Of a DNA stretch of 64,000 nt, positions 1 to 64,000 are shown piece by piece. The stretch lies in the NCBI RefSeq assembly GCF_019668485.1, contig NZ_AP024619.1:1-64000 (forward strand). The letters run 5' to 3'. Within the stretch, counting starts at the first letter, position 1. Every line of letters starts with the position of its first letter. The position numbers and the translations under genes were made by a program. Source of the stretch: Gelria sp. Kuro-4. Lineage in GTDB: Bacteria; Bacillota; DTU030; DUMP01. Below the pieces are notes generated by a model. The model did no database searches. It was not told where the DNA came from and saw nothing but the letters and a program-made list of their open reading frames with translations.

Positions 1-87
1 TACTTTAACTTCCCTGTTTCAGCACCAATCCTGGTATTCTGTTTTTTTGAAAACCATTGCCCCTCTCTAAAGTAATCGCTTGGCCTG

Positions 88-849
88 TTAATCTTTCTGG
101 TAGCCTAAGTTGCGGGAGATTGCCCGGGCGGCGTCCTTGACCAATTTTTTATAAACTTCCACCTTCTCTTCCGACAACCGGAATTGGGGCCCGGAGATGG
201 CCAGACTGGCGACGACCTGCCCGAGGGCATCCCGGACCGGGGCGACAATGGAATAAGCTCCTACTTCGCGCTCGCTCACGCTGTAGGCGCAGCCCTCATG
301 CCGGATTTCCGCCAGGTTGCGTTCCAGTAGCTCGGGGTCGGTGATGGTAAACGGGGTGTACTTCTCAAGCGGTTTTTCCAGCAAACGCTTGCGCAAGGAC
401 TCGGGAAGGTAAGCCAGGAGGACCTTGCCGGCCGCCCCGCAGTGCAGCGGTAAAGCTACGCCGGTAACGCTGGTCTTGGCCACGCTGAATTTGCTCTCCA
501 CCTTGGCCACGCAAAACCGTGCGTCCCCTTGAAGAACGTACAGCGCCACTTCTTCGCCGCAGGCATCCCGGAGTTCTTCCATAACCGGCAGCGCTGCCTG
601 GTTCAGGTTAAGCTGGCTGACAGCCATCTGCCCCCAGCGGTAGACCCTGGCCCCCAGGTGGTAGCGTCCGCTAAGGCCGTCCTTTTCCACGCAGTTCTTC
701 TTACGCAGGGTGGCTAGAATGCGTGACGCTGTGCTGGGTGTAAGACCTGTAAGCTCGCTGACCTCTTGAACGCTGAGCAGGGGCTTTTCGGTAGAAAAGC
801 AATCCAGTATGTCAATGGCTTTCTCTACGGCCTTGATGATCAAGTTCAT
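88..849 (-). CDS. IclR-family transcriptional regulator
   Basis: An N-terminal winged helix-turn-helix (roughly residues 1-65, with the AVEKAIDILDCF and LTPSTASRILATL segments) is followed by the IclR effector-binding domain, which contains the typical LPLHCGAAGKVLLA and SIVAPVRD stretches. IclR proteins bind small organic acids and control catabolic operons. I chose the ATG at 849 because homologues begin just before the VEKAIDIL motif and AAGGAG lies immediately upstream, though with short spacing; an in-frame GTG at 891 would add 14 residues. Two identical palindromes upstream (857-871 and 999-1013) are likely autoregulatory operators, one covering the ribosome binding site. The target genes are not identified; they may lie left of the window or in the catabolic island. 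Confidence 0.9.
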   Translation of the reverse strand: MNLIIKAVEKAIDILDCFSTEKPLLSVQEVSELTGLTPSTASRILATLRKKNCVEKDGLSGRYHLGARVYRWGQMAVSQLNLNQAALPVMEELRDACGEEVALYVLQGDARFCVAKVESKFSVAKTSVTGVALPLHCGAAGKVLLAYLPESLRKRLLEKPLEKYTPFTITDPELLERNLAEIRHEGCAYSVSEREVGAYSIVAPVRDALGQVVASLAISGPQFRLSEEKVEVYKKLVKDAARAISRNLGYQKD

Positions 850-856
850 CCGCTCC

Positions 857-871
857 TTGCATATTGTGCAA
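857..871. promoter_or_regulatory. Candidate IclR operator, copy 1
   Basis: TTGCATATTGTGCAA is a perfect inverted repeat (TTGCA, 5-base spacer, TGCAA). It is repeated exactly at 999-1013 and directly abuts the start of the IclR gene. Binding by IclR is inferred from position and symmetry. Confidence 0.55.
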
Positions 872-1344
872 TTTGTTTGCTCACTTTGCACAGATAAGTT
901 ATTCGGCGTCGATAATGAAAATCCTGCACACTCACGATAGATTTTTTACTTTTTTCTTTCCCTGCACCTTTTCTTTTTCGGGGATTTGCACCCTGGTATT
1001 GCATATTGTGCAACTCAGGATTAACTTGTGCGAGCAAGGCCAGCCCGTGTACCCTCGTTCAGCAGCAGCGAAAATGCGCCATGACCAGCGGCCGGGGGCG
1101 CTGCTAGAACTGACGGATGGGCGGGCGGTGCAAGTGATAAAGGGCAACCCGCACCACCCCTATCTGCCGGTGGTACGCGGGTTGCACCCGGGAGGAACGC
1201 TGGCGTGGAGCTGGATTTGCAGGCAGTGGAACCAGATGTTACGGGACCCCTCAGCGCGGAGAAAACCTGAGCAATGCTGATTGGACGGGTGGAAAACGCC
1301 GGCCGGCGTAGGAAGGGCCACGCGCACCTTTCCACGGGCGGCGC
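872..1344. other. Intergenic region upstream of the IclR gene, with a possible gene remnant
   Basis: No convincing gene is present. Besides the second palindrome, the plus strand at about 1092-1175 translates to a stretch containing LLELTDGRAVQVIKGNP and YLPVV. This resembles the short C-terminal tail common after HD-GYP domains. No HD domain or start precedes it in frame, so it may be a decayed fragment related to the adjacent HD-GYP gene. This is weak evidence. Confidence 0.3.
999..1013. promoter_or_regulatory. Candidate IclR operator, copy 2
   Basis: This is an exact second copy of the 15-bp palindrome TTGCATATTGTGCAA, 142 bp from the first. The pair could support cooperative binding and looping upstream of the IclR gene. 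Confidence 0.55.
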
Positions 1345-2562
1345 TTACCGGGCAAGGAAGGAAGCCGGAAGGTCCGGGTCGGCAGCCAGGATCCCAACAA
1401 CATCCGGATCCAGGGCACCCGAACGGGCCTGGTGCTCCAGGATGCGCTTCGTTTCGGTCCAGGGAAGGCCGGGGCGGTAGGGACGGTCCTCACTGAGGGC
1501 GGTGAAAACGTCCGCCACGGCAACGATGCGGGCGCCCAGGTCGAGCTCGGGCGCGGCCTTACGAAAGGGGTAGCCCTGGCCGTCCAAGCGTTCGTGGTGG
1601 TAGGCCGCCCATTCAACCAGGGGCCAACCCGCGAGGACGGGCTTGAGAAGCCAGTAGGTGTAGTAGGCGTGCTGCTTGATGGTGTTGAACTCGGCAGCGG
1701 TAAGTCTCCCCGGCTTCTCGAGGATGTCCTCGGGTACGGTAACCTTGCCCAGGTCGTGCAGCAGCCCGGCCGCCTGAAGTAGGTCGCACTGCTCCGGGGG
1801 AAGGCCCGCCTGCCGGCCGAGCCGGCAGGCGGCGGCAGCCACAGCGCGCGAGTGGGTGTAGGTAAAGTGGCTTTTGGCATCCACCACGCGGGCGAAAAGC
1901 CCGGCCAGCTCGAGGAGGTCGGTACCGCCGGCGGTGGACGCCGGGGAAGGAAGAAGTCGTAAGAGGTGCTCACTCAGCCAGGGAGAAGCGAGGTCCAGCC
2001 AAAAGCTCTCGCGCGCGGCCAGATCGTCCAAAAGAGCGACCAGGTCCGGATCGAAGATGGTGCCGGCGCCGGCGCGAACCTGCTCTAAAACAGCGCTGCG
2101 CTGCTCGAGCACCGGAACGCCGGGGCGGAGAAGCACGTCCACCCGGTCCACCAGGTGAATGATGCGGGCCGCCAGGGGGATGCGGTCCTGTGCGCAACCG
2201 GAGGGGTTGCCACCCAGCCAGCGGTCGTGGTGGGAAAGGATGATGGCCGGCGCAGTGCCCAGGCTGTGCACGCCGGCGGCGAATTCGGCCCCGCGGTGAC
2301 AGTGACCGGCGGGGTTCTCCACATCGAACTGGGCCAGGGCCAGCTTTTCGCGGAAGGTGACGGCCCCGGCGTCGTGGATAATGGCAGCCTTAAAGAGCTG
2401 GAGCAGATCCTCCGGGGTGAGGCCGGCAGCCCGACCGACCTCGAGGGCCATAAGGGCCACATGCTGGTGGTGGTTCAAAAGGCCGCCATGCGTGAAATCC
2501 AGGCCGTGCGATAAGCTGAGGAGCAATCTTACAAGGTCAACCCTAAGATCACGCAGGTCCAC
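1345..2562 (-). CDS. HD-GYP domain protein with two HD modules (c-di-GMP phosphodiesterase-like)
   Basis: The C-terminal half is a good HD-GYP domain: HSRAVAAAACRLG, then HDLGKVTVPEDILEKPGRL, then HHERLDGQGYP, then DVFTALSEDRPYR. The N-terminal half is a second, degenerate HD module (NHHQHVALMAL, IIHDAG, LSHHDRWLGGNP). HD-GYP proteins hydrolyse cyclic di-GMP with a bi- or trinuclear metal centre, linking second-messenger level to motility or surface behaviour. The start is placed at GTG 2562 because GAGGAGG lies 9 bases before it; an ATG at 2640 has no ribosome binding site. The protein has 405 residues and no transmembrane segment. It follows rplL on the same strand after a terminator, so it is probably a separate transcription unit. 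Confidence 0.85.
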   Translation of the reverse strand: MDLRDLRVDLVRLLLSLSHGLDFTHGGLLNHHQHVALMALEVGRAAGLTPEDLLQLFKAAIIHDAGAVTFREKLALAQFDVENPAGHCHRGAEFAAGVHSLGTAPAIILSHHDRWLGGNPSGCAQDRIPLAARIIHLVDRVDVLLRPGVPVLEQRSAVLEQVRAGAGTIFDPDLVALLDDLAARESFWLDLASPWLSEHLLRLLPSPASTAGGTDLLELAGLFARVVDAKSHFTYTHSRAVAAAACRLGRQAGLPPEQCDLLQAAGLLHDLGKVTVPEDILEKPGRLTAAEFNTIKQHAYYTYWLLKPVLAGWPLVEWAAYHHERLDGQGYPFRKAAPELDLGARIVAVADVFTALSEDRPYRPGLPWTETKRILEHQARSGALDPDVVGILAADPDLPASFLAR

Positions 2563-2660
2563 AGCGCAAAGCCTCCTCTGCCGGCTTCTTCGTGAGGAAG
2601 AAGCAGCACCAATCTCTGACGGCTGGCTACAGTATACCATAAACTGCCACTGTCTGGTCG

Positions 2661-2690
2661 AAGAAAAAAGCCCGGGCTTCCCGGGCTTCT
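2661..2690 (-). terminator. Rho-independent terminator after rplL
   Basis: The sequence GAAGCCCGGGAAGCCCGGGC (minus strand) folds on itself and is followed by TTTTTTCTT. It ends the ribosomal-protein operon, so read-through into an rpoB gene is not expected here. Confidence 0.8.
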
Positions 2691-2705
2691 CTTTACGGAG
2701 AATGG

Positions 2706-3089
2706 TTACTTTACTTCGACTTCGGCGCCGGCTTCGGCGAGCTTGGCCTTGATGGCCTCGGCGTCTTCCTTGCTGACCTTCTCTTTAACCGGTTTGGGTG
2801 CACCGTCTACGAGGTCCTTGGCCTCTTTGAGGCCGAGGCCGGTGATCTCGCGCACGACCTTGATCACCTGGATCTTCTTGTCGCCGGCGGCCTTAAGGAT
2901 GACATCAAACTCGGTCTTCTCCTCTTCCGCCGGCGCAGCAGCGGCAGCACCGCCGGCTGCCGGAGCGGCGGCGACGGCTACGGGAGCGGCAGCGGAAACG
3001 CCGAATTCCTCTTCCAGGGCCTTGACGAGTTCGGAAAGCTCGAGCACGGTCATGCCTTTGATGGCCTCAATGAGTTCTTCTTTCGTCAC
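2706..3089 (-). CDS. rplL: 50S ribosomal protein L7/L12
   Basis: This 127-residue protein has the N-terminal dimerisation helix ([20 protein letters not shown]), the Ala/Pro/Gly hinge (about residues 37-60) and the globular domain with [20 protein letters not shown] and [11 protein letters not shown]7/L12 forms the ribosomal stalk that recruits translational GTPases such as the EF-Tu encoded nearby. The start is GTG 3089, with AAGGAGGG seven bases upstream; an upstream in-frame ATG at 3113 overlaps that site and is rejected. It is the last gene of the operon. In most bacteria rpoB follows rplL; here a terminator and an unrelated gene do. Confidence 0.98.
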
Positions 3090-3163
3090 GTCGGTACCCT
3101 CCTTGTTTTTCAAGCGAATTTGCGGGGTAAGCGGGCGCGCTGCAGCACGGCGCCGGGCGGCTG

Positions 3164-3691
3164 CTAGCCGGCCGCGGCTTCTTTTTGCCTGCGAACGGCA
3201 TCCAGCGCGTAAACCAGGTTACGCTGCGGGCCGCTGAGCACCGTGACCAAACCACGGATGGGGCCCTGCAGCACACCCAGGAGCTGGGCAATGAGCACCT
3301 CGCGCGGCGGGAGTTCCGCCAGGGCTTTAACGCCGGCGGCGTCGATCACCTTGTTCTCAAGTACACCGGCCTTTATCTCCAAGGCCTTGTGCGTCTTCGC
3401 GAAGTCGCTCAGGATTTTTGCCGGAGCCACCGGGTCGTTGTAGGAAAAGGCCAGGCCGGTGGGTCCGGGGAGATACGCATCGAGCCCGCCGCCCACAAAG
3501 TCCTGGACCGCCAGGCGGGTAAGGGTGTTCTTGGCCACCTTGTACTCCAGCCCGGCTTCGCGCAGCTTCTTCCTCAGCTCGGTCATCTCGGCAACGGTGA
3601 GGCCGCGGTAATTGGTGAGCACCACAGCCTGGGCGCGGCTGAACTTTTCCTTAAGCTCGGCCACGGTTGCCTCTTTTTCCGGTCGCGCCAT
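3164..3691 (-). CDS. rplJ: 50S ribosomal protein L10
   Basis: The 175-residue protein starts [17 protein letters not shown] and contains [23 protein letters not shown] and the [17 protein letters not shown] segment of the L10 family. L10 anchors L7/L12 dimers to the ribosome and, with L12, represses its own operon by binding the leader RNA. The ATG at 3691 has GGAGGTG five bases upstream. rplL follows 74 bases downstream. Confidence 0.97.
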
Positions 3692-3860
3692 GAATTCACC
3701 TCCCTCCCCGGGGTAATGGAAGAAGGGGCCTTCCGCCATAGACCGGAAGGCCCCTTCTACTCACCAAGGGGTCCGTCTTCACCTCGGCAGGCGGCATGCG
3801 CCATTAAGCTTAAGCACCTGCTGTCTACGGCTCAACAGGATTATTCGGTTGGCCGGGCCG
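3692..3860 (-). promoter_or_regulatory. L10-type leader of rplJL
   Basis: The 169-base gap between rplA and rplJ contains a perfect 15-bp inverted repeat, AGAAGGGGCCTTCCG and its complement, at 3721-3758 with an 8-base loop, just upstream of the rplJ ribosome binding site. Position and structure fit the L10 leader through which L10(L12)4 autoregulates rplJL in Firmicutes, possibly as an attenuator. The kink-turn element itself was not verified. Confidence 0.6.
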
Positions 3861-4565
3861 CTACTCCTTTACCGGGGCCAGCGGCCGCAGCGGGTTGATG
3901 CGGATGCCGGGGCCCATGCTGGTCGAGAGCGAGACGCTCCTGACGTACTGGCCCTTCGCCGCCGCGGGCTTGGCGCGGATGATGGCATCCATAAGGGCGT
4001 TGTAGTTTTCGACGAGCTGCTCCTTGGTGAAGGAAAGCTTCCCGATGGGCACGTGCACGATACTGGTTTTGTCCACGCGGTACTCCACCTTACCGCGCTG
4101 GATGTCCTTTACCGCCTGGCCGACGTCCATGGTAACAGTGCCGGCTTTGGGGTTCGGCATCAGGCCCTTGGGGCCCAGAATGCGGCCCAGTTTGCCCACC
4201 ACACCCATCATGTCCGGGGTGGCAACGGCCACGTCGAAATCCGTCCAGCCGCCCTGGATTTTCTCGGCGATCTCCTCGGCCCCCACCATGTAGGCGCCGG
4301 CCTCCTCAGCTTCCTTGGCCTTTTCGCCCTTGGCGAAGACGAGGACACGTACCTTTTTGCCCGTACCGTTGGGTAGAACCACAGCGCCGCGGACTTGCTG
4401 GTCCGCGTGGCGGGGATCGACACCCAGGCGGACGGCGACTTCCACTGTCTCGTCAAACTTGGCGGGTTGGAACTGTTTGAGGATGTCAAAGGCTTCAGCG
4501 GCCTCGTACTGACGTCCCTTTTCAATAAGGGCGGCGGCGGCGCGGTAGCGCTTGCCGTGTTTCAT
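3861..4565 (-). CDS. rplA: 50S ribosomal protein L1
   Basis: The 234-residue protein begins [16 protein letters not shown] and shows the L1 signature [15 protein letters not shown] plus [21 protein letters not shown]1 binds 23S rRNA at the L1 stalk and helps release deacylated tRNA; it also binds its own mRNA in many bacteria. It sits between rplK (61 bases upstream) and the rplJ leader in the usual order. Confidence 0.98.
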
Positions 4566-4626
4566 TGGGCATTCCTCCTTGTGGTGTTAGCGGATTGCTC
4601 CTCCCACTGGGCGCTGAAGCGCGCCT

Positions 4627-5052
4627 CTACTTTACAACTTCGATACCCATGCTGCGCGCGGTGCCGGCGATCATGCGCATGGCCGCCTCGACGCTGGCAG
4701 CATTGAGATCCTGCATCTTGAGTTCGGCGATCTCGCGGACCTTGGCCTCGCTCACCTTGCCAACCTTCTTACGGTTCGGCTCGCCGGAGCCGCTCTCCAG
4801 ACCGGCCGCCTTCTTAAGGAGCACCGCCGCCGGCGGGGTCTTGCAGACGAAGGTGAAGGAGCGGTCCTCGTAAATGGTGATCTCGGCCGGGATGATCATC
4901 CCTACCTGGTTGGCCGTCCGGGCGTTGAACTCCTTCACGAAGGCCATAATGTTCACGCCGTGCTGGCCGAGGGCCGGGCCGACCGGCGGCGCCGGGGTGG
5001 CCTTGCCGGCGGGGATTTGCAGCTTAACTATAGCCATAACTTTTTTTGCCAA
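4627..5052 (-). CDS. rplK: 50S ribosomal protein L11
   Basis: The family is recognised from [20 protein letters not shown] and [12 protein letters not shown]. The true start is TTG at 5052 ([16 protein letters not shown]), with AGGAGGTG six bases upstream, giving 141 residues, exactly the normal L11 length. L11 contacts the GTPase-associated centre of 23S rRNA. Confidence 0.98.
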
Positions 5053-5078
5053 CGGTAACACCTCCTAACCCTGTTCGG

Positions 5079-5624
5079 TCACATCTTCTTCAGCTGCACA
5101 AAGTCCAGCTCGAGGGGGGTGTCGCGCCCAAAAAGGGAAATACGCACCTTGGCCTTACCCTTGTCCGGGTAGACCTCTTCCACCGTGCCGACAAAGCTCT
5201 CGAAGGGGCCGCTCGTGACGCGCACGCTTTCGCCCGGCCTCAGCTCCACACGGGGCCGGGCTTCTTCGATCCCCATCTGCCGGAGGATGGTGTGGGCCTC
5301 GTAGTCCCTGAGCGGCACGGGCTTGGACCCCGGCCCGACGAAGCCGGTTACCCCCGGCGTGTTGCGCACCACGTACCAGGAGTCGTCGCCCATGATCATT
5401 TCCACCAGGACGTAGCCCGGGAAAACTTTTTTCTTGGTGAGCTTTTTCTTGCCGTCTTTTACCTCGATTTCGTCTTCCATAGGCACCAGGACGCGGAAGA
5501 TTTTGTCCTGCATCCCCATGGACTCGACGCGCTTTTCGAGGTTGGTCTTTACTTTGTTCTCATAACCGGAGTACGTGTGCACCACGTACCACTTGCGCTC
5601 AACGCTCTGGGCATTGACAGCCAA
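5079..5624 (-). CDS. nusG: Transcription termination/antitermination protein NusG
   Basis: The N-terminal NGN domain (KWYVVHTYSGYENKVKTNLE, VFPGYVLVEM, SWYVVRNTPGVTGFVG) is followed by a KOW domain (GESVRVTSGPFESFVGTVEEV). NusG clamps RNA polymerase and couples it to ribosomes or Rho. The length (181 residues) is normal. It begins with TTG at 5624. secE lies 22 bases upstream, the standard secE-nusG-rplK arrangement. Confidence 0.98.
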   Translation of the reverse strand: MAVNAQSVERKWYVVHTYSGYENKVKTNLEKRVESMGMQDKIFRVLVPMEDEIEVKDGKKKLTKKKVFPGYVLVEMIMGDDSWYVVRNTPGVTGFVGPGSKPVPLRDYEAHTILRQMGIEEARPRVELRPGESVRVTSGPFESFVGTVEEVYPDKGKAKVRISLFGRDTPLELDFVQLKKM

Positions 5625-5646
5625 TATATCCCACCCCCGGAGCCCG

Positions 5647-5865
5647 CTACTTGATTATCAAGAGGAGCAACTGGGAGATGGCCGAATCCACCACCCAGAT
5701 GAGAGCAGAAACGAGAAGCACAGAGACAATCACCACGCCGGTGTAGGTAACGATTTCCGAGCGGTTGGGCCAGATTACCTTGCCCAGCTCGGCACGCACC
5801 TCACGAAAGAAACGGGCCATGCGCTGGCCCCAGGCAGTTACCTTTCCTGTTGCGGCTTCAGCCAT
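5647..5865 (-). CDS. secE: Preprotein translocase subunit SecE
   Basis: This is a short (72-residue) single-spanning SecE: an amphipathic FFREVRAELGKVIWPNRSEIVTYT segment is followed by one transmembrane helix (VVIVSVLLVSALIWVVDSAI). SecE stabilises SecY in the membrane. It lies between rpmG and nusG, as usual. Confidence 0.97.
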   Translation of the reverse strand: MAEAATGKVTAWGQRMARFFREVRAELGKVIWPNRSEIVTYTGVVIVSVLLVSALIWVVDSAISQLLLLIIK

Positions 5866-5899
5866 AGTCTCACACCTTCCGGGGCCACGCGGCCCGAAG

Positions 5900-6049
5900 C
5901 TACTTGGTTTCTCGATGCAGTGTGTGGTGCTTGCAGGTAGGGCAGTACTTCTTAAGCTCCATGCGGCCGGACATGGTCTTTTTGTTCTTCGTGGTGGTAT
6001 AGTTACGCTGCTTGCAGTCGGTGCAAGCCAGGGTTACTGTCACGCGCAC
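5900..6049 (-). CDS. rpmG: 50S ribosomal protein L33
   Basis: This 49-residue protein has the L33 pattern [19 protein letters not shown] and [19 protein letters not shown], with two CxxC zinc-binding pairs, so it is the Cys-containing, zinc-binding form. The start is GTG 6049, with GGAGGTG seven bases upstream. It lies between tuf and secE, the common Firmicute order. Confidence 0.95.
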
Positions 6050-6215
6050 GCTTCAACACCTCCCCGGGACTCTTGCCCCTTAACCGTCACTAATCCAATC
6101 TATCACAGATGTACGCTATTTGTCAACCAGCCTGGGCGTTTCGCGCTGCATGTACCGCTTAAGCGGAGTCAAGCGAACGGCCCGCGCCTCCCGGGGATGG
6201 GGAAGCTCCCCAGGT

Positions 6216-7418
<1,203 letters not shown>

Positions 7419-7570
7419 GTTCTTGCCTCCTTACAAAGGAAAACCTCTGGCCCGGTCTCCCGGCCGGCCAGTCTTAGTCTGGAAGTAGCATTCTACAGAG
7501 TTCGTCCGATTTCCTCTTAAGTATACCCGCAAATTGCAAAAAATAATAGCAATGTTTTCCTGGCCCGGTT

Positions 7571-7626
7571 AACAAAAAAGCCGGCGAACGTGAGCCGGGT
7601 ACTGCTCCCGTCGCGCCGGCTTTCTT
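7571..7626 (-). terminator. Terminator at the end of the catabolic island
   Basis: AAAGCCGGCG (7577-7586) pairs with CGCCGGCTTT (7614-7623); read on the minus strand it is followed by a T run. It terminates transcription of the metallolyase gene before the tuf promoter region (7419-7570). Confidence 0.75.
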
Positions 7627-7636
7627 TGTACGCTTC

Positions 7637-8839
7637 TTAAAGCAGGTCGGCAAACTCCTCCAGGCTGAGGAGCCCACCCTTCTCAAACGACTTGGCCTTG
7701 ACACGCTCCACCAGTCCGCGTTTTTCCTCTTCCGTGGCTGTCCTGCCGAGCGCTGCCAGGGCAAGGTTGATATTCGGAACGCCGGAATTCTTCCCCAGCA
7801 CAACCTCGGTTCGGTTCTGGCCGACCAGATCCGCTCTGAAAGGGGCAATCTCCGTCGGTAACTCCAAACCACAGTTCTCATACCAACCGGCTACAATCCC
7901 GGATTCAATCTGTCCGATGGTATCACCGATGATAGGATGGTTGGGCCTCAGCGGCATGTGCGCAATTTCGCGCAGGTACTTGGCCAACGGGTACATTTTT
8001 TCTGTCTTAATCCCCAGGTCCACGCCGTACATGGTGAGGAGCGACAGAACCAGCGGCTCGTAAGGAGCATTGCCCGCCCGCTCACCTGTACCGGCAACGG
8101 TGGTATGGGCCACATCCGCCCCCGCCGCCAGGGCCATCAGGGTGTTCGCCGCCCCCATCCCGAAATCGTCGTGGAAGTGCACCTCTATCGGCTTGGCAAT
8201 CCGCTCTTTGACCTTCCTCACCAGCCAGGGCACAGCGTGCGGCGAAATACCGCCGAAGGTGTCCACCAACACAAGCGCGTCCATGTGCCCTTCGGTGGAA
8301 ATCTTCTCGATCAGATCAAGGAACCAGTTGATATCGGCGCGGCTGGCATCAATGGGGAAGTAAACCGTGTAAAGGCCGTTCTCTTTGGCAAACTGCGTAG
8401 CTTCAATGGAGAGCTCTACGGCCTTCTCCAGCGGCCAACGATAAGCCTCCCTGATAAGATGCTCGCTGGACGGAATCTCAATGACGATGTTCTTGACACC
8501 ACAGTCCACCGCGCGGGCCACATCGTCCTTCATGCAGCGGCAGAAGGCGAAGATCTCCGCCGGCAGGTTGCGCTTGACAATCTCGGTGACGGCGGCGGCG
8601 TCCGATGCGGACACAGCCGGCATACCCGCTTCAATCCGGTGCACACCCATCTCCGCCAGCTTTTCAGCCAGAGCTACTTTCTGATCTTTAGAGAAAACCA
8701 GGCCCGCCTGCTGTTCCCCATCGCGCAGGGTGACGTCGTGAATCTTAATCTGCTTTTTAAAGTTAAGGCCGGCGGTCACTTCGGGAAGATAGTTCCACGG
8801 GCTGACAAACCAGCGGTCGGTCTTCCAGGGTTCACTCAT
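7637..8839 (-). CDS. DRE-TIM metallolyase family protein (isopropylmalate/homocitrate synthase-like)
   Basis: This is a TIM-barrel acyltransferase/lyase of the HMG-CoA lyase-like family. The metal and catalytic motifs are visible: HDVTLRDGEQ (34-43), RIEAGMPA (about 68-75), HFHDDFG (221-227) and GTGERAGNAP (250-259). Members condense acetyl-CoA with a 2-oxo acid or cleave the reverse product. The first motif differs from the usual FDTTLRDGEQ of leucine-pathway enzymes, and the leuA regulatory C-terminal domain is absent (400 residues in all), so a catabolic or dedicated condensing role is more likely than leucine synthesis. The ATG at 8839 has GGAGG nine bases upstream. It follows the GntR regulator at 23 bases and is probably co-transcribed. 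Confidence 0.75.
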   Translation of the reverse strand: MSEPWKTDRWFVSPWNYLPEVTAGLNFKKQIKIHDVTLRDGEQQAGLVFSKDQKVALAEKLAEMGVHRIEAGMPAVSASDAAAVTEIVKRNLPAEIFAFCRCMKDDVARAVDCGVKNIVIEIPSSEHLIREAYRWPLEKAVELSIEATQFAKENGLYTVYFPIDASRADINWFLDLIEKISTEGHMDALVLVDTFGGISPHAVPWLVRKVKERIAKPIEVHFHDDFGMGAANTLMALAAGADVAHTTVAGTGERAGNAPYEPLVLSLLTMYGVDLGIKTEKMYPLAKYLREIAHMPLRPNHPIIGDTIGQIESGIVAGWYENCGLELPTEIAPFRADLVGQNRTEVVLGKNSGVPNINLALAALGRTATEEEKRGLVERVKAKSFEKGGLLSLEEFADLL

Positions 8840-8862
8840 GTATAGCAACCTCCCTAGCAGTC

Positions 8863-9579
8863 TCAGTCGGTCCTACCGGTCTCTGAACGTTCATACACAG
8901 CCAGCACCACTTCTTGCACGTCCTGTAGGTGCTTCTCCATTGCAGCAGCAGCGCCCTCGCCGTCCTGACGGACCAGGGCCTCGTAGACCGCCTTGTGAAA
9001 TTGGAAAGAGCGCTGGGGAGCCCCCGCTACGGCCACTACCTTTCTTTGCACTTCCATAAGCAGATCGCGCACGGTTTCGAGCACGTCGGCCATGATGTCA
9101 TTCTTGGCGGCCTTAGCTACCATGAGGTGGAAGGCATAGTCTTCGCGGATGAACACCTGATGCGTGCCCAGTGATTGCTCCATGCGGAACAGGCAGTGCC
9201 GCAGGTCCGTCAGATCATCGGAGGTGGCCCGTTTAGCCGCCAGCCGTACAAGCGCCACTTCCAGCAAACGGCGCGCCTCGCACAGTTCAATGATCTGACT
9301 CTTTTTCATCAGCAGCTTAGCGCTGACTGATCCGCGGAACACAGTCCCAACGTCCTCGTTAAGAAAAGTGCCTTCTCCAGGGCGCACCGCCACCAGGCCC
9401 ATCAAACTGAGCGCACGCACAGCTTCACGGACGCTCGCACGGCTCACCGACAGTTGCTCGGCCAGTTCGCGTTCCGCAGGTAACCGGTCGCCCGGCTTAA
9501 GCGTGCCTTCGCGCACCAAGCCCTTTATTTGGTCGATTATCTCTTCCGCCACCGTTCGCTTCTGTACCGGCCGTAGCAT
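8863..9579 (-). CDS. GntR/FadR-family transcriptional regulator (FCD domain)
   Basis: The N-terminal winged helix (AEEIIDQIKGLVREGTLKPG, DRLPAERELAEQLSVSRASV, REAVRALSLMGLVAVRPGEG) is classic GntR. The C-terminal all-helical part (CEARRLLEVALVRLAAKR and onwards) is an FCD effector domain, typical of regulators of organic-acid and sugar-acid catabolism. ATG 9579 with AAGGTGAG upstream is preferred, giving 238 residues. The long TGGT-CTG-ACCA palindrome upstream of dctP (18,818-18,848) matches the FadR-type operator pattern, so this is the likely regulator of the island. Confidence 0.88.
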   Translation of the reverse strand: MLRPVQKRTVAEEIIDQIKGLVREGTLKPGDRLPAERELAEQLSVSRASVREAVRALSLMGLVAVRPGEGTFLNEDVGTVFRGSVSAKLLMKKSQIIELCEARRLLEVALVRLAAKRATSDDLTDLRHCLFRMEQSLGTHQVFIREDYAFHLMVAKAAKNDIMADVLETVRDLLMEVQRKVVAVAGAPQRSFQFHKAVYEALVRQDGEGAAAAMEKHLQDVQEVVLAVYERSETGRTD

Positions 9580-9650
9580 CGTTCTCACCTTCACCAACTA
9601 CCCTTTTAACATACCTAATTAGACTTTCCTTCCAGAGATTCCTGCCCTCT

Positions 9651-10916
9651 CTACCGTTCCGGCGTAGAATCCGCCCCATGGGTCAGAACACCTACCGAAG
9701 CGTCACCTCCTTCACGCTCAAAAGCCATAAGCAGCGCATTTTCCACACTGCCCGCGAAGTCGAAGCCCAGCCTACGGATGCCGGGCTCCCAACACGGTTC
9801 GCTCACCACAATTACGTGTGCCCGTTCCCGGCAGGCGGAGAGTGTCATGTGCACGGCCGCAGCCACTCCATCCTTAATCCGGCCGCTCCGGAGAAGCTCG
9901 TGAACCTCTTTGACACCCATGGCACCCCAAGTCAGCATCTCCTCGTGGTCCGGCACCACTCCCTCGGTACATGGAGTAACGGCTACTATGGTTCCCCCCG
10001 GTTTCACGAAGCACGTCGCCACAGTAATGGGCTTGGTCGCCTGCCAGAAATCAAAGTACGAAGGGTTCGCGCTCACCAGCACAATATCCGGCCGTCGGTC
10101 GACACGCGCCGCGTAGACTTTCTTGCTCCATTCCACTCCCTCGCGATGGGCGGCGACCACGTCACCGGCCACCACGCGCACGATACTGCCGTCCGTGTTG
10201 AGGACGGTGTTGACGATAAAATCCAGCCCGGCCTGCCGGGCGATGTCTTCCATTTCGCGTCGAACAGGGTTTTCGGCAGCCCCTAGGATTTCTGTGCAGT
10301 TCAATGCGGCGATCACATGCGTCATGGCAGTGGTGGCCCCGCCCGAAATACCGGGCTGTACCGCCTTGGCACCGCCGCTCCAGCCGGCGTAGATGTGCGG
10401 AATGATATTCCCGGTGGCGATTTTAAGCTCGGCTTCGAGAAAACGCCGGTTGAGAACGATGGGGATCCCGCTTTTGGTTCGGCCCAGCTCTACAAGGTTC
10501 GCCTGGTCTTGCCAATCGTGGTTTACCACCCGTACCCGCCGGACTACATCCGCCCCGTAACGCTCGGCGCACTCGGTTTCGGTCATAGCCCTGTGTGTAC
10601 CCAAGGCGGTAAGCAGGGTGATGTCCTCATCCGCCACGCCGGCTGCATTCAATTCCGCCAGCAGGGGGCGGAGAACCGCCGCTGCCGGCGTAGCTCGGGT
10701 GTAGTCGTCCACCAGGATCACCGTTTTCTTACCCCTTTGCCGCACCAGCGTCGCCAAATCAGGACTCCCGATCGGCTGCGCCAGCGCACGGCGTACCTCC
10801 GCCATCACATCCTGTACAGGCTCCAGCCGGCGCGGCGATACCACCCAGGCCACCTGGTGCAAAGGCAGGCTGACTTTCACTGTAGTTAGCCCGTACAGGA
10901 GATCGAAATCCGCCAC
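9651..10916 (-). CDS. LarA-family nickel-pincer racemase/epimerase
   Basis: This protein belongs to the lactate racemase (LarA, DUF2088) family, whose members use a covalently bound nickel-pincer nucleotide to epimerise 2-hydroxy acids by hydride transfer. With the GTG start at 10916 (GAGGTG six bases upstream) it has 421 residues, and the key residues fall at the positions known in Lactobacillus plantarum LarA: His108 (LGTHR), His174 (NIIPHIYAG), Lys184 (SGGAKAVQPG) and His200 (TMTH-type context, AMTH). An equivalent of the second catalytic lysine is Lys295 (FWQATKPI). Activity needs LarB, LarC and LarE, which are not in the window. It lies 23 bases after the SuyB/UxaA-like gene. The substrate is unknown; a racemase of the island's hydroxy acid is the natural guess. 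Confidence 0.85.
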   Translation of the reverse strand: MADFDLLYGLTTVKVSLPLHQVAWVVSPRRLEPVQDVMAEVRRALAQPIGSPDLATLVRQRGKKTVILVDDYTRATPAAAVLRPLLAELNAAGVADEDITLLTALGTHRAMTETECAERYGADVVRRVRVVNHDWQDQANLVELGRTKSGIPIVLNRRFLEAELKIATGNIIPHIYAGWSGGAKAVQPGISGGATTAMTHVIAALNCTEILGAAENPVRREMEDIARQAGLDFIVNTVLNTDGSIVRVVAGDVVAAHREGVEWSKKVYAARVDRRPDIVLVSANPSYFDFWQATKPITVATCFVKPGGTIVAVTPCTEGVVPDHEEMLTWGAMGVKEVHELLRSGRIKDGVAAAVHMTLSACRERAHVIVVSEPCWEPGIRRLGFDFAGSVENALLMAFEREGGDASVGVLTHGADSTPER

Positions 10917-10939
10917 TTCCTTCACCTCTTCGCTCCGTC

Positions 10940-12097
10940 TTACATCGTGGGTCCGATTCGATTGATGGCGAAGTCCCAAAACCCAAGGGTTTCCGCCTTT
11001 GTCCGCCTGCCGGCCAGGCAGGCGAGCATTACCCGCCAAATCGTCTCCGCTACTTCTTCCAGCGTTTGTTCGCCCGTTATAACCGTCCCGGCATTGATGT
11101 CGATGTTGTCGGCCATGTTCGCGTAGGTGGCGGGATTGCCCGTGACCTTAATCACCGGCGCCACCGGGCAGCCGGTCGGCGTACCGCGGCCGGTGGTGAA
11201 AATCACCAGCTGTGCGCCGCCGGCCACCATCCCGGTGATGGACTCAATGTCGTGGCCGGGCGTATCCATCACCACCAGGCCGTGCCTGGAAGGGCGTTCG
11301 GCATAGGCTACCGCCTCCACCACTTCCCTACTCCCTGCCTTGTGCACGCAGCCCAGCGACTTCTCTTCAATAGTGGACAGGCCTCCCGCAATGTTGCCGG
11401 GGGTGGGGTTTGCCCCGCGAATATCAACACCCATGCGGGCCGTCCCTTCCTCCATGCCCTGCACAAACTCCAAGAGTCGGGCGGCCACCTCCGGCGCGGC
11501 GGCGCGTGCCGCCAAAAGGTGCTCGGCGCCAATGAGCTCCGAGGTCTCCGATAAAATCACCGTGGCACCCGCATCCACCAGCCGGTCACTCACCAGCCCC
11601 ACCGCCGGGTTTGCCGCCACCCCGGACGTGGTGTCGGACCCCCCGCACTCCAGCGCCACCGTTACTTCGCTCAGATCGCACTCCTCGGGCTTCAGCTGTG
11701 AGATTTCTTCGCTCATGGCGCGAGCCAGTTCCACCCCCCGGGCGATGGCCTTGATGGCACCTCCGCTCGCCTGAATGGCCACCAGGCCTACCGGCTTGCC
11801 GCTCTTGCCGATTGCCGCCGCCAGCTTCTCAGCTTCGTTGGTCTCGCACCCTAGGCCCACCACTACCACCGCCGCCACGTTGGGATTGAGACCCATCCCA
11901 ACGAGCGTGCGGCGCGTCTGCTCGGCATCGGCCCCCAGCTGTGCGCAACCGTGCTGGTGGGTTATGGCCACCGCCCCCGGCACCTGATTGGCAATGGCCG
12001 CGGCCGTGTTGTTGGCGCAGACAACACTGGGTATCACCAGCAGATGGTTACGGATGCCTACACTGCCGTCGGGGCGCCGATAACCAGAGAACTTCAT
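10940..12097 (-). CDS. UxaA/SuyB-type lyase, large subunit
   Basis: This is a 385-residue C-terminal (catalytic) module of the altronate/galactarate dehydratase family, which includes the sulfolactate sulfo-lyase SuyB. Recognisable segments are GYRRPDGSVGIRNHLLVIPS, AITHQHGCAQ, VGLGCETNEA, ALECGGSDTTSGVAANPAVG and GRGTPTGCPVAPVIKVTGNP. These are iron-dependent beta-eliminating enzymes. Here the family's N-terminal SAF domain is a separate gene that overlaps it by four bases (12,094-12,097), as in SuyA/SuyB. Whether the leaving group is water (altronate-like) or sulfite (sulfolactate-like) cannot be told from sequence. Confidence 0.85.
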   Translation of the reverse strand: MKFSGYRRPDGSVGIRNHLLVIPSVVCANNTAAAIANQVPGAVAITHQHGCAQLGADAEQTRRTLVGMGLNPNVAAVVVVGLGCETNEAEKLAAAIGKSGKPVGLVAIQASGGAIKAIARGVELARAMSEEISQLKPEECDLSEVTVALECGGSDTTSGVAANPAVGLVSDRLVDAGATVILSETSELIGAEHLLAARAAAPEVAARLLEFVQGMEEGTARMGVDIRGANPTPGNIAGGLSTIEEKSLGCVHKAGSREVVEAVAYAERPSRHGLVVMDTPGHDIESITGMVAGGAQLVIFTTGRGTPTGCPVAPVIKVTGNPATYANMADNIDINAGTVITGEQTLEEVAETIWRVMLACLAGRRTKAETLGFWDFAINRIGPTM

Positions 12098-12405
12098 CTC
12101 TCTTCCCTCTTTCCCGTGCTGATGTCACCGCGCCCCCGCAGGCCCTCGATGTTGTGCACGTGTACATGCTGGCCGACGGCTATTGGGGCGGTGGTGCGGC
12201 CCATTACCTGGCCGTACTTCACCACGTTTTCCCCGGCAGCCAGGTCCCGCACCGCCACTTTGTGTCCGAAGGGAATGGCTTCCCTAATCCCTATGGGAAC
12301 CAAGCGGTCATGCGACCGCAGCAGCGCCTGGTCGCCGGCCTTAAGGTCGGTGAGGGCTACACCGACATTGTCCGCCGGGTCTATGACGAGAATGTTGAAC
12401 CTCAC
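12094..12405 (-). CDS. SAF-domain small subunit (UxaA N-terminal / SuyA-like)
   Basis: This 103-residue protein is a single SAF domain: NVGVALTDLKAGD near the start, then IPFGHKVAVRDLAAGENVVKYG and MGRTTAPIAVGQHVHVHN. In UxaA this domain is fused N-terminally; in sulfolactate sulfo-lyase it is the separate SuyA subunit. It overlaps the large subunit by four bases, implying translational coupling and a stoichiometric complex. Confidence 0.85.
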   Translation of the reverse strand: MRFNILVIDPADNVGVALTDLKAGDQALLRSHDRLVPIGIREAIPFGHKVAVRDLAAGENVVKYGQVMGRTTAPIAVGQHVHVHNIEGLRGRGDISTGKREER

Positions 12406-12423
12406 TCCGCTCCCTCCTCCCTC

Positions 12424-13341
12424 TCACCCGCCGACACTCACGTTGATCCCCGCGCCGGCGGCCAGGTCGGCCAGTTCACGCATGCGCTCCGCTGAAGGTG
12501 GTTTCACCGCCTCCAATTCGTAGGTGCGCCCCAGCGCCCGGTGTTTCGCCGCCCCCAGCGCGTGATAGGGGAGAAGCTCCAGTTCAGATCCACCATTCTC
12601 CCTGATGAAGCGCGCCGTGGCCAGAATGTTAGCTTCGTCGTCGTTCCAGCCGGGGATGATGGGGAGATGGAACACCACCTTTTTCCCACTGCCCAGCGCC
12701 ACTTGCGCGTTGTGCAGAATAAGGGCATTACCGGCGCCGGTAAATCGGCGGTGCATGTCGTCCCGCATGTGCTTAAGGTCAAAGTAGACCAGGTCGGTGT
12801 GCTCAAGGACAGAAAGGAACGCCTCTGTCTCCTGGAGGCCGCACGTCTCTATCACGGTATCCACTCCCAAGCGGCGATGCGCCCACTTGAGAAGCTCGCA
12901 CGCAAACTCCGGTTGGCGGGTGGGTTCACCCCCGGAGAGGGTGAGCCCGCCACCGGACTCGCGGTAGAAGGCGAGGTCTTGAGCGACTTCGGCCATAACC
13001 TCTTCGACCGTGGTGTAATACCCTGTAAACCGCAGGCCGCCGCTGACGCACTGGCTTGCGCAGCGCCCGCACGCCCGGCACCGTTCCCGGTCGAGCACGA
13101 TGCCATCCGCCTCTCCGGTGAGGGCCTGCGCGGGGCACACAGTCACACAGCGCCGGCAGAGCCGGCAATTGCTGCGGAAGTAGAGGAGCTGCGGACGAGC
13201 TTCCTGAGATTCCGGGTTGCTGCACCAGGCGCAGCGGAGGGGACAACCTTTCAGAAATACCACCGTACGGATCCCAGGGCCATCTTGGGTGCTGTAGCGC
13301 TGAATATTGAAGACAACGCCCTCTACCTTGCCAGGATCCAC
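12424..13341 (-). CDS. Glycyl radical enzyme activase (radical SAM, two [4Fe-4S] ferredoxin clusters)
   Basis: The radical-SAM motif CPLRCAWC is CX3CX2C (Cys33, 37, 40) and is followed by two ferredoxin-type clusters (Cys59/62/65/69 and Cys88/91/94/98). This is the arrangement of activases for glycerol-dehydratase-like glycyl radical enzymes rather than the short PflA type. LSGGEPTRQPEF and YFDLKHMRDDMHRRFTG are typical of the family. It installs the glycyl radical on the neighbouring enzyme using S-adenosylmethionine. GTG 13341 has GGGGAG seven bases upstream. Oxygen sensitivity of the pair implies anaerobic use. Confidence 0.92.
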   Translation of the reverse strand: MDPGKVEGVVFNIQRYSTQDGPGIRTVVFLKGCPLRCAWCSNPESQEARPQLLYFRSNCRLCRRCVTVCPAQALTGEADGIVLDRERCRACGRCASQCVSGGLRFTGYYTTVEEVMAEVAQDLAFYRESGGGLTLSGGEPTRQPEFACELLKWAHRRLGVDTVIETCGLQETEAFLSVLEHTDLVYFDLKHMRDDMHRRFTGAGNALILHNAQVALGSGKKVVFHLPIIPGWNDDEANILATARFIRENGGSELELLPYHALGAAKHRALGRTYELEAVKPPSAERMRELADLAAGAGINVSVGG

Positions 13342-13356
13342 CTTGTTACTCCCCTT

Positions 13357-15768
13357 TTAAACGGCCGCATGCTCCGTGCGGTCGATGATATCGTCCTGCA
13401 TCTCCCGGCTCAGCTCAATAAACTTGGCGCTGTAACCCGTAACCCGGATCACCAGATCCTGATACCGTTCCGGATGCGCCTGGGCTCTGCGCAGGGTTTC
13501 AGCCGACACTACGTTGAACTGCACGTGCAGGCCGCAGAGCTTGTTGAGGTAGGTACGGCAAAGCTGCACGAATTTCCGCAGGTTGTTCTCGCCCTCCAGG
13601 GCACTGGGAGTGAACTTCACGTTCAAAATCGCACCCTGGGTAAGATGCACGTGATCCAGCTTGGCCACCGACTTCATCACGGCGGTCGGGCCTTTCACGT
13701 CCATCCCATGACTGGGCGAGATGCCGTCCGCCAGCGGGCGGTTCGCCGGGCGCCCGTCCGGAAGTGCTCCCGTATGCCAACCAAAGGGTAGGCTTACGGA
13801 TAGCGAGAACAGCCCGGGTACGAAGTTGCCGCCGCGCGATGTCTTCTGGCGTTCCACCGCTGCAAAGAACGCATTGGTGGCCTCGCGCACCCAGTAGTCC
13901 ACGTAGTCGTCATCGTTGCCGTACTTGGGGGCATGGAGCAAGAGCTCCCGGACTTCCGTACCCCGTTCGCCCTTGAAGTCGCTGTCCAGGCAGGCAATCA
14001 ACTCATCCATGCTCACCTTCTTATCGTCAAAGACAACCTTCTTAATGGCGGCCAGCGAATCACCCACATTGGCCACGCCCACGCCGAGCGGGCCGCACCA
14101 ATTGTACTTGGCGCCACCCAGCGACACGTCCTTGCCGCTCTCGATGCAACCGGGTTCCACTGAGTCGATAAAGATATGCGGCATTATCTGACCATGGACC
14201 ATATCGAGTACGTTGTCTTCGATGGCGAGCAGGTCCACAAAATGGTCCAGCTGTTTCTTATAAGCGGCGAAGACATCATCTATCGACTTGAACTCCCGTG
14301 GATCCCCCGTCTTAAGCCCGACCTGCTTGCCTGTAATACGGTCAACGCCGTTGTTGAGGGCCAGCTCCAGCACCTTCGCCAGGTTAAAGTACCCACCGTT
14401 GTTCCGCCCCCACAGACCGATGGTGCCGACCTCCACACAACCGATGCAGGCGTAATCGCGGGCATCTTCGAGCTCCACTCCTCGAATGAGGAGGGACGGA
14501 ATGTAAACGTTGTCGCTCACGAGCTGTGGAATCCCGCCGCCCGTCCGGATGACTTCCGCCGCCCGCGTCAAGAGGCTCTCCGGTGTGCCCTCATGCACCC
14601 TGAGGCTCAGGTGGGGCTGGGTGAGGTGGATATGCTCCTGCGCATTCAGGCACATGAAAGTGAGCAGGTTGGTGGCGTCGTCGCCTTTGCGCGTGATCCC
14701 CCCGATGGTGAGGTTTTGTGTCATCGGGAACCCGGCGTGCACGAAAGTCGCCTCTTCGTCCCACACCTTAACGATCTCGTTGTACTTAACCCAGAGGCAA
14801 TCAAGCAACTCCTGCGCCTGTACCATGGTGAGGCGCCCGGCATCCAAATCGGCCTGCAGGTAAGGGTACCAGTACTGATCCGCCCGCCCCGGCGAGACGG
14901 CGTTGCCGTTCGCCTCAAGCTGGATCGCCAGCTGCACGAACCACTGCGCCTGCAGGGCCTCCCAGAAAGTCGTGGCCGGTCCGGCGGGCACTCGCCTGCA
15001 CACCTCGGCGATTTGCAGGAGCTCGGCTCTCCTCTGGGCATCCGTCTCGCACTCAGCCAACCGCTCTGCCTCGGCGGCGTACCGCTCGGCGAAGGTGATG
15101 ATACCATCACAGACGATGCAAATCGCCTGCCAGAACAGGTACTTTTGGTACTCCTCGAGTATGCCCCGGTTCGCTTGGGCCATCTTCGCTTCGGCTTCGG
15201 CTTTTATCCCTCTGAAACCAACGCGCAGCACTTTAGGGACATCGGGAAGTATGTGCCCCAGCCCGCCGCGCTCGTGTAGATCAACGGTAAAGACGTAGTT
15301 CCGCCGGGCTTCCCGTACGTCTTCGGGCAGTGCACCCCAAACGTGCTCGTAAAGGTTCCGGCCGCGCCAGTAGTCAAAGATGCCACGAAGATCGGCTTTT
15401 ACTTTCTCGGAGACCACAAACGGGTCTTGTTTCCGTGTCTCCAGAATGTGATCCAGCTCCCGTTCTAGCCAGAAAATCCCCATTTCTGGAAAGATCGGTC
15501 CGCCGCGCTGGGTGCTGGCGAGCATGCCGACAATGAGTTCCTCGGGATTGATCTTTACCGTGATCCCGGAGAAAATCGCCGCCAGCGCCTTGGCCCGGCG
15601 CAAAACATAGGGTTCGCCCTCTGTCTCCTGGTAAGACTTGGTCACGATTAGGGCACGTTCGCTGCACACGCTGGGTTTGGCCGCCACTACCCGTTCTTTG
15701 AGGCGGAGCACTCGCTCGGTGGCGGGTATCTTGAGATTTTCCCACTGATAATGCACGTTGCCGACCAT
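13357..15768 (-). CDS. Glycyl radical enzyme of the dehydratase / C-X lyase clade, substrate unknown
   Basis: This is a full-length 803-residue pyruvate-formate-lyase-like enzyme. The thiyl-radical cysteine lies in CIGCVEVG (Cys444, with Glu446), the glycyl radical site in RVTGYSAKF (Gly778). Pyruvate formate-lyase itself has two adjacent cysteines, so this is not a PFL. GCVE plus GHILPD (His172), LGVGVANVGDSLAAIKK and LPDGRPANRPLADGISPSHG place it with glycerol/propanediol dehydratase, hydroxyproline dehydratase, choline TMA-lyase and sulfonate C-S lyases (IslA, HpsG). GCVE is followed by Val-Gly, whereas many characterised members have Pro. The TRAP transporter beside it recalls sulfonate-lyase loci, but I cannot assign the substrate. 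ATG 15768 follows AGGAGGGC. Confidence 0.9.
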   Translation of the reverse strand: MVGNVHYQWENLKIPATERVLRLKERVVAAKPSVCSERALIVTKSYQETEGEPYVLRRAKALAAIFSGITVKINPEELIVGMLASTQRGGPIFPEMGIFWLERELDHILETRKQDPFVVSEKVKADLRGIFDYWRGRNLYEHVWGALPEDVREARRNYVFTVDLHERGGLGHILPDVPKVLRVGFRGIKAEAEAKMAQANRGILEEYQKYLFWQAICIVCDGIITFAERYAAEAERLAECETDAQRRAELLQIAEVCRRVPAGPATTFWEALQAQWFVQLAIQLEANGNAVSPGRADQYWYPYLQADLDAGRLTMVQAQELLDCLWVKYNEIVKVWDEEATFVHAGFPMTQNLTIGGITRKGDDATNLLTFMCLNAQEHIHLTQPHLSLRVHEGTPESLLTRAAEVIRTGGGIPQLVSDNVYIPSLLIRGVELEDARDYACIGCVEVGTIGLWGRNNGGYFNLAKVLELALNNGVDRITGKQVGLKTGDPREFKSIDDVFAAYKKQLDHFVDLLAIEDNVLDMVHGQIMPHIFIDSVEPGCIESGKDVSLGGAKYNWCGPLGVGVANVGDSLAAIKKVVFDDKKVSMDELIACLDSDFKGERGTEVRELLLHAPKYGNDDDYVDYWVREATNAFFAAVERQKTSRGGNFVPGLFSLSVSLPFGWHTGALPDGRPANRPLADGISPSHGMDVKGPTAVMKSVAKLDHVHLTQGAILNVKFTPSALEGENNLRKFVQLCRTYLNKLCGLHVQFNVVSAETLRRAQAHPERYQDLVIRVTGYSAKFIELSREMQDDIIDRTEHAAV

Positions 15769-15792
15769 GATAAGCCCTCCTTAGAACAACCT

Positions 15793-17076
15793 TCAGCGCG
15801 CTTTAAGCATGCTCGGGATAAAGGTGGCTGTCTGCGGCACGAAGATGAGGATTACCAGCCCGACCAACATGGCGATGAAAAAGGGCATCATTCCCTTGAC
15901 CACACGTTCCATGGGTAAACCGGTGACGCCCTGTGCCGTGTAAATGTTCACAGCCACAGGCGGTGTGATGAGGCCGATCACCATCGCCAAAGTCGCAACC
16001 AAGCCATAGTAGATGGGGTCTATCCCCATGGCCTTTGCCGGTGGATAGAGGATGGGCATCAGGAGAAGAAGAATGGCATTCCCTTCCATGAAGGTCCCGA
16101 AGATGAGCATGACGATGGTTGTGGCTATAACATACACGAGCGGGCTGGGAAACGTTGTAATGATGAACCGAGCCAGCTCACGCGAGCTGCCGGACCAGGC
16201 AAAGAGCCAGCTGAAACCGGCCGAGGTCCCCATGATGAAGAGCACTACGCTGGCCGCCACCGCCGCATTATTGATCCCTTCCACCAGGTCCTGCAGTTTG
16301 ACTTCGCGGTACACGCAAAGACTTACAACCAGGGCGTAAACCACCGATACCGCGGCAGCCTCCGTAGGCGTGAAAAACCCTCCGTAAATACCTCCCAAGA
16401 TAAGGGCAGGCATTCCGAGAGCCGGCAGTGCCGACCAGAAGGACTGCACAATGCGCTGGCCGGACCAGGAATCACGCGCCCCGCGGTAGCCGGCTTTTAC
16501 GGAAAGAAGGTACGTGATGCCCAGCAGGCAGATGAGCAGCACCACCCCTACCCCGACGCCGCCGAGAAAGAGATCGCCGATGGAGCTCTCCGTCACCACT
16601 CCGAATGTCACCATAAGGATGCTGGGTGGAATGATCGGGCCGAGGCCGCCGGCAGCCGCTATGAGACCCGCTGCGAAGCCGGGGTCGTACTCCTGCTTCA
16701 CCATCTGCGGGTACATCACCGAACCGATGGCGGCCACAGTGCCGGGACCGGATCCGGAGAGAGCGGCAAAGAAGGCGCAGGCCAGACTTGTGGCCATCGC
16801 CAAGCCGCCTCGGATAGGACCGAGGAGCTCATTGGCAAAATCCACCAGGCGTCGTGAGATACCGCCCTTCTCCATGATGCTGCCGGCCAGCATAAAGAAA
16901 GGAATCGCCATGAAAGGGAATGAATCCACGGCCAGGAACATTCGCTGTGGTAACACCGATGCGGGCACCCCCGCCTGAAAGAGGGCCAGTAGAGTTGCAA
17001 TCCCCAGTCCGACCGCGATAGGCACACCAAGAATGAGGCACACAAAGAAAACCCCGAAGAGAATCAGCGCCGTCAT
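15793..17076 (-). CDS. dctM: TRAP transporter large permease subunit (DctM)
   Basis: The 427-residue, very hydrophobic protein has about 12 membrane segments and the DctM features FMAIPFFMLAGSIMEKGGIS, GSGPGTVAAIGSVMYPQMVK and IPPSILMVTFGVVTESSIGD. It is the ion-coupled channel of a tripartite ATP-independent periplasmic transporter. The start at ATG 17076 follows GGGGGGAATCCT; the longer upstream frame lacks hydrophobic character and overlaps dctQ. It lies 17 bases after dctQ. Confidence 0.95.
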   Translation of the reverse strand: MTALILFGVFFVCLILGVPIAVGLGIATLLALFQAGVPASVLPQRMFLAVDSFPFMAIPFFMLAGSIMEKGGISRRLVDFANELLGPIRGGLAMATSLACAFFAALSGSGPGTVAAIGSVMYPQMVKQEYDPGFAAGLIAAAGGLGPIIPPSILMVTFGVVTESSIGDLFLGGVGVGVVLLICLLGITYLLSVKAGYRGARDSWSGQRIVQSFWSALPALGMPALILGGIYGGFFTPTEAAAVSVVYALVVSLCVYREVKLQDLVEGINNAAVAASVVLFIMGTSAGFSWLFAWSGSSRELARFIITTFPSPLVYVIATTIVMLIFGTFMEGNAILLLLMPILYPPAKAMGIDPIYYGLVATLAMVIGLITPPVAVNIYTAQGVTGLPMERVVKGMMPFFIAMLVGLVILIFVPQTATFIPSMLKAR

Positions 17077-17093
17077 AGGATTCCCCCCCTTTC

Positions 17094-17585
17094 TTACTGC
17101 GCAGCAAGCTTCTCGTATAAGTGAAGTCCTTCCTCTAAAACGCTGATGGCAAGACCTACAGGAATGGCCAGGTAGGGAACGGCCATGGGTATTCCAAGAG
17201 CGGGGGTCAACTGATTGGTGGCCATCTGCGTAAGGACGATTTGGAGGGCGAAGTAAGCGCCGCCTGCACAAAACAGCACGGTAAGGAGGCTTGCAAGGCA
17301 AAGCGCCGCTTTTTTCAAGGGTCCCGGCAGGTGCAGGACCACAGCTTCCACACCGACGTGACTGCCCTTACGAAAACCGATGCTCATGCTGAGAAACGTC
17401 ATCCAAATCATGGCATAGCGAGCCACTTCCTCCGGCCAGGCCATACTTATCTTAAAGGCAACGCGGTTGACGACGGAGAGAAAGATGGCCCCAACCATGA
17501 TGGTAAAGGCAATTACGTTGATGTAGACTTCCAGCTGGCGGAGTTTATCGCCCCACGTTTTCGCTCGCGGCTGCACGCATTTCAT
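17094..17585 (-). CDS. dctQ: TRAP transporter small permease subunit (DctQ)
   Basis: This 163-residue protein has four transmembrane helices, with RQLEVYINVIAFTIMVGAIF, WPEEVARYAMIWMTFLSMSI and GFRKGSHVGVEAVV, the DctQ core. It joins DctM to the solute-binding protein. ATG 17585 is preferred (AGAGAGGGG just upstream); an extended frame from 17669 would overlap dctP. Confidence 0.9.
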   Translation of the reverse strand: MKCVQPRAKTWGDKLRQLEVYINVIAFTIMVGAIFLSVVNRVAFKISMAWPEEVARYAMIWMTFLSMSIGFRKGSHVGVEAVVLHLPGPLKKAALCLASLLTVLFCAGGAYFALQIVLTQMATNQLTPALGIPMAVPYLAIPVGLAISVLEEGLHLYEKLAAQ

Positions 17586-17668
17586 CCCCTCTCTGCCTTT
17601 ATCCAAAGGACTTAGGCTGGACAAGGCGGGGCGGGTGCTCACCCGGAGCACCCACCTTCCAACCGGCA

Positions 17669-18685
17669 CTACTTCGTGTCAAGCACCTTCTGAATGAGGT
17701 CGGCAGGAATTTGGGCGTTGAACTTGTCGTAGACAGACTTGGCAGCCGTTTGAAAAGCAGTCCTGTCCACGTCGTTAACTGTTACACCCTCTGACTTCAG
17801 TTTTTCAGTAAAGTCGGTTTCCATCTGCTGCGTGACCTGGCGTTCATAGACACCTGCTTCCTTTGCCGCATCCATGACGGCCTTTTGCGCCTCCGGAGGC
17901 AAACCGTCCCAAACCTTCTTGCTCACAAGGAGCGGCGTAGCACCCCAGAAATGTCCGGTCTTAGAAACGAACTTAGATACTTCTTGGAAACGGCCGGAAT
18001 AGATAACCGGAATCGAGTTTTCGGCCCCATCGATAGTCCCCTGCTGCAGCGCCGTGTAAACCTCGCCGTAGGCCATTACGGTAGGAATGGCGCCCAGGGC
18101 CTTAAAAGTCTCCATGTGGATGGGGTTCTGCATCACGCGAATCTTTAGCCCTTTAAGGTCGTCCGGCGTCTTAATTTCTTTTTTCGTGGTGTAGACATGG
18201 CGGAACCCGTTGTCCCAAATGCCCAGGCCCACGATTCCCTTGGCCTCAAGCTTCTTTATCAGGTCTTGACCTATGGGCCCGTCCGCAACGGCATAAGCGT
18301 GGTTGTAATCGCGGAACAGGAAAGGAAGGTCGAACAAGCCGAAACTGGGTTCAAACTGAGCAATGGGCGCGGAGGCAACAAGGCCCATGTCCAGCGTGCC
18401 GAGCTGCATGCCTTCGATCATATCGCGATCCTGGCCCAGCAGGCCGTTGGCATAGATTTCTACCTGAACCTTCCCGCCACTCTTCTCCTTCACCAGATCT
18501 GCAAACTTTTCCAGTCCCTTTTGAAAGTGACTGGTTTCGGTGAGAGGATGTCCTACTTTAAGTACTATCTGACCTCCCGAATTCTGGGCAGCAGTCCCTT
18601 TCTGGCCACCACCGCAACCAGCCAAAGCCAAGGCCAGACTCACACCGAGAATACCGACTAGGGTTTTCTTAAAACCTGCACGCAT
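17669..18685 (-). CDS. dctP: TRAP transporter solute-binding lipoprotein (DctP)
   Basis: A signal peptide ends in a lipobox LALAGC (Cys24), so the protein is anchored as a lipoprotein on the outer face of the membrane. The DctP fold is evident from VLKVGHPLTETSHFQKGLEK, GLKIRVMQNPIHMETFKALG (with the conserved carboxylate-binding Arg) and QGTIDGAENSIPVIYSGRFQ. TRAP systems import carboxylates, sugar acids and sulfonates at low concentration. It is the first gene of the catabolic operon; a strong palindromic operator lies 133-171 bases upstream of its start. Confidence 0.95.
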   Translation of the reverse strand: MRAGFKKTLVGILGVSLALALAGCGGGQKGTAAQNSGGQIVLKVGHPLTETSHFQKGLEKFADLVKEKSGGKVQVEIYANGLLGQDRDMIEGMQLGTLDMGLVASAPIAQFEPSFGLFDLPFLFRDYNHAYAVADGPIGQDLIKKLEAKGIVGLGIWDNGFRHVYTTKKEIKTPDDLKGLKIRVMQNPIHMETFKALGAIPTVMAYGEVYTALQQGTIDGAENSIPVIYSGRFQEVSKFVSKTGHFWGATPLLVSKKVWDGLPPEAQKAVMDAAKEAGVYERQVTQQMETDFTEKLKSEGVTVNDVDRTAFQTAAKSVYDKFNAQIPADLIQKVLDTK

Positions 18686-18817
18686 GACTACGTTGTCCCC
18701 CTTTTTCCCAGAGTGGAACTAGAATTAAAGGAAGCAGTTTCTACGCCGCCTCTCCCCCCTCTTTTCATCAACAGCGCCTGTGAACCGCGGGTTACTGGTT
18801 ATTTGGTCCGCTGGCTT

Positions 18818-18848
18818 GTTGGTTCAGTGGTCTGACCAGCTAACCAAC
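18818..18848. promoter_or_regulatory. Long palindromic operator, FadR/GntR type
   Basis: A 31-bp near-perfect dyad: GTTGGTT - CAG - TGGT - CTG - ACCA - GCT - AACCAAC. The core TGGTCTGACCA matches the TGGTnnnACCA pattern recognised by FadR-like GntR regulators, and a GntR gene is in the operon. Binding is inferred. Confidence 0.6.
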
Positions 18849-18856
18849 ACATTGGT
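18843..18856. promoter_or_regulatory. Second dyad overlapping the operator
   Basis: ACCAA-CACA-TTGGT is a perfect 5-bp inverted repeat that shares the AACCAA arm of the larger palindrome, suggesting tandem or alternative binding sites for the same regulator. Confidence 0.4.
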
Positions 18857-19040
18857 ATTCGACACAAAACGAGAAACTCCTCCTTGTAAAGAAACTTCTC
18901 CTGTGAAACTGATAAAAAAACGGCATTGCCACTTCCCTGCCTTAGGGTAAGGGCAATGCTCCCGCCGGATCTACTTACCATAACCTCAGGAAAACATGGT
19001 GGTGCCCCAGTAGTGCCGACGCCCTCAGAGGCCACCCGGG

Positions 19041-19076
19041 ACAAATAAAAAACATCCCGCCTTCCCGGGATGTTCA
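19041..19076 (-). terminator. Terminator of the tRNA operon
   Basis: AACATCCCG (19,051-19,059) pairs with CGGGATGTT (19,066-19,074); on the minus strand the stem is followed by TTTTTTATTT. It ends the tRNA transcript just after tRNA-Thr(GGT). Confidence 0.85.
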
Positions 19077-19090
19077 TATGAGCGAAATAC

Positions 19091-19166
19091 TGGAGCCCAT
19101 GACCGGGATTGAACCGGTGACCTCCGCCTTACCAAGGCGACGCTCTACCGACTGAGCTACATGGGC
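19091..19166 (-). tRNA. tRNA-Thr (anticodon GGT)
   Basis: A 76-nt cloverleaf including encoded CCA: acceptor GCCCATG, D-arm AGCTCAGTCGGTAGAGC, anticodon loop TTGGTAA, T-arm CCGGTTCAATCCCGG. Confidence 0.97.
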
Positions 19167-19169
19167 ATT

Positions 19170-19246
<77 letters not shown>

Positions 19247-19257
19247 TTATTCAGTTC

Positions 19258-19343
19258 TGGTGGAGAGGGGTGGATTTGAACCACCGAAGGCATCGCCAGC
19301 AGATTTACAGTCTGCCCCCTTTGGCCAGCTCGGGAACCTCTCC
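19258..19343 (-). tRNA. tRNA-Tyr (anticodon GTA)
   Basis: An 86-nt class II tRNA with encoded CCA, anticodon loop ACTGTAAAT and a long variable arm (GGCGATGCCTTC region). Confidence 0.97.
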
Positions 19344-19401
19344 ACCTGTGCGACAACGCATATATTATATCACAAAGGAGGCCTGTTGTCTAGTCCAATT
19401 C

Positions 19402-19446
19402 TGGAGCCGACGATGGGACTCGAACCCGCAACCTGCTGATTACAAA
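19402..19446 (-). other. Left attachment site: 3' part of tRNA-Thr (anticodon TGT)
   Basis: On the minus strand this 45-base piece runs from the anticodon loop (TTTGTAATCAGC) through an intact T-arm (GCGGGTTCGAGTCCC) to the acceptor 3' strand and CCA. The 5' half is missing and replaced by unrelated sequence. This is what remains at one end when a phage integrates into the 3' part of a tRNA gene. The restored tRNA-Thr(TGT) should stand at the other end of the prophage, right of the window. Confidence 0.85.
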
Positions 19447-19680
19447 TTACATGTCCCTACCCAACACCTGTTAACAACACCCTGTTTGAGTCTTTATTCT
19501 CGTGGGTCTTCGGCCCTGTTATAGATTGTTAATTAACAGGTGTTGCACGGTATTTCACAACCGGATTGCAGTACAGGTTGCAGTACAACCATCGGCCTCC
19601 AATAAACATGTTGCATAAAATGTTTATGCACCACCGCAAGAAAATCTTATGCCAGAGGGGTTAACGTTGCCTTTATCAAA
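19447..19680. repeat. Prophage left end with inverted and direct repeats
   Basis: No gene is seen. CAACACCTGTTAA (19,462-19,474) and its exact complement (19,533-19,545) form a 13-bp inverted repeat around a 58-base centre. TTGCAGTACA is repeated directly at 19,566 and 19,578. TGCATAAA / TTTATGCA (19,612-19,630) is a tight palindrome nested with ATAAACA / TGTTTAT. Such repeats next to an attachment site suggest integrase arm, excisionase or repressor binding sites. Confidence 0.5.
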
Positions 19681-19863
19681 TTACTTCTCCTCTTTCGCAG
19701 TTTGCAGAATGTTCTCCAACCCCGGCAATTTATCTTCCGGGATACGAATAAACCGTCCCAACCGAACACAAGGCAACTGCCCAGCATTTATAAGTTTGTA
19801 TACATGAGACTCCTTAAGCTGATACATCTCAGCTACCTGTGCAACCGTGAAAAACCGTGGCAA
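19681..19863 (-). CDS. Small helix-turn-helix DNA-binding protein (excisionase-like)
   Basis: This 60-residue protein is a single HTH_17/MerR-type winged helix: FTVAQVAEMYQLKESHVYKLINAGQLPCVRLGRFIRIPEDKL. Proteins of this kind act as phage excisionases or small regulators. It is the gene nearest the left attachment site, which favours an excisionase role. The start is TTG 19863 with AAGGAGGTG eight bases upstream. Confidence 0.7.
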   Translation of the reverse strand: MPRFFTVAQVAEMYQLKESHVYKLINAGQLPCVRLGRFIRIPEDKLPGLENILQTAKEEK

Positions 19864-19914
19864 TTAGGTGGCACCTCCTTCCAAGGAACAATATTATTAT
19901 ATACTGAGGACAAG

Positions 19915-20070
19915 TTATTTAGCAAGCTTCCGCTGCCACCAAGCCCTATCGATTTCGTTAACAGCCTGCATTACTTGGTCGGCAGCCTCCCATATTTCTT
20001 TGGGGGTCTTGGCAGTACGGTACGCCAACACCGCCGCCTTAAACTCCTTTCGTGCTTCCTCCAAAGTCAT
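19915..20070 (-). CDS. Small phage protein of unknown function (51 aa)
   Basis: A helical protein (LEEARKEFKAAVLAYRTAKTP ... DRAWWQRKLAK in two parts) with no recognised domain. ATG 20070 follows GGGAGG by seven bases and its A overlaps the stop codon of the preceding gene, so the two are translationally coupled. Confidence 0.6.
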   Translation of the reverse strand: MTLEEARKEFKAAVLAYRTAKTPKEIWEAADQVMQAVNEIDRAWWQRKLAK

Positions 20071-20228
20071 TATACTGCCTCCCGCTGCTCCTTAGCTCTA
20101 TAAGTGTTGCACACCAACTGGGGGCGTTCATCCTTGAATGTCAACGCCCACAGATCAATCATGTTTGCAGTACAGGCGGTACGCACGCAGTAACAACAGC
20201 TGTCCTGGTCGCAGAAAACGTGCTTCAT
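20070..20228 (-). CDS. Small Cys-rich phage protein (52 aa)
   Basis: It starts MKHVFCDQDSCCYCVRTACT, a cluster of five closely spaced cysteines that could bind zinc. ATG 20228 has AAGGAG eight bases upstream and overlaps the stop of the gene before it. Function unknown. Confidence 0.55.
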   Translation of the reverse strand: MKHVFCDQDSCCYCVRTACTANMIDLWALTFKDERPQLVCNTYRAKEQREAV

Positions 20229-20365
20229 GTCGCAGTCTCCTTCCGTTTGAAGAATGGAATGCAACTATCGTTGCCTGGACTGACCACTACATCGGTAGCT
20301 GTACACAAGGACAAGCGGTCATTGAAATATATGCACTCCCCACAAATACCATAGTCAATCGGCAC
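20225..20365 (-). CDS. Small Cys-containing phage protein (46 aa)
   Basis: MPIDYGICGECIYFNDRLSL followed by single downstream cysteines suggests a minimal zinc-binding fold (CGEC plus C and C). GTG 20365 follows GGAGG by eight bases; the stop overlaps the next start. Function unknown. Confidence 0.55.
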   Translation of the reverse strand: MPIDYGICGECIYFNDRLSLCTATDVVVSPGNDSCIPFFKRKETAT

Positions 20366-20533
20366 CTAATATCCCTCCTCTAGTAAGTAGTCATCTTCAT
20401 GCCTATCAAAGTAACGGGCGGCTGTGCATGCCCGACACAACCGCCGACCAAAAGGAACAGGCGCGCCGCAATCTTCGCAACGCGCCTTTCCCTCCCAAGG
20501 CATACGGTCAGCAAACCTATCTAGATTACGCAC
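20366..20533 (-). CDS. Small zinc-ribbon protein (55 aa)
   Basis: Two knuckles, CEDC and CRAC, separated by 13 residues form a plausible zinc ribbon; the C-terminus is acidic and aromatic. GTG 20533 has GGAGG nine bases upstream. It is packed against its neighbours without a gap. Function unknown. Confidence 0.6.
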   Translation of the reverse strand: MRNLDRFADRMPWEGKARCEDCGAPVPFGRRLCRACTAARYFDRHEDDYLLEEGY

Positions 20534-20834
20534 AGCGTGTTACCTCCTCCTCAGTAGATGCCCAGGCTCGGAATACTATTCCGCCCACAACCTTGCGGGC
20601 ACACCAACCATTCACGGGATCTGGCACATACTCCACTTCCGCTGGGCCTGGCAGGTGGCGCAGGTCTTCCAAGTTGGTCAGCACGGCGAATGGCTCCTTT
20701 TCCAACCAGCCAAGCCAAATACCTAATGGACGCACTAACCGCCGCACCGCCTCATTTGCTGCCGCCAGGGCCTCCGAAGCCCGCTTGATGTCAATCTCCT
20801 GTGCCAAAGCGGTCTTTTCGTTTGTTTCGATCAC
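20526..20834 (-). CDS. Phage protein of unknown function (102 aa)
   Basis: A helical N-terminus (residues 1-35) is followed by a mixed segment with PDPVNGWCARKVVGGIVFRA. No family recognised. GTG 20834 has GGAG nine bases upstream; the start overlaps the stop of the preceding zinc-ribbon gene. Confidence 0.55.
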   Translation of the reverse strand: MIETNEKTALAQEIDIKRASEALAAANEAVRRLVRPLGIWLGWLEKEPFAVLTNLEDLRHLPGPAEVEYVPDPVNGWCARKVVGGIVFRAWASTEEEVTRCA

Positions 20835-20968
20835 TCGTCTTCACTCCTCTCTGCTTCCGGCGCAAAGAAGGTTTTAACCGTTGTTATACATGTCGGGCAG
20901 AGATGAGTTGGTTCTACCGGCGTGCCCGGCTCGCCGTACCAAAGGCCGCACATCCAGCACTGATACAT
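20831..20968 (-). CDS. Rubredoxin-like small zinc-ribbon protein (45 aa)
   Basis: MYQCWMCGLWYGEPGTPVEP with a second CPTC knuckle gives CX2C-X17-CX2C, like a rubredoxin or zinc ribbon without extra domains. ATG 20968 follows GGAGG by about eight bases. Metal binding is likely; function unknown. Confidence 0.6.
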   Translation of the reverse strand: MYQCWMCGLWYGEPGTPVEPTHLCPTCITTVKTFFAPEAERSEDE

Positions 20969-20969
20969 G

Positions 20970-21200
20970 CTAAGCGTTCCTCCCTTCTGCTTTCGCGATG
21001 GCCTTTTTCACAAGCTTAAACTCTTTCACGTCGGGGAAATACCATTCCATATAAGGTGTAATTTCCATCAAGGCTTCAAACATGTCCGGCGCGGCTGCCA
21101 GTAGATGACCAAACCCCTTGCGGATTCCACGGCACACGTAGCCTTCTTTTCCCTCCTCCCGAATTAGCCCAGCTCTTTTGTCGTAGTACCAGCTACTCAT
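20970..21200 (-). CDS. Phage protein of unknown function (76 aa)
   Basis: The central segment HLLAAAPDMFEALMEI resembles the LLAAAPDLLEAL motif seen in many small phage proteins of unknown role. The C-terminus is lysine-rich and helical. ATG 21200 has GGTGAG five bases upstream. Confidence 0.6.
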   Translation of the reverse strand: MSSWYYDKRAGLIREEGKEGYVCRGIRKGFGHLLAAAPDMFEALMEITPYMEWYFPDVKEFKLVKKAIAKAEGRNA

Positions 21201-21411
21201 CTTTTCTCACCTTTACCCCTCTGGTACAGAGCGCATCCAACATGACTGCAATGGAGTTTGCCATGTCCACAAGTGCACACCCTTCTAAATTGCCCATCCA
21301 CCACGCGCACTTCTCCCGGTAGCAGGGTCTGAAAACTGCGTCCACTTCCACTCTGCTATAGCATACGTCTGTGGTCTTTACCCGCCGTAACGGACAAACC
21401 TTTTCGCTCAC
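21193..21411 (-). CDS. Small Cys-rich phage protein (72 aa)
   Basis: Cysteines at CPLR, VCYS, PCYREKCAWW and GCAL suggest a metal-binding fold. GTG 21411 follows GGGGG; the end overlaps the next gene by eight bases. Function unknown. Confidence 0.55.
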   Translation of the reverse strand: MSEKVCPLRRVKTTDVCYSRVEVDAVFRPCYREKCAWWMGNLEGCALVDMANSIAVMLDALCTRGVKVRKDE

Positions 21412-21412
21412 G

Positions 21413-21574
21413 TTACATGCCCCCTAATTGTTGTAGTTGCCACAGCAGCCGTAGCGCACATCCGAAGAACAGCACCGCCGAGCCGACCATAACAGCCACC
21501 GTCACCCAATCCAGTGTCGCCTTAGCCGTACATAAATCAGCAAGGCTTTCCAATAGTTTGTTAAATTCCTCCAT
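21413..21574 (-). CDS. Small membrane protein (53 aa)
   Basis: A soluble N-terminus (MEEFNKLLESLADLCTAKAT) precedes one predicted transmembrane helix (WVTVAVMVGSAVLFFGCALR). ATG 21574 follows GGGAGGGAAAGG. It could be a small phage membrane or superinfection-exclusion protein; that is a guess from topology only. Confidence 0.55.
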   Translation of the reverse strand: MEEFNKLLESLADLCTAKATLDWVTVAVMVGSAVLFFGCALRLLWQLQQLGGM

Positions 21575-21599
21575 TTATCCTTTCCCTCCCTGTAAAACT

Positions 21600-21629
21600 A
21601 GAAAAGTGGGCCTCTTTGCCCGCTTTTCT
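21600..21629 (-). terminator. Hairpin between early genes
   Basis: GAAAAGTGGGC (21,601-21,611) pairs with GCCCGCTTTTC (21,618-21,628). It lies between two early genes and may be a terminator or processing site. Confidence 0.5.
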
Positions 21630-21646
21630 ACCAAAGCCATTTTGGG

Positions 21647-21856
21647 TCAACCTACGATTGGCTCGGCCTTTTCAGGATCACACCCATTAGGGCAGTCAGA
21701 GCCGCCGGGAACGTTTTCAAGTTCCGGCGGGTAAAACCACCCTCCCAACTCAAAGAACATTGGAACCACCCACTTTGCGCCGCATTGTGGGCACCGGTGT
21801 GGAACGGCTGGGTCGAACCGGTACACGTTTGCACCCGGAGGTAAGTTACTGGGCAT
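21647..21856 (-). CDS. Zinc-ribbon protein (69 aa)
   Basis: HRCPQCGAKWVVPMFF followed by DCPNGCDP makes a clear two-knuckle zinc ribbon around a hydrophobic centre. ATG 21856 has GGAGGTG five bases upstream. Function unknown. Confidence 0.65.
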   Translation of the reverse strand: MPSNLPPGANVYRFDPAVPHRCPQCGAKWVVPMFFELGGWFYPPELENVPGGSDCPNGCDPEKAEPIVG

Positions 21857-21878
21857 TCTTACACCTCCCGCTCTTTAT

Positions 21879-22112
21879 TTACTCCACGTAGTCATCATAT
21901 ACCTTGAGAGCTATGTCTACAGACACCTCCTCAGAAAGAAAATGACGCCCCCCTTCGTAAAGCCCACCGGGGGTATAACGGGTCGTGTCAAACATGACAA
22001 TCCAGAAAGGGTAAGTATCCCGCATGTAGCGGAATAACTCTTCAACGTTTTGAAACTCCTTCAACTCGAAAAAGTCCCAGTTCGACGCTTTCTCAATACT
22101 CACTCTTAACAA
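21879..22112 (-). CDS. Phage protein of unknown function (77 aa)
   Basis: An acidic, aromatic-rich protein without a recognised family. TTG 22112 has GGAGG eight bases upstream; a GTG three codons later is an alternative. Positions 22,113-22,197 downstream of the next gene contain no gene. Confidence 0.5.
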   Translation of the reverse strand: MLRVSIEKASNWDFFELKEFQNVEELFRYMRDTYPFWIVMFDTTRYTPGGLYEGGRHFLSEEVSVDIALKVYDDYVE

Positions 22113-22197
22113 CTAGACTCCCTCCTTTCCTTTCGCCCCGCCTGCTTAGTCAGGCCGCGGGCAGTGGCTTCCCCTGCGCGGTCGCTAAAAGCCATGC

Positions 22198-22491
22198 TCA
22201 CCAATCCTTTAGCAAACTGTTATCCTTCAAAACCATGTATAGCCCATGCTCCAACTGCTCAACCTGCTTTTCTTCCAGGCCAATACGCATAAACATGTCT
22301 ACGCAGTGGATAAGCTCATGAAGAAACACCGATTGCTTTGTATCAAGATCCAGTGAATTGTCAACAAGAATAGCCTTCTGCACATCGTGTTTTACCTCGC
22401 CGATTAACTCGGGCTTGCCTTTGTTAACCAGTTCAACCTGTTTCACTTGATAAACAAAAGGTCCAACCTTAAGTTGGCTTGGGATTTCCAT
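22198..22491 (-). CDS. Small zincin-like metallopeptidase (97 aa)
   Basis: The motif FLHELIHCVDMFM contains HEXXH (HELIH), the zinc-binding and catalytic signature of gluzincins, in a short protein that otherwise resembles phage-encoded peptidases found beside early genes. In ImmA-like proteins this fold cleaves a repressor, but no partner repressor is adjacent here. The ATG 22491 has GGAGG rather far upstream (15 bases). Confidence 0.6.
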   Translation of the reverse strand: MEIPSQLKVGPFVYQVKQVELVNKGKPELIGEVKHDVQKAILVDNSLDLDTKQSVFLHELIHCVDMFMRIGLEEKQVEQLEHGLYMVLKDNSLLKDW

Positions 22492-22512
22492 CTTAACAAC
22501 TGAGCGCCTCCT

Positions 22513-23076
22513 TTAAGCTGGGAAATCTGCTAACACTTCAAACGGCTCATCCAAACAATACCTGCGAATTTTGTACCGATTCCCCGAACGGTCACTGAGA
22601 AGTAATCGCCGAACGTCCTCCACCCGGAAAACACTTTCAACGCGGCCATTAGTGAACCTTATTGGCTTTGTAAAACAAATCACCATCCCTTTCTGTAATT
22701 TTGGCCGCGCCGCCTTTTCTTTCAAGCGTTCCCAGCACTTTGCCCGCCATTCCTGCGCGTATTTGTTTTCAGTTGGTGTAAGCAATTCCAATATCCGCTT
22801 TGGACAGTTATACTGGTACGGCCCCATGGTCTCATCAATGCTCTTAAACCCGAAGTTGTAATAGTCATCTGTGTAGTTCAACAAGCATACAACCGCGTAC
22901 ACTTCGCGGTTCCCGGTTTCGTCGACGTGCTCAACGGCTAAGTAAGCTTCCCTCAAATTCACAATAGCGCAATCTAATACTTTGTAGCTGTAGTTCTCTC
23001 CAGAATGTGTAAACTCTTCCCTCAAGAAGTCTTTGATGCTCCTCCCTTTTTCCAGGTGTAGGTAATCCCATCCCAT
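22513..23076 (-). CDS. Phage protein beginning MGWDYLHLEKGRSIKDFL (187 aa)
   Basis: The N-terminus MGWDYLHLEKGRSIKDFLRE recalls a family of phage and plasmid proteins of unknown function that share a GWxYxHxxKG start (DUF6927-like). The C-terminal part contains two Cys and a basic patch. ATG 23076 follows AAAGGGGG. Confidence 0.6.
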   Translation of the reverse strand: MGWDYLHLEKGRSIKDFLREEFTHSGENYSYKVLDCAIVNLREAYLAVEHVDETGNREVYAVVCLLNYTDDYYNFGFKSIDETMGPYQYNCPKRILELLTPTENKYAQEWRAKCWERLKEKAARPKLQKGMVICFTKPIRFTNGRVESVFRVEDVRRLLLSDRSGNRYKIRRYCLDEPFEVLADFPA

Positions 23077-23096
23077 AATGATTCCCCCTTTACGTT

Positions 23097-23127
23097 AAAG
23101 GAGTAGGCAACTTGGCCTACTCCTTTT
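23097..23127 (-). terminator. Terminator overlapping the end of a small gene
   Basis: AAAGGAGTAGGC and GCCTACTCCTTTT form a strong hairpin that includes the TAG stop of the gene at 23,117-23,359. It could act in either direction. Confidence 0.6.
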
Positions 23128-23359
23128 CCTCTTCCCACCAGTCGTTTAGAATGTTTTGCACTCCCTCGGCTACCTCTTCGTAGGTAGCCTCATTGTTAGC
23201 ACAGTCACCTACTGTGTAGTAATCCACCTCCTTCCCTTGCATGTCGTAAACATGCACGCCGTGACCACCGTTCCAAACAAACAGCAACCCCAACTCCTCC
23301 ACGAACCTAACAAACTTCGCCCCGTCCAACTCCTTGCAAAGCTTTGCGTCCATTTTCAT
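23117..23359 (-). CDS. Phage protein of unknown function (80 aa)
   Basis: A small acidic protein with WNGGHGVHVYDMQGKEVDYY and a very acidic end. No family recognised. ATG 23359 follows AAGGAGG. Confidence 0.55.
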   Translation of the reverse strand: MKMDAKLCKELDGAKFVRFVEELGLLFVWNGGHGVHVYDMQGKEVDYYTVGDCANNEATYEEVAEGVQNILNDWWEEEKE

Positions 23360-23369
23360 TGCCTCCTTG

Positions 23370-23885
23370 TTAATCCTCGCCGCCGCGCCCTACGTATTCA
23401 GCACGGCGGTATAAATCGTCCAAGGAAAAAGAGCGTAGAGTCTCTACCCAATCGTCGTAGACTTTTCCTCCTTCCCTCAAAACAACCTGCCACGAAGCCT
23501 GCAACTTATCCCACAGCCTCAATGGCAGGTTAAAATACCGCAAAACACGAACGATGTTCGTTTCGCTATCGACGCCAACCAAAGTAACCATGTTGCTCTT
23601 GGTGAGGAAAGCCAACCTATCAGGAGCGTACGCGTACAAAGCAGGATTGAAATGAAGCTCAAATTCCATGTATCCAATTCTTGCCAACAAGTAGACGAAA
23701 CCTTGTTCTTGTATGGTGTAAAACTTGATTGGCTTTCTTTTGAGCACCTCAATTTCAGATTCTGTCATTTTGGGCAGACCAACAATCCAGTAGAACCCGC
23801 CCCCTTCTGCTAACTCAAAATAAACCTTCTCCTCGCCTGACGGAAGCCGAACGGAAAACGGCTCCCCCACTTTGAGTTGGTACAT
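23370..23885 (-). CDS. Phage protein of unknown function (171 aa)
   Basis: A mixed alpha/beta protein with no recognised domain. The beginning (MYQLKVGEPFSVRLPSGEEK) reads like a beta-rich small domain; the end is charged. ATG 23885 follows GAGGAGGTG. Confidence 0.55.
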   Translation of the reverse strand: MYQLKVGEPFSVRLPSGEEKVYFELAEGGGFYWIVGLPKMTESEIEVLKRKPIKFYTIQEQGFVYLLARIGYMEFELHFNPALYAYAPDRLAFLTKSNMVTLVGVDSETNIVRVLRYFNLPLRLWDKLQASWQVVLREGGKVYDDWVETLRSFSLDDLYRRAEYVGRGGED

Positions 23886-23897
23886 AATAACACCTCC

Positions 23898-24230
23898 TCA
23901 CATTCTTATTCCCGCGTAGACGGGCGGGTGCTCGTACAGGTACTGCAACGCTTCCTTCTCGTGCTCGGTCAAAGGCCGCACAGGATACCAACCACGCTCA
24001 CAGTCAAAGTACCACCACCACTTCTCTTCATTGTGCTCCCGGCACATACCACCCTCCTCTAAGCCGGGAGCAACTTTGTATTTTGGGTTAATTACATAAC
24101 CGAAATCAAAGATATTCCGACAGGCAAACTGTAAAGATTCGCCGTCCTCCCAAGATACCACAACAATGGCCACGATGTCACGACCGTCTCCACCATCGAC
24201 AGTATACCTCTTCAGCACTTCTACTTTCAT
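23898..24230 (-). CDS. Phage protein of unknown function (110 aa)
   Basis: Contains a Trp-rich segment (EEKWWWYFDCERGWYPVRPL). No family recognised. ATG 24230 is preceded by GGGAGG and by a leader with the TATACATAT motif and the 26-bp repeat at 24,264-24,289. Confidence 0.55.
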   Translation of the reverse strand: MKVEVLKRYTVDGGDGRDIVAIVVVSWEDGESLQFACRNIFDFGYVINPKYKVAPGLEEGGMCREHNEEKWWWYFDCERGWYPVRPLTEHEKEALQYLYEHPPVYAGIRM

Positions 24231-24263
24231 AATGTGAAAACCTCCCTTTCTGATATGTATATA

Positions 24264-24289
24264 CCCTCAGGCACAAGCCGTCATCGGGC
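24264..24289. repeat. 26-bp leader repeat, copy 1
   Basis: This 26-bp sequence recurs with one mismatch at 24,558-24,583. Both copies are upstream of a minus-strand early gene. On the minus strand GCCC...GGGC encloses GGC-TTGT-GCC, a possible nested hairpin. Confidence 0.6.
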
Positions 24290-24314
24290 AGGCACCAGCT
24301 ACTCTGTCGCCTCC

Positions 24315-24506
24315 CTAGCGGGCTAGGTCGCTTGTCCGAACGAGTGGGTGGTATTTAGCTCCCACTCTGACGTATATTTCCATTCCTGCTTTCTTTGCGG
24401 CCGCGTACGCTTTCGCGGCTGCATCGTACCAAGTACGTCCCTCCATAACCGCCTGCCAAACCTCTCCGCCGATGTGGTCCACCAAGAGGACACTTACTTC
24501 TTTCAC
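24315..24506 (-). CDS. Phage protein of unknown function (63 aa)
   Basis: A short protein (KEVSVLLVDHIGGEVWQAVM then an Ala/Lys-rich helix). I prefer GTG 24506, nine bases after AAAGGAG; the ATG at 24515 touches that site. Function unknown. Confidence 0.5.
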   Translation of the reverse strand: MKEVSVLLVDHIGGEVWQAVMEGRTWYDAAAKAYAAAKKAGMEIYVRVGAKYHPLVRTSDLAR

Positions 24507-24530
24507 ATGCGCCATCTCCTTTCTTCTTTA

Positions 24531-24583
24531 ACCCTTCGGGCCTGTCGGGTATGTACGCCCTCGGGCACAAGCCGTCATCGGGC
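24531..24583 (-). promoter_or_regulatory. Leader element: 26-bp repeat copy 2, TACATAC box and hairpin
   Basis: In transcription order: the repeat (24,558-24,583), GTACATACC, then a CCCGAC...CGAAGGG hairpin and the ribosome binding site of the 24,315-24,506 gene. The same order of box and hairpin is seen at several other early genes. Confidence 0.5.
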
Positions 24584-24589
24584 GAAAGG

Positions 24590-24976
24590 CTACGAAGGGA
24601 TAGCAACCCCCATCCCATTATAACCATCGTATACAAAGCCCAACTTGACAGGGGTTACTCCTACTAAGTTAAACCTAAAGAAGTCTTTACCTCCCTCCGT
24701 ATATCTTTCTCGTTTGGTCTCAGCCACGAAAACCTTGAGGCCTTGACACACAGCTTCAATAGCTACATAGATACACAGGTCGGTTCTTCCGCCAAGCAAG
24801 ATGCCTTGTGCCCCTACCGCTTTTGCAATGTCAACGGCCTCCCTTGCGGCGGACAATGCGTCTTCTGGCCCCGCTACTTCCCGAAGTAGAGGTTCAGGAA
24901 GAACCTCATACCCCAAAGCGGCATAAGCGGCTAAATACTCGGACTGATTGTGCATGGTGCAATTTGCTAATCTCAT
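24590..24976 (-). CDS. Phage protein of unknown function (128 aa)
   Basis: An alpha/beta protein; the segment AVDIAKAVGAQGILLGGRTD and the preceding Ala-rich helix look Rossmann-like, perhaps nucleotide binding, but no family is recognised. ATG 24976 follows AAAGGAG. Confidence 0.55.
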   Translation of the reverse strand: MRLANCTMHNQSEYLAAYAALGYEVLPEPLLREVAGPEDALSAAREAVDIAKAVGAQGILLGGRTDLCIYVAIEAVCQGLKVFVAETKRERYTEGGKDFFRFNLVGVTPVKLGFVYDGYNGMGVAIPS

Positions 24977-24994
24977 TTTCGTTTCTCCTTTCTA

Positions 24995-25031
24995 GCCCCG
25001 GCGCTTTTTCGCGCCCGCGGGTATGTATGGG
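24995..25031 (-). promoter_or_regulatory. Leader element: CATACATACC box and hairpin
   Basis: On the minus strand CCCATACATACCC is followed by CGGGCGC-GAAAAA-GCGCCGG, a strong hairpin, and then the ribosome binding site of the 24,590-24,976 gene. Confidence 0.5.
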
Positions 25032-25046
25032 AGGAATAATCCCTCC

Positions 25047-25238
25047 CTAAAACCCCCACCGCTTGAAAAGATTCTGACAAAGCTGGTGAGATTCTTCCTT
25101 ACTGATATGGGGCGTTTCCTGCGCCTTGGCCGCTTTCTGCGCCTCTGGTGATGGCAGCGCAGGAATATCCCATGTTCCGCGCATAGGAAACCGTGGGTGC
25201 TTGTACTTTCCTTCTTTCCCGTCGATGTCGTAAAACAT
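25047..25238 (-). CDS. Phage protein of unknown function (63 aa)
   Basis: MFYDIDGKEGKYKHPRFPMR begins a small basic, Pro- and Lys-rich protein. Of three overlapping frames this one has the ribosome binding site (AAAGGAG before ATG 25238). Function unknown. Confidence 0.5.
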   Translation of the reverse strand: MFYDIDGKEGKYKHPRFPMRGTWDIPALPSPEAQKAAKAQETPHISKEESHQLCQNLFKRWGF

Positions 25239-25264
25239 TTGTTTGTTCTCCTTTCCAATGCTCT

Positions 25265-25594
25265 TCATTCATATACTTCAATATACAACCACCTAATTTC
25301 CACTCCCTGAAGTTCTTCAGCGCTTAACACTTTTCCTTCAGGGAGCCGGGTCATAACCTGCCCAATCAGGGCGGAATCGCCGGGCTTTAGCTGGACGAAT
25401 TTCCTGTTTGGCTCAACTATCTCCCTCACAAACCTGGACGTAAAGACTTGCGCCGTTCCTGGGTGGCCGACCGCGGAAACGAAACCATGTCTGACTAGTT
25501 GCCTAGCCTCCTCTTCGGAAATCCAGCAAAAACGAACCTCCCCGGTCGGAATGGCAGAAAGCATAGAACCACTGAACGCGTTACAGAGATACAT
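25265..25594 (-). CDS. AcrIII-1 / DUF1874 family protein (anti-CRISPR ring nuclease)
   Basis: The 109-residue protein matches the STIV-B116-like DUF1874 fold: MYLCNAFSGSMLSAIPTGEV at the start, GFVSAVGHPGTAQVF in the middle and PNRKFVQLKPGDSALIGQVM, TRLPEGKVLSAEEL towards the end. In the characterised SIRV1 protein AcrIII-1, a conserved histidine and Arg/Glu residues degrade cyclic tetra-adenylate and so shut off type III CRISPR defence. The equivalents here are His44, Arg64, Arg83 and Glu86, with the same spacing. ATG 25594 follows AAGGAGG. It sits in the early operon, where an anti-defence gene is expected. Family assignment is by pattern; activity is inferred. Confidence 0.8.
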   Translation of the reverse strand: MYLCNAFSGSMLSAIPTGEVRFCWISEEEARQLVRHGFVSAVGHPGTAQVFTSRFVREIVEPNRKFVQLKPGDSALIGQVMTRLPEGKVLSAEELQGVEIRWLYIEVYE

Positions 25595-25611
25595 AAGCCT
25601 AATTTCCTCCT

Positions 25612-25791
25612 TCAGCTTAATTTGTCAGCTAACTCTGGCATACCTAGCTCACGAAAGATTCCGCGCAAAAGTGCCCAATCAGGATTCTTCTGCTTTAGGA
25701 AAATACACATTATCTTGTTAACCTTTTGCTGATTGGATAGCTTTGGATTGTCCATTATCGCAAAGATTTTCTTTATAGAAGCCTTAGTCAT
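25612..25791 (-). CDS. Small phage protein (59 aa), related to the gene at 26,462-26,641
   Basis: KKIFAIMDNPKLSNQQKVNK and IFLKQKNPDWALLRGIFREL follow the same layout as the protein at 26,462-26,641 (helix, variable linker, then a K(Q/H)KNP motif and a final helix). ATG 25791 follows GGAGGTG. Function unknown. Confidence 0.6.
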   Translation of the reverse strand: MTKASIKKIFAIMDNPKLSNQQKVNKIMCIFLKQKNPDWALLRGIFRELGMPELADKLS

Positions 25792-25943
25792 TACAACACC
25801 TCCACTTTTTCTGCTTCTGGCCAATTCCAATACGCACGTTTAAGCGCGTCTTCGGGGTCAACTCCTAGTATTTCGTCTTCGTGAGTGAAAGCTTCGTAAA
25901 AAGGTGTTGCAGGGAAATACACACGGACTGAAAACCAGCGCAT
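25791..25943 (-). CDS. Small phage protein (50 aa)
   Basis: MRWFSVRVYFPATPFYEAFT and an acidic, Trp-containing C-terminus. ATG 25943 overlaps the stop codon of the frameshifted gene before it (TAATG), implying coupled translation, and its own stop overlaps the next start. Function unknown. Confidence 0.6.
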   Translation of the reverse strand: MRWFSVRVYFPATPFYEAFTHEDEILGVDPEDALKRAYWNWPEAEKVEVL

Positions 25944-26397
25944 TATTTCTCCTCCTCCTCCTCCTCCTCCTCCTCCTCCTCCTCCTCCTCCTCCTCCTCC
26001 GCTTCAGCGTAGGCGCTTTCAATGCGTTTCCCGCATTCGTCGCAGTACAAGTCTGGATTCTCCCAATTTATGCCGGCCAACGGCTTTCCCCTTTCATCCG
26101 TTTGCACTTGGTGAGCGTACTCCTTCGCGCATTCGGGCAAAGGACGTTTCCTTCTTCGTCGAAGTAGTAGAGAGGATACATGCCGGGAATCGAACAAGCC
26201 GGAAACATACAATCAGGACACACAAACCCAATCAGGTTTCCATGAGAATCGTACTTTCCGAAAACCTCAATCCCTCCATGCTGGTCTTTCTGCGCCCATT
26301 CCTTAGCTGGGCGAAAGCACTCGTCACAAACTCCCTCTTTCAGAAGATTGTTTGCTTCGTCCCCCGGCTGTAAATACTCCGTCCAAGCGGTTCTCAT
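25943..26397 (-). pseudogene. Zinc-finger phage protein interrupted by a -1 frameshift, with a poly-Glu tail
   Basis: From ATG 26397 (GGAGG eight bases upstream) the frame reads MRTAWTEYLQPGDEANNLLK, then CDEC and CPDC knuckles, up to EEGNVLCP. Continuing in that frame gives an unrelated tail ending at 26,068. The -1 frame instead continues ECAKEYAHQVQTDERG, supplies the CPEC and CDEC knuckles expected of the protein, ends in a run of about 18 glutamates, and its stop overlaps the next gene's start. The shift lies at about 26,134-26,137 (CCCG on the minus strand). It may be a real frameshift mutation, a programmed shift or a base-call error. Confidence 0.6.
25949..26000. repeat. (TCC)n trinucleotide microsatellite
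   Basis: About 17 uninterrupted copies of CTC/TCC. Read on the minus strand in the shifted frame they encode a glutamate run. Being a triplet repeat, copy-number change would alter length without changing frame. Confidence 0.9.
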
Positions 26398-26416
26398 TTC
26401 GACAACCTCCCATTTA

Positions 26417-26453
26417 CAAAATTTGCCGCTCTCAGAGAGAGCGGCTATGTACA
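26417..26453 (-). promoter_or_regulatory. Leader element: TACATA box and hairpin
   Basis: On the minus strand: GTACATA, then the perfect hairpin GCCGCTCT-CTCTG-AGAGCGGC, then AAATTTTG, then the GGAGG of the downstream gene. Confidence 0.55.
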
Positions 26454-26461
26454 GGAAGGAG

Positions 26462-26641
26462 CTAATCCTTCCCTTCACAGGCAGCGCGAAAACGCGCGGC
26501 GTCAAAACGCGGGTTCTTGTGCTTTAGGTAGACGCACAACTGGTCTACTAAGGATGTCTTCCCAATTATGTCTGGATTGTCGACACTTGTTGCCATATTT
26601 AGCATGTTTGCCAATGCTTGGAAATCTTTTTTAGTTAACAC
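26462..26641 (-). CDS. Small phage protein (59 aa)
   Basis: MLTKKDFQALANMLNMATSV, then LVDQLCVYLKHKNPRFDAAR and FRAAC. This layout is common in small phage proteins of unknown role whose C-terminus reads NPRFDxxRFxxAC. GTG 26641 follows AGGAGG by nine bases. It resembles the protein at 25,612-25,791. Confidence 0.65.
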   Translation of the reverse strand: MLTKKDFQALANMLNMATSVDNPDIIGKTSLVDQLCVYLKHKNPRFDAARFRAACEGKD

Positions 26642-26660
26642 TTATGACAACCTCCTATTA

Positions 26661-26700
26661 GCAAAATTTCCCTGCGCTATTAGCACAGGGTATGTATGAG
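26661..26700 (-). promoter_or_regulatory. Leader element: CATACATACC box and hairpin
   Basis: On the minus strand: CTCATACATACC, then CCCTGTGC-TAATA-GCGCAGGG, then AAATTTTG and AGGAGG. It matches the elements at 26,417 and 27,161 in order and spacing. Confidence 0.55.
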
Positions 26701-26711
26701 AAGGGAGCCAG

Positions 26712-27143
26712 CTAGGCTCCATTCCCTGTTGCTGCTGGCTGTTCCCGAAGGTCATACTCGTAAAACTCATTGGAGAGGCATCCACACAAAACGTCCCCAA
26801 TAAAGTCTTTCAGGTCTTGTTTCTTCCCGAACCTTCCGCGAATTGTGACGTTAAACCCGAATGCCAGGGAAGGAGTAACAACAACCGCGAAATCGTACCA
26901 ATCAGCATAAAACCCGTCTTCCATTTCGTGGAAAGAGCCGTGAAGAATGAGCCTATCTTCGCTGGACGTCTCAAAGTCAAACCTAATCGGGATATCAAAC
27001 CCGCCGCCGGATGGAAGGTTCTGGCGCACAATCTCATTGATTCTCTGCGCCCAGCGGTCCTTCCAATCCTCGTCTTCACATTCTTTGGCGCGCTTCCATG
27101 CGCCGAAACACAACGCCAATTCTTGGTACACTTTCTTTGCCAT
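26712..27143 (-). CDS. Phage protein of unknown function (143 aa)
   Basis: The N-terminal half is charged and helical; the C-terminal half alternates beta-like segments (DRLILHGSFHEMEDGFYADW). No family recognised. ATG 27143 has AGGGAGGG upstream and is preceded by a TACATAC/hairpin leader. It is the first gene of the early minus-strand operon. Confidence 0.55.
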   Translation of the reverse strand: MAKKVYQELALCFGAWKRAKECEDEDWKDRWAQRINEIVRQNLPSGGGFDIPIRFDFETSSEDRLILHGSFHEMEDGFYADWYDFAVVVTPSLAFGFNVTIRGRFGKKQDLKDFIGDVLCGCLSNEFYEYDLREQPAATGNGA

Positions 27144-27160
27144 GCCCAAAACCCTCCCTG

Positions 27161-27197
27161 CAAAATTTCCCTTCCGCTGTGGAAGGGTATGTATGGG
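27161..27197 (-). promoter_or_regulatory. Leader element: CATACATACC box and hairpin
   Basis: On the minus strand: CCCATACATACC, then CCCTTCC-ACAG-CGGAAGGG, then AAATTTTG and the ribosome binding site of the first early gene. Confidence 0.55.
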
Positions 27198-27700
27198 TAC
27201 GATTGTTTCGGTGATATGGCCGGGGTTCGCAGGAGGCAAACCTCTCGGCGTAGCTGGAAACTGTTACCAGTTAACCAGCATCCCTGCCAGACTGCTTCCC
27301 GTGCGTCGCGCGTGCCCGCCCTCTCGGGGCTAGGACGGTCGCACGTACTAGCTCGGGGCGCTGGAATCTCCTTCCAGCTTGGGCATTCGGCGTCCCGCAT
27401 AACTGGACGGAGATACTTCCCATTTCGCCGACTGTCACGCACATTTCATATGGTGAAATACCTTTCACCGTTTGAAATGCCGCCGTTTCCGGCATCGGCC
27501 TCGGTCTGTATTCGACTTTTCAAGGATCGCGGCTCGGCAACGAGCCTAAGGGCTTGGGCGGCTGTTTGCGTTGTTGTCGGTGTTGTTATCGCCCTGTTTC
27601 TGGTTCCATTATACGGCCACGCGTTATGTTGTGCAACAGCGTTTATACCGCATTTAAGGCGATTATGGTCGCTTAGCTCCCCAAAGCTAGCCGTTCCATA

Positions 27701-27740
27701 GTTTTTCAAGGTTTTTCACGGTTTTTTAAGGTTTTTACTG
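27701..27740. repeat. Four helically phased T-tracts (curved DNA)
   Basis: GTTTTTCAAG, GTTTTTCACG, GTTTTTTAAG and GTTTTTACTG stand in exact 10-bp register. T-tracts repeated once per helical turn bend DNA, a common feature of origins and promoters. Confidence 0.75.
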
Positions 27741-27998
27741 AGCTTGCATGTGTGGGCACAGGTAGGGGTTCGCGGCCATATCGGCCTGGTTGGCCAATGT
27801 GGCCATGTGGGCGTGGTGATATTCGTTATTATTACGGCCACACACTTCCTGCCGCCCAGCCGGCTACACGCCGGTGCCTCTTGTAGTAACGATTACCAAT
27901 ATCGTGTGGGTACCCCGGTCGGCGGCGAGACAGGCCCGGAGCCCCCAAACACATACCTCTCCCGCCCATACGCGGCCCACTTTTTCAGCCTCTGTGTA

Positions 27999-28020
27999 AT
28001 TATGCAACTGAGTGCATAAT
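27999..28020. repeat. Palindrome ATTATGCA - ACTGAG - TGCATAAT
   Basis: A perfect 8-bp inverted repeat with a 6-base centre. Its half-site TTATGCA is shared with the palindrome at 19,612-19,630 near the left attachment site, suggesting a common DNA-binding protein. Confidence 0.5.
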
Positions 28021-28133
28021 GCAGGTTAAAAAATAGTCCCAACCCCAGTAGCCTCTAGGGCTGGAACGTATTCGTACTATATGAGTTGTTACTCTTAACT
28101 ACCTATAAGCAAATATATGGCGGTATTATATTT

Positions 28134-28369
28134 TTGGCGGAAGTACCCCTCTAGCCTTACAGCCCCAAGGGTTTCAGACTTCCGCCAAACCCTTATATTT
28201 ACTGGCGGAAGTGGCATTTTGGCGGAAGTTCTGGCGGAAGTTAACTTCCGCCAACTTAACCTCCTAAAAGGGAACTTCCGCCAATGGCGGAAGTTGCTCC
28301 AGCCCAGTAGTATCAAGGGTTTGAGGAACTTCCGCCAATTCCGCCAAAGTACTTATGATTGGCGGAAGG
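28134..28369. repeat. Iteron array: eleven copies of TTGGCGGAAGT in both orientations
   Basis: Copies (some shortened or with one change) start at about 28,134, 28,178, 28,202, 28,219, 28,231, 28,244, 28,274, 28,284, 28,328, 28,339 and 28,359. Two pairs form perfect palindromes: TGGCGGAAGT-TA-ACTTCCGCCA (28,232-28,253) and ACTTCCGCCAATGGCGGAAGT in two overlapping arms (28,274-28,294). Dense iterons next to a replicative primase/helicase indicate a replication origin or its control locus. Confidence 0.75.
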
Positions 28370-28605
28370 TAACACGGCGTATGCAACGCAACGATCGTTG
28401 TTTCTTGCCAAGCCCAGCAGCCACATGGCTTCATCGGCTTTCAAAAATAGGCCGACAACCAATTGGTTATCGAGGAAAACGGCAATTTCGCCTTGTATAC
28501 AGCGCGTATGGTACAATCGTTCTAAGCCAGTAGCGCCAAGGTGTTCAGGGCATAACAAAAATAACTCCTAATAAGCGTTTTTCGGGTGGTTTTCCCTGCC
28601 CTGGA

Positions 28606-28645
28606 ACAAAAAATTCCCGCTGCACGCGTACTACGTGAGCGGGAT
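28606..28645 (-). terminator. Terminator downstream of the primase-helicase operon
   Basis: On the minus strand CCCGCTCACG and CGTGCAGCGGG pair and are followed by AATTTTTTG. It would stop primase-operon transcription before the iterons. Confidence 0.65.
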
Positions 28646-28752
28646 AGTCCAAAACCAATGTGCCCCCAGGTCGTGGGTGCGATTTCATTATACCAGCAGC
28701 GGTTGCACATGGCAATATGGCCTGTTTGGCCATAGGAAGCCCGTGGTTAAAC

Positions 28753-28796
28753 GAAAGCACCCCGACAGGTATAAGAACCTTGCCGGGGTGGTTTTC
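28753..28796 (-). terminator. Hairpin downstream of the primase-helicase operon
   Basis: CACCCCG (28,758-28,764) pairs with CGGGGTG (28,784-28,790), with flanking GAAA/TTTTC. It is a likely first terminator before the one at 28,606. Positions 28,646-28,752 hold no gene. Confidence 0.5.
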
Positions 28797-28826
28797 GCTG
28801 CATGGCGGGGCTAAAAACGGCGATTT

Positions 28827-28964
28827 TTAGCGTTTGCGACGGGGCGCTTTGCCCTTCTTTGTGCATTGGCACGGTTCGTTGAAGGGGCAGTCGGCGCACC
28901 GGCTGTCAAAAAGTAGGGGCGGACACATGCAGGTATCGCTGAATTTTACTTTTAGGCTTTCCAT
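28827..28964 (-). CDS. Small Cys-rich protein (45 aa) coupled to the primase gene
   Basis: MESLKVKFSDTCMCPPLLFD continues with CADCPF and CQC motifs and a basic tail: six cysteines in 45 residues, probably metal binding. ATG 28964 directly follows the primase stop codon, and GGAGG lies within the primase 3' end. Function unknown. Confidence 0.6.
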   Translation of the reverse strand: MESLKVKFSDTCMCPPLLFDSRCADCPFNEPCQCTKKGKAPRRKR

Positions 28965-30851
28965 TTAGCCGGCCTCCTGTTTGTTTTCAGGCAGGCTCCA
29001 CAGTGTTTTGCGGCCCTGCCATTTTACTTCGACGTTGAGGGAGGATTTGGCGCGTTCTAGAGTACGTAGGGAGATGCCGTTCTTTTTGGCTTCGGCGATG
29101 CAGGTTTTTCCCTCGCAAGGACCTTCTGAAAGGAAGTTGAAGAGCCAATCTTCGGCGTCGTTGACGGCGGATTTGCCCTCACGGTTGGCGGCGTTGGTCT
29201 CGTCGGTGAGGTCGTCGGCTGTGATGTCTTCGACGATGCCCTCCCATTTGAAGGGGGGTACCCCACCGCCCAGGGAGAACTTCAGCGTCGGGCCTTTAGG
29301 AGCTAGGTTTGACTTGGCGTGGGCGGCGTAACGTTGGCCGGTCTTGTCCTTGCCGATGGAGAGCTGGGAGCGGGCGGTGGCGGTTACGTCAATGCTGCCC
29401 AGGCCGCGGTAAATGGCCTTGCCAGCGCCCTTGCGGTAGTGACGGACGACGAGGCAGGCGGCGTTCAGCTGGCGGGCGGTGGCGAGGAGGGGCTTCAAGA
29501 GGTTGCGGACGTGGGTGTTTTTGTCCATGTCGAACTTGGAATCACCTGTGGCGTAGAGGGTGATGGGGTCTACGACGATTAGATCGGGGGCTAGTGAGAT
29601 TACCTGCTCTTGAACTTCGGCGAAATCGGCAGCGGTGACTTGGCCCTCATCGCCGCCTTTGGAACGGAAGATGAAGATGTTTTTCAAAACGGCCCCCAGC
29701 TCCCGCAGGCGCTTTTTGACGGTCTTGCCGATGGAGTCCTCTGTGGTGATAATGACCACTCTGCAATTTGTGGGGGCGGTAGTGTCGTAAGGAATGGGGC
29801 ACAGCTTGGAGCCGGTGAGACCTGCGGCCCAGGCCATCCAAACAAAACTTTTCCCTTCGCCGGGGTCGCCCTCCAGCATGGTTATTTCACCGCGCGGTAA
29901 ATACGGTGTGATGAGGAAGGTTACGTCCTCTTCGGGTATGTCTTCCAGTGACACAAGTTCCCAGGAATCTTGGTTTTGGGGGGCTTGGCCTTTTTCGGCC
30001 AACGCGCGTTCGGTTAGGCGGTAGGCGTCCAGCCAACCGTCCTTACGGGAATCGAACTTATTCCTGTGCGGCGCGGAGGAAAACACGAGGCAAGCTATGG
30101 CCCAGGGGTCGGTGATTTTGGCGTCTACAGCGGCGCAGGCCAGGGCGTAGGAAAGGCCACTGCGGTCGTTAGAGGTGATGTTGCCACGCCACAGTTGCCG
30201 GGCGTTGGTGGGGAGAAGAAAAAAGAGGGCTTTGGCAACGGCTGTGGCAGCGTCTTGGGATGGTTCCGGCGGTAGGTTCTCTTCTGTGTTGGTGGAGTCG
30301 GCGGCGCTTTGCATTAAGGCTATGACCCAGTCCGGCGCTGGTGGAGGCGTACCTGTTGGCGCGGTGAGCCATTGATATTCGTGCCCGCTGTGATGGCGGC
30401 TGGGCGGAGCGATAACGTATTGGGGAATGTCGATGCCGCCCGAAAGTCCTAAATGGGTTCGGGGGATAAGCGGTACGTCCTGTGGCCGCGTGAAGTAGTA
30501 GTGCCTGCCCCGAGATGAAGAAGCTACCGGCGTTCCTTCAGGAACACCGGCGGCTTCTATTTCTTTTATGGCTTCTTCGCCGTCGGCATCGAGGACAAGC
30601 AGGTTGGACGGCGCGACGGCAATGCCGATGTTGGCCTCCGGCATTTGCTTCCACCAGGAGGCGATTTGCTCCTTGTCATTGGTGGCGGCGGTTACGCCCC
30701 CCTTTACGCGGGGGGCTTTGCCGACACTTTTATCTGGATGGTTCCAGCCGCAGGCGCATTTTCCGGCTTTATCCGGCCAGCAAAGCGGTAGGACGCTCCA
30801 CCCTAATTTTCCATAGTGGAGCGCCGCTCGCTTTGGTTTCTCCTTTCCCAT
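28965..30851 (-). CDS. Bifunctional primase-polymerase / RepA-type helicase
   Basis: The N-terminal third (residues 1-185) is a prim-pol domain of the bifunctional DNA primase/polymerase family: ALHYGKLGWSVLPLCWPDKA, NIGIAVAPSNLLVLDADGEE and SSRGRHYYFTRP with SGGIDIPQYVIAPPS. A RecA/RepA-like ATPase follows, with Walker A GDPGEGKS and Walker B LIVVDPI, plus a C-terminal winged helix (FLSEGPCEGKTCIAEAKKNG). It should prime and unwind phage DNA at the nearby iteron array. ATG 30851; 628 residues, full length. Confidence 0.88.
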   Translation of the reverse strand: MGKEKPKRAALHYGKLGWSVLPLCWPDKAGKCACGWNHPDKSVGKAPRVKGGVTAATNDKEQIASWWKQMPEANIGIAVAPSNLLVLDADGEEAIKEIEAAGVPEGTPVASSSRGRHYYFTRPQDVPLIPRTHLGLSGGIDIPQYVIAPPSRHHSGHEYQWLTAPTGTPPPAPDWVIALMQSAADSTNTEENLPPEPSQDAATAVAKALFFLLPTNARQLWRGNITSNDRSGLSYALACAAVDAKITDPWAIACLVFSSAPHRNKFDSRKDGWLDAYRLTERALAEKGQAPQNQDSWELVSLEDIPEEDVTFLITPYLPRGEITMLEGDPGEGKSFVWMAWAAGLTGSKLCPIPYDTTAPTNCRVVIITTEDSIGKTVKKRLRELGAVLKNIFIFRSKGGDEGQVTAADFAEVQEQVISLAPDLIVVDPITLYATGDSKFDMDKNTHVRNLLKPLLATARQLNAACLVVRHYRKGAGKAIYRGLGSIDVTATARSQLSIGKDKTGQRYAAHAKSNLAPKGPTLKFSLGGGVPPFKWEGIVEDITADDLTDETNAANREGKSAVNDAEDWLFNFLSEGPCEGKTCIAEAKKNGISLRTLERAKSSLNVEVKWQGRKTLWSLPENKQEAG

Positions 30852-30863
30852 GTTGCCACGCCC

Positions 30864-31040
30864 TTACTTGTCTGTTTCTGTCAGCAGGTAATCGAGGTAG
30901 CTCTTAGGGATTAGTATTTTGTTCCCTATCTTCTTGTGCGGTATTCTCCCTTCTTTGATTAGTTTGTAGGCATAGCAACGCGATATCCCGGTTATGCCTG
31001 CAAATTCTGATACGGGCATGAACTTACGTTCGTACTTCAT
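30864..31040 (-). CDS. Small helix-turn-helix DNA-binding protein
   Basis: A single HTH_17 domain: FMPVSEFAGITGISRCYAYK, LIKEGRIPHKKIGNKILIPK. It resembles the protein at 19,681 in fold. It is the first gene of the replication operon, right behind the mirror promoter, so it may be an autoregulator or an origin-binding accessory factor. ATG 31040 is preferred over the ATG at 31052, which abuts GAAAGG. Confidence 0.7.
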   Translation of the reverse strand: MKYERKFMPVSEFAGITGISRCYAYKLIKEGRIPHKKIGNKILIPKSYLDYLLTETDK

Positions 31041-31078
31041 GTCAGCCAACATCCTTTCTCAACTGTGCTGTCGTAACC

Positions 31079-31107
31079 ATTATATGGCCTTAACACGGGA
31101 TAGTCAA
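31079..31107 (-). promoter_or_regulatory. Consensus promoter for the replication operon
   Basis: Minus strand: TTGACT (31,102-31,107), 17-base spacer, TATAAT (31,079-31,084). A near-ideal housekeeping sigma promoter reading into the HTH and primase genes. Confidence 0.8.
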
Positions 31108-31135
31108 CACTGTTTTTGAAACTTCTTGTTGACTA
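31101..31135. repeat. Inverted repeat joining the two divergent -35 boxes
   Basis: TAGTCAACA (31,101-31,109) and TGTTGACTA (31,127-31,135) are exact complements and include both -35 hexamers, so one dimeric protein could block or bridge both promoters. Confidence 0.65.
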
Positions 31136-31157
31136 ACGGTGTTGTGAGTGATATAAT
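31129..31157 (+). promoter_or_regulatory. Consensus promoter for the rightward operon
   Basis: TTGACT (31,129-31,134), 17-base spacer, TATAAT (31,152-31,157). It is the mirror image of the leftward promoter, with the same -35, spacing and -10. Confidence 0.8.
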
Positions 31158-31191
31158 TGCCGCAGATAGGAAACAACAAGGAGGTTGTGTG

Positions 31192-31494
31192 GTGGAAGAC
31201 AAGGTGTTTGATTATGCGGATGCGATCATTGACCAAGTTAGGGAGTTGTTTCTTCCCGAGGAGGAGCAAAAAGAAGGTACTTCTCAGCATCTTGACTTGA
31301 AGACGTTCGACGCGACGAAGTTCCTCACGGCGTTTGTGGCTGCGTTTGCGTATTTTTACCGGTCTTTTAGTCAGAAAGATTGTGATTTGTTGGAGGCAAC
31401 GTACATTGCCAACCGTTTGGTTGTACAACATCTGATTGGAGAGGCAAAGAAAGGGACCTTAGTGCTTGAGGAGGTTGTTGAGGATGCAAAATAG
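31192..31494 (+). CDS. Phage protein of unknown function (100 aa)
   Basis: A mostly helical protein (EDKVFDYADAIIDQVRELFL; FLTAFVAAFAYFYRSFSQKD). First gene behind the rightward promoter. GTG 31192 lies seven bases after AAGGAGG; the frame is open further upstream but that would overlap the promoter. No family recognised. Confidence 0.6.
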   Translation: MEDKVFDYADAIIDQVRELFLPEEEQKEGTSQHLDLKTFDATKFLTAFVAAFAYFYRSFSQKDCDLLEATYIANRLVVQHLIGEAKKGTLVLEEVVEDAK

Positions 31495-31750
31495 AGCTGG
31501 TAATGGCGGGTGCATGTTAGCACAGGAGCGTAATTTGCGAGAGAAACTGGCTTCCAGCGCGACTTTGTTATTTACGCTTTATGATCGGTTTTGCGAGCTG
31601 CGAAGCAAACTGCTTTCTGAATCCCCGTCGATGCCGTTGGGTGGTATGGTGGGCAGTTCAGAGCCATCGGTGGAAGATTATGTTAATTTCATTGAGGGTA
31701 GTATTAATCTGCTCGACACCTTATTAGCTGAACTTAATTCTAAGGTTTAA
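31484..31750 (+). CDS. Phage protein of unknown function (88 aa)
   Basis: A helical protein (LREKLASSATLLFTLYDRFC). ATG 31484 is nine bases after GGAGG and overlaps the end of the preceding gene by 11 bases. No family recognised. Confidence 0.55.
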   Translation: MQNRAGNGGCMLAQERNLREKLASSATLLFTLYDRFCELRSKLLSESPSMPLGGMVGSSEPSVEDYVNFIEGSINLLDTLLAELNSKV

Positions 31751-31764
31751 GGGGTGTTTGGAGC

Positions 31765-32136
31765 ATGACTAGAGACGAATTCCTCACGTTTTTAGATGCC
31801 AAGCTCCAGGAAATTAGAGATAAGTTCAATCGTAAGAATGATTCTTACGGTGTGAGGGATGACGTGTTTCACAACTTCCGGGAAACGGCGCGACGTATTT
31901 ACTCGTCGGAAGGCTCTGAGGCTATGTTCCGAGTATTGTTAACACTGGAAGACAAGCACACAGTGTCTTTATGTAAGAACGGCCTAGCAGACCCTGAAGT
32001 TGAAGACCGTTTGGAGGATAGGGTGGTGTATAACCTGATCGCGTTGGCTATGTGTAAAGAGGCGAAGGAGAGTGCTCATCGGGAACATGAATGGTTTAGA
32101 AAAAATATGTATGGGGTGCCTGCAGAAGCGAGGTAG
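31765..32136 (+). CDS. Phage protein, possibly DUF1599-like (123 aa)
   Basis: The motif KFNRKNDSYGVRDDVFHNFR resembles the K-x-DYG...F.NF pattern of a family linked by others to nucleotide modification in phages (DUF1599/NMAD1). The assignment is tentative. The rest is helical and charged. ATG 31765. Confidence 0.5.
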   Translation: MTRDEFLTFLDAKLQEIRDKFNRKNDSYGVRDDVFHNFRETARRIYSSEGSEAMFRVLLTLEDKHTVSLCKNGLADPEVEDRLEDRVVYNLIALAMCKEAKESAHREHEWFRKNMYGVPAEAR

Positions 32137-32269
32137 GAAGGAATGCAATGTATTCACTAAGCCAGGGGCATGGTTGAATGATGCCGGCGAATGTCCCGCA
32201 AAGATAACCACTGCTGAGCAAATGCGTCAATTGCGTGAGGCAATTGCAGCATACGAAGCGTCATATTGA
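32087..32269 (+). CDS. Small Cys-rich phage protein (60 aa)
   Basis: MNGLEKICMGCLQKRGRKEC followed by one more Cys (GECP) gives a possible zinc knuckle; the C-terminus is helical. It overlaps the preceding gene by 50 bases in another frame. The exact start is uncertain. Function unknown. Confidence 0.5.
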   Translation: MNGLEKICMGCLQKRGRKECNVFTKPGAWLNDAGECPAKITTAEQMRQLREAIAAYEASY

Positions 32270-32281
32270 CTTTGGCGTGAT

Positions 32282-32350
32282 GCTATGGGGGTCAAACTGT
32301 GGCGGTATGCATGCCGTAAGCCATGCGTAGCGACGATAGCATCCCATAGC
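32282..32350 (+). ncRNA. Structured element bracketed by GCTATGGG / CCCATAGC
   Basis: A 69-base segment starts with GCTATGGG and ends with the exact complement CCCATAGC. Inside is GCATG-N8-CATGC. The same outer pair brackets the adjacent tRNA-like element, so the two units stand in tandem with one base between them. No known RNA family recognised. Confidence 0.5.
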
Positions 32351-32351
32351 G

Positions 32352-32451
32352 GCTATGGGGTGGCGGAAGGGTGAGACGCAAGCTACCCGGGCGGCTGTGT
32401 GGGAACTTGAATATACCACACGTGCAGGGTTCGAGTCCTTGCCCCCATAGC
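32352..32451 (+). ncRNA. Class II tRNA-like element 1 with a 9-bp acceptor stem
   Basis: GCTATGGGG pairs over nine bases with CCCCATAGC. TG-GCG-GAAGGGTGAGA-CGC is a good Leu/Ser-type D-arm, TGTGG/CCACA a long variable arm, and GCAGGG-TTCGAGT-CCTTGC a T-arm with a canonical loop. The anticodon arm (AGCTACCCGGGCGGCT) does not fold with a 5-bp stem and 7-base loop, and CCA is not encoded. It is therefore tRNA-like rather than a normal decoding tRNA; a degenerate tRNA-Leu or a new structural RNA are both possible. Confidence 0.6.
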
Positions 32452-32551
32452 GAAACCCGGCCCACTGAAGACGGTAGGAAAGCGTTCAGCGGAACTACTA
32501 GTTACCCGAGGAAAGCATTCGGCGGAACTTGGGTTAAGGTTGGGCTGGGTG

Positions 32552-32638
32552 GTACATAGGGCCACGACCCCGGCGGTGGTGCGCCAATCCGGGCTAGCCT
32601 AACCAGCTAGCAAAAGGCGCTTTAGCGTGGCCCTGTAC
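32552..32638 (+). ncRNA. Nested-stem structured RNA ending in TACAT
   Basis: GTACA/TGTAC (outer), GGGCCACG (32,559-32,566)/CGTGGCCC (32,626-32,633), GCGCC/GGCGC and CTAGC/GCTAG form a nested long hairpin; CCCGG near 32,570 could also pair with CCGGG near 32,590. It lies just before a ribosome binding site (AAGGAGG at 32,648), so it may act as a leader. Positions 32,452-32,551 hold no gene. Confidence 0.55.
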
Positions 32639-32660
32639 ATAACCAATAAGGAGGTTGAGG

Positions 32661-32879
32661 TTGTTGCATAAGGAAGCGGCTAGAATGTTAGCTCCGTTTG
32701 CAACGAATCTTGAAAAATTGAAAGTGGCCTTGGCTTTGCTGGACGAAGTGTACCGCGAAATGGATATCGGTGGGCATAAATTGTGCGCGAATTTAACAGA
32801 CGAAAAGAACGACGAGAAACTAGAGGAATTGATTGAGATATGCAGGAGATTACATCGTTTCCTTCTTGATTTAGTTTAG
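32661..32879 (+). CDS. Small helical phage protein (72 aa)
   Basis: LEKLKVALALLDEVYREMDI and LEELIEICRRLHRFLLDLV are amphipathic helices. TTG 32661 lies six bases after AAGGAGG. It is embedded among structured RNA elements. Function unknown. Confidence 0.5.
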   Translation: MLHKEAARMLAPFATNLEKLKVALALLDEVYREMDIGGHKLCANLTDEKNDEKLEELIEICRRLHRFLLDLV

Positions 32880-32883
32880 TTAT

Positions 32884-32938
32884 GTCCTGCCCCGTTCGCG
32901 AGTGGACTTTGCGCGCCGGTATGCACGGCGGGGAGGAC
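32884..32938 (+). ncRNA. Unrecognised RNA module, copy P1
   Basis: GTCCT-G-CCCCG pairs with CGGGG-AGGAC. The 5' flank CCTGCCCCGTTCGCGAGTGG and the 3' flank ATGCACGGCGGGG closely match those of the longer module at 33,166-33,316, so the two are copies of one RNA type with different inner sequence. Confidence 0.6.
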
Positions 32939-32963
32939 AGTGATTAACCAAAGGAGGGGTTTA

Positions 32964-33155
32964 ATGATGAAGTTGGGAACACAGTTCAAAAAGGTTGTAA
33001 GGGGATTGGCACTTGTTCAGAGTCCTAGAGAAGCACTGGATATTTTGGAACGTCAAGTGAACGAAGGCGGTCCTAATATGACTGTGGCGGAATTAGTCTC
33101 TAATTTAACAGACGACCTTAGCCATTGCCTAGGTTTGGACGAGTTTAAAGCCTAA
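32964..33155 (+). CDS. Small helical phage protein (63 aa)
   Basis: QFKKVVRGLALVQSPREALD and MTVAELVSNLTDDLSHCLGL. ATG 32964 follows AAAGGAGGGG. It shares an SNLTDD/ANLTDE segment with the protein at 32,661, hinting at distant relation. Function unknown. Confidence 0.5.
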   Translation: MMKLGTQFKKVVRGLALVQSPREALDILERQVNEGGPNMTVAELVSNLTDDLSHCLGLDEFKA

Positions 33156-33165
33156 CTAGGCTAAC

Positions 33166-33316
33166 CTGCCCCGTCCGCGATTGGTGGCTGCTAGCTAACA
33201 TGCGGACCAGCTTACCTGGATCGAAACGTAGCGGCGCGCCTTGGCTACGGAGTAGCGATGGTAGGACGCCTCTGTTGGGGATCGCACTTATGCGGTCGTG
33301 ATGAACGGCGGGGCAG
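33166..33316 (+). ncRNA. Unrecognised RNA module, copy P2
   Basis: CTGCCCCG (33,166-33,173) pairs with CGGGGCAG (33,309-33,316). The arms share CCTGCCCCGTyCGCGAkTGG and ATGmACGGCGGGG with copy P1, but the interior is about 95 bases longer and contains further short stems. Confidence 0.6.
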
Positions 33317-33323
33317 ACATATA

Positions 33324-33506
33324 TCAGGGCGGCAGCACGGTGGGGACGTGCGCAATAGCTTGGTATGAGATGCGCCTTCCGCGGGCGCTGCCAGAATACG
33401 CGGGATATGCCCAGCATGGGAGTAATTCTCTGTAGCGGCCCTGGACTTACCTCCAGGGAATGCGCCTAACCAAAGGCAAACCCGGTTCAAATCCGGGACG
33501 CCCTGA
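33324..33506 (+). ncRNA. tRNA-like element 2 with an internal expansion
   Basis: TCAGGGCG (33,324-33,331) pairs with CGCCCTGA (33,499-33,506). A D-like arm (GCAC-GGTGGGGAC-GTGC), a CCCTGG/CCAGGG stem, a GCC/GGC variable-arm-like stem and a perfect T-arm (CCCGG-TTCAAAT-CCGGG) follow. About 85 extra bases separate the D-like arm from the next stem. CCA is not encoded. It cannot be a standard tRNA; it may be a tRNA-like domain of a larger RNA. Confidence 0.55.
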
Positions 33507-33729
33507 CAGATACCTTACAGACACCGGTTGGACACCCTTGTGTTCCGCTGGCCTATAAGGCCCCGGTGCTCCTCCCTGTACTGCCGAGGCTGAGGTGCGG
33601 TGAGGGCAGGTGCAACAGGAAAGAAGACGGCCTGCGTGTAGGCAGTACAACTGGGCGGTCAATCCGTAACGCTGACCGATTTGGTTGGGTAGGCCCATTG
33701 GGCTGAGGATTCACCGCCCATACATACCT
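33507..33729 (+). ncRNA. Multi-stem structured RNA ending in CATACATACC
   Basis: Three closed domains follow one another: a three-way junction closed by CACCGG (33,522-33,527)/CCGGTG (33,563-33,568) with GGACAC and GGCC inner hairpins; TGTACTGCC (33,577)/GGCAGTACA (33,641-33,649); and TGGGCGGT (33,652-33,659)/ACCGCCCA (33,713-33,720). The last base pair runs into the CATACATACC box also seen in early-gene leaders. No open frame is supported in 33,156-33,748. Confidence 0.55.
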
Positions 33730-33748
33730 TCCTAAAGGGGTGTGAAAG

Positions 33749-33928
33749 GTGAGATTTAGGTTGAATTTAATTGCTGAGTACGAGCCTCAACCAGAAGCTT
33801 ACTCTGAAGACATTCGTGATGATCCAAAGAAGATGCTTGAAGAGGACCTTGAGTTTCTTAAAGATGCTCTGTTTGACTTTAACTTTATGACTTACAAAGT
33901 AAGGGGGGAAGTCATATCGGAAGATTGA
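33749..33928 (+). CDS. Small acidic phage protein (59 aa)
   Basis: MRFRLNLIAEYEPQPEAYSE then LEEDLEFLKDALFDFNF. GTG 33749 follows AGGGG by eight bases. No family recognised. Confidence 0.55.
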   Translation: MRFRLNLIAEYEPQPEAYSEDIRDDPKKMLEEDLEFLKDALFDFNFMTYKVRGEVISED

Positions 33929-33967
33929 CGGTGGGTGTAGTGTAAAACAAAAAGGAGGAAAGACAAA

Positions 33968-34234
33968 ATGGACAAAGAGATTACGGTTAAGACCAATATT
34001 GATGCTTCCTGGCTAGGGGAGCAGGTTGGAAGCCTTGTTCGTGACCAAGGAAAGTCACAGGTTTTCAGTGTGTTAGAAGCTTTGCTTGAGCCAGGGCCAC
34101 GTCTTCAGGGTGCTAAAAGGGTAGTTGGGTATATATTTGACACCCTTGGTCGGGATGCTGCTGGGATGGTGCGCGACATCTTGCAGGACTGGACTTCTGA
34201 AGTTGAGATTCCCCGAAGTGTAACGCTTGGCTAG
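33968..34234 (+). CDS. Phage protein of unknown function (88 aa)
   Basis: A mixed small protein (VKTNIDASWLGEQVGSLVRD; VVGYIFDTLGRDAAGMVRDI). ATG 33968 follows AAGGAGG. No family recognised. The 63-base gap to the next gene holds nothing evident. Confidence 0.55.
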   Translation: MDKEITVKTNIDASWLGEQVGSLVRDQGKSQVFSVLEALLEPGPRLQGAKRVVGYIFDTLGRDAAGMVRDILQDWTSEVEIPRSVTLG

Positions 34235-34297
34235 CAATCGGCTTGCTGATTAAGTTAAGAATTTCGGTGTCACCCGTGACTTCAAGGAGTGGAGCAA

Positions 34298-34480
34298 ATG
34301 GCACAAGAAGACCGTTTTCCTTCCGAACTACGTATTCGCCTAGAAGAAAAAGGGTACTTCTCACTATCTCCTTCTGAACGAGGAAGAAGGTCACGCGAAG
34401 CCTTTACTGCCCTAAGAAGAGATACCAAGATTACGGTAGAGGCAGCCATGCAGTATCTGGCAGAAGCGGCCCGGCATTAG
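34298..34480 (+). CDS. Small basic phage protein (60 aa)
   Basis: MAQEDRFPSELRIRLEEKGY, then REAFTALRRDTKITVEAAMQ. A possible small helical DNA-binding protein, but no motif is decisive. ATG 34298 follows AAGGAG by eight bases. Confidence 0.55.
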   Translation: MAQEDRFPSELRIRLEEKGYFSLSPSERGRRSREAFTALRRDTKITVEAAMQYLAEAARH

Positions 34481-34506
34481 TCGCCGGTCAACCGTTTTTG
34501 CTTTAA

Positions 34507-34541
34507 CGCTCCAGGTGGGGCAAGCGACCCCACCTGGAGCG
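34507..34541. terminator. Perfect 14-bp hairpin followed by TACATA
   Basis: CGCTCCAGGTGGGG (34,507-34,520) pairs exactly with CCCCACCTGGAGCG (34,528-34,541). On the plus strand GGTACATAG follows instead of a T run, so it may be a processing or regulatory hairpin; on the minus strand an A/T-rich tail follows. Confidence 0.55.
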
Positions 34542-34573
34542 GTACATAGTATGAGGGGGTGAAGCTGTTAGTA

Positions 34574-34951
34574 ATGAATCCAGATACTGAACGTAGCCTT
34601 GACGAACTGCGTGATCGGTTCTTTCGAGGAGAAATTTCGCCCGCTGAGTACATTGAGGAGGCTATTATGAAGTACAAGGACGGTTGTGAAGAAAGAAAAC
34701 GACTTATGCAAAGGGCAGAAGAAATATTTGACGAACTTAGCCAAGAAAAAACAGAAACCAGTAGACCTACAATCATCAAGGCACTCCGGAAGGCTGTTGG
34801 ATACACTTTTGTTTTCGTTGTGCTTTGCTTGGTTCAAGAAGAGATAGTCAACCTCTTTCCTACATTCAAAGAGATTACCGTTTACCTGCATGATGTTCTA
34901 ATACTCCTAATCAGTACGTTTATCGTGACACGGTACGTTCGGTGTGAATAG
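34574..34951 (+). CDS. Two-helix membrane protein (125 aa)
   Basis: A charged helical N-terminal domain (residues 1-70) is followed by two predicted transmembrane helices (YTFVFVVLCLVQ and LHDVLILLISTFIV regions). ATG 34574 is preferred because GGGGGTG lies upstream; a GTG at 34559 abuts it. Function unknown. Confidence 0.55.
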   Translation: MNPDTERSLDELRDRFFRGEISPAEYIEEAIMKYKDGCEERKRLMQRAEEIFDELSQEKTETSRPTIIKALRKAVGYTFVFVVLCLVQEEIVNLFPTFKEITVYLHDVLILLISTFIVTRYVRCE

Positions 34952-34965
34952 GAGGGTTGCCTAAA

Positions 34966-35304
34966 TTGACGCCAAATGAATACCAACAGTTGACGGCACG
35001 GACAGCGCCGAAGGATTGTATGGCCGAGCGGCTTAAGAATTATGCTTTGGGGTTGATTGGAGAAACTGGTGAGCTTGTGGACATTATCAAAAAGGTTCTT
35101 TACCACGACCATCCGGTGAATAAAGAGAAAATCCGTGAGGAAGCCGGTGATGTACTGTGGTACCTTACAGGCATCCTCCGGGAATTCGATATTGACCTGG
35201 AGGGGACAATGGCATTCAACATCGAGAAGCTAAAAAGGCGTTACCCTGAAGGCTTCGACGTTGAGCGAAGCCGGAATCGGGAAGCACCGGATGATGGGTG
35301 GTGA
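34966..35304 (+). CDS. MazG-like nucleotide pyrophosphohydrolase
   Basis: The all-alpha NTP pyrophosphohydrolase signature is present: ALGLIGETGELVDIIKKV (ExxE) and REEAGDVLWYLTGILREF (ExxD). Such enzymes hydrolyse non-canonical or excess NTPs to NMP and pyrophosphate and are common in phages, where they adjust nucleotide pools or alarmone levels. TTG 34966 lies nine bases after AGGAGGG. 112 residues, normal for the short MazG-like type. Confidence 0.8.
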   Translation: MTPNEYQQLTARTAPKDCMAERLKNYALGLIGETGELVDIIKKVLYHDHPVNKEKIREEAGDVLWYLTGILREFDIDLEGTMAFNIEKLKRRYPEGFDVERSRNREAPDDGW

Positions 35305-35308
35305 TGCT

Positions 35309-35824
35309 ATGGATTGTGCTTCTACAGCCCTTCAGGAGACTACTATTGAGCAACAAGTTAAAGATGAGAACAAAGAGACCTCGGACTGGTTGCTCTTCTA
35401 CGAGGAACGGAAGCGGGAGTTTATACAGTCCCACAACAACATTCTTCTCTTGGGCCTGACCGGTCCTGTACGAGCCACAAGCGGTGAACATGGTATATCC
35501 GACCCTACAGGTAGAAAAGTCACTTTTCTGGAGCGGTTAGATCGCACTGAGAAATGGTTGCATCTTGTAGAAGAAATCGAGCGTCGGTTGTCTCCAAAGA
35601 TGCGGATTTTTCTTAGACTGCGCCGGGAGTACCGATACAGGCGGGGGCGCTACGGATGGGTTGCCCCCGTCCAGCATAAATACGCCGAGGCCGTTGCACA
35701 GTTAGAAGGCAAAGCAGTAGAAGATGTTTGGATTGAGGACAGGCACACATTCCAGAAGTGGTGGCAGCGGATCGTAGAATACACCGCACGGGAAGCAGCG
35801 AAAAGGGGGCTATTTAATGGGTGA
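35309..35824 (+). CDS. Phage late-gene transcription regulator-like protein (171 aa)
   Basis: The order RATSGEHGISDPTGRKVTF, ERLDRTEKWLHLVEEIERRL, SPKMRIFLRLRREYRYRRG resembles ArpU/RinA-type proteins that stand just before terminase genes in Firmicute phages and activate late transcription. A sigma-region-4-like helix-turn-helix is plausible in the last third. The start is uncertain (ATG 35309 chosen). The assignment rests on pattern and position. Confidence 0.5.
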   Translation: MDCASTALQETTIEQQVKDENKETSDWLLFYEERKREFIQSHNNILLLGLTGPVRATSGEHGISDPTGRKVTFLERLDRTEKWLHLVEEIERRLSPKMRIFLRLRREYRYRRGRYGWVAPVQHKYAEAVAQLEGKAVEDVWIEDRHTFQKWWQRIVEYTAREAAKRGLFNG

Positions 35825-36032
35825 GGTTGTGTTCATGCACCCCATACCAGAGATGTTGGGGCATGTTTTCAATCTTTACAACACTTCTAAGTTGGCTGGT
35901 TTGATACTTTTGTGCAAGACGAAGGACGGCAACTTTGAGTGCCTTTGGACCGATGATTTATCTTATTTGGAACGCCTTGGCCTTTTGGAGGCGTGTAAGG
36001 ATGCCATGAATCAAGCAGCTGCTAATGGTTAG
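35817..36032 (+). CDS. Phage protein of unknown function (71 aa)
   Basis: MGEVVFMHPIPEMLGHVFNL, then LAGLILLCKTKDGNFECLW. It overlaps the preceding gene by eight bases. No family recognised. Confidence 0.55.
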   Translation: MGEVVFMHPIPEMLGHVFNLYNTSKLAGLILLCKTKDGNFECLWTDDLSYLERLGLLEACKDAMNQAAANG

Positions 36033-36121
36033 TGGTAATTGTTATTGGAGACGCCAACAAGTGTTCTAAACGGGTGTATACTAGTACCATGAAGACTCCC
36101 GGCGGGGAGGAACCAAACGGC

Positions 36122-36247
36122 ATGAAAACCAGCAAAAAGACTCCCTACGTTCCGACAAAGCAGGAAATATTGGACTGTATGCAGCATGATGCTTACCGCC
36201 GGATAGGGCGAAAAATAAGGCAGATACGGTGGTCTAAGTATGGGTAG
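36122..36247 (+). CDS. Small basic phage protein (41 aa)
   Basis: MKTSKKTPYVPTKQEILDCM then a strongly basic tail. ATG 36122 has GGGGAGG eleven bases upstream; earlier in-frame starts (36,032, 36,089) are possible. It overlaps the next gene by eight bases. Confidence 0.45.
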   Translation: MKTSKKTPYVPTKQEILDCMQHDAYRRIGRKIRQIRWSKYG

Positions 36248-36893
36248 GACTAAACGTATACGCAAGCCACCAAATATAGATCGCATACACTACCGCGTTG
36301 ACCAAACTATGTGCAAGATACTAAAAATTCCCCTGGACGGTTTTGTGCGTCACGACGGTATTTATATTTGGTATCGGACTTTGCTTAACGCCGCCGATGA
36401 GCACGGTGTTCTACCGGAAATCTTGGTGGACGAGGAGTTTTATTTTAGCCGGTGCCAAATGGCACCATACAGGTTGACATTCCAAATAGGGCGTAAGTGG
36501 AGCAATGTGGAGGACTTTTATAACTACTTGGTGGCCGACCACGCCTTTGCTCCGGGGAAATCGAGTTTGTTTGAGCTTTTGAGAGGGCGTCTTTATTCGA
36601 TTCGTGATGTGCGGTTTTGGGTTATTGAGAAGATGTGCCGTCTGGCAGAAATGCCGATGGCTTATTTGTTTACCCCTTATCGTCGGTTAAGCCGTGAAAG
36701 CGTTTTTGGTGAGTTGAGCTACTGGCTGCCTGCCCTTTCAGAGCGGGACGCCGCTGTAGTAGCTGGGTTTGCTAAGTTACTGGCGACAAATGAGGTCACA
36801 GCCAAAAACGTGCATTTGCTTTTGGCTTGGAGAGGTGGTGTGCCTGATAATGCTTCCAGAAAAGCCAGCGCAGGAAGAGACCGAGATCAATAA
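36240..36893 (+). CDS. Phage protein of unknown function (217 aa)
   Basis: A basic N-terminus (GRTKRIRKPPNIDRIHYRVD) precedes a mostly helical protein. It ends inside the start of the terminase small-subunit candidate. No domain recognised; it could be a head-packaging accessory or regulator by position. Confidence 0.55.
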   Translation: MGRTKRIRKPPNIDRIHYRVDQTMCKILKIPLDGFVRHDGIYIWYRTLLNAADEHGVLPEILVDEEFYFSRCQMAPYRLTFQIGRKWSNVEDFYNYLVADHAFAPGKSSLFELLRGRLYSIRDVRFWVIEKMCRLAEMPMAYLFTPYRRLSRESVFGELSYWLPALSERDAAVVAGFAKLLATNEVTAKNVHLLLAWRGGVPDNASRKASAGRDRDQ

Positions 36894-37242
36894 AGACATC
36901 GTTAAGTTCGTTGATGGCCTATTTTCTAAATGCACAGTTAACGGAGTAAGTGTTCGTGACTGCTTTCTCGCTGCCATGACTGGAGAAGAGTTCTTGCGGC
37001 TGTACCATGATCGTCTGGCGGTGCAGGCTACGCTACACCTTCAGGATGTTGTAGAGACTTTGAATAAGATGGCCCTTCAGGGAGACGTGCAGGCGGCCAG
37101 ACTTCTTTTGGATGTGGCTGGTGTGACTGGAAAAGGCGGCAAGAACGTACAGAACAACGCCATTCAGGTTAACATCACCGCACAGGAACAGGCTCAGTTG
37201 GAGCGTGATTTTATAAATGTCGAGGGTGAAGAACAAGACTGA
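36850..37242 (+). CDS. Terminase small subunit-like protein (130 aa)
   Basis: It lies immediately before and overlaps the large terminase by 26 bases. LHLQDVVETLNKMALQGDVQ and AARLLLDVAGVTGKGGKNVQ match the C-terminal half of many small terminases, where a helical oligomerisation region follows the DNA-binding part. Start ATG 36850 is uncertain. Role: recognises phage DNA for packaging. Confidence 0.6.
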   Translation: MLPEKPAQEETEINKDIVKFVDGLFSKCTVNGVSVRDCFLAAMTGEEFLRLYHDRLAVQATLHLQDVVETLNKMALQGDVQAARLLLDVAGVTGKGGKNVQNNAIQVNITAQEQAQLERDFINVEGEEQD

Positions 37243-38980
37243 TTTATACATCGCTGCAACCCAGCGCGCTTTGCAAGACTTTGAGTATTTTGCAGAGCGT
37301 TGTGTTTTTATCCGAAACAAACTGGGCGAAGTGGTTCCGCTGAAATTGAACAACGTCCAGCGCAGCATCATTAAGGAAGTTGCAGCACAGGAACGGGCTG
37401 GTAAGCCGGTTCGTATCATCATCCTCAAAGCTCGGCAGATGGGTGTGTCTACCGTAATTCAAGCATATATCCTGTGGCGTATGCTCAGAGGCAATAACGT
37501 CAACGCGGTGGAGTTGGCCCACGAAAAAGAGGCCGCCCGTGCTATCTTGGACATCAACCGCTTCGCCATTCGCAACCTGCCGGGGTGGTTTCGGGCGGTA
37601 AAGCAGGTCAAGGAAGAATATTTCACTAAGTACGAGATCAGCTTGGCCGGTATTGGGTCGTCGTTGACCGTCACATCATCAGAAGGAAAAGAGCCTGGAC
37701 GTTCCCGGACGATCCACGTGGCGCACTTATCGGAGTGTGCGTTCTATGAGGATGCTGAAAAGATTTCTCGTGCGTTGTTCGCTGCCATACCGAAGACGCC
37801 GAACACGGTTATTTTTATCGAGTCCACCGGCAACGGCCCGGCGGGCCTTTTTTATAACATGTTCACACGCTCTTGGAAGGCTCAACAGGCCGGAAGGGAG
37901 CTGGCTTACAAGGCTTTGTTTTACCCCTGGTATGTCCACGATGAGTACCAGATGCCAGTTCCTGACGGTGTGGTTGTTGAGTGCCCGCCGGAGTTGGAGC
38001 ACCTGCACCTGTCTAAAGAACGGCTGTACTGGCGGCAGTGGGTAATTGAGAATGAGTTTGAGGGCGATGACGACGCCTTCAAACTGGAATATCCGGCGAC
38101 CGTAGAGGAAGCCTTTTTGCGTAAGGATTCCAACCTCTTCAGACCGGAAGCGGTTCTTAAACGTTTGCAAGAGGTTGAGAACATCCCTTATCAGGATGGT
38201 TTCCTAACCCGTAAAACGATGGATTCTCCTATTGAGTTTGTACCACAAAGTGGTGAACGGTTTAGGGTGTTCAAGCCGCCGGAAGCGGGTCGTATGTACG
38301 TCATTGGGGCCGATACTGGTTCAGGGGTGGTGGTAAACCGTGTAGGAGACTTTTCCAGCGCAGATGTGCTGGATGCAGTCACAGGGGAGCAGGTAGCACA
38401 CCTACACATGCTTGCGGAGCCTACCTCATACGCGCAAGATTTGTTTTTGCTTGGTACTTGGTACAACAATGCCATGATTGCCGTCGAGGTCACTGATGGG
38501 CACGGCCTATCGGCAGTTAACTGGCTTCGCGACAATGGTTATTATTCGCTTTACCAGCGCCGTGTGTACGACAAACTCACCAACCAGTGGGTAGGTAAGT
38601 TGGGTTGGTCAACCACGAAAAAGACCAAGAAGTTTATTGTAGACAACCTGCGGTCCGATTTTTACAACTCCTTGGTGATTATTAACAACAAGGAAACCTT
38701 GCAGGAAATGTCCACGTTCGTTCGCCTGTCAGATAAAAGTGACGAGATCGGTGCTGTTAGTGGGGCAAAAGATGACCGAGTCATGAGCTTGGCTATCGCC
38801 AACCAGATACGGCGTGAAGTATCAGCAGTGGCTGCTGCACAAGCACAGCAGCAGCAACAGCAGCAACAGGCACTACAAAACACGCCGGAAGAGGTTGGAC
38901 AGCCGATACCCTTAGCGGCGCTGATACGGCAACAGTACGCTCAACGACAGGAGCATCCGATTTTGGGGAGGTATGCTTAG
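37217..38980 (+). CDS. Terminase large subunit
   Basis: The packaging ATPase has Walker A-like KARQMGVST (71-79), an adenine-binding region near NNVQRSIIKEV, Walker B TVIFIEST, and the RNase-H-like nuclease domain beginning YVIGADTGSG with later acidic residues (EVTDGHG, GAKDDRV). 587 residues, full length. A glutamine tract lies near residues 550-560. It drives DNA into the prohead through the portal. Confidence 0.92.
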   Translation: MSRVKNKTDLYIAATQRALQDFEYFAERCVFIRNKLGEVVPLKLNNVQRSIIKEVAAQERAGKPVRIIILKARQMGVSTVIQAYILWRMLRGNNVNAVELAHEKEAARAILDINRFAIRNLPGWFRAVKQVKEEYFTKYEISLAGIGSSLTVTSSEGKEPGRSRTIHVAHLSECAFYEDAEKISRALFAAIPKTPNTVIFIESTGNGPAGLFYNMFTRSWKAQQAGRELAYKALFYPWYVHDEYQMPVPDGVVVECPPELEHLHLSKERLYWRQWVIENEFEGDDDAFKLEYPATVEEAFLRKDSNLFRPEAVLKRLQEVENIPYQDGFLTRKTMDSPIEFVPQSGERFRVFKPPEAGRMYVIGADTGSGVVVNRVGDFSSADVLDAVTGEQVAHLHMLAEPTSYAQDLFLLGTWYNNAMIAVEVTDGHGLSAVNWLRDNGYYSLYQRRVYDKLTNQWVGKLGWSTTKKTKKFIVDNLRSDFYNSLVIINNKETLQEMSTFVRLSDKSDEIGAVSGAKDDRVMSLAIANQIRREVSAVAAAQAQQQQQQQQALQNTPEEVGQPIPLAALIRQQYAQRQEHPILGRYA

Positions 38981-39535
38981 ATGGCTTTCACAGTGCTCCT
39001 CGATAATGTTCAGGCCAACGGCCCTGGAACGTCTTTAGACTGTCGAGGGTATCACAAGGCAACTGTGCTGCTTGGCAGTTCTTTTACTGCGGATGTCAAG
39101 TTTGAGGCCAGTTTGGATGGTTCTAATTGGTTTCCTTTTATGGGAAAAGCCAACGGTTCTTTAGACACCGGTATGGTGTCCAGTCCAAGTTATGTGCGGT
39201 TTGATGTTGAAGGCATTGCTTACCTGCGGCCCGTAGTAGCAAATTATCGCACAGGGACGGTGTATGCTGTTGGCTTTGCTGAAAATGTTGTGGTGGATGC
39301 TCCTAGCATTGCCGCCGTAAAGTACACCCTTGCTGCCTCCACGCCAGTTACAGTAAAGGCGTCCCCAGGAAGTGTTTACAGAATTGGAACAGCTTTAACC
39401 GACCTTATTGTCAAGGACGGCTCTACAGATATTTGGGCGGGCGCAGGTGACTTCTCATCTGCCCCACTGAGATGTTCCACGTCTATTGTATTGAGCAGCG
39501 CCACAGGTGGCGATGTGTACATCCAATACGTTTAG
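38981..39535 (+). CDS. Probable virion structural protein (184 aa)
   Basis: A Ser/Thr/Gly/Val-rich beta protein (LDCRGYHKATVLLGSSFTAD, FEASLDGSNWFPF, TSIVLSSATGGDVYIQYV). The layout resembles small head-decoration or fibre-base proteins. It starts at the ATG overlapping the terminase stop region. Function inferred from composition and position. Confidence 0.5.
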   Translation: MAFTVLLDNVQANGPGTSLDCRGYHKATVLLGSSFTADVKFEASLDGSNWFPFMGKANGSLDTGMVSSPSYVRFDVEGIAYLRPVVANYRTGTVYAVGFAENVVVDAPSIAAVKYTLAASTPVTVKASPGSVYRIGTALTDLIVKDGSTDIWAGAGDFSSAPLRCSTSIVLSSATGGDVYIQYV

Positions 39536-39547
39536 GGGGCGCTATGA

Positions 39548-39733
39548 ATGCCGCTTATTTCAGGATATTCTAAGAAAGCAATCTCTGAAAACATCCGTCG
39601 TGAAGTGAAAGCCGGTCGGGATCAAAAACAGGCGGTCGCCATTGCGTTTTCTAAGGCACGGGAGGCGGCCAAGAAGATCAAAGACCCCAAACGACGGGCG
39701 TCAATACTACGCAAATTGGGGAGGAAGAGTTAA
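39548..39733 (+). CDS. Small basic phage protein (61 aa)
   Basis: MPLISGYSKKAISENIRREV, KAGRDQKQAVAIAFSKAREA. This is a recurrent small protein in tailed-phage head modules (SKKAI...NI..E...G....QAVAIA), of unknown role. Confidence 0.7.
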   Translation: MPLISGYSKKAISENIRREVKAGRDQKQAVAIAFSKAREAAKKIKDPKRRASILRKLGRKS

Positions 39734-40008
39734 TGGCTTCGTTGGTAACGGGTGTGTACGCTAGTTGTATTGTGTGCCGCAAATGGGTTGGGACAGGCAT
39801 TGCCGTTGACCAATTCAATGTGGTGTGCCTAGACTGCGCCAACAGCATCGCGGATGCCTTGCCTAAGCCGGAAGCGTCGAAAGACGATGATTCAAAGGAA
39901 GCCGAAGAGGCGGAGCATGTTTTCACCTGCTCCGAGTGCGGTGAAACGTTTACCAGCAGGGGCAAATTCCTAGCGCACTGTCGGGCGCATAAGCGAGGTG
40001 CGGTGTAA
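39733..40008 (+). CDS. C2H2 zinc-finger phage protein (91 aa)
   Basis: An N-terminal CIVC...CLDC pair is followed by an acidic linker and a C2H2 finger: FTCSECGETFTSRGKFLAHC with RAH. C2H2 fingers are rare in bacteria but do occur in phages. The start overlaps the preceding stop (TAATG). Function unknown. Confidence 0.65.
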   Translation: MASLVTGVYASCIVCRKWVGTGIAVDQFNVVCLDCANSIADALPKPEASKDDDSKEAEEAEHVFTCSECGETFTSRGKFLAHCRAHKRGAV

Positions 40009-40247
40009 TGGGCTTGGTTGTAGCGGTGATGGCTTTGGTTGCGTTCTTGTGTTACCGTGAATGGTACCATTCCAAAGAGCTTGAAAAACTGGAAGACAGG
40101 TACTTCAAGGAGCGGCAAACGCTCCTTGATCGTTTAATGGCACGAGACTTCACGCAGTACAAACAAGCGGAATTCGCTGAGAGAATTCCTGTGCAGTTAC
40201 CGGAGATGCCGGAAGATACTTATGACTTCAGTGAGGTTGGTAATTAG
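40008..40247 (+). CDS. Small membrane-anchored phage protein (79 aa)
   Basis: One N-terminal transmembrane helix (LVVAVMALVAFLCY) is followed by a coiled-coil-like charged segment (SKELEKLEDRYFKERQTLLD). It overlaps the preceding stop. It might act in lysis or virion assembly; no family recognised. Confidence 0.55.
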   Translation: MGLVVAVMALVAFLCYREWYHSKELEKLEDRYFKERQTLLDRLMARDFTQYKQAEFAERIPVQLPEMPEDTYDFSEVGN

Positions 40248-40261
40248 GGGAGGTGTCGGAC

Positions 40262-41527
40262 GTGGCTTATTGGGATGATCCCGGTTACAAAGCTTTCATG
40301 CGTGAAACCTACGGCAGTAACTGGGGTGGTGGCAGTGACCGTTCGACCGGCGGTGGCGGCGACCGCGTGGCGCGCAAATCCGCCATTGAGCGGAAAGTCA
40401 CTTCTACCAGCAAGTCTTCTTCCAGTAGCCGTAGTGAAAAGTCTTCTAGTAGTGGCAGCAGCACTAAGGCTTTGACTGACGCCCTGGCGCAGGCTAAACG
40501 TACCTACCATGAAGCACTGGCACGGGGCGACACCGCGACGATGGAGACCGCCAAGCGCGCTGCTGACGTCTATCGCAGCCAGGGTGCAGATGAGGCCGCA
40601 GCCAACCAGCAGGTGTATGGCACCGCCACACCTAGTGCCAGCGATTGGGCGAGGATAAATCAAAGTTACTCCGGCAGCGGCCGTAGTTCAAGCAGTGGTG
40701 GTTCCGGTACTACAAGTGGTGCCCGCACGACTGCACAACCAGCCACGGTAGGCACCGTCAAATCCGAAGTTGCAGCAGGCACGCCTACTACTGGGAAGGC
40801 TTATGACAAGTACATTAAGGCTTATGGCAGCGCAGAGGCATTTGGTGCTGAGATCAAACGAAAGCGCGCTGCTGGGCTGCCCTTTGACGACCCGGAAGCA
40901 GTGACAGAGTTCGAGCGTGATTACCCAGGTATTGATACCGGCCAACTTGTTGGTACAGGCGTTGCTGGTGGTGTTGCGGGTTTTGGTAATTTAGGTAGTG
41001 CTAATATTTATGCCCCCGGACCTGGCAGTGCACAAGCAGCACCTTCGCCAACACGCACAGTGGAACAACCTTCTTCGCCTCCTCCTATTACTATTGAGCT
41101 GCCTAAGCTTCCTGAATTGCCTTCCGTTCCGCCTGCTGTCATTACTCAGCCTCCACAAGTGGAGGTGCCTGCCGGCACAACCCCCGAAACCCAGGCTCCC
41201 CCGCCGGTTGAGGAAAAAGACCGCCTGAGCAAAGGCCCCGGGGGGTTTGTGGAGCGAATTACGCCCCTTGCCAATGTGCCTAGTGTGGAAGAGCTGTACA
41301 ACTTGTACAAGGACGTGACCGGGCAGGAAAGCGAAGCCGTCAAACAGTACCTCGGTTCACAACAGTTCCAGGGGGTGCTGGGCGGTGCCATCCCTCTGTG
41401 GATGCGGAATGACCCGGTGTGGCGCTTGTACCTTACCCGGCTTGGCTACGACCTGACAGGCAGCGCAGACACGTTGAAGCGGTCAAGACAGGAGGCCATT
41501 CGTAGGCGGTTGGCAGGTGAGCAGTAA
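40262..41527 (+). CDS. Low-complexity virion-associated protein (421 aa)
   Basis: The N-terminus (MAYWDDPGYKAFMRETYGSN) is followed by a long Ser/Gly/Ala-rich region, a Pro-rich linker (residues about 270-330) and a folded C-terminus with GGFVERITPLANVPSVEELY and LYLTRLGYDLTG. GTG 40262 has GGAGGTG six bases upstream. It is placed between terminase and portal, so a structural or assembly role is likely. Confidence 0.5.
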   Translation: MAYWDDPGYKAFMRETYGSNWGGGSDRSTGGGGDRVARKSAIERKVTSTSKSSSSSRSEKSSSSGSSTKALTDALAQAKRTYHEALARGDTATMETAKRAADVYRSQGADEAAANQQVYGTATPSASDWARINQSYSGSGRSSSSGGSGTTSGARTTAQPATVGTVKSEVAAGTPTTGKAYDKYIKAYGSAEAFGAEIKRKRAAGLPFDDPEAVTEFERDYPGIDTGQLVGTGVAGGVAGFGNLGSANIYAPGPGSAQAAPSPTRTVEQPSSPPPITIELPKLPELPSVPPAVITQPPQVEVPAGTTPETQAPPPVEEKDRLSKGPGGFVERITPLANVPSVEELYNLYKDVTGQESEAVKQYLGSQQFQGVLGGAIPLWMRNDPVWRLYLTRLGYDLTGSADTLKRSRQEAIRRRLAGEQ

Positions 41528-43381
41528 ATGCCTCAGTTGGAGGAGCTGATAAACCGACGTTACCAAGCGGCGAAGACCGCTCGAAGACTTGTTGACAAAA
41601 ACATCAAGCTCAACATTGCTTTTTTCCAGGGCGACCAGTGGACGACTTATGATGCAACTTCCGGTCGGGTTGTGCCTTGGATGGCTGCTAAGGGCAAACC
41701 CCGGGCAACCACCAACTTGATTATGCCTGTTGTGCGTATTGAATACGCAAAGTTGACCCGCAACGATCCGAGCTTTAAGGTTACTTCAACCACCGCCGAC
41801 CTCGACGACGTGTCTAAGGCGAAGGCGTGTAAGCAGTTCCTTGACTACAAGTGGGAAACTGATCGATATGCGAATACTTTCAAACGGGCGTTGCTATGGG
41901 CGTTGGTGTCTGGCACCAGCTTTGTGAAGGTGTATTTCGACCCTGGTGCTGGTCCTACCCTTAATGGGGAAGCCTTGGGGGATGTTGTACTTGACTACTG
42001 TTCGCCCCTTGAAATGTTCGTCGATCCCTTTGCCCGCACTTTGGATGAAGCTTCTTGGGTTATTCACGCCCGGGTGCGCTCGACAGAGTATGTGGCGGCT
42101 AAATACGGTGTCAAAGTTCCGCCGGAGCAGGTAGAGAGCTTGGCCGTCATTGGTCTTACCGGTGAAAGTCAGCGCATGACTACAGAAGGTACAATCCCGG
42201 CCACGATAGTTAAAGAGTACTGGGAGCGGCCTTCTCCTTTGGTGCCTCAAGGCCGTTACGTAGTTATGGCGAGCAACAAGCTTCTCTACGAAGGCCCAAA
42301 TCCGTATATAGACATCGCTCCCATTCCATTTGCCATGATGGTGCATATCCCGGTTCCTGGTAGGCTCTTTGGTGAATCTGTCATAACGTCACTTCGACAG
42401 GTCAACACGATCTACAACAAGTTGAAAAGTGACATCATAGAGAACACTTCAAAGCTTTCTAACCCGCCAATGTTTGCCCCGGTCGGTGCGTTGCTTAAGC
42501 CGCCTGAGTTCAGCCCTGGTGAGGTTATTTACTTTAACCCTACCGTACCAGGGAAGATAGATCAGGCAAAGTTTGACCCCTACCCACCACAGGTCGTCAA
42601 TACTTTGATGCGACTACTACAGGAACGAGATGACATTTCCGGCATTAACGATGTGTCTCGTGGGATTGTTCCTCGTGGCATCCGGTCTGGTGAGGGGTTG
42701 TCCTACTTACTGGAGCAGGATGAAACCCGTTTGGCGGTTACGGCGCGTAACTATGAGGCTATGATCGGTGATGCTATGGGGATGGTGCTTCGGATGGCAC
42801 GGGAGTTTTATGATATACCCCGTGTCATTCGTATTTTAGGCACTAACAATCAGCGGGAGGTTGCGTTGTTTAAGGCTGAGGACATCCCGCCCGATGCTGA
42901 CGTCCGTGTTGAGGCCGGTTCCACTTTGCCTAAGTCAATGGTACAGCAGCAACAATTTCTGTTGGACCTGTGGGATCGTCGAATCATCAATGATCCTAGA
43001 TTGGTGCTGCGGCTTACTCAGTATGGTTCAACTGAAGAGGTCTTCAACGAAATAGAATTGGATTCTTCTCAGGCGCTGCGCGAGAATGACCGCATGGCGG
43101 CTGGGGTTTACGCCGAAGTTGAGGACTTTCACAACCACGCTGTGCATATTGCGGAGCATAACCGCTTCCGCAAGACAGTTGATTTTGAGCGTTTAGCACC
43201 AGAGAGGAGGGAACTATTTAAGCAACATGTAGACAAACACAAGCAATTCTTGGCTGAGGCACAACAAGGAGGAGGTGCATTGAATGGCGCAGGACAAGAA
43301 GGACAAGCCAGCGGCGGCCCCGGCGGCCCCGGAGGAGGCATCCTTGGGGGAGCAGGCGGCCTCGCAGGCTTCGCAGCCTAA
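41528..43381 (+). CDS. Portal protein, P22-like
   Basis: INRRYQAAKTARRLVDKNIK, FFQGDQWTTYD, and later PGRLFGESVITSLRQVNTIY, NKLKSDIIENTSKLSNPP and DISGINDVSRGIVPRGIRSG are the conserved parts of P22-type portals of short-tailed phages. The protein forms the dodecameric DNA gate at one vertex. 617 residues; the last 30 are Gly-rich and overlap the scaffold gene in another frame. Confidence 0.9.
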   Translation: MPQLEELINRRYQAAKTARRLVDKNIKLNIAFFQGDQWTTYDATSGRVVPWMAAKGKPRATTNLIMPVVRIEYAKLTRNDPSFKVTSTTADLDDVSKAKACKQFLDYKWETDRYANTFKRALLWALVSGTSFVKVYFDPGAGPTLNGEALGDVVLDYCSPLEMFVDPFARTLDEASWVIHARVRSTEYVAAKYGVKVPPEQVESLAVIGLTGESQRMTTEGTIPATIVKEYWERPSPLVPQGRYVVMASNKLLYEGPNPYIDIAPIPFAMMVHIPVPGRLFGESVITSLRQVNTIYNKLKSDIIENTSKLSNPPMFAPVGALLKPPEFSPGEVIYFNPTVPGKIDQAKFDPYPPQVVNTLMRLLQERDDISGINDVSRGIVPRGIRSGEGLSYLLEQDETRLAVTARNYEAMIGDAMGMVLRMAREFYDIPRVIRILGTNNQREVALFKAEDIPPDADVRVEAGSTLPKSMVQQQQFLLDLWDRRIINDPRLVLRLTQYGSTEEVFNEIELDSSQALRENDRMAAGVYAEVEDFHNHAVHIAEHNRFRKTVDFERLAPERRELFKQHVDKHKQFLAEAQQGGGALNGAGQEGQASGGPGGPGGGILGGAGGLAGFAA

Positions 43382-44105
43382 AGAACCGGAAAAACCTAAG
43401 GAACCAGAAACCCCTGCGGATATGGTTCCGGCAGCCGAAGAGCCAGCAGCACCGGAGGATAACCCGGTTGCGATGCTGGCTGTTCTGCTTCAAAACGACC
43501 CCGAGTTAGCTTTGAAGATTGCCGATGTGATTGAACAACATTATGGAGGTGGTTCCATGTTTGATAATGGTGCACCCGGAATGCCCCCGGCCTCCCCGAT
43601 GGCTCCTGCTAATCCCCCGGCAACGCCAACACCACCGGCGGCGCAGGCGGCACAGGGGATAGCCCCAAGTGCCGGTGCTGCGATTCCACCGGAACTGATT
43701 GACCGGTTGGGCAGAGTGGAATCTGCTCAGGCTGACATGATGCTTGAGCGCGAGCTGGGGGAAGCCAAGCAAGAGTACGCTACCCTCAAAGAACAGTTGC
43801 CCATTCTTCCTGATTTGAACGACCAGGAGCTTCTGCAAATTGCATTGGAACGTGACGGACTGCCCCTCAAAGAGGCGTTGTACATTTGGGCGATGCAGAA
43901 GATGAAGTCCGGTGAGGGTCCCATCGCAGACCGAATCGCGGCGGCGGTGATGAGCAAGTCCAAAGCTCGCGGTCTCCCACCGGTGGAAGGCAAGGGTGGT
44001 ACAATCCCCAGCGGTGAAGCTCCACAGGCGACCAGCTTAAAGCAGGCCCAGGCGATGGCAAAAGACCGTCTCCGGGCCATGTTTAGTTCTACCCCTGGTA
44101 AGTAG
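43284..44105 (+). CDS. Scaffolding protein (273 aa)
   Basis: A Pro/Ala/Glu-rich, acidic N-terminal half, a coiled-coil-like middle (LIDRLGRVESAQADMMLERE, LGEAKQEYATLKEQLP) and a basic C-terminus (LKQAQAMAKDRLRAMF) immediately before the capsid gene are typical of scaffolding proteins. ATG 43284 follows GGAGGTG; it overlaps the portal gene by 98 bases. Confidence 0.75.
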   Translation: MAQDKKDKPAAAPAAPEEASLGEQAASQASQPKEPEKPKEPETPADMVPAAEEPAAPEDNPVAMLAVLLQNDPELALKIADVIEQHYGGGSMFDNGAPGMPPASPMAPANPPATPTPPAAQAAQGIAPSAGAAIPPELIDRLGRVESAQADMMLERELGEAKQEYATLKEQLPILPDLNDQELLQIALERDGLPLKEALYIWAMQKMKSGEGPIADRIAAAVMSKSKARGLPPVEGKGGTIPSGEAPQATSLKQAQAMAKDRLRAMFSSTPGK

Positions 44106-44136
44106 TTTGGACAAACCAAAATTGGAGGTGGATTAA

Positions 44137-45324
44137 ATGGCAACCAATGTCGCGGTTTATGAAAGCATCTTGAAGGAAGTCTATGCCCCTGCGATTTCTA
44201 AAGAATTCATCAAGAACAAGCCTCTCCTGGAGAAGTTGGAGAAGTCTGCGGAGCACGCCGAGATCGGTGGGCGGTACTTCTACGTTCCGGTCGCCCTATT
44301 GGCGAACCAGGGCGTTGGTACTGCGGGCGAACTCGACACCATTACGGCTCCGACGCAGACCGTGACCGCCGGTGCTAAGTACTACAGCTTTATCCAGTGG
44401 GGTGTGTGCAGCCTGTCCAAACGGGCGCTCGAAGCATCGGTTAACGCTGACGCAGCTTGGGAAAACCTGAAAAACTTCGAGTTTGCCAACATCATTGAGA
44501 ACATTCGCCAAAACACCAACCGGCAACTTTACGGCGACAGTGTCGGTATTTTGACCAAGTGTGGTGCAGCCACTAGTGTTAACGTCGTCCCTATCACGAC
44601 TCCGAAGTACATCTTTGAGAACATGTACGTGGATATTATTGACACCACCAACGGTGCTGCCCTGGCGACCAACCGCAAAGTGGTCGCAGTCAACCGCGGC
44701 GCTTCTCCGACTATGACCATTGACGGTGCGGCTGTTACTACTACTGCGAATCACGGTGTAGTGCGTTCTGGTTCTTACAACAAGGAATGGGACGGTCTGG
44801 CGAAGATTGTCGCTCCTACCGGCGCTGTCGGCGGCATTGACCCGGCCACGGCGGGGTACCAGAACTGGGCTGCTTACCTCGATACTACCGGCGGTGCCGT
44901 CGGGATGCCTCTTATTCAGAAGGGCTTTGACGCCATTGAACTCAACGGCGGCAAGGTGGATTTGGCAGTAGCTTCTTACGGCGTTTACCGGGCGATGGCT
45001 AACTTTATGGAAAGCGCCAAGCGCATTCCGGTGGACGGCACGGTGAAGCTGGCCGGCGGTATGAGCGGTATGACTTGGAACGGTGTGGAGGTGTACAAGG
45101 ATCAGGACTGCCCGGCGGGCACGCTCTACCTTATTGATTACGACGCGCTTCAGATCGGTCAGATCGGCGAACCCGGTTGGCTGGATACGGGCGGTACTGA
45201 GGGCGGTATCCTCCACTACATTCCGCGCTCGTTCGCGTTTGAGGCAGTGTACTACTGGGATGGCAACTTGATTACGATTCACCGGAACCGTCTGGCGGGC
45301 ATTACGAACATTACCGAGGCGTAA
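44137..45324 (+). CDS. Major capsid protein
   Basis: YESILKEVYAPAISKEFIKN opens a 395-residue HK97-fold-like protein; later segments YSFIQWGVCSLSKRALEASV, NTNRQLYGDSVGIL and PVDGTVKLAGGMSGMTWNGV are typical of N4-gp56/P22-like capsids. Strong GGAGGTGG before ATG 44137 indicates high expression, and a hairpin follows the gene. Confidence 0.85.
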   Translation: MATNVAVYESILKEVYAPAISKEFIKNKPLLEKLEKSAEHAEIGGRYFYVPVALLANQGVGTAGELDTITAPTQTVTAGAKYYSFIQWGVCSLSKRALEASVNADAAWENLKNFEFANIIENIRQNTNRQLYGDSVGILTKCGAATSVNVVPITTPKYIFENMYVDIIDTTNGAALATNRKVVAVNRGASPTMTIDGAAVTTTANHGVVRSGSYNKEWDGLAKIVAPTGAVGGIDPATAGYQNWAAYLDTTGGAVGMPLIQKGFDAIELNGGKVDLAVASYGVYRAMANFMESAKRIPVDGTVKLAGGMSGMTWNGVEVYKDQDCPAGTLYLIDYDALQIGQIGEPGWLDTGGTEGGILHYIPRSFAFEAVYYWDGNLITIHRNRLAGITNITEA

Positions 45325-45330
45325 CCACAA

Positions 45331-45355
45331 GAGGCCAGCACAAGCTGGCCTCTCT
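45331..45355 (+). terminator. Hairpin after the capsid gene
   Basis: GAGGCCAGC (45,331-45,339) pairs with GCTGGCCTC (45,344-45,352), followed by TCTT. It may be a partial terminator or stabilise the capsid mRNA. Confidence 0.55.
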
Positions 45356-45383
45356 TACATATTTCGAGAAAGGTGGTATCTGG

Positions 45384-45749
45384 ATGCTTCTAGAGGTGTC
45401 TTCTCATGTTTTTGACATACCGGAACGCTTGAAGGAGGTTGACCCGCAACTGCGTGTGTTGTTCAACACGGACAGACAGCAGTACGAGGTTTGGGGCCGT
45501 GATCTGTACGGCCCTTATATGTTGGTTGCTTTCAAGGAGCTTGACCAGCGGGCTTTGACGGCTGTGCGCTATGGTTATTGGGTGGCGCGGAACACAGGGT
45601 GGCCTTACAAACATCTGCTCCAAAAGCAGGCAGACATTGACTACCGTGCGGAGCAGGCTCGTTACCAAAAGCTACGAGAGATTGAGTATGGCCTTCAGGA
45701 TGATTTGAGATTTATGGGAAGGCCGGTGATTCAGGGTGCAGCTTTCTGA
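45384..45749 (+). CDS. Phage head protein of unknown function (121 aa)
   Basis: VDPQLRVLFNTDRQQYEVWG, RDLYGPYMLVAFKELDQRAL. Small proteins of this kind follow the capsid gene in podovirus-like modules. It overlaps the next gene by 14 bases. Confidence 0.55.
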   Translation: MLLEVSSHVFDIPERLKEVDPQLRVLFNTDRQQYEVWGRDLYGPYMLVAFKELDQRALTAVRYGYWVARNTGWPYKHLLQKQADIDYRAEQARYQKLREIEYGLQDDLRFMGRPVIQGAAF

Positions 45750-46335
45750 ACTTATCCAGGCGGTTCGGGACGAGGTGCAAGATCAGGCGGCGCAGCGGTG
45801 GAGCGATGCTACCATAATTCGCTATTTGAATGACGCCCAGCTGGACTTGGCACAGGTGTCCAAGCAGCTTACTTCGTGGACTACTCAGGTTCAGGCCGGT
45901 GCGGTGTATGCTCCGAGGCCGCCCGACCTGCTGATTCCTAAGGCGTTCTGGTTTGAGATCGGTACTTGGCGGTATCCCTTGGAAATGAAGTACGGCCTTC
46001 CACCCGAAAACCAAGTGGTGCAGGGCGACCCGGAAGCAGTGCATTTGGTCGGCGATTATATGTACTTTTACCCGGTAGTGCAACAACCGGGAACGCTTTA
46101 CATTTCCGGCACTATGCGACCCACTCCAATGGCACTTAATACAGATGTGCCCAGTATTCAGGACGCTGACAGTTTGCTTATTACCTATGCGGCTTGGATG
46201 TGTTTTTTGTCTGACGGTGATCCAATAGCGTCCACTAAAGAATCCTGGTATCGGCAGAGAAAGTTGGAATGGGCTATTCTCGACGCTCAGAAGCACCCCA
46301 TGCCGGATAGAATTGAGCGCAATTGGTGGTGGTAA
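45736..46335 (+). CDS. Head-tail connector/adaptor protein (199 aa)
   Basis: MQLSELIQAVRDEVQDQAAQ, RWSDATIIRYLNDAQLDLAQ is the usual beginning of adaptor proteins that bind below the portal (P22 gp4 / gp6-like). The W-S-D-x-x-I-x-x-Y-L-N pattern is characteristic. It ends in an aromatic NWWW tail. Start GTG 45736. Confidence 0.7.
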   Translation: MQLSELIQAVRDEVQDQAAQRWSDATIIRYLNDAQLDLAQVSKQLTSWTTQVQAGAVYAPRPPDLLIPKAFWFEIGTWRYPLEMKYGLPPENQVVQGDPEAVHLVGDYMYFYPVVQQPGTLYISGTMRPTPMALNTDVPSIQDADSLLITYAAWMCFLSDGDPIASTKESWYRQRKLEWAILDAQKHPMPDRIERNWWW

Positions 46336-46338
46336 GAG

Positions 46339-49300
46339 ATGGCGCGCAGTCCTCAAGGTTACATGGCTAAGAAACTCTCTAGCTTTGCTGGTGGGTTGAA
46401 TACTTCTAATCCAGTAACTATAGCTGATACTGATTTAGCTAAAGCCACCAACATTGAATACACCACCGAAGGGCGCGTCAAGGTACGTGGTGGTGTGAAG
46501 AAACGGTTCAGTGCGGACTTCGCGTCCAACCCGGTTATCGGTATAGCACCGTATTACAAGGCTGATGGCACTACTCGCTTGGTGATGGCGTCGGGAACGT
46601 CCCTTTATGTAGACAATCCTCATGTAGCCTTTGACTACGACAGCCAGACCGACTTCAAGCAGAGCGGGGTTTATACCAACCTCGATATGGATAGCTCCCC
46701 CGGCGACGTGAGGATGACGGAGATAGTCCTTGACGGCTTCGAGGATGGCACATTTGACTGGTGGACTTCACGCGACACCGGATGGACAATTGACACCGCC
46801 GTTTTCAAAACCGGTACACGTTCCGCCAAGGGGACTGGAACGAACCAGAAACTTGTTCGCACCTTTGGCGGTAATAGAGATGCGGTTTATGTCAAACTGG
46901 CCTGCCGATTTGCTGAGGCGACTGTGGAACACTACCCGGTCAAGCTCATTTCCCCTACTAATACTGAAATTCAGGCTGTGGTAGCCGGTGCTGACGGTCA
47001 CTTCAAGTACTGGAACGGTACAGCACTGGCAAATTTCCCAACAGACAAAACGTATGCTGTAGACACATGGTATGTGGTAGAGGTATGGACGCGTGGCGGT
47101 ACGTTTTGGGTGAGTATTGACGGGCAGAGCTTAACTCCTAGTGGTCTATCGTTGAAAGATTCTGCTAACAGTGCCCAAAGTCAAGTAGCAAAGCTCCAAG
47201 TGCAGAATGCCGGGGCTACAGCAGGCACGATGTGGATTGATGATGTGGAGATAAACCCGATAGCGGCGGTGCTTTCCCGCTCCTCCGTCGCCTACAAGCA
47301 GGACGGCGCGCAGGTCGCCGCCAATGTGCCCCGGTACGAGACGGGCAAGTTCGCGCAGGCATGGTGGGGTGAGGAGGGGACGACGAACGTTGTCGCCGAT
47401 CCCTCTTTTGAAACTGGTACGGGTTGGACTTTTGGCGCCGGCGGCAGCAGGATCAGCACTGACCATTGGCACGGAGGCTACTGCGCTAAAAGCACAAGTA
47501 ACTTAAGCGAAGACATTCAACAGACCAATATTGCCGTGACCGGAGGAACTACGCATACACTTAGTTGGTATGGAAAGTCTGATACACCAGGAAGTCCTGC
47601 TGGTAATGGATTTGTGCACTTTAGGCTGTACAATTCCTCTGGCGTTGAGATTACCACGCCTATCAGTGGGTGGACTTACGATTCCGGTTTTGGATATTAC
47701 AAGATAATAACCTTACAAAATTACTGGCTAAGGGACAGCGCACAGATTGTACTTCCTACCAATGCGGCGAAGATGACGTTGTATTTCTCATGGCGCAGTG
47801 GAACGAATCCGGGAACCTATGCTTTATATGACGCTATCCAACTCGAACAAAAGCCCTACGCCACCTCCTTCATCGACGGCACCCGCTCCCTCGAGACCCT
47901 GACCATCCCCACGGCGGGGGTGCTGTCGGCGACCCAAGGCACTTTGGAGTGCTGGATCAGGTTTGATGATGATATAGGCAAGCTCGTACATGCTATTTTT
48001 GATGCTAGGGATACAGCAGCAAGCGTCCCAGATTATACCGGGCCACACATGTTTATTCACGAAGATGGTAAGGTTCACTTTCGCGTGGGTACTGGCAGTT
48101 CTTACTACGAATTAGTTGGCGCAACGGTGCTGACAAAGGGAACCTGGTATTTCGTGGCTTTTCGCTGGAGCGCCTCGGGTACGGCTTTGCTAGTGAATGG
48201 TACTGTAGAAGCATCCAGCACTACACCTCCTAACTGGGTTCTGCCAGCCAAGGCATATATTGGGTGTAATGCTTATGGTCAATTCCAACTTGACGGTCTC
48301 ATCGACGACCTCCGCATCTCCTCCCGCGCCCGGACGGACGCGGAGATCAGCGCGGCGTACAGCAGTGGACTACCCCTATCTTGGGACGCCGATACAACCT
48401 ACCTGCTCGACTTCGACGGTGATTTGCGGCTCCCTCCTGACCGTCTAGGGGTTTGGACTTCGCCGGTGCAAAACGCCACGACGGCACAGGATAAGTCTTC
48501 TTTAACTATAACTTGGCAGGATACAGTTCTTCCCAACACGGCTGTAGCTTGTCAAGTTAGGACTTCTTCGGATGGTGTGAGCTGGTCTGCGTGGTACGAC
48601 CAAGTGAACGGGGCACTTTCAGCAGCCCCCGCCGGAGCTTATTCGCAGGTGCGGTTTATTTTACAGCTGTTGGATTACGCTAAGTCCCCCAGTTTGCACA
48701 AAGTGACGGCCAGTTATGAAGGTGCTCCGACGGCTACGCTTCTGGTGGGCGGTCTCGGCACGGCAAGTCATTACTCCTTCGCACAGTTACAGGATAGTTT
48801 GATAGTCTGCAACGGTGTCAATTTCCCGAGGAAGTTTGATGGTGGTACTACAGCCGATGAAATAGCTGCTGCGCCGAAAGCAGCAGTGGCCTGCACGTTC
48901 AAAAACAGGGTTTTCTTAGCTAAGGACGCCACGAACCCATCCCGCCTGTGGTACTCGGGGATTTTGGACCTTACCCAGTGGCCTGGATACGAAGAGGTTA
49001 ATCCTAATGACGGCGATGAGATAATGGCGCTCCTGCCGACCTCCATGACGCTTCTTATTGTAAAACAGCACAGCGCCTATTACCTGCAAGGCTATTCGCC
49101 CGAGACCTTCCAAATTACCCCTGCCGGCGAGGGTGGTACGATATCTCCATGGGGAGTGATCTGGACGCCATACGGCATCTTTCGCCTTGACCGTGACGGG
49201 GTTTGGGCCACAGACTTCCGTAAACAGATACTGCTTACAGAGAAAATTCAAAAGGTGTGGGATGGCCTAAACCAGCGCCAGCTTGATAAAGCGGCGCTCT

Positions 49301-49857
49301 ACTTCTACCGTAATAAGCTCCTGGTGGCTGTTCCCAACGGCATTAGCAACTACAACGACACGCTCCTTGTTTACGACCTGTCCCATAAAGCCTGGGCTGT
49401 GTGGACTGGGCTTACTCCCGGCTGCTTCAGTGTCTTTTGGGAGTTTGGGCAATGGGTGACGCTGTTTGGTTCTTCTAAATCAGGCAACGTGTTTGAGTTC
49501 GGTTCTTATGAAACTGATGCCGGTACACCTATTCAAGGTCGAATTGTCACAAAACACTTCCCGTTGGTGTCTGAAGAAGTGACAACCCGCCTAAAGTGGG
49601 TGGATGTCTACTTCCAAACCTCCTCAACAAGTGACTCAGACGTAACTGCAAGCTCGCTGGTGGATGGCGCTACTGGCCCCACACGCACGTTTAAGGTACC
49701 CCTATCTTCCAACCCTGGTAGTCTGCCGTTCCGGTTCTACCCACAGGCGTTTGGGCGCACCGTCGGCATGGACATCGCGTGGACAGGGCCTGCTGAGCTT
49801 GAGGGCATGACCTTTGTGTACTTCCCAAGGACAGCACGTCCGCAGAGGGTGATTTAA
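46339..49857 (+). CDS. Giant tail nozzle/stopper-like protein with inserted LamG domains
   Basis: The 1172-residue protein begins SSFAGGLNTSNPVTIADTDL like many podovirus nozzle or stopper proteins (P22 gp10/T7 gp12 type) and resumes that fold at about 790-1172 (SLIVCNGVNFPRKFDGGTTA, LPTSMTLLIVKQHSAYYLQG, LLVYDLSHKAWAVWTGLTPG). In between (about 130-770) lie carbohydrate-binding/jelly-roll modules, including a LamG-like domain (GTLECWIRFDDDIGKLVHAI, TWYFVAFRWSASGTALLVNG, DGLIDDLRISSRARTDAEIS). The inserts would bind cell-surface glycans. GC content alternates sharply within the insert. Confidence 0.75.
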   Translation: MARSPQGYMAKKLSSFAGGLNTSNPVTIADTDLAKATNIEYTTEGRVKVRGGVKKRFSADFASNPVIGIAPYYKADGTTRLVMASGTSLYVDNPHVAFDYDSQTDFKQSGVYTNLDMDSSPGDVRMTEIVLDGFEDGTFDWWTSRDTGWTIDTAVFKTGTRSAKGTGTNQKLVRTFGGNRDAVYVKLACRFAEATVEHYPVKLISPTNTEIQAVVAGADGHFKYWNGTALANFPTDKTYAVDTWYVVEVWTRGGTFWVSIDGQSLTPSGLSLKDSANSAQSQVAKLQVQNAGATAGTMWIDDVEINPIAAVLSRSSVAYKQDGAQVAANVPRYETGKFAQAWWGEEGTTNVVADPSFETGTGWTFGAGGSRISTDHWHGGYCAKSTSNLSEDIQQTNIAVTGGTTHTLSWYGKSDTPGSPAGNGFVHFRLYNSSGVEITTPISGWTYDSGFGYYKIITLQNYWLRDSAQIVLPTNAAKMTLYFSWRSGTNPGTYALYDAIQLEQKPYATSFIDGTRSLETLTIPTAGVLSATQGTLECWIRFDDDIGKLVHAIFDARDTAASVPDYTGPHMFIHEDGKVHFRVGTGSSYYELVGATVLTKGTWYFVAFRWSASGTALLVNGTVEASSTTPPNWVLPAKAYIGCNAYGQFQLDGLIDDLRISSRARTDAEISAAYSSGLPLSWDADTTYLLDFDGDLRLPPDRLGVWTSPVQNATTAQDKSSLTITWQDTVLPNTAVACQVRTSSDGVSWSAWYDQVNGALSAAPAGAYSQVRFILQLLDYAKSPSLHKVTASYEGAPTATLLVGGLGTASHYSFAQLQDSLIVCNGVNFPRKFDGGTTADEIAAAPKAAVACTFKNRVFLAKDATNPSRLWYSGILDLTQWPGYEEVNPNDGDEIMALLPTSMTLLIVKQHSAYYLQGYSPETFQITPAGEGGTISPWGVIWTPYGIFRLDRDGVWATDFRKQILLTEKIQKVWDGLNQRQLDKAALYFYRNKLLVAVPNGISNYNDTLLVYDLSHKAWAVWTGLTPGCFSVFWEFGQWVTLFGSSKSGNVFEFGSYETDAGTPIQGRIVTKHFPLVSEEVTTRLKWVDVYFQTSSTSDSDVTASSLVDGATGPTRTFKVPLSSNPGSLPFRFYPQAFGRTVGMDIAWTGPAELEGMTFVYFPRTARPQRVI

Positions 49858-50405
49858 TGGCTTACGCAGACACACCCCTATTCCTGCTCAAGTCTCCCGA
49901 GATGATACAAATCATCCAGCAGCTTCAATTTGCCGTTAACTTCCTGGATGAGACCAACTTTCCCAACAAAGTAAATGCCGACGCTGTACTCAAAGCAAAC
50001 AGCGCCACAGGGAGCAACCTGCTGATAAACTACTCTACCCCACTTAAAAAGTTGGCCTGGCAGGAGTGGCCGATTCCCTTGGTTATCCCTGTGCAACCCG
50101 CCACAACGACCAGCAGCCTCGATTGTGGCGGGTTTTTCCTTTACGATCCCGCCAAGTTTCCCGGTGGCACTTGGTACTTAGAAGCAGCCATGCAGGTTAC
50201 TTCTGGCGGTACGGCGACCATTGACTTGAAGGCAGGCGTTACTGTGGTCGGTTCGGTGTCGACAACCAATACTACGTGGACGGTGTTGCGTAGTGCGGCG
50301 CTGACCATGCCACAATCTCAAACGGCTTTGACTGTGACACTCAAGAGCAGCAGTTCAAGCTACACGGCCTCCCTGTGGGCGGCTAGGTTGATTTACGTGA
50401 GTTAG
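49857..50405 (+). CDS. Virion structural protein (182 aa)
   Basis: A helical N-terminus (PEMIQIIQQLQFAVNFLDET) precedes a Thr/Ser-rich beta domain (GGTATIDLKAGVTVVGSVST). The start overlaps the nozzle gene's stop. Probably a tail or spike component. Confidence 0.55.
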   Translation: MAYADTPLFLLKSPEMIQIIQQLQFAVNFLDETNFPNKVNADAVLKANSATGSNLLINYSTPLKKLAWQEWPIPLVIPVQPATTTSSLDCGGFFLYDPAKFPGGTWYLEAAMQVTSGGTATIDLKAGVTVVGSVSTTNTTWTVLRSAALTMPQSQTALTVTLKSSSSSYTASLWAARLIYVS

Positions 50406-50408
50406 GAG

Positions 50409-51863
50409 GTGGTCTTGGTGGCTAATGAAAAGCCTTTACGCCAGACGTTGGAAAGCCAGGGATACAGCGTCTACTGGCAAGGGAAAGGCAAACCGATCAA
50501 AGTAAGCAAAGGAAGCCAGACGTTTGAGATCGCGCCATCGGAATATCAAGTTCGCAGCGGGACAGCTTTCGTTTCTCCTGACGTTTTAGGCAGGTTTTCG
50601 GCCAAGGAGACCGCTTCGCCAACACAAACTGCCCCTACTGAGCCGCTATACAAGCAAGTGCCGGGACAAATCCAAAGTGATGTGCAAAAGTATCAAGAGC
50701 AGGAAAGGGCCAATTTTGAACGCTTCCGACAGCAGCAAGAAGATGTCTGGAACCGGTATTATGCGGAGCAGCAACAACGGATCAGTGATTACATGGGGCA
50801 AATGAACCAGCTTATTCAACAGTATAGTGATGCTGGAATTCAAATGCTAAAGCAGTACCAGGAGCAGTATGGGCAGTCCCTGGCCACCCTCAAGCAGTTG
50901 ATGCAGCCCGACCCCACTGTACCGGAAACGGTTAAAGTAGCTCTTGATATGCTGGAAAAGCGCACAGAAGAGAACGCCCGACTTCTCGATGAGGAGATGA
51001 ACCGCCGGGGTAGGTACCAATCCTCCTATGCTATGGACAAACGGCGAGAATTGTACAGTGATCTCACGACTGACCAGCAGCAGATTTTGGCGCAGTGGAT
51101 TGACCAACAACACAAACAAATGACTGACGCCACGCTCCGATATGCGGCGGCGCAGGCCGACTTTGCCCAAAACTACGCCAACCTGTACGGGCAGGTGACG
51201 GCCAAGCCTATAGAAATGGGTATGGGCTTGGCTCAGGAATTACTAAACAGACAGAGTGCTTTGGGAGAGCAGCAATGGCAAATGCGGTCTGGCCTGCTTT
51301 CTCAGCAGCAGGCGATGGAAAGCAATCTAGCACAGGTAGGTCTTAACACCGCTGTTGGTTTGCGGCAGTGGTTGGCTGAACAGGAAGCTGCTGCTCAGAG
51401 GGCGCAAGCGGAGCTTGAAGCACAACGGGCACAGCAGGAATGGGAGCAGCAGAAGTTCTTGGCTAACTTAGCCTTACAGCAAGCGCAGTTACAGGAAACC
51501 CAGCGGCATAACATTGCTATGGAACGCCGCCCTGTCGGTGGGGGCGGTGGGTTGACCGCTTATCAGATGTACCAGATTGCACAAAAGCAAGCAGAACAGC
51601 AAGCTAAGGCAGAGGCGGAAAAGACCTTGAAGAGCACCGCCGCCCGGGCGGGGACTGACCTAACCACAGCAGGATACATCCTTAATTTGTCTGCCTTAAA
51701 AGACAACGCTGTCGCAGTACGTCGGCAAATTGAAGCCGACATGAAAGACCCTGCAAAAGCTTCTGTTGATTGGAACAAAGTAATACAGGAAGCAGACAAA
51801 TGGTATCCTTGGCCGTTGGTGTCTAGTTTGATTCCAGGGCAAGTAATCCGTCAAGCTCCTTAA
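50409..51863 (+). CDS. Internal virion (ejection) protein candidate, coiled-coil (484 aa)
   Basis: An N-terminal domain of about 65 residues (LRQTLESQGYSVYWQGKGKP, FEIAPSEYQVRSGTAFVSPD) resembles the stalk domain found in copper amine oxidase-like proteins. The rest is a very long Gln/Glu/Arg-rich coiled coil (about 95-425). Large coiled-coil proteins downstream of the nozzle in podoviruses are ejected with the DNA. Function inferred. Confidence 0.55.
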   Translation: MVLVANEKPLRQTLESQGYSVYWQGKGKPIKVSKGSQTFEIAPSEYQVRSGTAFVSPDVLGRFSAKETASPTQTAPTEPLYKQVPGQIQSDVQKYQEQERANFERFRQQQEDVWNRYYAEQQQRISDYMGQMNQLIQQYSDAGIQMLKQYQEQYGQSLATLKQLMQPDPTVPETVKVALDMLEKRTEENARLLDEEMNRRGRYQSSYAMDKRRELYSDLTTDQQQILAQWIDQQHKQMTDATLRYAAAQADFAQNYANLYGQVTAKPIEMGMGLAQELLNRQSALGEQQWQMRSGLLSQQQAMESNLAQVGLNTAVGLRQWLAEQEAAAQRAQAELEAQRAQQEWEQQKFLANLALQQAQLQETQRHNIAMERRPVGGGGGLTAYQMYQIAQKQAEQQAKAEAEKTLKSTAARAGTDLTTAGYILNLSALKDNAVAVRRQIEADMKDPAKASVDWNKVIQEADKWYPWPLVSSLIPGQVIRQAP

Positions 51864-51876
51864 GGGGTGAGTTGTT

Positions 51877-54800
51877 GTGGTTGACTATTTCAAGCTGGCA
51901 CAGGACTTGACTCAGGCTTCAGGCGGGGTTGACTATTTCAAGCTGGCGCAGGAAATGGCAGGAAGGACTAAAGTAGCTGCACCAAAGAAAACTCCCTACG
52001 AAGCTGCTCAAACGGAGATTGGACACAACATTGCTCGGTTGCAGGCTGTCGGTGCCCCTGTGCCTAATCCCCCTACTCACCCCAACTTCCTAACCCGTGT
52101 GTTCGACATTCTTGACCGCCCTGGTGCGGCTGTGCGAGGGGCAGTAAAGGCTATATTATCGCCAGAAAGTGAGTCTGTTTTGGGAGAGGCTTGGAAGGGC
52201 CTTACCGGGCAGGCCAAGGTAAGCGGCGCAGACGTATTAAAGGAGGCCGGTATTGAGCCTAAGAATAAGGTCTTAAATTGGCTTACTTCCTTAGCAACAG
52301 AGATTGTGCTAGACCCAACAACTTACCTCACTCTTGGTGCGACGACTTTGGCGAAGAAGGCCGGACAGGAATCGGCAGAGCAAATCGCTAAGCGGATTAT
52401 TCCTGAAATAGCTAAGGAAACCGGCAAGACTATTAGTGAAAGCAGCGCCAAACTTCTAGCTGAAAACGCCCTCAAGGGGCAAATTCCTATCGGTAAGCTG
52501 GGTGCAGCCGTCCAACGGGCGCTCGGCTTCGCGGTGGAAAAGACGGCCCTTCCTGCTGGCCTGCGTCCTTTGGAACAGGCCCTGGCTCTACGAGAGGCTG
52601 GTGCTCTTACTGGGATTACTTACCCGTCCGCTAAGGCCGCCGTCCGTGCGCTTGAAAGCCGCATTGCGAAAGGACAACTTCCCGACATCGCCCGAGGAAT
52701 TCTTGAACGCTTAACCAAGGAAGGTGCCGAGCGCAGTGCCTACAAGGTGGTCGGCGAGGTGCCGCGCTACACCGCAGAGTTTGGCTCCATTATGGGCTTC
52801 ACCAAACCTGTAGCTTCTGTGGATATTACCCGCTTGGTTAATTCGTTACGCAGCGGGGCAGCACGTGTTGCAGGTAAACCTGGGGAGGCGGTGGCAGACT
52901 TCCTTGGCCGAGCATTCATACGTGACTACACTCCACAGGCGTTCAAAGGCGTGGAACGTGCGGGAATTGTTCAGGCCAAAAAAGCTATTGCCAAGGCTGA
53001 AACAGAGGCTCCGGCCGCAGCAGGTGTGACTTTGCAACGTACACTCGCCGATTGGCAGCGTAAGGGCCTTCCTCAGACAGCCCGCGAAAGTGCCTCCTAC
53101 GTTTTGGAGGAGGGCATGACCAAGCCGGCGCGCCTGCTGCGTGTGACACAGGACAAAATCAACCGAACGATGGATGAAATAGTTCATCTTGCTCAGCAGG
53201 ATGTAATTCCACAAAAAGAATTTGCTAAGAAATGGAAGCAGATAGATAAGCTGCGGACAACTCTTCAGAACGCTCAAGCAGAGTTAACTGCCCAGCGCGA
53301 ACGGCTTTTCGGGGCACTGGGAATTACTAAGGATACAAAGACAGCATCGCGAATTGCCAACCAGCTTTACCGCCGCGATCTAGAGCTGTTGCAACAAGAG
53401 CACGTGCCTATCAACGTGGTGCAGTTCTATACCTCACACATCTTCAAAGACCCGCCGGAGAAGGTTAAGGCGGTGCTAGAAAAGTACGCCGCATCTAAGG
53501 GTATTAGCGCTGCCCACCCATTCTTCCTCAAACACCGCGCTTTCAAAAACCTGACTATTGAGGACTTGGAAGCTCTTGGCCTGCATCCCGTCAAAGATGT
53601 GGCGGTGCAGACGGCAATTCACCGGGCGCTTACAGACCAGCTTCTGACCATAAACAAAATGGGTCGGGAGCTACGCGCTCTCGGCCCGGATGTAATCCGT
53701 CCAGCTAAAGCAGCCCCTCCCGGCTGGTTTGTTATTCGTGACACTACTGTGCCTAGCCTCAAAGACATGGCCGTCCACCCGGAAGTGGCTACCAGCCTGC
53801 AAAGGTTATACAATGTGGTGCGTACCCCCGATGTGACTTCCAAAGCATTTGAGGACGCCTATTCCCGTGCAATGCGGAACCTCAAAGCCCTAATGACTGC
53901 TTGGAATCCGCGTTTTCACATTGTCAACGGCATCGGTGGCGCATTTTTTAACTTCATTGACGGCGTTCCTCCAAAAACCTACGACGAAGCCCGCCGCCTG
54001 TTTCAAGGAACGGCCAAAGAAGCTGTCATTCAAGGTAAGCGTATCTCCCGTCAAACCCTCCTTGACCTCTTCAACCGTCACGGTTTGGCGGGGCAGGGAG
54101 CTTTCCGGCAGGCCGCTACAACCCGCTCTTTGTTGGAGGAGGCTACGCAAACCGCTGCAAAGATTGGCCTCTCTGCGGAAGGGGCACCTACTGCGTGGCA
54201 GCGTTTTACTGGTGTTCCCCGTGCCGTAGGTGAAGCCACCGATACCTACATGCGCTTCACCAACTTCCTAGCTCAGTTGAAGCGGGGCCTTTCTCCAGAC
54301 GCCGCCGCCGCTCATGTTAAGGCTATTCACTATGATTACGGTGCACTCACCCCATTTGAACAAAAGCTCAGTCACTACCTCATCCCATTCTACGCATGGG
54401 TACGGTTCAACACCCCGGCTATGTTGAAGCTCTTAGCTACTCGGCCCGGCATCTACATGGCAGCACGACACACCGTGGAAACCGCTAAAGAAGCGCAGGG
54501 GATTAAAGACGAAGACGTGCCGACGTGGCTGCGTGACTTGATGGCTGTGCCTATTGGCAAAGACGCTAGGGGCAACTACATTTTCTTCAACCCATCATTA
54601 CCAATCACCGATCTTGCACGTATTCCTGACTTTGGCGATCCTGGGTCTGGAATGCGTGAGCTTGGCGGCCTAATTAACCCGGTGCTTACGATGATCCCAC
54701 AGTTGGCTACAAACCGCAGTATGTTTTACGGAGGACCAATCAGCCGCTATGAGGCTGTACCAATGGAACGGCTGAAGGATTCAATCAATTTTGCTCTTAG

Positions 54801-55050
54801 CCAAATTGGCCCAGCACGTGAAATTATGGCTGCACGGCGGTATGCAAAAGAAACTCCAGAGAAACCGCTAACCACCAAGCGAATCCCAGGTTTGGGCAGC
54901 CTAATCACCACTGTAAACCCACAAGGGATGCAGCAAGGTAGGACGTTTGAGTACCGTGATTTGCTACGGCAGTGGATAGAACTGCAAAAGGCACGGGGAC
55001 TGCCCGTGCCTGATTGGAACGAGCTAAAGAAGGCACAAGGACAACGTTAG
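51877..55050 (+). CDS. Large internal virion/ejection protein candidate (1057 aa)
   Basis: The N-terminus repeats VDYFKLAQ twice (residues 2-9 and 18-25). The remainder is Ala-rich and helical with a hydrophobic stretch (WLTSLATEIVLDPTTYLTLG) and FHIVNGIGGAFFNFIDGVPP. Size, location and composition fit T7 gp16/P22 gp16-like ejection proteins, though no lytic transglycosylase motif is seen. It ends the late structural operon and its stop overlaps a convergent gene. Confidence 0.6.
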   Translation: MVDYFKLAQDLTQASGGVDYFKLAQEMAGRTKVAAPKKTPYEAAQTEIGHNIARLQAVGAPVPNPPTHPNFLTRVFDILDRPGAAVRGAVKAILSPESESVLGEAWKGLTGQAKVSGADVLKEAGIEPKNKVLNWLTSLATEIVLDPTTYLTLGATTLAKKAGQESAEQIAKRIIPEIAKETGKTISESSAKLLAENALKGQIPIGKLGAAVQRALGFAVEKTALPAGLRPLEQALALREAGALTGITYPSAKAAVRALESRIAKGQLPDIARGILERLTKEGAERSAYKVVGEVPRYTAEFGSIMGFTKPVASVDITRLVNSLRSGAARVAGKPGEAVADFLGRAFIRDYTPQAFKGVERAGIVQAKKAIAKAETEAPAAAGVTLQRTLADWQRKGLPQTARESASYVLEEGMTKPARLLRVTQDKINRTMDEIVHLAQQDVIPQKEFAKKWKQIDKLRTTLQNAQAELTAQRERLFGALGITKDTKTASRIANQLYRRDLELLQQEHVPINVVQFYTSHIFKDPPEKVKAVLEKYAASKGISAAHPFFLKHRAFKNLTIEDLEALGLHPVKDVAVQTAIHRALTDQLLTINKMGRELRALGPDVIRPAKAAPPGWFVIRDTTVPSLKDMAVHPEVATSLQRLYNVVRTPDVTSKAFEDAYSRAMRNLKALMTAWNPRFHIVNGIGGAFFNFIDGVPPKTYDEARRLFQGTAKEAVIQGKRISRQTLLDLFNRHGLAGQGAFRQAATTRSLLEEATQTAAKIGLSAEGAPTAWQRFTGVPRAVGEATDTYMRFTNFLAQLKRGLSPDAAAAHVKAIHYDYGALTPFEQKLSHYLIPFYAWVRFNTPAMLKLLATRPGIYMAARHTVETAKEAQGIKDEDVPTWLRDLMAVPIGKDARGNYIFFNPSLPITDLARIPDFGDPGSGMRELGGLINPVLTMIPQLATNRSMFYGGPISRYEAVPMERLKDSINFALSQIGPAREIMAARRYAKETPEKPLTTKRIPGLGSLITTVNPQGMQQGRTFEYRDLLRQWIELQKARGLPVPDWNELKKAQGQR

Positions 55051-55232
55051 TTATTCATGTGAAAAAGCAAAGCTATGAGTAGCCCTGTGCAGACGAGAAG
55101 CAACAGTCTTACCATCATTTCCGAGGTCTTTTGGTCTTCCGAAAGTCCCTCCAATCCTTCAGGATTGGTGAGAAAGCCAATAGAAAACCAGCCTATGACC
55201 ACCACCGCCAAGATGGTAAAGAAAACTTGCAC
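55047..55232 (-). CDS. Small membrane protein (61 aa), antisense to the late operon
   Basis: Two predicted membrane helices (VFFTILAVVVIGWFSIGFL; LLLLVCTGLLIALLFHM) with a short loop. GTG 55232 has AAAGGAGG upstream. It is convergent with the ejection protein gene and lies just downstream of the secreted zincin gene, perhaps one small morphon operon. Confidence 0.6.
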   Translation of the reverse strand: MQVFFTILAVVVIGWFSIGFLTNPEGLEGLSEDQKTSEMMVRLLLLVCTGLLIALLFHMNN

Positions 55233-55255
55233 GGTTTCTCCTCCTTTCCTTTACT

Positions 55256-55999
55256 TCATGGATTGATGTACTTCTTCACTTGTTGTTGCATAAACGTTAT
55301 TTGCTGCCTTGGTGCTCCTACCTTACGTGCAATTCGTAGCTCCACCAAGTAACAAATAGCCTCTCGGTCGTTTTCGGAAACAACGTCATGAAGCCCTATG
55401 CTATGCAATTGTATATGTGCTGCTTCGTGTGCTAACAATGCCGCATAGAGTGCCGTTACTTCCTGTGATGTGTAGCCCTTACACACTTCATAGAAGGTTT
55501 TTCGATCAAATTGGACACCGGCCAAACCGCTAGAAGCAGCCGAACCATTGTTTAAGTCTGCCATGATGATAGTTGGAACAAAAGCTTCGACGTTGAGAAA
55601 GGTGTGATAGTCGTTCTTTGCTAATAATGTTAATGCCTGCTGTATTACCCCCACAAAATCTTTGGGGCCGTTTATCAATGGCTCTTTTATGTTTTCGCTC
55701 CATCGGTTGACTGCCCCTTGTGCAAACGCGGGTATTTGTTGTGGTTGGGGGGTTTGGATAATTGATTTGGTGATTGTCACCGTGTTTGTGACAGCATTCC
55801 AATTGACCTGACAACCCAAAGCTTCACTGACCGCACGCAGTGGCACCAAGACGGTTCCGTTAATTTCTTGAGGTGGTACCGAGCTTTGGAGGGGCACACC
55901 ATTGACTAGAATGGTGATGCCCCTCCCGGCGTATGCTAGGCTACTTGCAAACACCAAAACCAGAACAAGGATGGTGATAGCTAGGGACTTTCTCTTCAT
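55256..55999 (-). CDS. Secreted zincin-like metallopeptidase with a stalk (copper amine oxidase N-terminal) domain
   Basis: A signal peptide (KRKSLAITILVLVLVFASSLA, in two parts: basic start and hydrophobic core, cleavage near AYA) is followed by a stalk domain (ITILVNGVPL ... VLVPLRAVSEALGCQVNW). The C-terminal half has LLAHEAAHIQLHSIG, an HExxH zinc motif (HEAAH, about residues 191-195). ATG 55999 follows GGAGGAG. It is transcribed against the late genes, so it may be expressed from the lysogen as a cargo (morphon) gene acting outside the host cell. Peptidase activity is inferred from the motif. Confidence 0.7.
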   Translation of the reverse strand: MKRKSLAITILVLVLVFASSLAYAGRGITILVNGVPLQSSVPPQEINGTVLVPLRAVSEALGCQVNWNAVTNTVTITKSIIQTPQPQQIPAFAQGAVNRWSENIKEPLINGPKDFVGVIQQALTLLAKNDYHTFLNVEAFVPTIIMADLNNGSAASSGLAGVQFDRKTFYEVCKGYTSQEVTALYAALLAHEAAHIQLHSIGLHDVVSENDREAICYLVELRIARKVGAPRQQITFMQQQVKKYINP

Positions 56000-56041
56000 T
56001 AAAAACACTCCTCCTTTAATGATTAGCTCGGGGGTGGTAAT

Positions 56042-57349
56042 GTGAGGTTGTACACGCCTGATGCAACACGGAAGCTCCTGAGACCGACGTTAGACCGCTG
56101 TGGTTATATCCTGGATTATGAAGGGCAAACCACAGCTTTGGTTGCAGCACCGCCGCATTGGGGTACAGTTTCGGTTACGGACGTGCTCAAGGCTCTGGCG
56201 GCCTTAAATGAGCAGTTCCCATTGGGTTGGCTAAAGGATTTCCCAGTGTTCATCACCGACCTTCAATACATGTACTACGACGGGCGTACCTGGAGTGACA
56301 CCGGTACGGTTGCCAAGACCTACCCACAGTATATCATCATTTGCGCCCAGGCCGATTTTGATGAACCTCGGGCGGCGATGGTGATTACCCATGAGCTTGG
56401 ACACGCTGTGATGCTTCACCTCACAGACAGCAAGGAGTTTTATGGTAAAGAAACGCCGATGCTGGCTGCCTACAGAAAGCTGCGTAACCTTGGGCCGGAG
56501 ATAAACTACGGCTGGGCATGGGAAGATCAGCTATATGAAGTCTTTGCCGAGGACTTTAGATGGTTGTTTGGAAGTTCGACAGCTAAGCTGGAGCGTTTCC
56601 GAACAATGGATGAGGCCGTTGATCCGAAACCGCCTAGTGAAGAAATTCGCAGGTGGTTTCTTGATTTGATCCCCAAACCTGTGCCGGAGTTTCATGTTCA
56701 GGTTATCACAGGAAAGGAGGAATCGCAGGAAATGCGTCCCGGAGAATTCATTGACTTAGTTAAACTGGGGGCCATTGAAAGCTACAGAAAGTACGGCATT
56801 CTACCCTCAATTACCATTGCTCAGGCAGCTTTGGAGTCTGGTTGGGGTAAAGCTCATATCCAGTATAACCTTTTCGGAATCAAATGGACAGAAGGTTGCG
56901 GGTATGCCAAGGTTGCCAAAACCACTACGGAGTACGTTAACGGCGTAGCCAAGACAGTGACGGCGTATTTCCGAGGATATAAAGACTTCAACGAAAGCAT
57001 CCTCGATCATGCAAAGCTGCTGGCCTCCCCCCGATACTTGAAAGTGCGACAAGCCAAGAACTACCAGGAGGCAGCCAGAGCATTACAAGAGTGTGGTTAC
57101 GCAACCGATCCCGAGTACGCAGATAAGCTGGTTTCCATAATCACTGCTCATGCTTTGTGGGGCATTGATAAGGAGGTATCAGACGTGTTCAGGGACATCG
57201 AAGGTCATTGGGCTAAGGCCGACATCGAGGCAGTTGCCAAAGCCGGTCTCATGAGTGGCTACCCGGACGGACGTTTCGGCCCGGATGAACCCGTTACCCG
57301 TGCTCAGTTGGCGGCAGTAGTGAACAGGTTGCTTAAAAGGGAGGGATAA
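56042..57349 (+). CDS. Modular lysin: zincin-like domain, glucosaminidase, SLH domain
   Basis: Three modules in 435 residues. First, a zincin-like domain with VITHELGHAVMLH (HELGH, 117-121) and a downstream EVFAED that can supply the third ligand. Second, a FlgJ/LytF-type glucosaminidase: GILPSITIAQAALESGWGKA (catalytic Glu265), YNLFGIKWTEGC, then a YATDPEYADKLVSII helix. Third, one SLH repeat: VFRDIEGHWAKADIEAVAKA, GLMSGYPDGRFGPDEPVTRA. SLH domains bind pyruvylated cell-wall polymers, so the lysin should target S-layer-bearing walls. The holin follows three bases downstream. Confidence 0.85.
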   Translation: MRLYTPDATRKLLRPTLDRCGYILDYEGQTTALVAAPPHWGTVSVTDVLKALAALNEQFPLGWLKDFPVFITDLQYMYYDGRTWSDTGTVAKTYPQYIIICAQADFDEPRAAMVITHELGHAVMLHLTDSKEFYGKETPMLAAYRKLRNLGPEINYGWAWEDQLYEVFAEDFRWLFGSSTAKLERFRTMDEAVDPKPPSEEIRRWFLDLIPKPVPEFHVQVITGKEESQEMRPGEFIDLVKLGAIESYRKYGILPSITIAQAALESGWGKAHIQYNLFGIKWTEGCGYAKVAKTTTEYVNGVAKTVTAYFRGYKDFNESILDHAKLLASPRYLKVRQAKNYQEAARALQECGYATDPEYADKLVSIITAHALWGIDKEVSDVFRDIEGHWAKADIEAVAKAGLMSGYPDGRFGPDEPVTRAQLAAVVNRLLKREG

Positions 57350-57352
57350 ACC

Positions 57353-57757
57353 GTGACGCTTGCTGATTTCAAGGCTGCTGTAGGAGTTGTCGGTGGAGTT
57401 ATAGTTTACTATCTGGGAGGGTGGGACATAGCTTTGTACGCGCTTCTTATGGTAATGGTACTTGACTACCTTACAGGCGTAAGCAAAGCTGTGTACCTGG
57501 GCAAACTCAACAGCTATATCGGCTTTAAGGGCATTACCAAAAAGGTCGCTTACCTGTTTCTTGTAGCTTTGGCAGCACAGGTCGATCTCATTACAGGGGC
57601 GACCGGAGCGGTGAGAAGCATCGTTATCATGTTCTTGTTTGCTAACGAAGGATTGTCTATAGTGGAAAATCTAGCCGAGATGGAAGTACCAATTCCAGAT
57701 ACTATCCGCAACGCATTAGAGGTATTAAAGGCTAAGGACAAGAACGGGGGTAAATAA
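57353..57757 (+). CDS. Holin (phage holin family 4 / TcdE-like)
   Basis: Three to four membrane helices with the conserved DIALYALLMVMVLDYLTGVSKAVY and KKVAYLFLVALAAQVD segments of the TcdE/holin-4 family, in the 134-residue size range. It forms membrane holes that time lysis. A terminator follows directly. Confidence 0.9.
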   Translation: MTLADFKAAVGVVGGVIVYYLGGWDIALYALLMVMVLDYLTGVSKAVYLGKLNSYIGFKGITKKVAYLFLVALAAQVDLITGATGAVRSIVIMFLFANEGLSIVENLAEMEVPIPDTIRNALEVLKAKDKNGGK

Positions 57758-57768
57758 CCCCCGTTTTT
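57743..57768 (+). terminator. Terminator after the holin gene
   Basis: AACGGGGG and CCCCCGTT flank TAAATAA (which holds the stop codon) and are followed by TTT. Confidence 0.85.
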
Positions 57769-57787
57769 CTCATTAGGGGGTATAACG

Positions 57788-58552
57788 TTGCTTTATCATG
57801 CCGTGGCCCTGCCTACGGACATTAAAGCAGCCTACCTTGTGCCTATTTCGGATTTACACGTAGGCGATCCTTTATTTGATGAGCAGAAGTTTATGCGCCT
57901 TGCTGACTGGATTGCTCAAACACCAAACGCATGGGTAGTTCTGTTAGGCGACTTGATGAACACGGCCTTGAAAAGCTCCAAGAGCGACATTTACCAAGAG
58001 AGACTAAATCCGCAGCAGCAACTGCGGTACGCCAAGAAGTTACTCCTGCCAATCAAGGACCGTATTCTGGCCGCCGTCGAGGGCAATCACGAACAGCGGA
58101 TCATGCGTGAGGACGGCATAGACACCACTGAGCTTCTGGCAGATGAATTGGGGGTTTTCTACTCACCCCATTCCGTCCTCCTAAAAATCACCTTGGGCGC
58201 GGGCAGTAAGAACGGTAAGCCACAGTGCTACACGGTTTATGCCACGCATGGAGTGGGGTCGGGCCGCACGGTAGGAGCTAAGGCCAACTCGCTTCGTAGG
58301 CTGCGAGATATCGTACTGGCCGATATCTACATCACAGGGCACATCCACTGGATGACCGCCTTCCAAGAAACCTACTACGTCCCCGATACTCGAAATAACA
58401 AAATCACAGAAACAAAACTCACTTTCGTCTCTTCGAGTTCCTTCCTGAAGTGGGGCGGGTACGCAGAAGAAAAGCTCCTGGTGCCTAGCAAGTTGGGGGT
58501 TCCACGTATCCGGCTAGATGGTACCAGAAAGGACGTGCATGTCTCGATATGA
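57788..58552 (+). CDS. Calcineurin-like metallophosphoesterase
   Basis: All metal-ligand motifs of the family are present: ISDLHVGD, LLGDLMN, EGNHEQR, YATHG and TGHIHW. 254 residues. Phage members act as nucleases, phosphatases or DNA-end repair partners; the substrate is unknown. TTG 57788 follows AGGGGG. Confidence 0.85.
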   Translation: MLYHAVALPTDIKAAYLVPISDLHVGDPLFDEQKFMRLADWIAQTPNAWVVLLGDLMNTALKSSKSDIYQERLNPQQQLRYAKKLLLPIKDRILAAVEGNHEQRIMREDGIDTTELLADELGVFYSPHSVLLKITLGAGSKNGKPQCYTVYATHGVGSGRTVGAKANSLRRLRDIVLADIYITGHIHWMTAFQETYYVPDTRNNKITETKLTFVSSSSFLKWGGYAEEKLLVPSKLGVPRIRLDGTRKDVHVSI

Positions 58553-58731
58553 GTGAAGAGCGGTACTTCACCTGTGGACGTGTCCTCGCCAACACAATGC
58601 AGGAAGCACTGAAGAAGTTGGAGGAGCAGGTGCGCCAGCGAGGGTTTACCCCACGCGGTGCGTTGAGAGCCTACGAAACCCACATTCCAGGTTGGTATGA
58701 ATACTATATTGAAATAGAGGCCCCTATGTAA
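58549..58731 (+). CDS. Small phage protein (60 aa)
   Basis: MSEERYFTCGRVLANTMQEA, LKKLEEQVRQRGFTPRGALR. The start overlaps the phosphoesterase stop by four bases (ATGA), so the two are coupled. Function unknown. Confidence 0.6.
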   Translation: MSEERYFTCGRVLANTMQEALKKLEEQVRQRGFTPRGALRAYETHIPGWYEYYIEIEAPM

Positions 58732-58732
58732 T

Positions 58733-58765
58733 GCCCTTGGATATAGTCCAAGGGCTTTTCTTTTT
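58733..58765 (+). terminator. Terminator between convergent operons
   Basis: GCCCTTGGA-TATAG-TCCAAGGGC followed by TTTTCTTTTT ends the rightward transcript and overlaps the end of the convergent polymerase gene. Confidence 0.9.
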
Positions 58766-61103
58766 ATGCCGCCTTTGCGGATAAGTATTCCTCAATGGTT
58801 TTAAGTTCTCCCCAGGAAGGGCCGATCTTGACTTCAGCGTCAAAGGGTACACTGCCGTCCAGTACCGGGGCAGACATGATTCCCTGCAACCAGCGGGCCA
58901 CTTCTACGGGGTCTTCTTTGGTTTCGAGCAGGATTGAATCATGCACCGTAAGCAACAGGCGTGTGTTCGGGTTGCCTACCAAGCACCTGCCAGCCTTGAT
59001 GAGAGCGGTGAGCGTTACGTCGCTCGCCAGCGATTGAATTGGTGCATTTACAGCCTGTCGTAAGACTTCGTTGCGATTGTCGTTTCCAATAAACCCGAAG
59101 TTGCGAGTGCGCCCGAAGGGTGTAGAAACCTTGCCCACCTCTAACACTTTGCGCTTGGTTTCCTCAATCCACTCCTGTGCCTGTGGGAACGCCTTGAAAT
59201 ACTCCTCAATTAAATCTTCTGCCTCACTCACTGAAATTCCTAGCTCTGCCGCCAGGGATGGGGCGGACATTTGATAAATTACGCCGAAGGTGAGGTGTTT
59301 TGCTTTCTGGCGCATCTCCTTGGTCACTTCTTCTGGCTTGACCTTGAACATGAGACAGGCTGTGCGAATGTGCATGTCGCCGCCGGCACGAATGGCCTGG
59401 ATGAGATTTTCGTCCTGTGAGTAGTACGCCAACCCACGGACTTCAGCTTGAGACAAATCACCTTCCACCAGTGTATAGCCCGGTGTGGCAATGAAGATTT
59501 TTCGTATGTCACTGTCCTTGGGGATGTTCTGCAGGTTAACTGGGTTGCTGCTGGAAAGCCGCCCGGTAACTGTTCCGTGAAGGTTGAAGGTGGTGTGGAC
59601 TCTACCGTTAATGTCGGCAGCTTCAAGCAAGGCTTTAACGTAAGTAGAGTGCAATTTTTTCTTAGTGCGGTACTCTAACAGCACGTCCACGATGGGATGA
59701 TACCCTTTAAGCTCCTCCAGAGCATCTTTGTCGGAAGACAGCCTACCAGGAATCGGCAATTCCAATTCTTTGTACAGCACCTCTAGAAGCTGTTTGTGGG
59801 AGTTCGGGTTGAATTCATGCCCGGCATGCTGGTGAAGCTGGTGCAGTAAATCATCTACGGCAGTGGCGTACTCAATGTCCATGTTCCGCAGTAAAGGTAT
59901 ATCCACAAGGACGCCGAGGGATTCCATTCTGGCGAGCACATCGCTGGCTGGGTACAAAAGGGTTTCCAGCACCCTGTGATCGTTTTCAGAAAGCCTTTCC
60001 TGAAACAACCTGTGCAACTGAAGGGTATAGCTGGCGTCCTTGGCGTTGTACCTGTACAAGGTCTCTGGAGGGCAGTTTTCAAACCCGGTCTTGTGGTACG
60101 GCTTAAGCTCGGCGTCGTACTCCGGCATGTTGAGGTAGTCCTTGGCTAGTTGCTTCAGGCCGTGCGTGCCGGGCAGGTTGTTCAGCAAATAGTGTTCCAA
60201 CATGGTGTCTGCCCCTGTGCATGGGCTTGGAATTCCATGTCTCCACAAAACCTGAAGGTCGTATTTGAGATTGTGCCCGACGATGGTCAACCTACCCAAA
60301 GCAACATCCAACTTATCACGAATGTAGTTGTTTTGCAAAGCGTTCTTTGTTACCACTACGGCCGTGCCCGGCTTCCAAGATAGACCGATACATAGTAACT
60401 CCCCTGTGCTAGATGTCTCAACGTCTAAAGCGACTTCTTGACCATGGTACAATTGCCACAAACGGTCAATCAGTTCACGTGCGTCTTCTACATTGTCAAT
60501 TACCACTGTCTTGACATCGCTGGAGGATTCTTTCGGTGGCTCTAATTTTCCTTGTAACACCAGCAACGCTTTTTCCAAGTCGGTCTTTAGGTCCTGGTAC
60601 AATCTTGGAGACCGCAGTACAGCGGCAGGATGGTACGCTGGAACGATGGTTGTGTCTACAGCCTCTGGTAGGTCAGGACTGAGGAGCGCCCCGTGCCAAT
60701 TGCTGATCCCGTGCTTGCCGGCAAGGGCTTTGAGGGCCGTATTGCCAAGGGCAATAACCACCTTTGGCCGGTGTGCTAAAACTTCCCGCCACAGCCGGGG
60801 GAGGCACGCCTTCAACTCCTTCGGTTTTGGGGGGCGGATAGGTTCAGGTGCACACAAACAGGCATTGGTGAGGTAACATTCATCTCGGTCAATGCCAACC
60901 TCTTTTAACACTGTGTCAAGCAGCTTTCCCGCCCTCCCGACAAAGGGCACGCCGCGGGCCGCTTCGGTGGGGCCAGGGGCCTCCCCGCAGATCACTATGT
61001 CTGCCTGGGCAGGCCCACAACCACCTACACAGGGGTAATCTTGTAATGTGCATTTATCACACTGAGCACCGTCAGGCCGAATGTCTTTCCCTCGTGCCAA
61101 CAC
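58764..61103 (-). CDS. Uracil-DNA glycosylase - DNA polymerase I fusion
   Basis: About 780 residues in two enzymes. Residues about 1-190 are a family-4-type, Fe-S uracil-DNA glycosylase: CDKC, VICGEAPGPTEAARGVPFVG, LTNACLCAPEP, KACLPRLW (four Cys ligands) and HPAAVLR. From about 200 comes a 3'-5' exonuclease (ALDVETSS; GHNLKYD; YNAKDASYT) and a family A polymerase: motif A VEGDLSQAEVRGLAYYSQD, motif B RQKAKHLTFGVIYQ, motif C TVHDSILLE. Motif C is HDS instead of the usual HDE. SPO1-type phages also carry a UDG-like domain on their polymerase. GTG 61103 lies ten bases after AAGGAG; a GTG at 61112 is possible. Confidence 0.88.
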   Translation of the reverse strand: MLARGKDIRPDGAQCDKCTLQDYPCVGGCGPAQADIVICGEAPGPTEAARGVPFVGRAGKLLDTVLKEVGIDRDECYLTNACLCAPEPIRPPKPKELKACLPRLWREVLAHRPKVVIALGNTALKALAGKHGISNWHGALLSPDLPEAVDTTIVPAYHPAAVLRSPRLYQDLKTDLEKALLVLQGKLEPPKESSSDVKTVVIDNVEDARELIDRLWQLYHGQEVALDVETSSTGELLCIGLSWKPGTAVVVTKNALQNNYIRDKLDVALGRLTIVGHNLKYDLQVLWRHGIPSPCTGADTMLEHYLLNNLPGTHGLKQLAKDYLNMPEYDAELKPYHKTGFENCPPETLYRYNAKDASYTLQLHRLFQERLSENDHRVLETLLYPASDVLARMESLGVLVDIPLLRNMDIEYATAVDDLLHQLHQHAGHEFNPNSHKQLLEVLYKELELPIPGRLSSDKDALEELKGYHPIVDVLLEYRTKKKLHSTYVKALLEAADINGRVHTTFNLHGTVTGRLSSSNPVNLQNIPKDSDIRKIFIATPGYTLVEGDLSQAEVRGLAYYSQDENLIQAIRAGGDMHIRTACLMFKVKPEEVTKEMRQKAKHLTFGVIYQMSAPSLAAELGISVSEAEDLIEEYFKAFPQAQEWIEETKRKVLEVGKVSTPFGRTRNFGFIGNDNRNEVLRQAVNAPIQSLASDVTLTALIKAGRCLVGNPNTRLLLTVHDSILLETKEDPVEVARWLQGIMSAPVLDGSVPFDAEVKIGPSWGELKTIEEYLSAKAA

Positions 61104-61542
61104 CCGAACCACGCTCCTTCAATACTTCGATAAACCTTTCAGGGAACTCTTTACGGCAGTACCACAAAAGGTGCCGGGTAGCATCCCGCGCGTGGGGCAT
61201 CCCTGCTGTCATGTCCCATGCTTTGAACGCCTTGAGTACGTCGTTAGTTATGGTTTTGCGAACAGATGCTGGAAGTTCGATGATGGGAACATTACACTCA
61301 TCCGCCCAAGACCTAATCATTCCTATAACTTGTGGTGCAGGCAGATTATCCCACACCAAGCCAGCTGATTTCCAAGGATATACGCGAAAGGCTTCTAGGA
61401 GGATGGTTTTGGGCCGAGGGAATGTCTTTAGCAACTTCGGAACCACATCCATAACTACTTGCCCTGCACCGGATACCTTAAATCGGTCTTCATCGAACCA
61501 TGCAAACCCGGTAGTTTTACCGGGGTCAAACGCTAGAAGCAT
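61072..61542 (-). CDS. RuvC-like Holliday junction resolvase
   Basis: LLAFDPGKTTGFAWF is the first RNase-H-like strand with the catalytic Asp6; TILLEAFRVYPW supplies a second acidic residue and HARDATRHLLWY the last Asp. Phage RuvC-like enzymes resolve branched DNA before packaging. 156 residues; it overlaps the start of the polymerase gene by about 30 bases and follows thyX with a 17-base overlap. Confidence 0.75.
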   Translation of the reverse strand: MLLAFDPGKTTGFAWFDEDRFKVSGAGQVVMDVVPKLLKTFPRPKTILLEAFRVYPWKSAGLVWDNLPAPQVIGMIRSWADECNVPIIELPASVRKTITNDVLKAFKAWDMTAGMPHARDATRHLLWYCRKEFPERFIEVLKERGSGVGTRERHSA

Positions 61543-62179
61543 CTAAAGTCTCCTTTCTTACGGTTCTGCCGCAGCTTTTGACTTCCGGGCAGTATCCAAG
61601 CCGCTCGCATTTTGGCACAAGGTACTTTGCCAAGAACGGTGAGACTTTCTCAACCTCCATTTTCATTCTCAGTGCCACCTCTTGAATTTCCCATTGAGCA
61701 CGAGAACATAAGCGCTGCTCGCAGAAGTGGCGTAACTCTCGGAAGTTCATGCTGACGTGAAGGGCCGTCTGTGTAGCGTTTGGCAGTATATAACGGGCGT
61801 CTTCAGGAGGGATACCTAAGTCAAGCAGATGACGGTAAGTTACTAACACCTCAACGAGAGCCGCATTGTAACATTGCACAGCTGTGCTGTTAGCCCTTAT
61901 AGATGGGGGATAAACAAATTGTGTAGCGCCCTCTTTACAATATCTTTGGCTCCGCTGGGCATAGCTCGCCAATCTGTGCCTTACCAACTGGTGTGAACAC
62001 GCCCTGCTTATCCCAACAATTTCAAAGTGGAAGGTAGCAAACTCGGTGATGCTCTCATGGCCGGACTTCAGGCAATGCTCTACGATTTTCGTGGATGGTT
62101 CGCTGTCGTAACACACTGCTGCTGCTCGGGACATGGTTATTACAGGGTCGGGTGTGTGGTTAATGAGTGCCACCTGCAC
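61526..62179 (-). CDS. thyX: Flavin-dependent thymidylate synthase ThyX
   Basis: The ThyX signature RHRLASYAQRS (RHRx7S) is intact, preceded by HESITEFATFHFEIVGISRA and followed by NATQTALHVSMNFRELRHFC. It makes dTMP from dUMP with FAD, NADPH and methylene-tetrahydrofolate. GTG 62179 lies ten bases after GGAGG; 217 residues, normal for the family. With the UDG-polymerase next to it, it suggests control of uracil in phage DNA. Confidence 0.95.
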   Translation of the reverse strand: MQVALINHTPDPVITMSRAAAVCYDSEPSTKIVEHCLKSGHESITEFATFHFEIVGISRACSHQLVRHRLASYAQRSQRYCKEGATQFVYPPSIRANSTAVQCYNAALVEVLVTYRHLLDLGIPPEDARYILPNATQTALHVSMNFRELRHFCEQRLCSRAQWEIQEVALRMKMEVEKVSPFLAKYLVPKCERLGYCPEVKSCGRTVRKETLDASSV

Positions 62180-62181
62180 AG

Positions 62182-62577
62182 CTATTCCGCCTCCTCTGTA
62201 AATACGCACTCGTATTCCGGCCTCCGCCGCCAACACATGTGGCCGCTCGAACCGCGTTCCCAGTATTCAAGTACTTGTACAGGAATGCTGTTCATCGTGT
62301 TTCCTGCTGGGCAGTCTTTGTCATCGTGTCTAGGCGGGTCCCCGTAGAAACACCAACTATACTTATTAGGTGTAGGCTCATAGAAAGAGAAAGCTGTGCT
62401 TACAGCTACTTTAAACTCTCTTCCGCATTCTTGGCACTTGACAATCAGTAGGGCTACCTTTTTAACATATACATCACACATAGAAGGCTTGAAGGGATCA
62501 TAACGCGGCACGCCGTACTCATCCCACCAAAGAGGTGGTCCTAAGCGCTTGGTAATGTCGCTATAATCAGGTCTCAT
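62182..62577 (-). CDS. Phage protein of unknown function (131 aa)
   Basis: Contains a CQEC knuckle and two more Cys (DKDCPAG, GHMCW), possibly zinc binding; WWDEYGVPRYDPF near the start. ATG 62577 follows GGGGAG by seven bases. Function unknown. Confidence 0.6.
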   Translation of the reverse strand: MRPDYSDITKRLGPPLWWDEYGVPRYDPFKPSMCDVYVKKVALLIVKCQECGREFKVAVSTAFSFYEPTPNKYSWCFYGDPPRHDDKDCPAGNTMNSIPVQVLEYWERGSSGHMCWRRRPEYECVFTEEAE

Positions 62578-62743
62578 CACTACTCTCCCCTTCCATTAAC
62601 CGTTGCGAGAACCGCTCCACCGCCGCCCGGATTCGCTCCTGCTGCTCCGGCGGAAGCTCGCCGACAGGTCTATGTGCCTCCGTATCGACGTGGATGACGT
62701 ACCATTGGATGTGGCCCAACTTACCGCACCATACCCGCGTCAT
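62567..62743 (-). CDS. Small phage protein (58 aa)
   Basis: MTRVWCGKLGHIQWYVIHVD followed by a helical, acidic end. ATG 62743 follows GGAGG; it overlaps the next gene by 11 bases. Function unknown. Confidence 0.55.
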   Translation of the reverse strand: MTRVWCGKLGHIQWYVIHVDTEAHRPVGELPPEQQERIRAAVERFSQRLMEGESSDET

Positions 62744-62915
62744 GGCCACTCCTCCTTCGGCGCTCATTGTTATGCTCCTTTTCCCGCTCTAACGATGTTC
62801 GTAGGCCAATAATTTGCTCTATATATTTCCTGCGTTCTTGCTTCCAACGAATCTCTGCCCAAATCAAAAACAAAGCAAGAGTTACAGTAGCTAAGGGCCA
62901 TAAGTCATAGTTCAT
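62721..62915 (-). CDS. Small membrane-anchored coiled-coil protein (64 aa)
   Basis: MNYDLWPLATVTLALFLIWA is an N-terminal membrane helix; the rest is a charged coiled coil. It has a spanin-like or accessory layout but no lysis context. ATG 62915 follows AAAGGAG. Confidence 0.55.
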   Translation of the reverse strand: MNYDLWPLATVTLALFLIWAEIRWKQERRKYIEQIIGLRTSLEREKEHNNERRRRSGHDAGMVR

Positions 62916-63291
62916 GGTTACGCCCTCTCCTTTCTGCCAGCAATAGCTTGGGCGCTTTGTAGGAATTCGCATAGGATTCAGGCTGAATCTGGAAGTCTAT
63001 CTTCATGTCCGTCACTCTCCAAAGTTGTTTTGTTTGCCTTGTACATTCTCGTGACCAGCGCCACCGTGCCTCGCCCCAATCGCCTGTTTCGCCTTGCTGC
63101 ACCCACTCCTTAACGGAGCCGTATCTCTTTGCAAACTCGTCGTCCGGCATAATAGCTAGAATGTCCACATCCCTTGGAGTGTCCGTGTTAAGAGCAGAAC
63201 CGACTAGGTAAATAGGGCAACTGTACTTACGTGCCAAGGTGCGCGCAACGGCATCAAGCTTGATGACAATCATGGGTGAACATCTATCCAT
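62905..63291 (-). CDS. Nucleotidyltransferase-like protein (128 aa)
   Basis: YLVGSALNTDTPRDVDILAI has the GS...(D)xD pattern of the nucleotidyltransferase fold (here DVD), followed by an IDFQIQ strand. Possible functions include RNA or small-molecule nucleotidylation. ATG 63291 follows GGAGGAAGG. Residue evidence for activity is moderate. Confidence 0.65.
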   Translation of the reverse strand: MDRCSPMIVIKLDAVARTLARKYSCPIYLVGSALNTDTPRDVDILAIMPDDEFAKRYGSVKEWVQQGETGDWGEARWRWSRECTRQTKQLWRVTDMKIDFQIQPESYANSYKAPKLLLAERRGRNHEL

Positions 63292-63736
63292 GGTTAGTGC
63301 CTTCCTCCTCCAGCGCGGCCAGCGCTTTGCGGGCCTTTTCACAAGTAGGGTGGCAGCGGAATGCACTGCATTCTCCTCGGAAGTGGCCGTCTGAATACAT
63401 CAAGCCCTCCAAAGCTTCCCGCATTGCCGCTACCTGCGCCTCCAACTTCCGCACCCGCTGCCGCAGCTTGGCATTTTCTTCTTCGAGTTGGGTTTTAGTA
63501 TAGCGCAACCTAATCTTCTCTTCTGTTTCTGCCAGCCACTTCACCTCCAACTCTCGCACCCGCTGGAGCCAGTACGGAAGGGCGGAGCGGGCTTCAGCGA
63601 TAAAGCGCACATTACCAGGAGTAGCATGTTCGCATATATACGGCATTACCCGCTGCGCGTACACCTCTGCATACCACGGCTCAGGGTCGGCCTTCTCGCA
63701 CAGTTCCCAATCCTTCTGCCAATCCCGCTCAGGCAT
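63284..63736 (-). CDS. Coiled-coil phage protein with a C-terminal Cys pair (150 aa)
   Basis: A long coiled coil (RYTKTQLEEENAKLRQRVRK, LEAQVAAMREALEGL) precedes CSAFRCHPTC, a possible zinc site. ATG 63736 follows AAGGAGGTG. Function unknown. Confidence 0.55.
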   Translation of the reverse strand: MPERDWQKDWELCEKADPEPWYAEVYAQRVMPYICEHATPGNVRFIAEARSALPYWLQRVRELEVKWLAETEEKIRLRYTKTQLEEENAKLRQRVRKLEAQVAAMREALEGLMYSDGHFRGECSAFRCHPTCEKARKALAALEEEGTNHG

Positions 63737-63738
63737 GG

Positions 63739-63954
63739 CTACACCTCCTTCACCTTAATAAGCTCCCATAGGACTTTGCTTATTGGTTTTTCACATCTTA
63801 AGCACCATGTGTTTCTTATCAATCCCAAATCACCATCGCATTCTTTGCAAGACGAAACTTCCCATCCCTGATTCTTTCCTGCTTTGTCTACACAATCGCT
63901 CTTTTCCGTAATCGTTTTCATCTGCTCAGCGGGCCACTTAACTGCTTCTCGCAT
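63739..63954 (-). CDS. Zinc-ribbon phage protein (71 aa)
   Basis: SSCKECDGDLGLIRNTWCLR with CEK makes a CX2C...CX2C ribbon. ATG 63954. It overlaps nothing and is part of the same minus-strand operon. Function unknown. Confidence 0.55.
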   Translation of the reverse strand: MREAVKWPAEQMKTITEKSDCVDKAGKNQGWEVSSCKECDGDLGLIRNTWCLRCEKPISKVLWELIKVKEV

Positions 63955-63956
63955 GG

Positions 63957-64000
63957 CTACGCCTTCTCCAATGCTTCGTTAATGATATCTAAGGCAGCTT
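63957..64000 (-). CDS. Partial gene at the right edge (C-terminal 13 residues)
   Basis: The minus-strand frame ending at TAG 63,957-63,959 reads AALDIINEALEKA, a plausible helical C-terminus, with the next gene's start three bases later. The rest is outside the window. Confidence 0.45.
   Translation of the reverse strand, partial: AALDIINEALEKA

Follow-up and report, generated by a model that had tools for sequence, protein, structure and literature searches.

The window analysed here, the first 64,000 nt of a 2.88 Mb genome in one contig, raises at positions 33166-33729 the question of whether a long, gene-free and elaborately folded RNA is encoded there and, if so, what kind of RNA it is. 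The initial annotation described this interval as a continuous multi-domain fold without a gene, and all of the structures that it named were present, with no plausible gene inside. From 33166 to 33728 the order is a long-stem domain, a tRNA-like domain, a three-way junction, a long-range stem and a terminal three-way junction. The structure stood but the boundaries did not, as the orthologous structure starts at about 32280 and a start at 33166 therefore cuts the RNA.

Folding energy alone is modest and mildly unusual. The whole stretch (33160-33735) folded with a z-score of -2.25, two of 100 shuffled sequences being equally stable, and the tRNA-like domain and the window copy of the terminal junction gave z-scores of -3.1 and -3.5, respectively. 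Since folding energy is only mildly unusual, the case for an RNA rests on comparison. Orthologs of the full RNA were found in two places (n = 2), the window prophage and the IMG/VR contig IMGVR_UViG_3300033998_000199 (genome G061; 51,466 nt; L047 herein), which is colinear with nearly the whole prophage. Window positions 33506-33727 (222 nt) are 83% identical to L047, compared with 65-72% for long coding HSPs of the same genome pair, and form the best-conserved long stretch between the prophage and the L047 phage. Substitutions in this segment are spread evenly over the three frames (12/11/11) with no codon periodicity, and single-base indels are located at loops and bulges. Because the substitutions are frame-even and the indels involve single bases, the conserved segment is not protein-coding; protein-coding conservation, the outcome that the initial annotation had held against an RNA, was not found. 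Compensatory pairs were found in RNA modules (the terminal junction, and M2 versus L047). By comparison of the two phage sequences, the folded gene-free RNA is confirmed as real, with conservation as the decisive evidence.

The L047 RNA forms a single block of about 650 nt (about 4186/4229 to 4877), its modules uninterrupted by any plausible gene, and a canonical tRNA-Met gene at 4880 lies directly 3' of it. Aligned to L047, the window RNA starts at about 32280 with M1, followed by a tRNA-Leu-like domain and then M2, and it is split by two small ORFs (32655-32879 and 32940-33155), whereas the block in L047 is continuous. The features are as follows, in window coordinates except for the last.

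31129-31157, forward strand: sigma-70-like promoter TTGACT-17-TATAAT, a consensus match only, divergent from an excisionase-like gene.
32282-32350, forward strand: M1, a hairpin domain at the 5' end with GCTATGGG/CCCATAGC as its closing stem, which repeats the acceptor-stem sequence of TLS1.
32352-32451, forward strand: TLS1, a tRNA-Leu-like domain with GCTATGGGG/CCCCATAGC, the D-arm-like start TGGCGGAA and the T-arm CAGGG TTCGAGT CCTTG.
32476-32529, forward strand: two tandem hairpins with a repeated GGAAAGCRTTCRGCGGAAC, absent from L047.
32559-32633, forward strand: M2, a branched hairpin domain with the closing stem GGGCCACG/CGTGGCCC, two compensatory pairs versus L047 and GTACATA after it.
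32884-32938, forward strand: M3 copy A, a hairpin of the form CCCCG..CGC..ATGCACGGCGGGG that immediately precedes the ribosome-binding site for the ORF at 32940.
33166-33316, forward strand: M3 copy B (P2 of the initial annotation), with the stem CTGCCCCG/CGGGGCAG; the same module lies at L047:4518-4587.
33325-33506, forward strand: TLS2, with the 7-bp acceptor-like stem CAGGGCG/CGCCCTG, a D-arm-like GCAC..GTGC at 33335-33351 and a T-arm at 33481-33497.
33506-33649, forward strand: conserved 3' core, comprising a three-way junction (33522-33568) and a long-range stem.
33577-33585 with 33641-33649, forward strand: the long-range stem TGTACTGCC/GGCAGTACA, part of the conserved 3' core.
33652-33720, forward strand: terminal three-way junction, a probable DUF3800-type module, with the core AAUCCGNAACG - hairpin - UA - hairpin - GAGGAUU.
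33719-33728, forward strand: CATACATACC box, which closes the element; (G)TACATA recurs after M2 in the window, and in L047 it stands after M2 and again after the end.
Genome 65842-65967, reverse strand: TLS3, a compact copy of TLS2 whose end segments are 84% and 96% identical to TLS2.

The RNA locus lies within a prophage of about 55 kb, with attL at about 19.4 kb and attR at about 74.2 kb. At the prophage ends, the tRNA-Thr(TGT) gene (74183-74258) has 40 bp or more of its sequence repeated at window position 19403; an integrase gene adjoins tRNA-Thr, and terminase and genes of structural size lie 3' of the RNA element. The prophage spans window position 19403 to genome position 74228 (about 54.8 kb), and its left end adjoins a tRNA-Thr/Met/Tyr cluster at 19091-19343. 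Beyond L047, blastn of the region and its pieces against phages and plasmids found nothing real, the short matches (H11-H22) being coding or chance, and five short matches among 399 genomes of the phylum were chance on inspection. The M3 motif pattern, scanned against IMG/VR and GTDB, returned about 120 chance matches, mostly in GC-rich genomes, with only L047 real, and other pattern scans of IMG/VR gave L047 and unrelated sequence only. Searches with the terminase and neighbouring proteins reached distant phages only, all of them without the RNA.

Upstream of the RNA, L047 carries a TTGACT-17-TATAAT promoter at 4135-4163 in the same arrangement as the window prophage, and its RNA starts about 65 nt after it. 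At 32282-32451, the acceptor-stem sequence of TLS1 also occurs in the hairpin on its 5' side (GCTATGGGG ... CCCATAGC. GCTATGGGG ... CCCCCATAGC), which allows two mutually exclusive pairings; RNAfold chooses different alternatives for the window and for L047, and M1 and TLS1 could possibly act as a switch. The tandem hairpins at 32476-32529, found only in the window prophage, have near-identical GGAAAGC-RTTC-RGCGGAAC cores. The M3 hairpin module (CCCCG..YCGCRA..AUGCACGGCGGGG) has four copies in the prophage and one in L047, the further prophage copies lying on the minus strand at L008:6240-6306 (copy C) and 5950-6022. These two copies (C and D) and TLS3 make up a second structured region (L008:5820-6310, minus strand) ahead of a small ORF, the product of which is similar by eye to that of the ORF at 33749-33928.

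Three elements of the prophage, TLS1, TLS2 and TLS3, have an acceptor stem and a T-arm in tRNA geometry. The tRNA-like domain with a perfect T-arm reported earlier is TLS2 (5 bp/7 nt, CCCGG TTCAAAT CCGGG), and its second copy in the same prophage is TLS3. Where an anticodon arm would be, TLS2 has about 150 nt of extra structure; its D-arm-like stem covaries with that of TLS3 (GCAC/GTGC versus GCGT/ATGC, read from the sequence). TLS1 is conserved in L047, in which the tRNA-Leu-type start (TGGCGGAATAGGTAGACGC) and the anticodon-like loop TTTAAGA are kept, a likeness that we presume from established knowledge of tRNA-Leu. TLS2 is missing from L047, and its position is held by another module, X (4594-4656). 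With tRNA, tmRNA and viral tRNA-like structures these elements have in common the acceptor and T-arm geometry with a D-arm-like hairpin. Unlike tRNA, they fall below detection, with no ARAGORN call and no Rfam tRNA match for any of the three; their tRNA features are limited to acceptor, T-arm and D-arm-like parts, and in TLS2 the anticodon arm is replaced. Unlike tmRNA, the locus has no tag ORF and no tmRNA match. A self-cleaving ribozyme or tmRNA identity for the tRNA-like domain found no support in Rfam, and a 27-bit tmRNA match in L047 was its ordinary tRNA-Met.

The terminal junction is the module that led to other genomes. A first covariance model, made from the 3' domain of both phages and searched against 399 genomes of the larger phylum, gave one match, in the genome G343. 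When the terminal junction alone was modelled together with the G343 sequence (R3), the junction was found in only two other genomes of the 399, G343 and G057. The G343 copy (C1:1671828-1671903, minus strand) had an E-value of 1.1e-12 with R3, which includes its sequence, and of 1.3e-5 with R2, which was built without it, and the G057 copy (C26:2755-2829, minus strand), whose sequence is in no model, had an E-value of 2.9e-9, all of these values being rough and referring to one genome each. The 26-genome class of G343 held no further terminal-junction match, and antisense matches of R2 and R3 on the window and L047 were an artefact of the palindromic stem. Over the four sequences, 97.9% of pair cells pair and five pairs change on both sides, counts that lean somewhat to structure because three of the four sequences built the model. 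The covariation score was reached by none of 500 shuffles, and sliding controls were only 20-52% paired. Among the homologs the core nucleotides are kept and the hairpins vary. The stand-alone copies in G343 and G057, which had no Rfam match, fold with z-scores of -5.7 and -6.7; read from the sequence, TATAAT-like boxes precede them and the closing stem is followed by a U-rich stretch, which fits an RNA of about 90 nt with its own predicted promoter and terminator.

The G343 and G057 copies each overlap the 3' end of a DUF3800 gene by one or two bases and run antisense to it (G343: gene end L201:1517, RNA 1516-1591, minus strand; G057: gene end L207:1502, RNA 1501-1575, minus strand), and the neighbouring proteins belong to PF12686 (DUF3800), with E-values of 5e-8 and 2e-6, respectively. 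An XRE-type regulator lies upstream and an ImmA/IrrE gene downstream of the DUF3800 gene and junction at both loci, which are unrelated prophages. At the G343 locus an integrase and a tRNA cluster come next, and since these adjoin it, we consider it the lysogeny region of a prophage.

The host of the window prophage carries a single DUF3800 gene, which lies at 226 kb, distant from the prophage, and encodes a protein with a D-E-S motif and a Q..D motif in common with those of G343 and G057. Antisense at the 3' end of this gene (gene end L208:2346) lies the Rfam RNA DUF3800-VIII (2324-2390, minus strand; 58.5 bits versus a cut-off of 40.2). Immediately upstream, and on the strand of that RNA, 63 nt match module X of L047 (74.6%; E = 3e-7 for the loci searched), with 18 pairs holding in both sequences but for one cell and five of them differing by double compensatory changes. 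Two different modules of phage RNA are found, then, as small RNAs adjoining DUF3800 genes, and one of the two modules forms a tandem with DUF3800-VIII. Two tandem tRNA-Met genes lie about 600 nt upstream of the host DUF3800-VIII RNA on the same strand (genome 225.5-228.1 kb; L208:2250-3300, minus strand).

The terminal-junction homologs in G343 and G057 and the X-type module of the host adjoin PF12686 genes; the window and G061 copies do not. DUF3800 genes are absent from the window prophage, the L047 phage and two sister species of the host, and DUF3800 relatives in phage and plasmid records numbered none at E ≤ 1e-3. The Rfam DUF3800 models gave no match at E ≤ 5-10 in window positions 32100-33800, L047 or L201, and none at E ≤ 1 in L207; as a positive control, the search recovered DUF3800-VIII in the host. 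Since no DUF3800 model matches although VIII is readily found in the host, we regard the terminal junction as an unlisted DUF3800-linked type, distinct from DUF3800-VIII, which accompanies the DUF3800 gene of the host. Among the modules of the window RNA, a DUF3800-linked homolog is known for the terminal junction only; the second DUF3800-linked module is not in the window RNA, because X sits in L047 and TLS2 replaces it here.

DUF3800 RNA motifs, reportedly introduced by Weinberg et al. in 2017, have been listed since that year. With these RNAs (DUF3800-I, -VIII, -IX and others in Rfam) the phage modules have in common a small, compact form with a long closing stem, the antisense position of the terminal-junction homologs at gene 3' ends, as for VIII in the host, and the occurrence of a module of the L047 RNA in tandem with DUF3800-VIII. 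They differ in that the phage module is one part of a long composite RNA and no DUF3800 gene lies near it, and DUF3800-VIII is a single stem-loop with an internal loop, whereas the terminal junction is a three-way junction. We consider it very probable that the module is a DUF3800-type RNA, which adds an unlisted DUF3800-linked three-way-junction RNA present in at least two unrelated bacterial families. An alignment of M3 with DUF3800-VIII was equalled by eight of 500 shuffles for one copy, and the other copies gave no such signal. M2 was rejected as a relative of the terminal junction; its alignment was suggestive, reached by none of 500 shuffles though as one of about 35 comparisons, but the covariance model gave no support.

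Judged from sequence, this locus specifies a noncoding phage RNA of composite build, in which modules that fold separately follow one another in a chain, some of them tRNA-like and at least one in the window, and two in L047, of DUF3800 type. DUF3800 has a reported or predicted RNase H-like fold and is associated with ncRNAs (PMC10910872), and the pseudo-ToxI repeats of phage PhiTE act against ToxIN (PMC3475682). Since phages without DUF3800 carry DUF3800-type RNAs and tRNA mimics in one predicted transcript, we prefer the reading that the phage RNA may be a mimic or decoy of DUF3800 systems, to which, by analogy with PhiTE, we give a tentative probability of about 0.4. The RNA would be transcribed during phage expression from the early promoter beside the excisionase-like gene, and the transcript would display several DUF3800-type elements plus tRNA mimics. 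The modules could then occupy or saturate ribonucleoproteins of DUF3800, a predicted nuclease family of RNase H fold, in the host or a rival prophage, and the phage would be spared, as PhiTE is from ToxIN by pseudo-ToxI. The comparisons establish the modular build, its conservation, the homology of modules, their association with DUF3800 genes and the absence of DUF3800 from the phages; binding of these RNAs by DUF3800, a defensive role of DUF3800 systems and their antagonism by the phage RNA are inferred. The analogy is mechanistic, in that noncoding repeats of a phage resemble a host RNA that partners an adjacent protein; it differs in that DUF3800 is not ToxN, that pseudo-ToxI consists of short tandem repeats and the modules here are structured, and that an antitoxin role, as in ToxIN, is only putative for DUF3800 RNAs. 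DUF3800 modules in a phage RNA without the protein gene may hint at a protein-RNA system contested by phages and hosts.

A broader form of the same idea, which we hold to be possible though somewhat doubtful, is that of a counter-defence array, in which one RNA would concatenate mimics of DUF3800 RNAs and tRNAs, each module neutralising a different ribonucleoprotein defence of host or prophage, with modules exchanged between phages in step with changes in the host repertoire.

It is unlikely, in our judgement, that the modules are instead cis-acting elements of an early polycistronic mRNA that govern processing, stability and translation, with RNase P and tRNA 3'-end enzymes cutting at the tRNA-like domains to free mono-cistronic mRNAs and long stems shielding the ends. 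Modules and small ORFs alternate in the window prophage, M3 copies A and C end at most about 25 nt from ribosome-binding sites, and TLS2 and TLS3 stand ahead of small ORFs, all of which such elements would explain. However, the modules in L047 run on for about 650 nt uninterrupted by any ORF, the RNA shows higher conservation than the genes that it would serve, and elsewhere the terminal junction is a self-standing antisense RNA beside DUF3800 genes.

The initial annotation likened the element to GOLLD and ROOL and suggested a new class of large RNA. GOLLD has a conserved 3' region, a variable 5' region and tRNAs inside or nearby, and occurs in phage genomes (PMC12286853). A structural RNA of this kind, whose 3' core would oligomerise into a particle and whose variable 5' part would carry tRNA or mimic cargo, would by analogy explain the same layout here: a conserved 222-nt 3' segment, tRNA-like 5' modules, partly swapped, and a tRNA-Met directly after the RNA in L047, with a prophage at tRNA-Thr and a 3' core that is 83% identical between the two phages. 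However, a search of 4,227 Rfam models, GOLLD, ROOL, HEARO and tmRNA among them, gave no match at E ≤ 5. No Rfam 15 family was found at the RNA locus at gathering or permissive thresholds, which returned chance matches only, HEARO had no match there, and the GOLLD and ROOL covariance models had none even at E ≤ 5-10. Moreover, the most 3' domain stands alone elsewhere beside a protein gene, and the terminal domain therefore does not need the remaining RNA. The modules are thus separable, unlike GOLLD and ROOL. A particle-forming RNA is quite improbable on this evidence, and the likeness to GOLLD and ROOL holds as an analogy of context. The RNA is large and ornate and has no Rfam family, as suggested, but it is modular, with a terminal junction found alone elsewhere, which lends no support to one isolated giant-RNA class; the nearest known kind is therefore that of the DUF3800-associated RNAs. 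The chaining of small independent RNAs and tRNA mimics suggests how giant, ornate phage RNAs could evolve.

There is little likelihood that the RNA is regulatory and recruits host DUF3800, for example to process phage RNA and free its tRNA-like parts; in favour of this, the host's single DUF3800 gene adjoins two tRNA-Met genes and a two-module RNA, but two sister species are without DUF3800 and the host RNA is of the other type (VIII). Least probable of all are functionless remnants, DUF3800-type RNAs and broken tRNA genes gained by recombination at tRNA or attachment sites, for although the tRNA-like elements have no regular anticodon arms and go undetected by ARAGORN, and the module inventories of the two phages are unlike, compensatory changes keep the structure and no other long stretch is as well conserved between the phages. 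Mimicry of DUF3800 systems is the reading that we retain.

Two further observations concern other parts of the DNA. Degenerate GGTNN pentamer arrays of 10-12 units per run lie on either side of a 193-aa prophage gene (L008:6601-7182), at L008:6497-6546 and 7207-7335 (genome 66496-66545 and 67206-67334, minus strand), and are absent from the L047 phage. Window positions 3710-3848 (minus strand) hold an ordinary L10 ribosomal protein leader, as recognised by Rfam.
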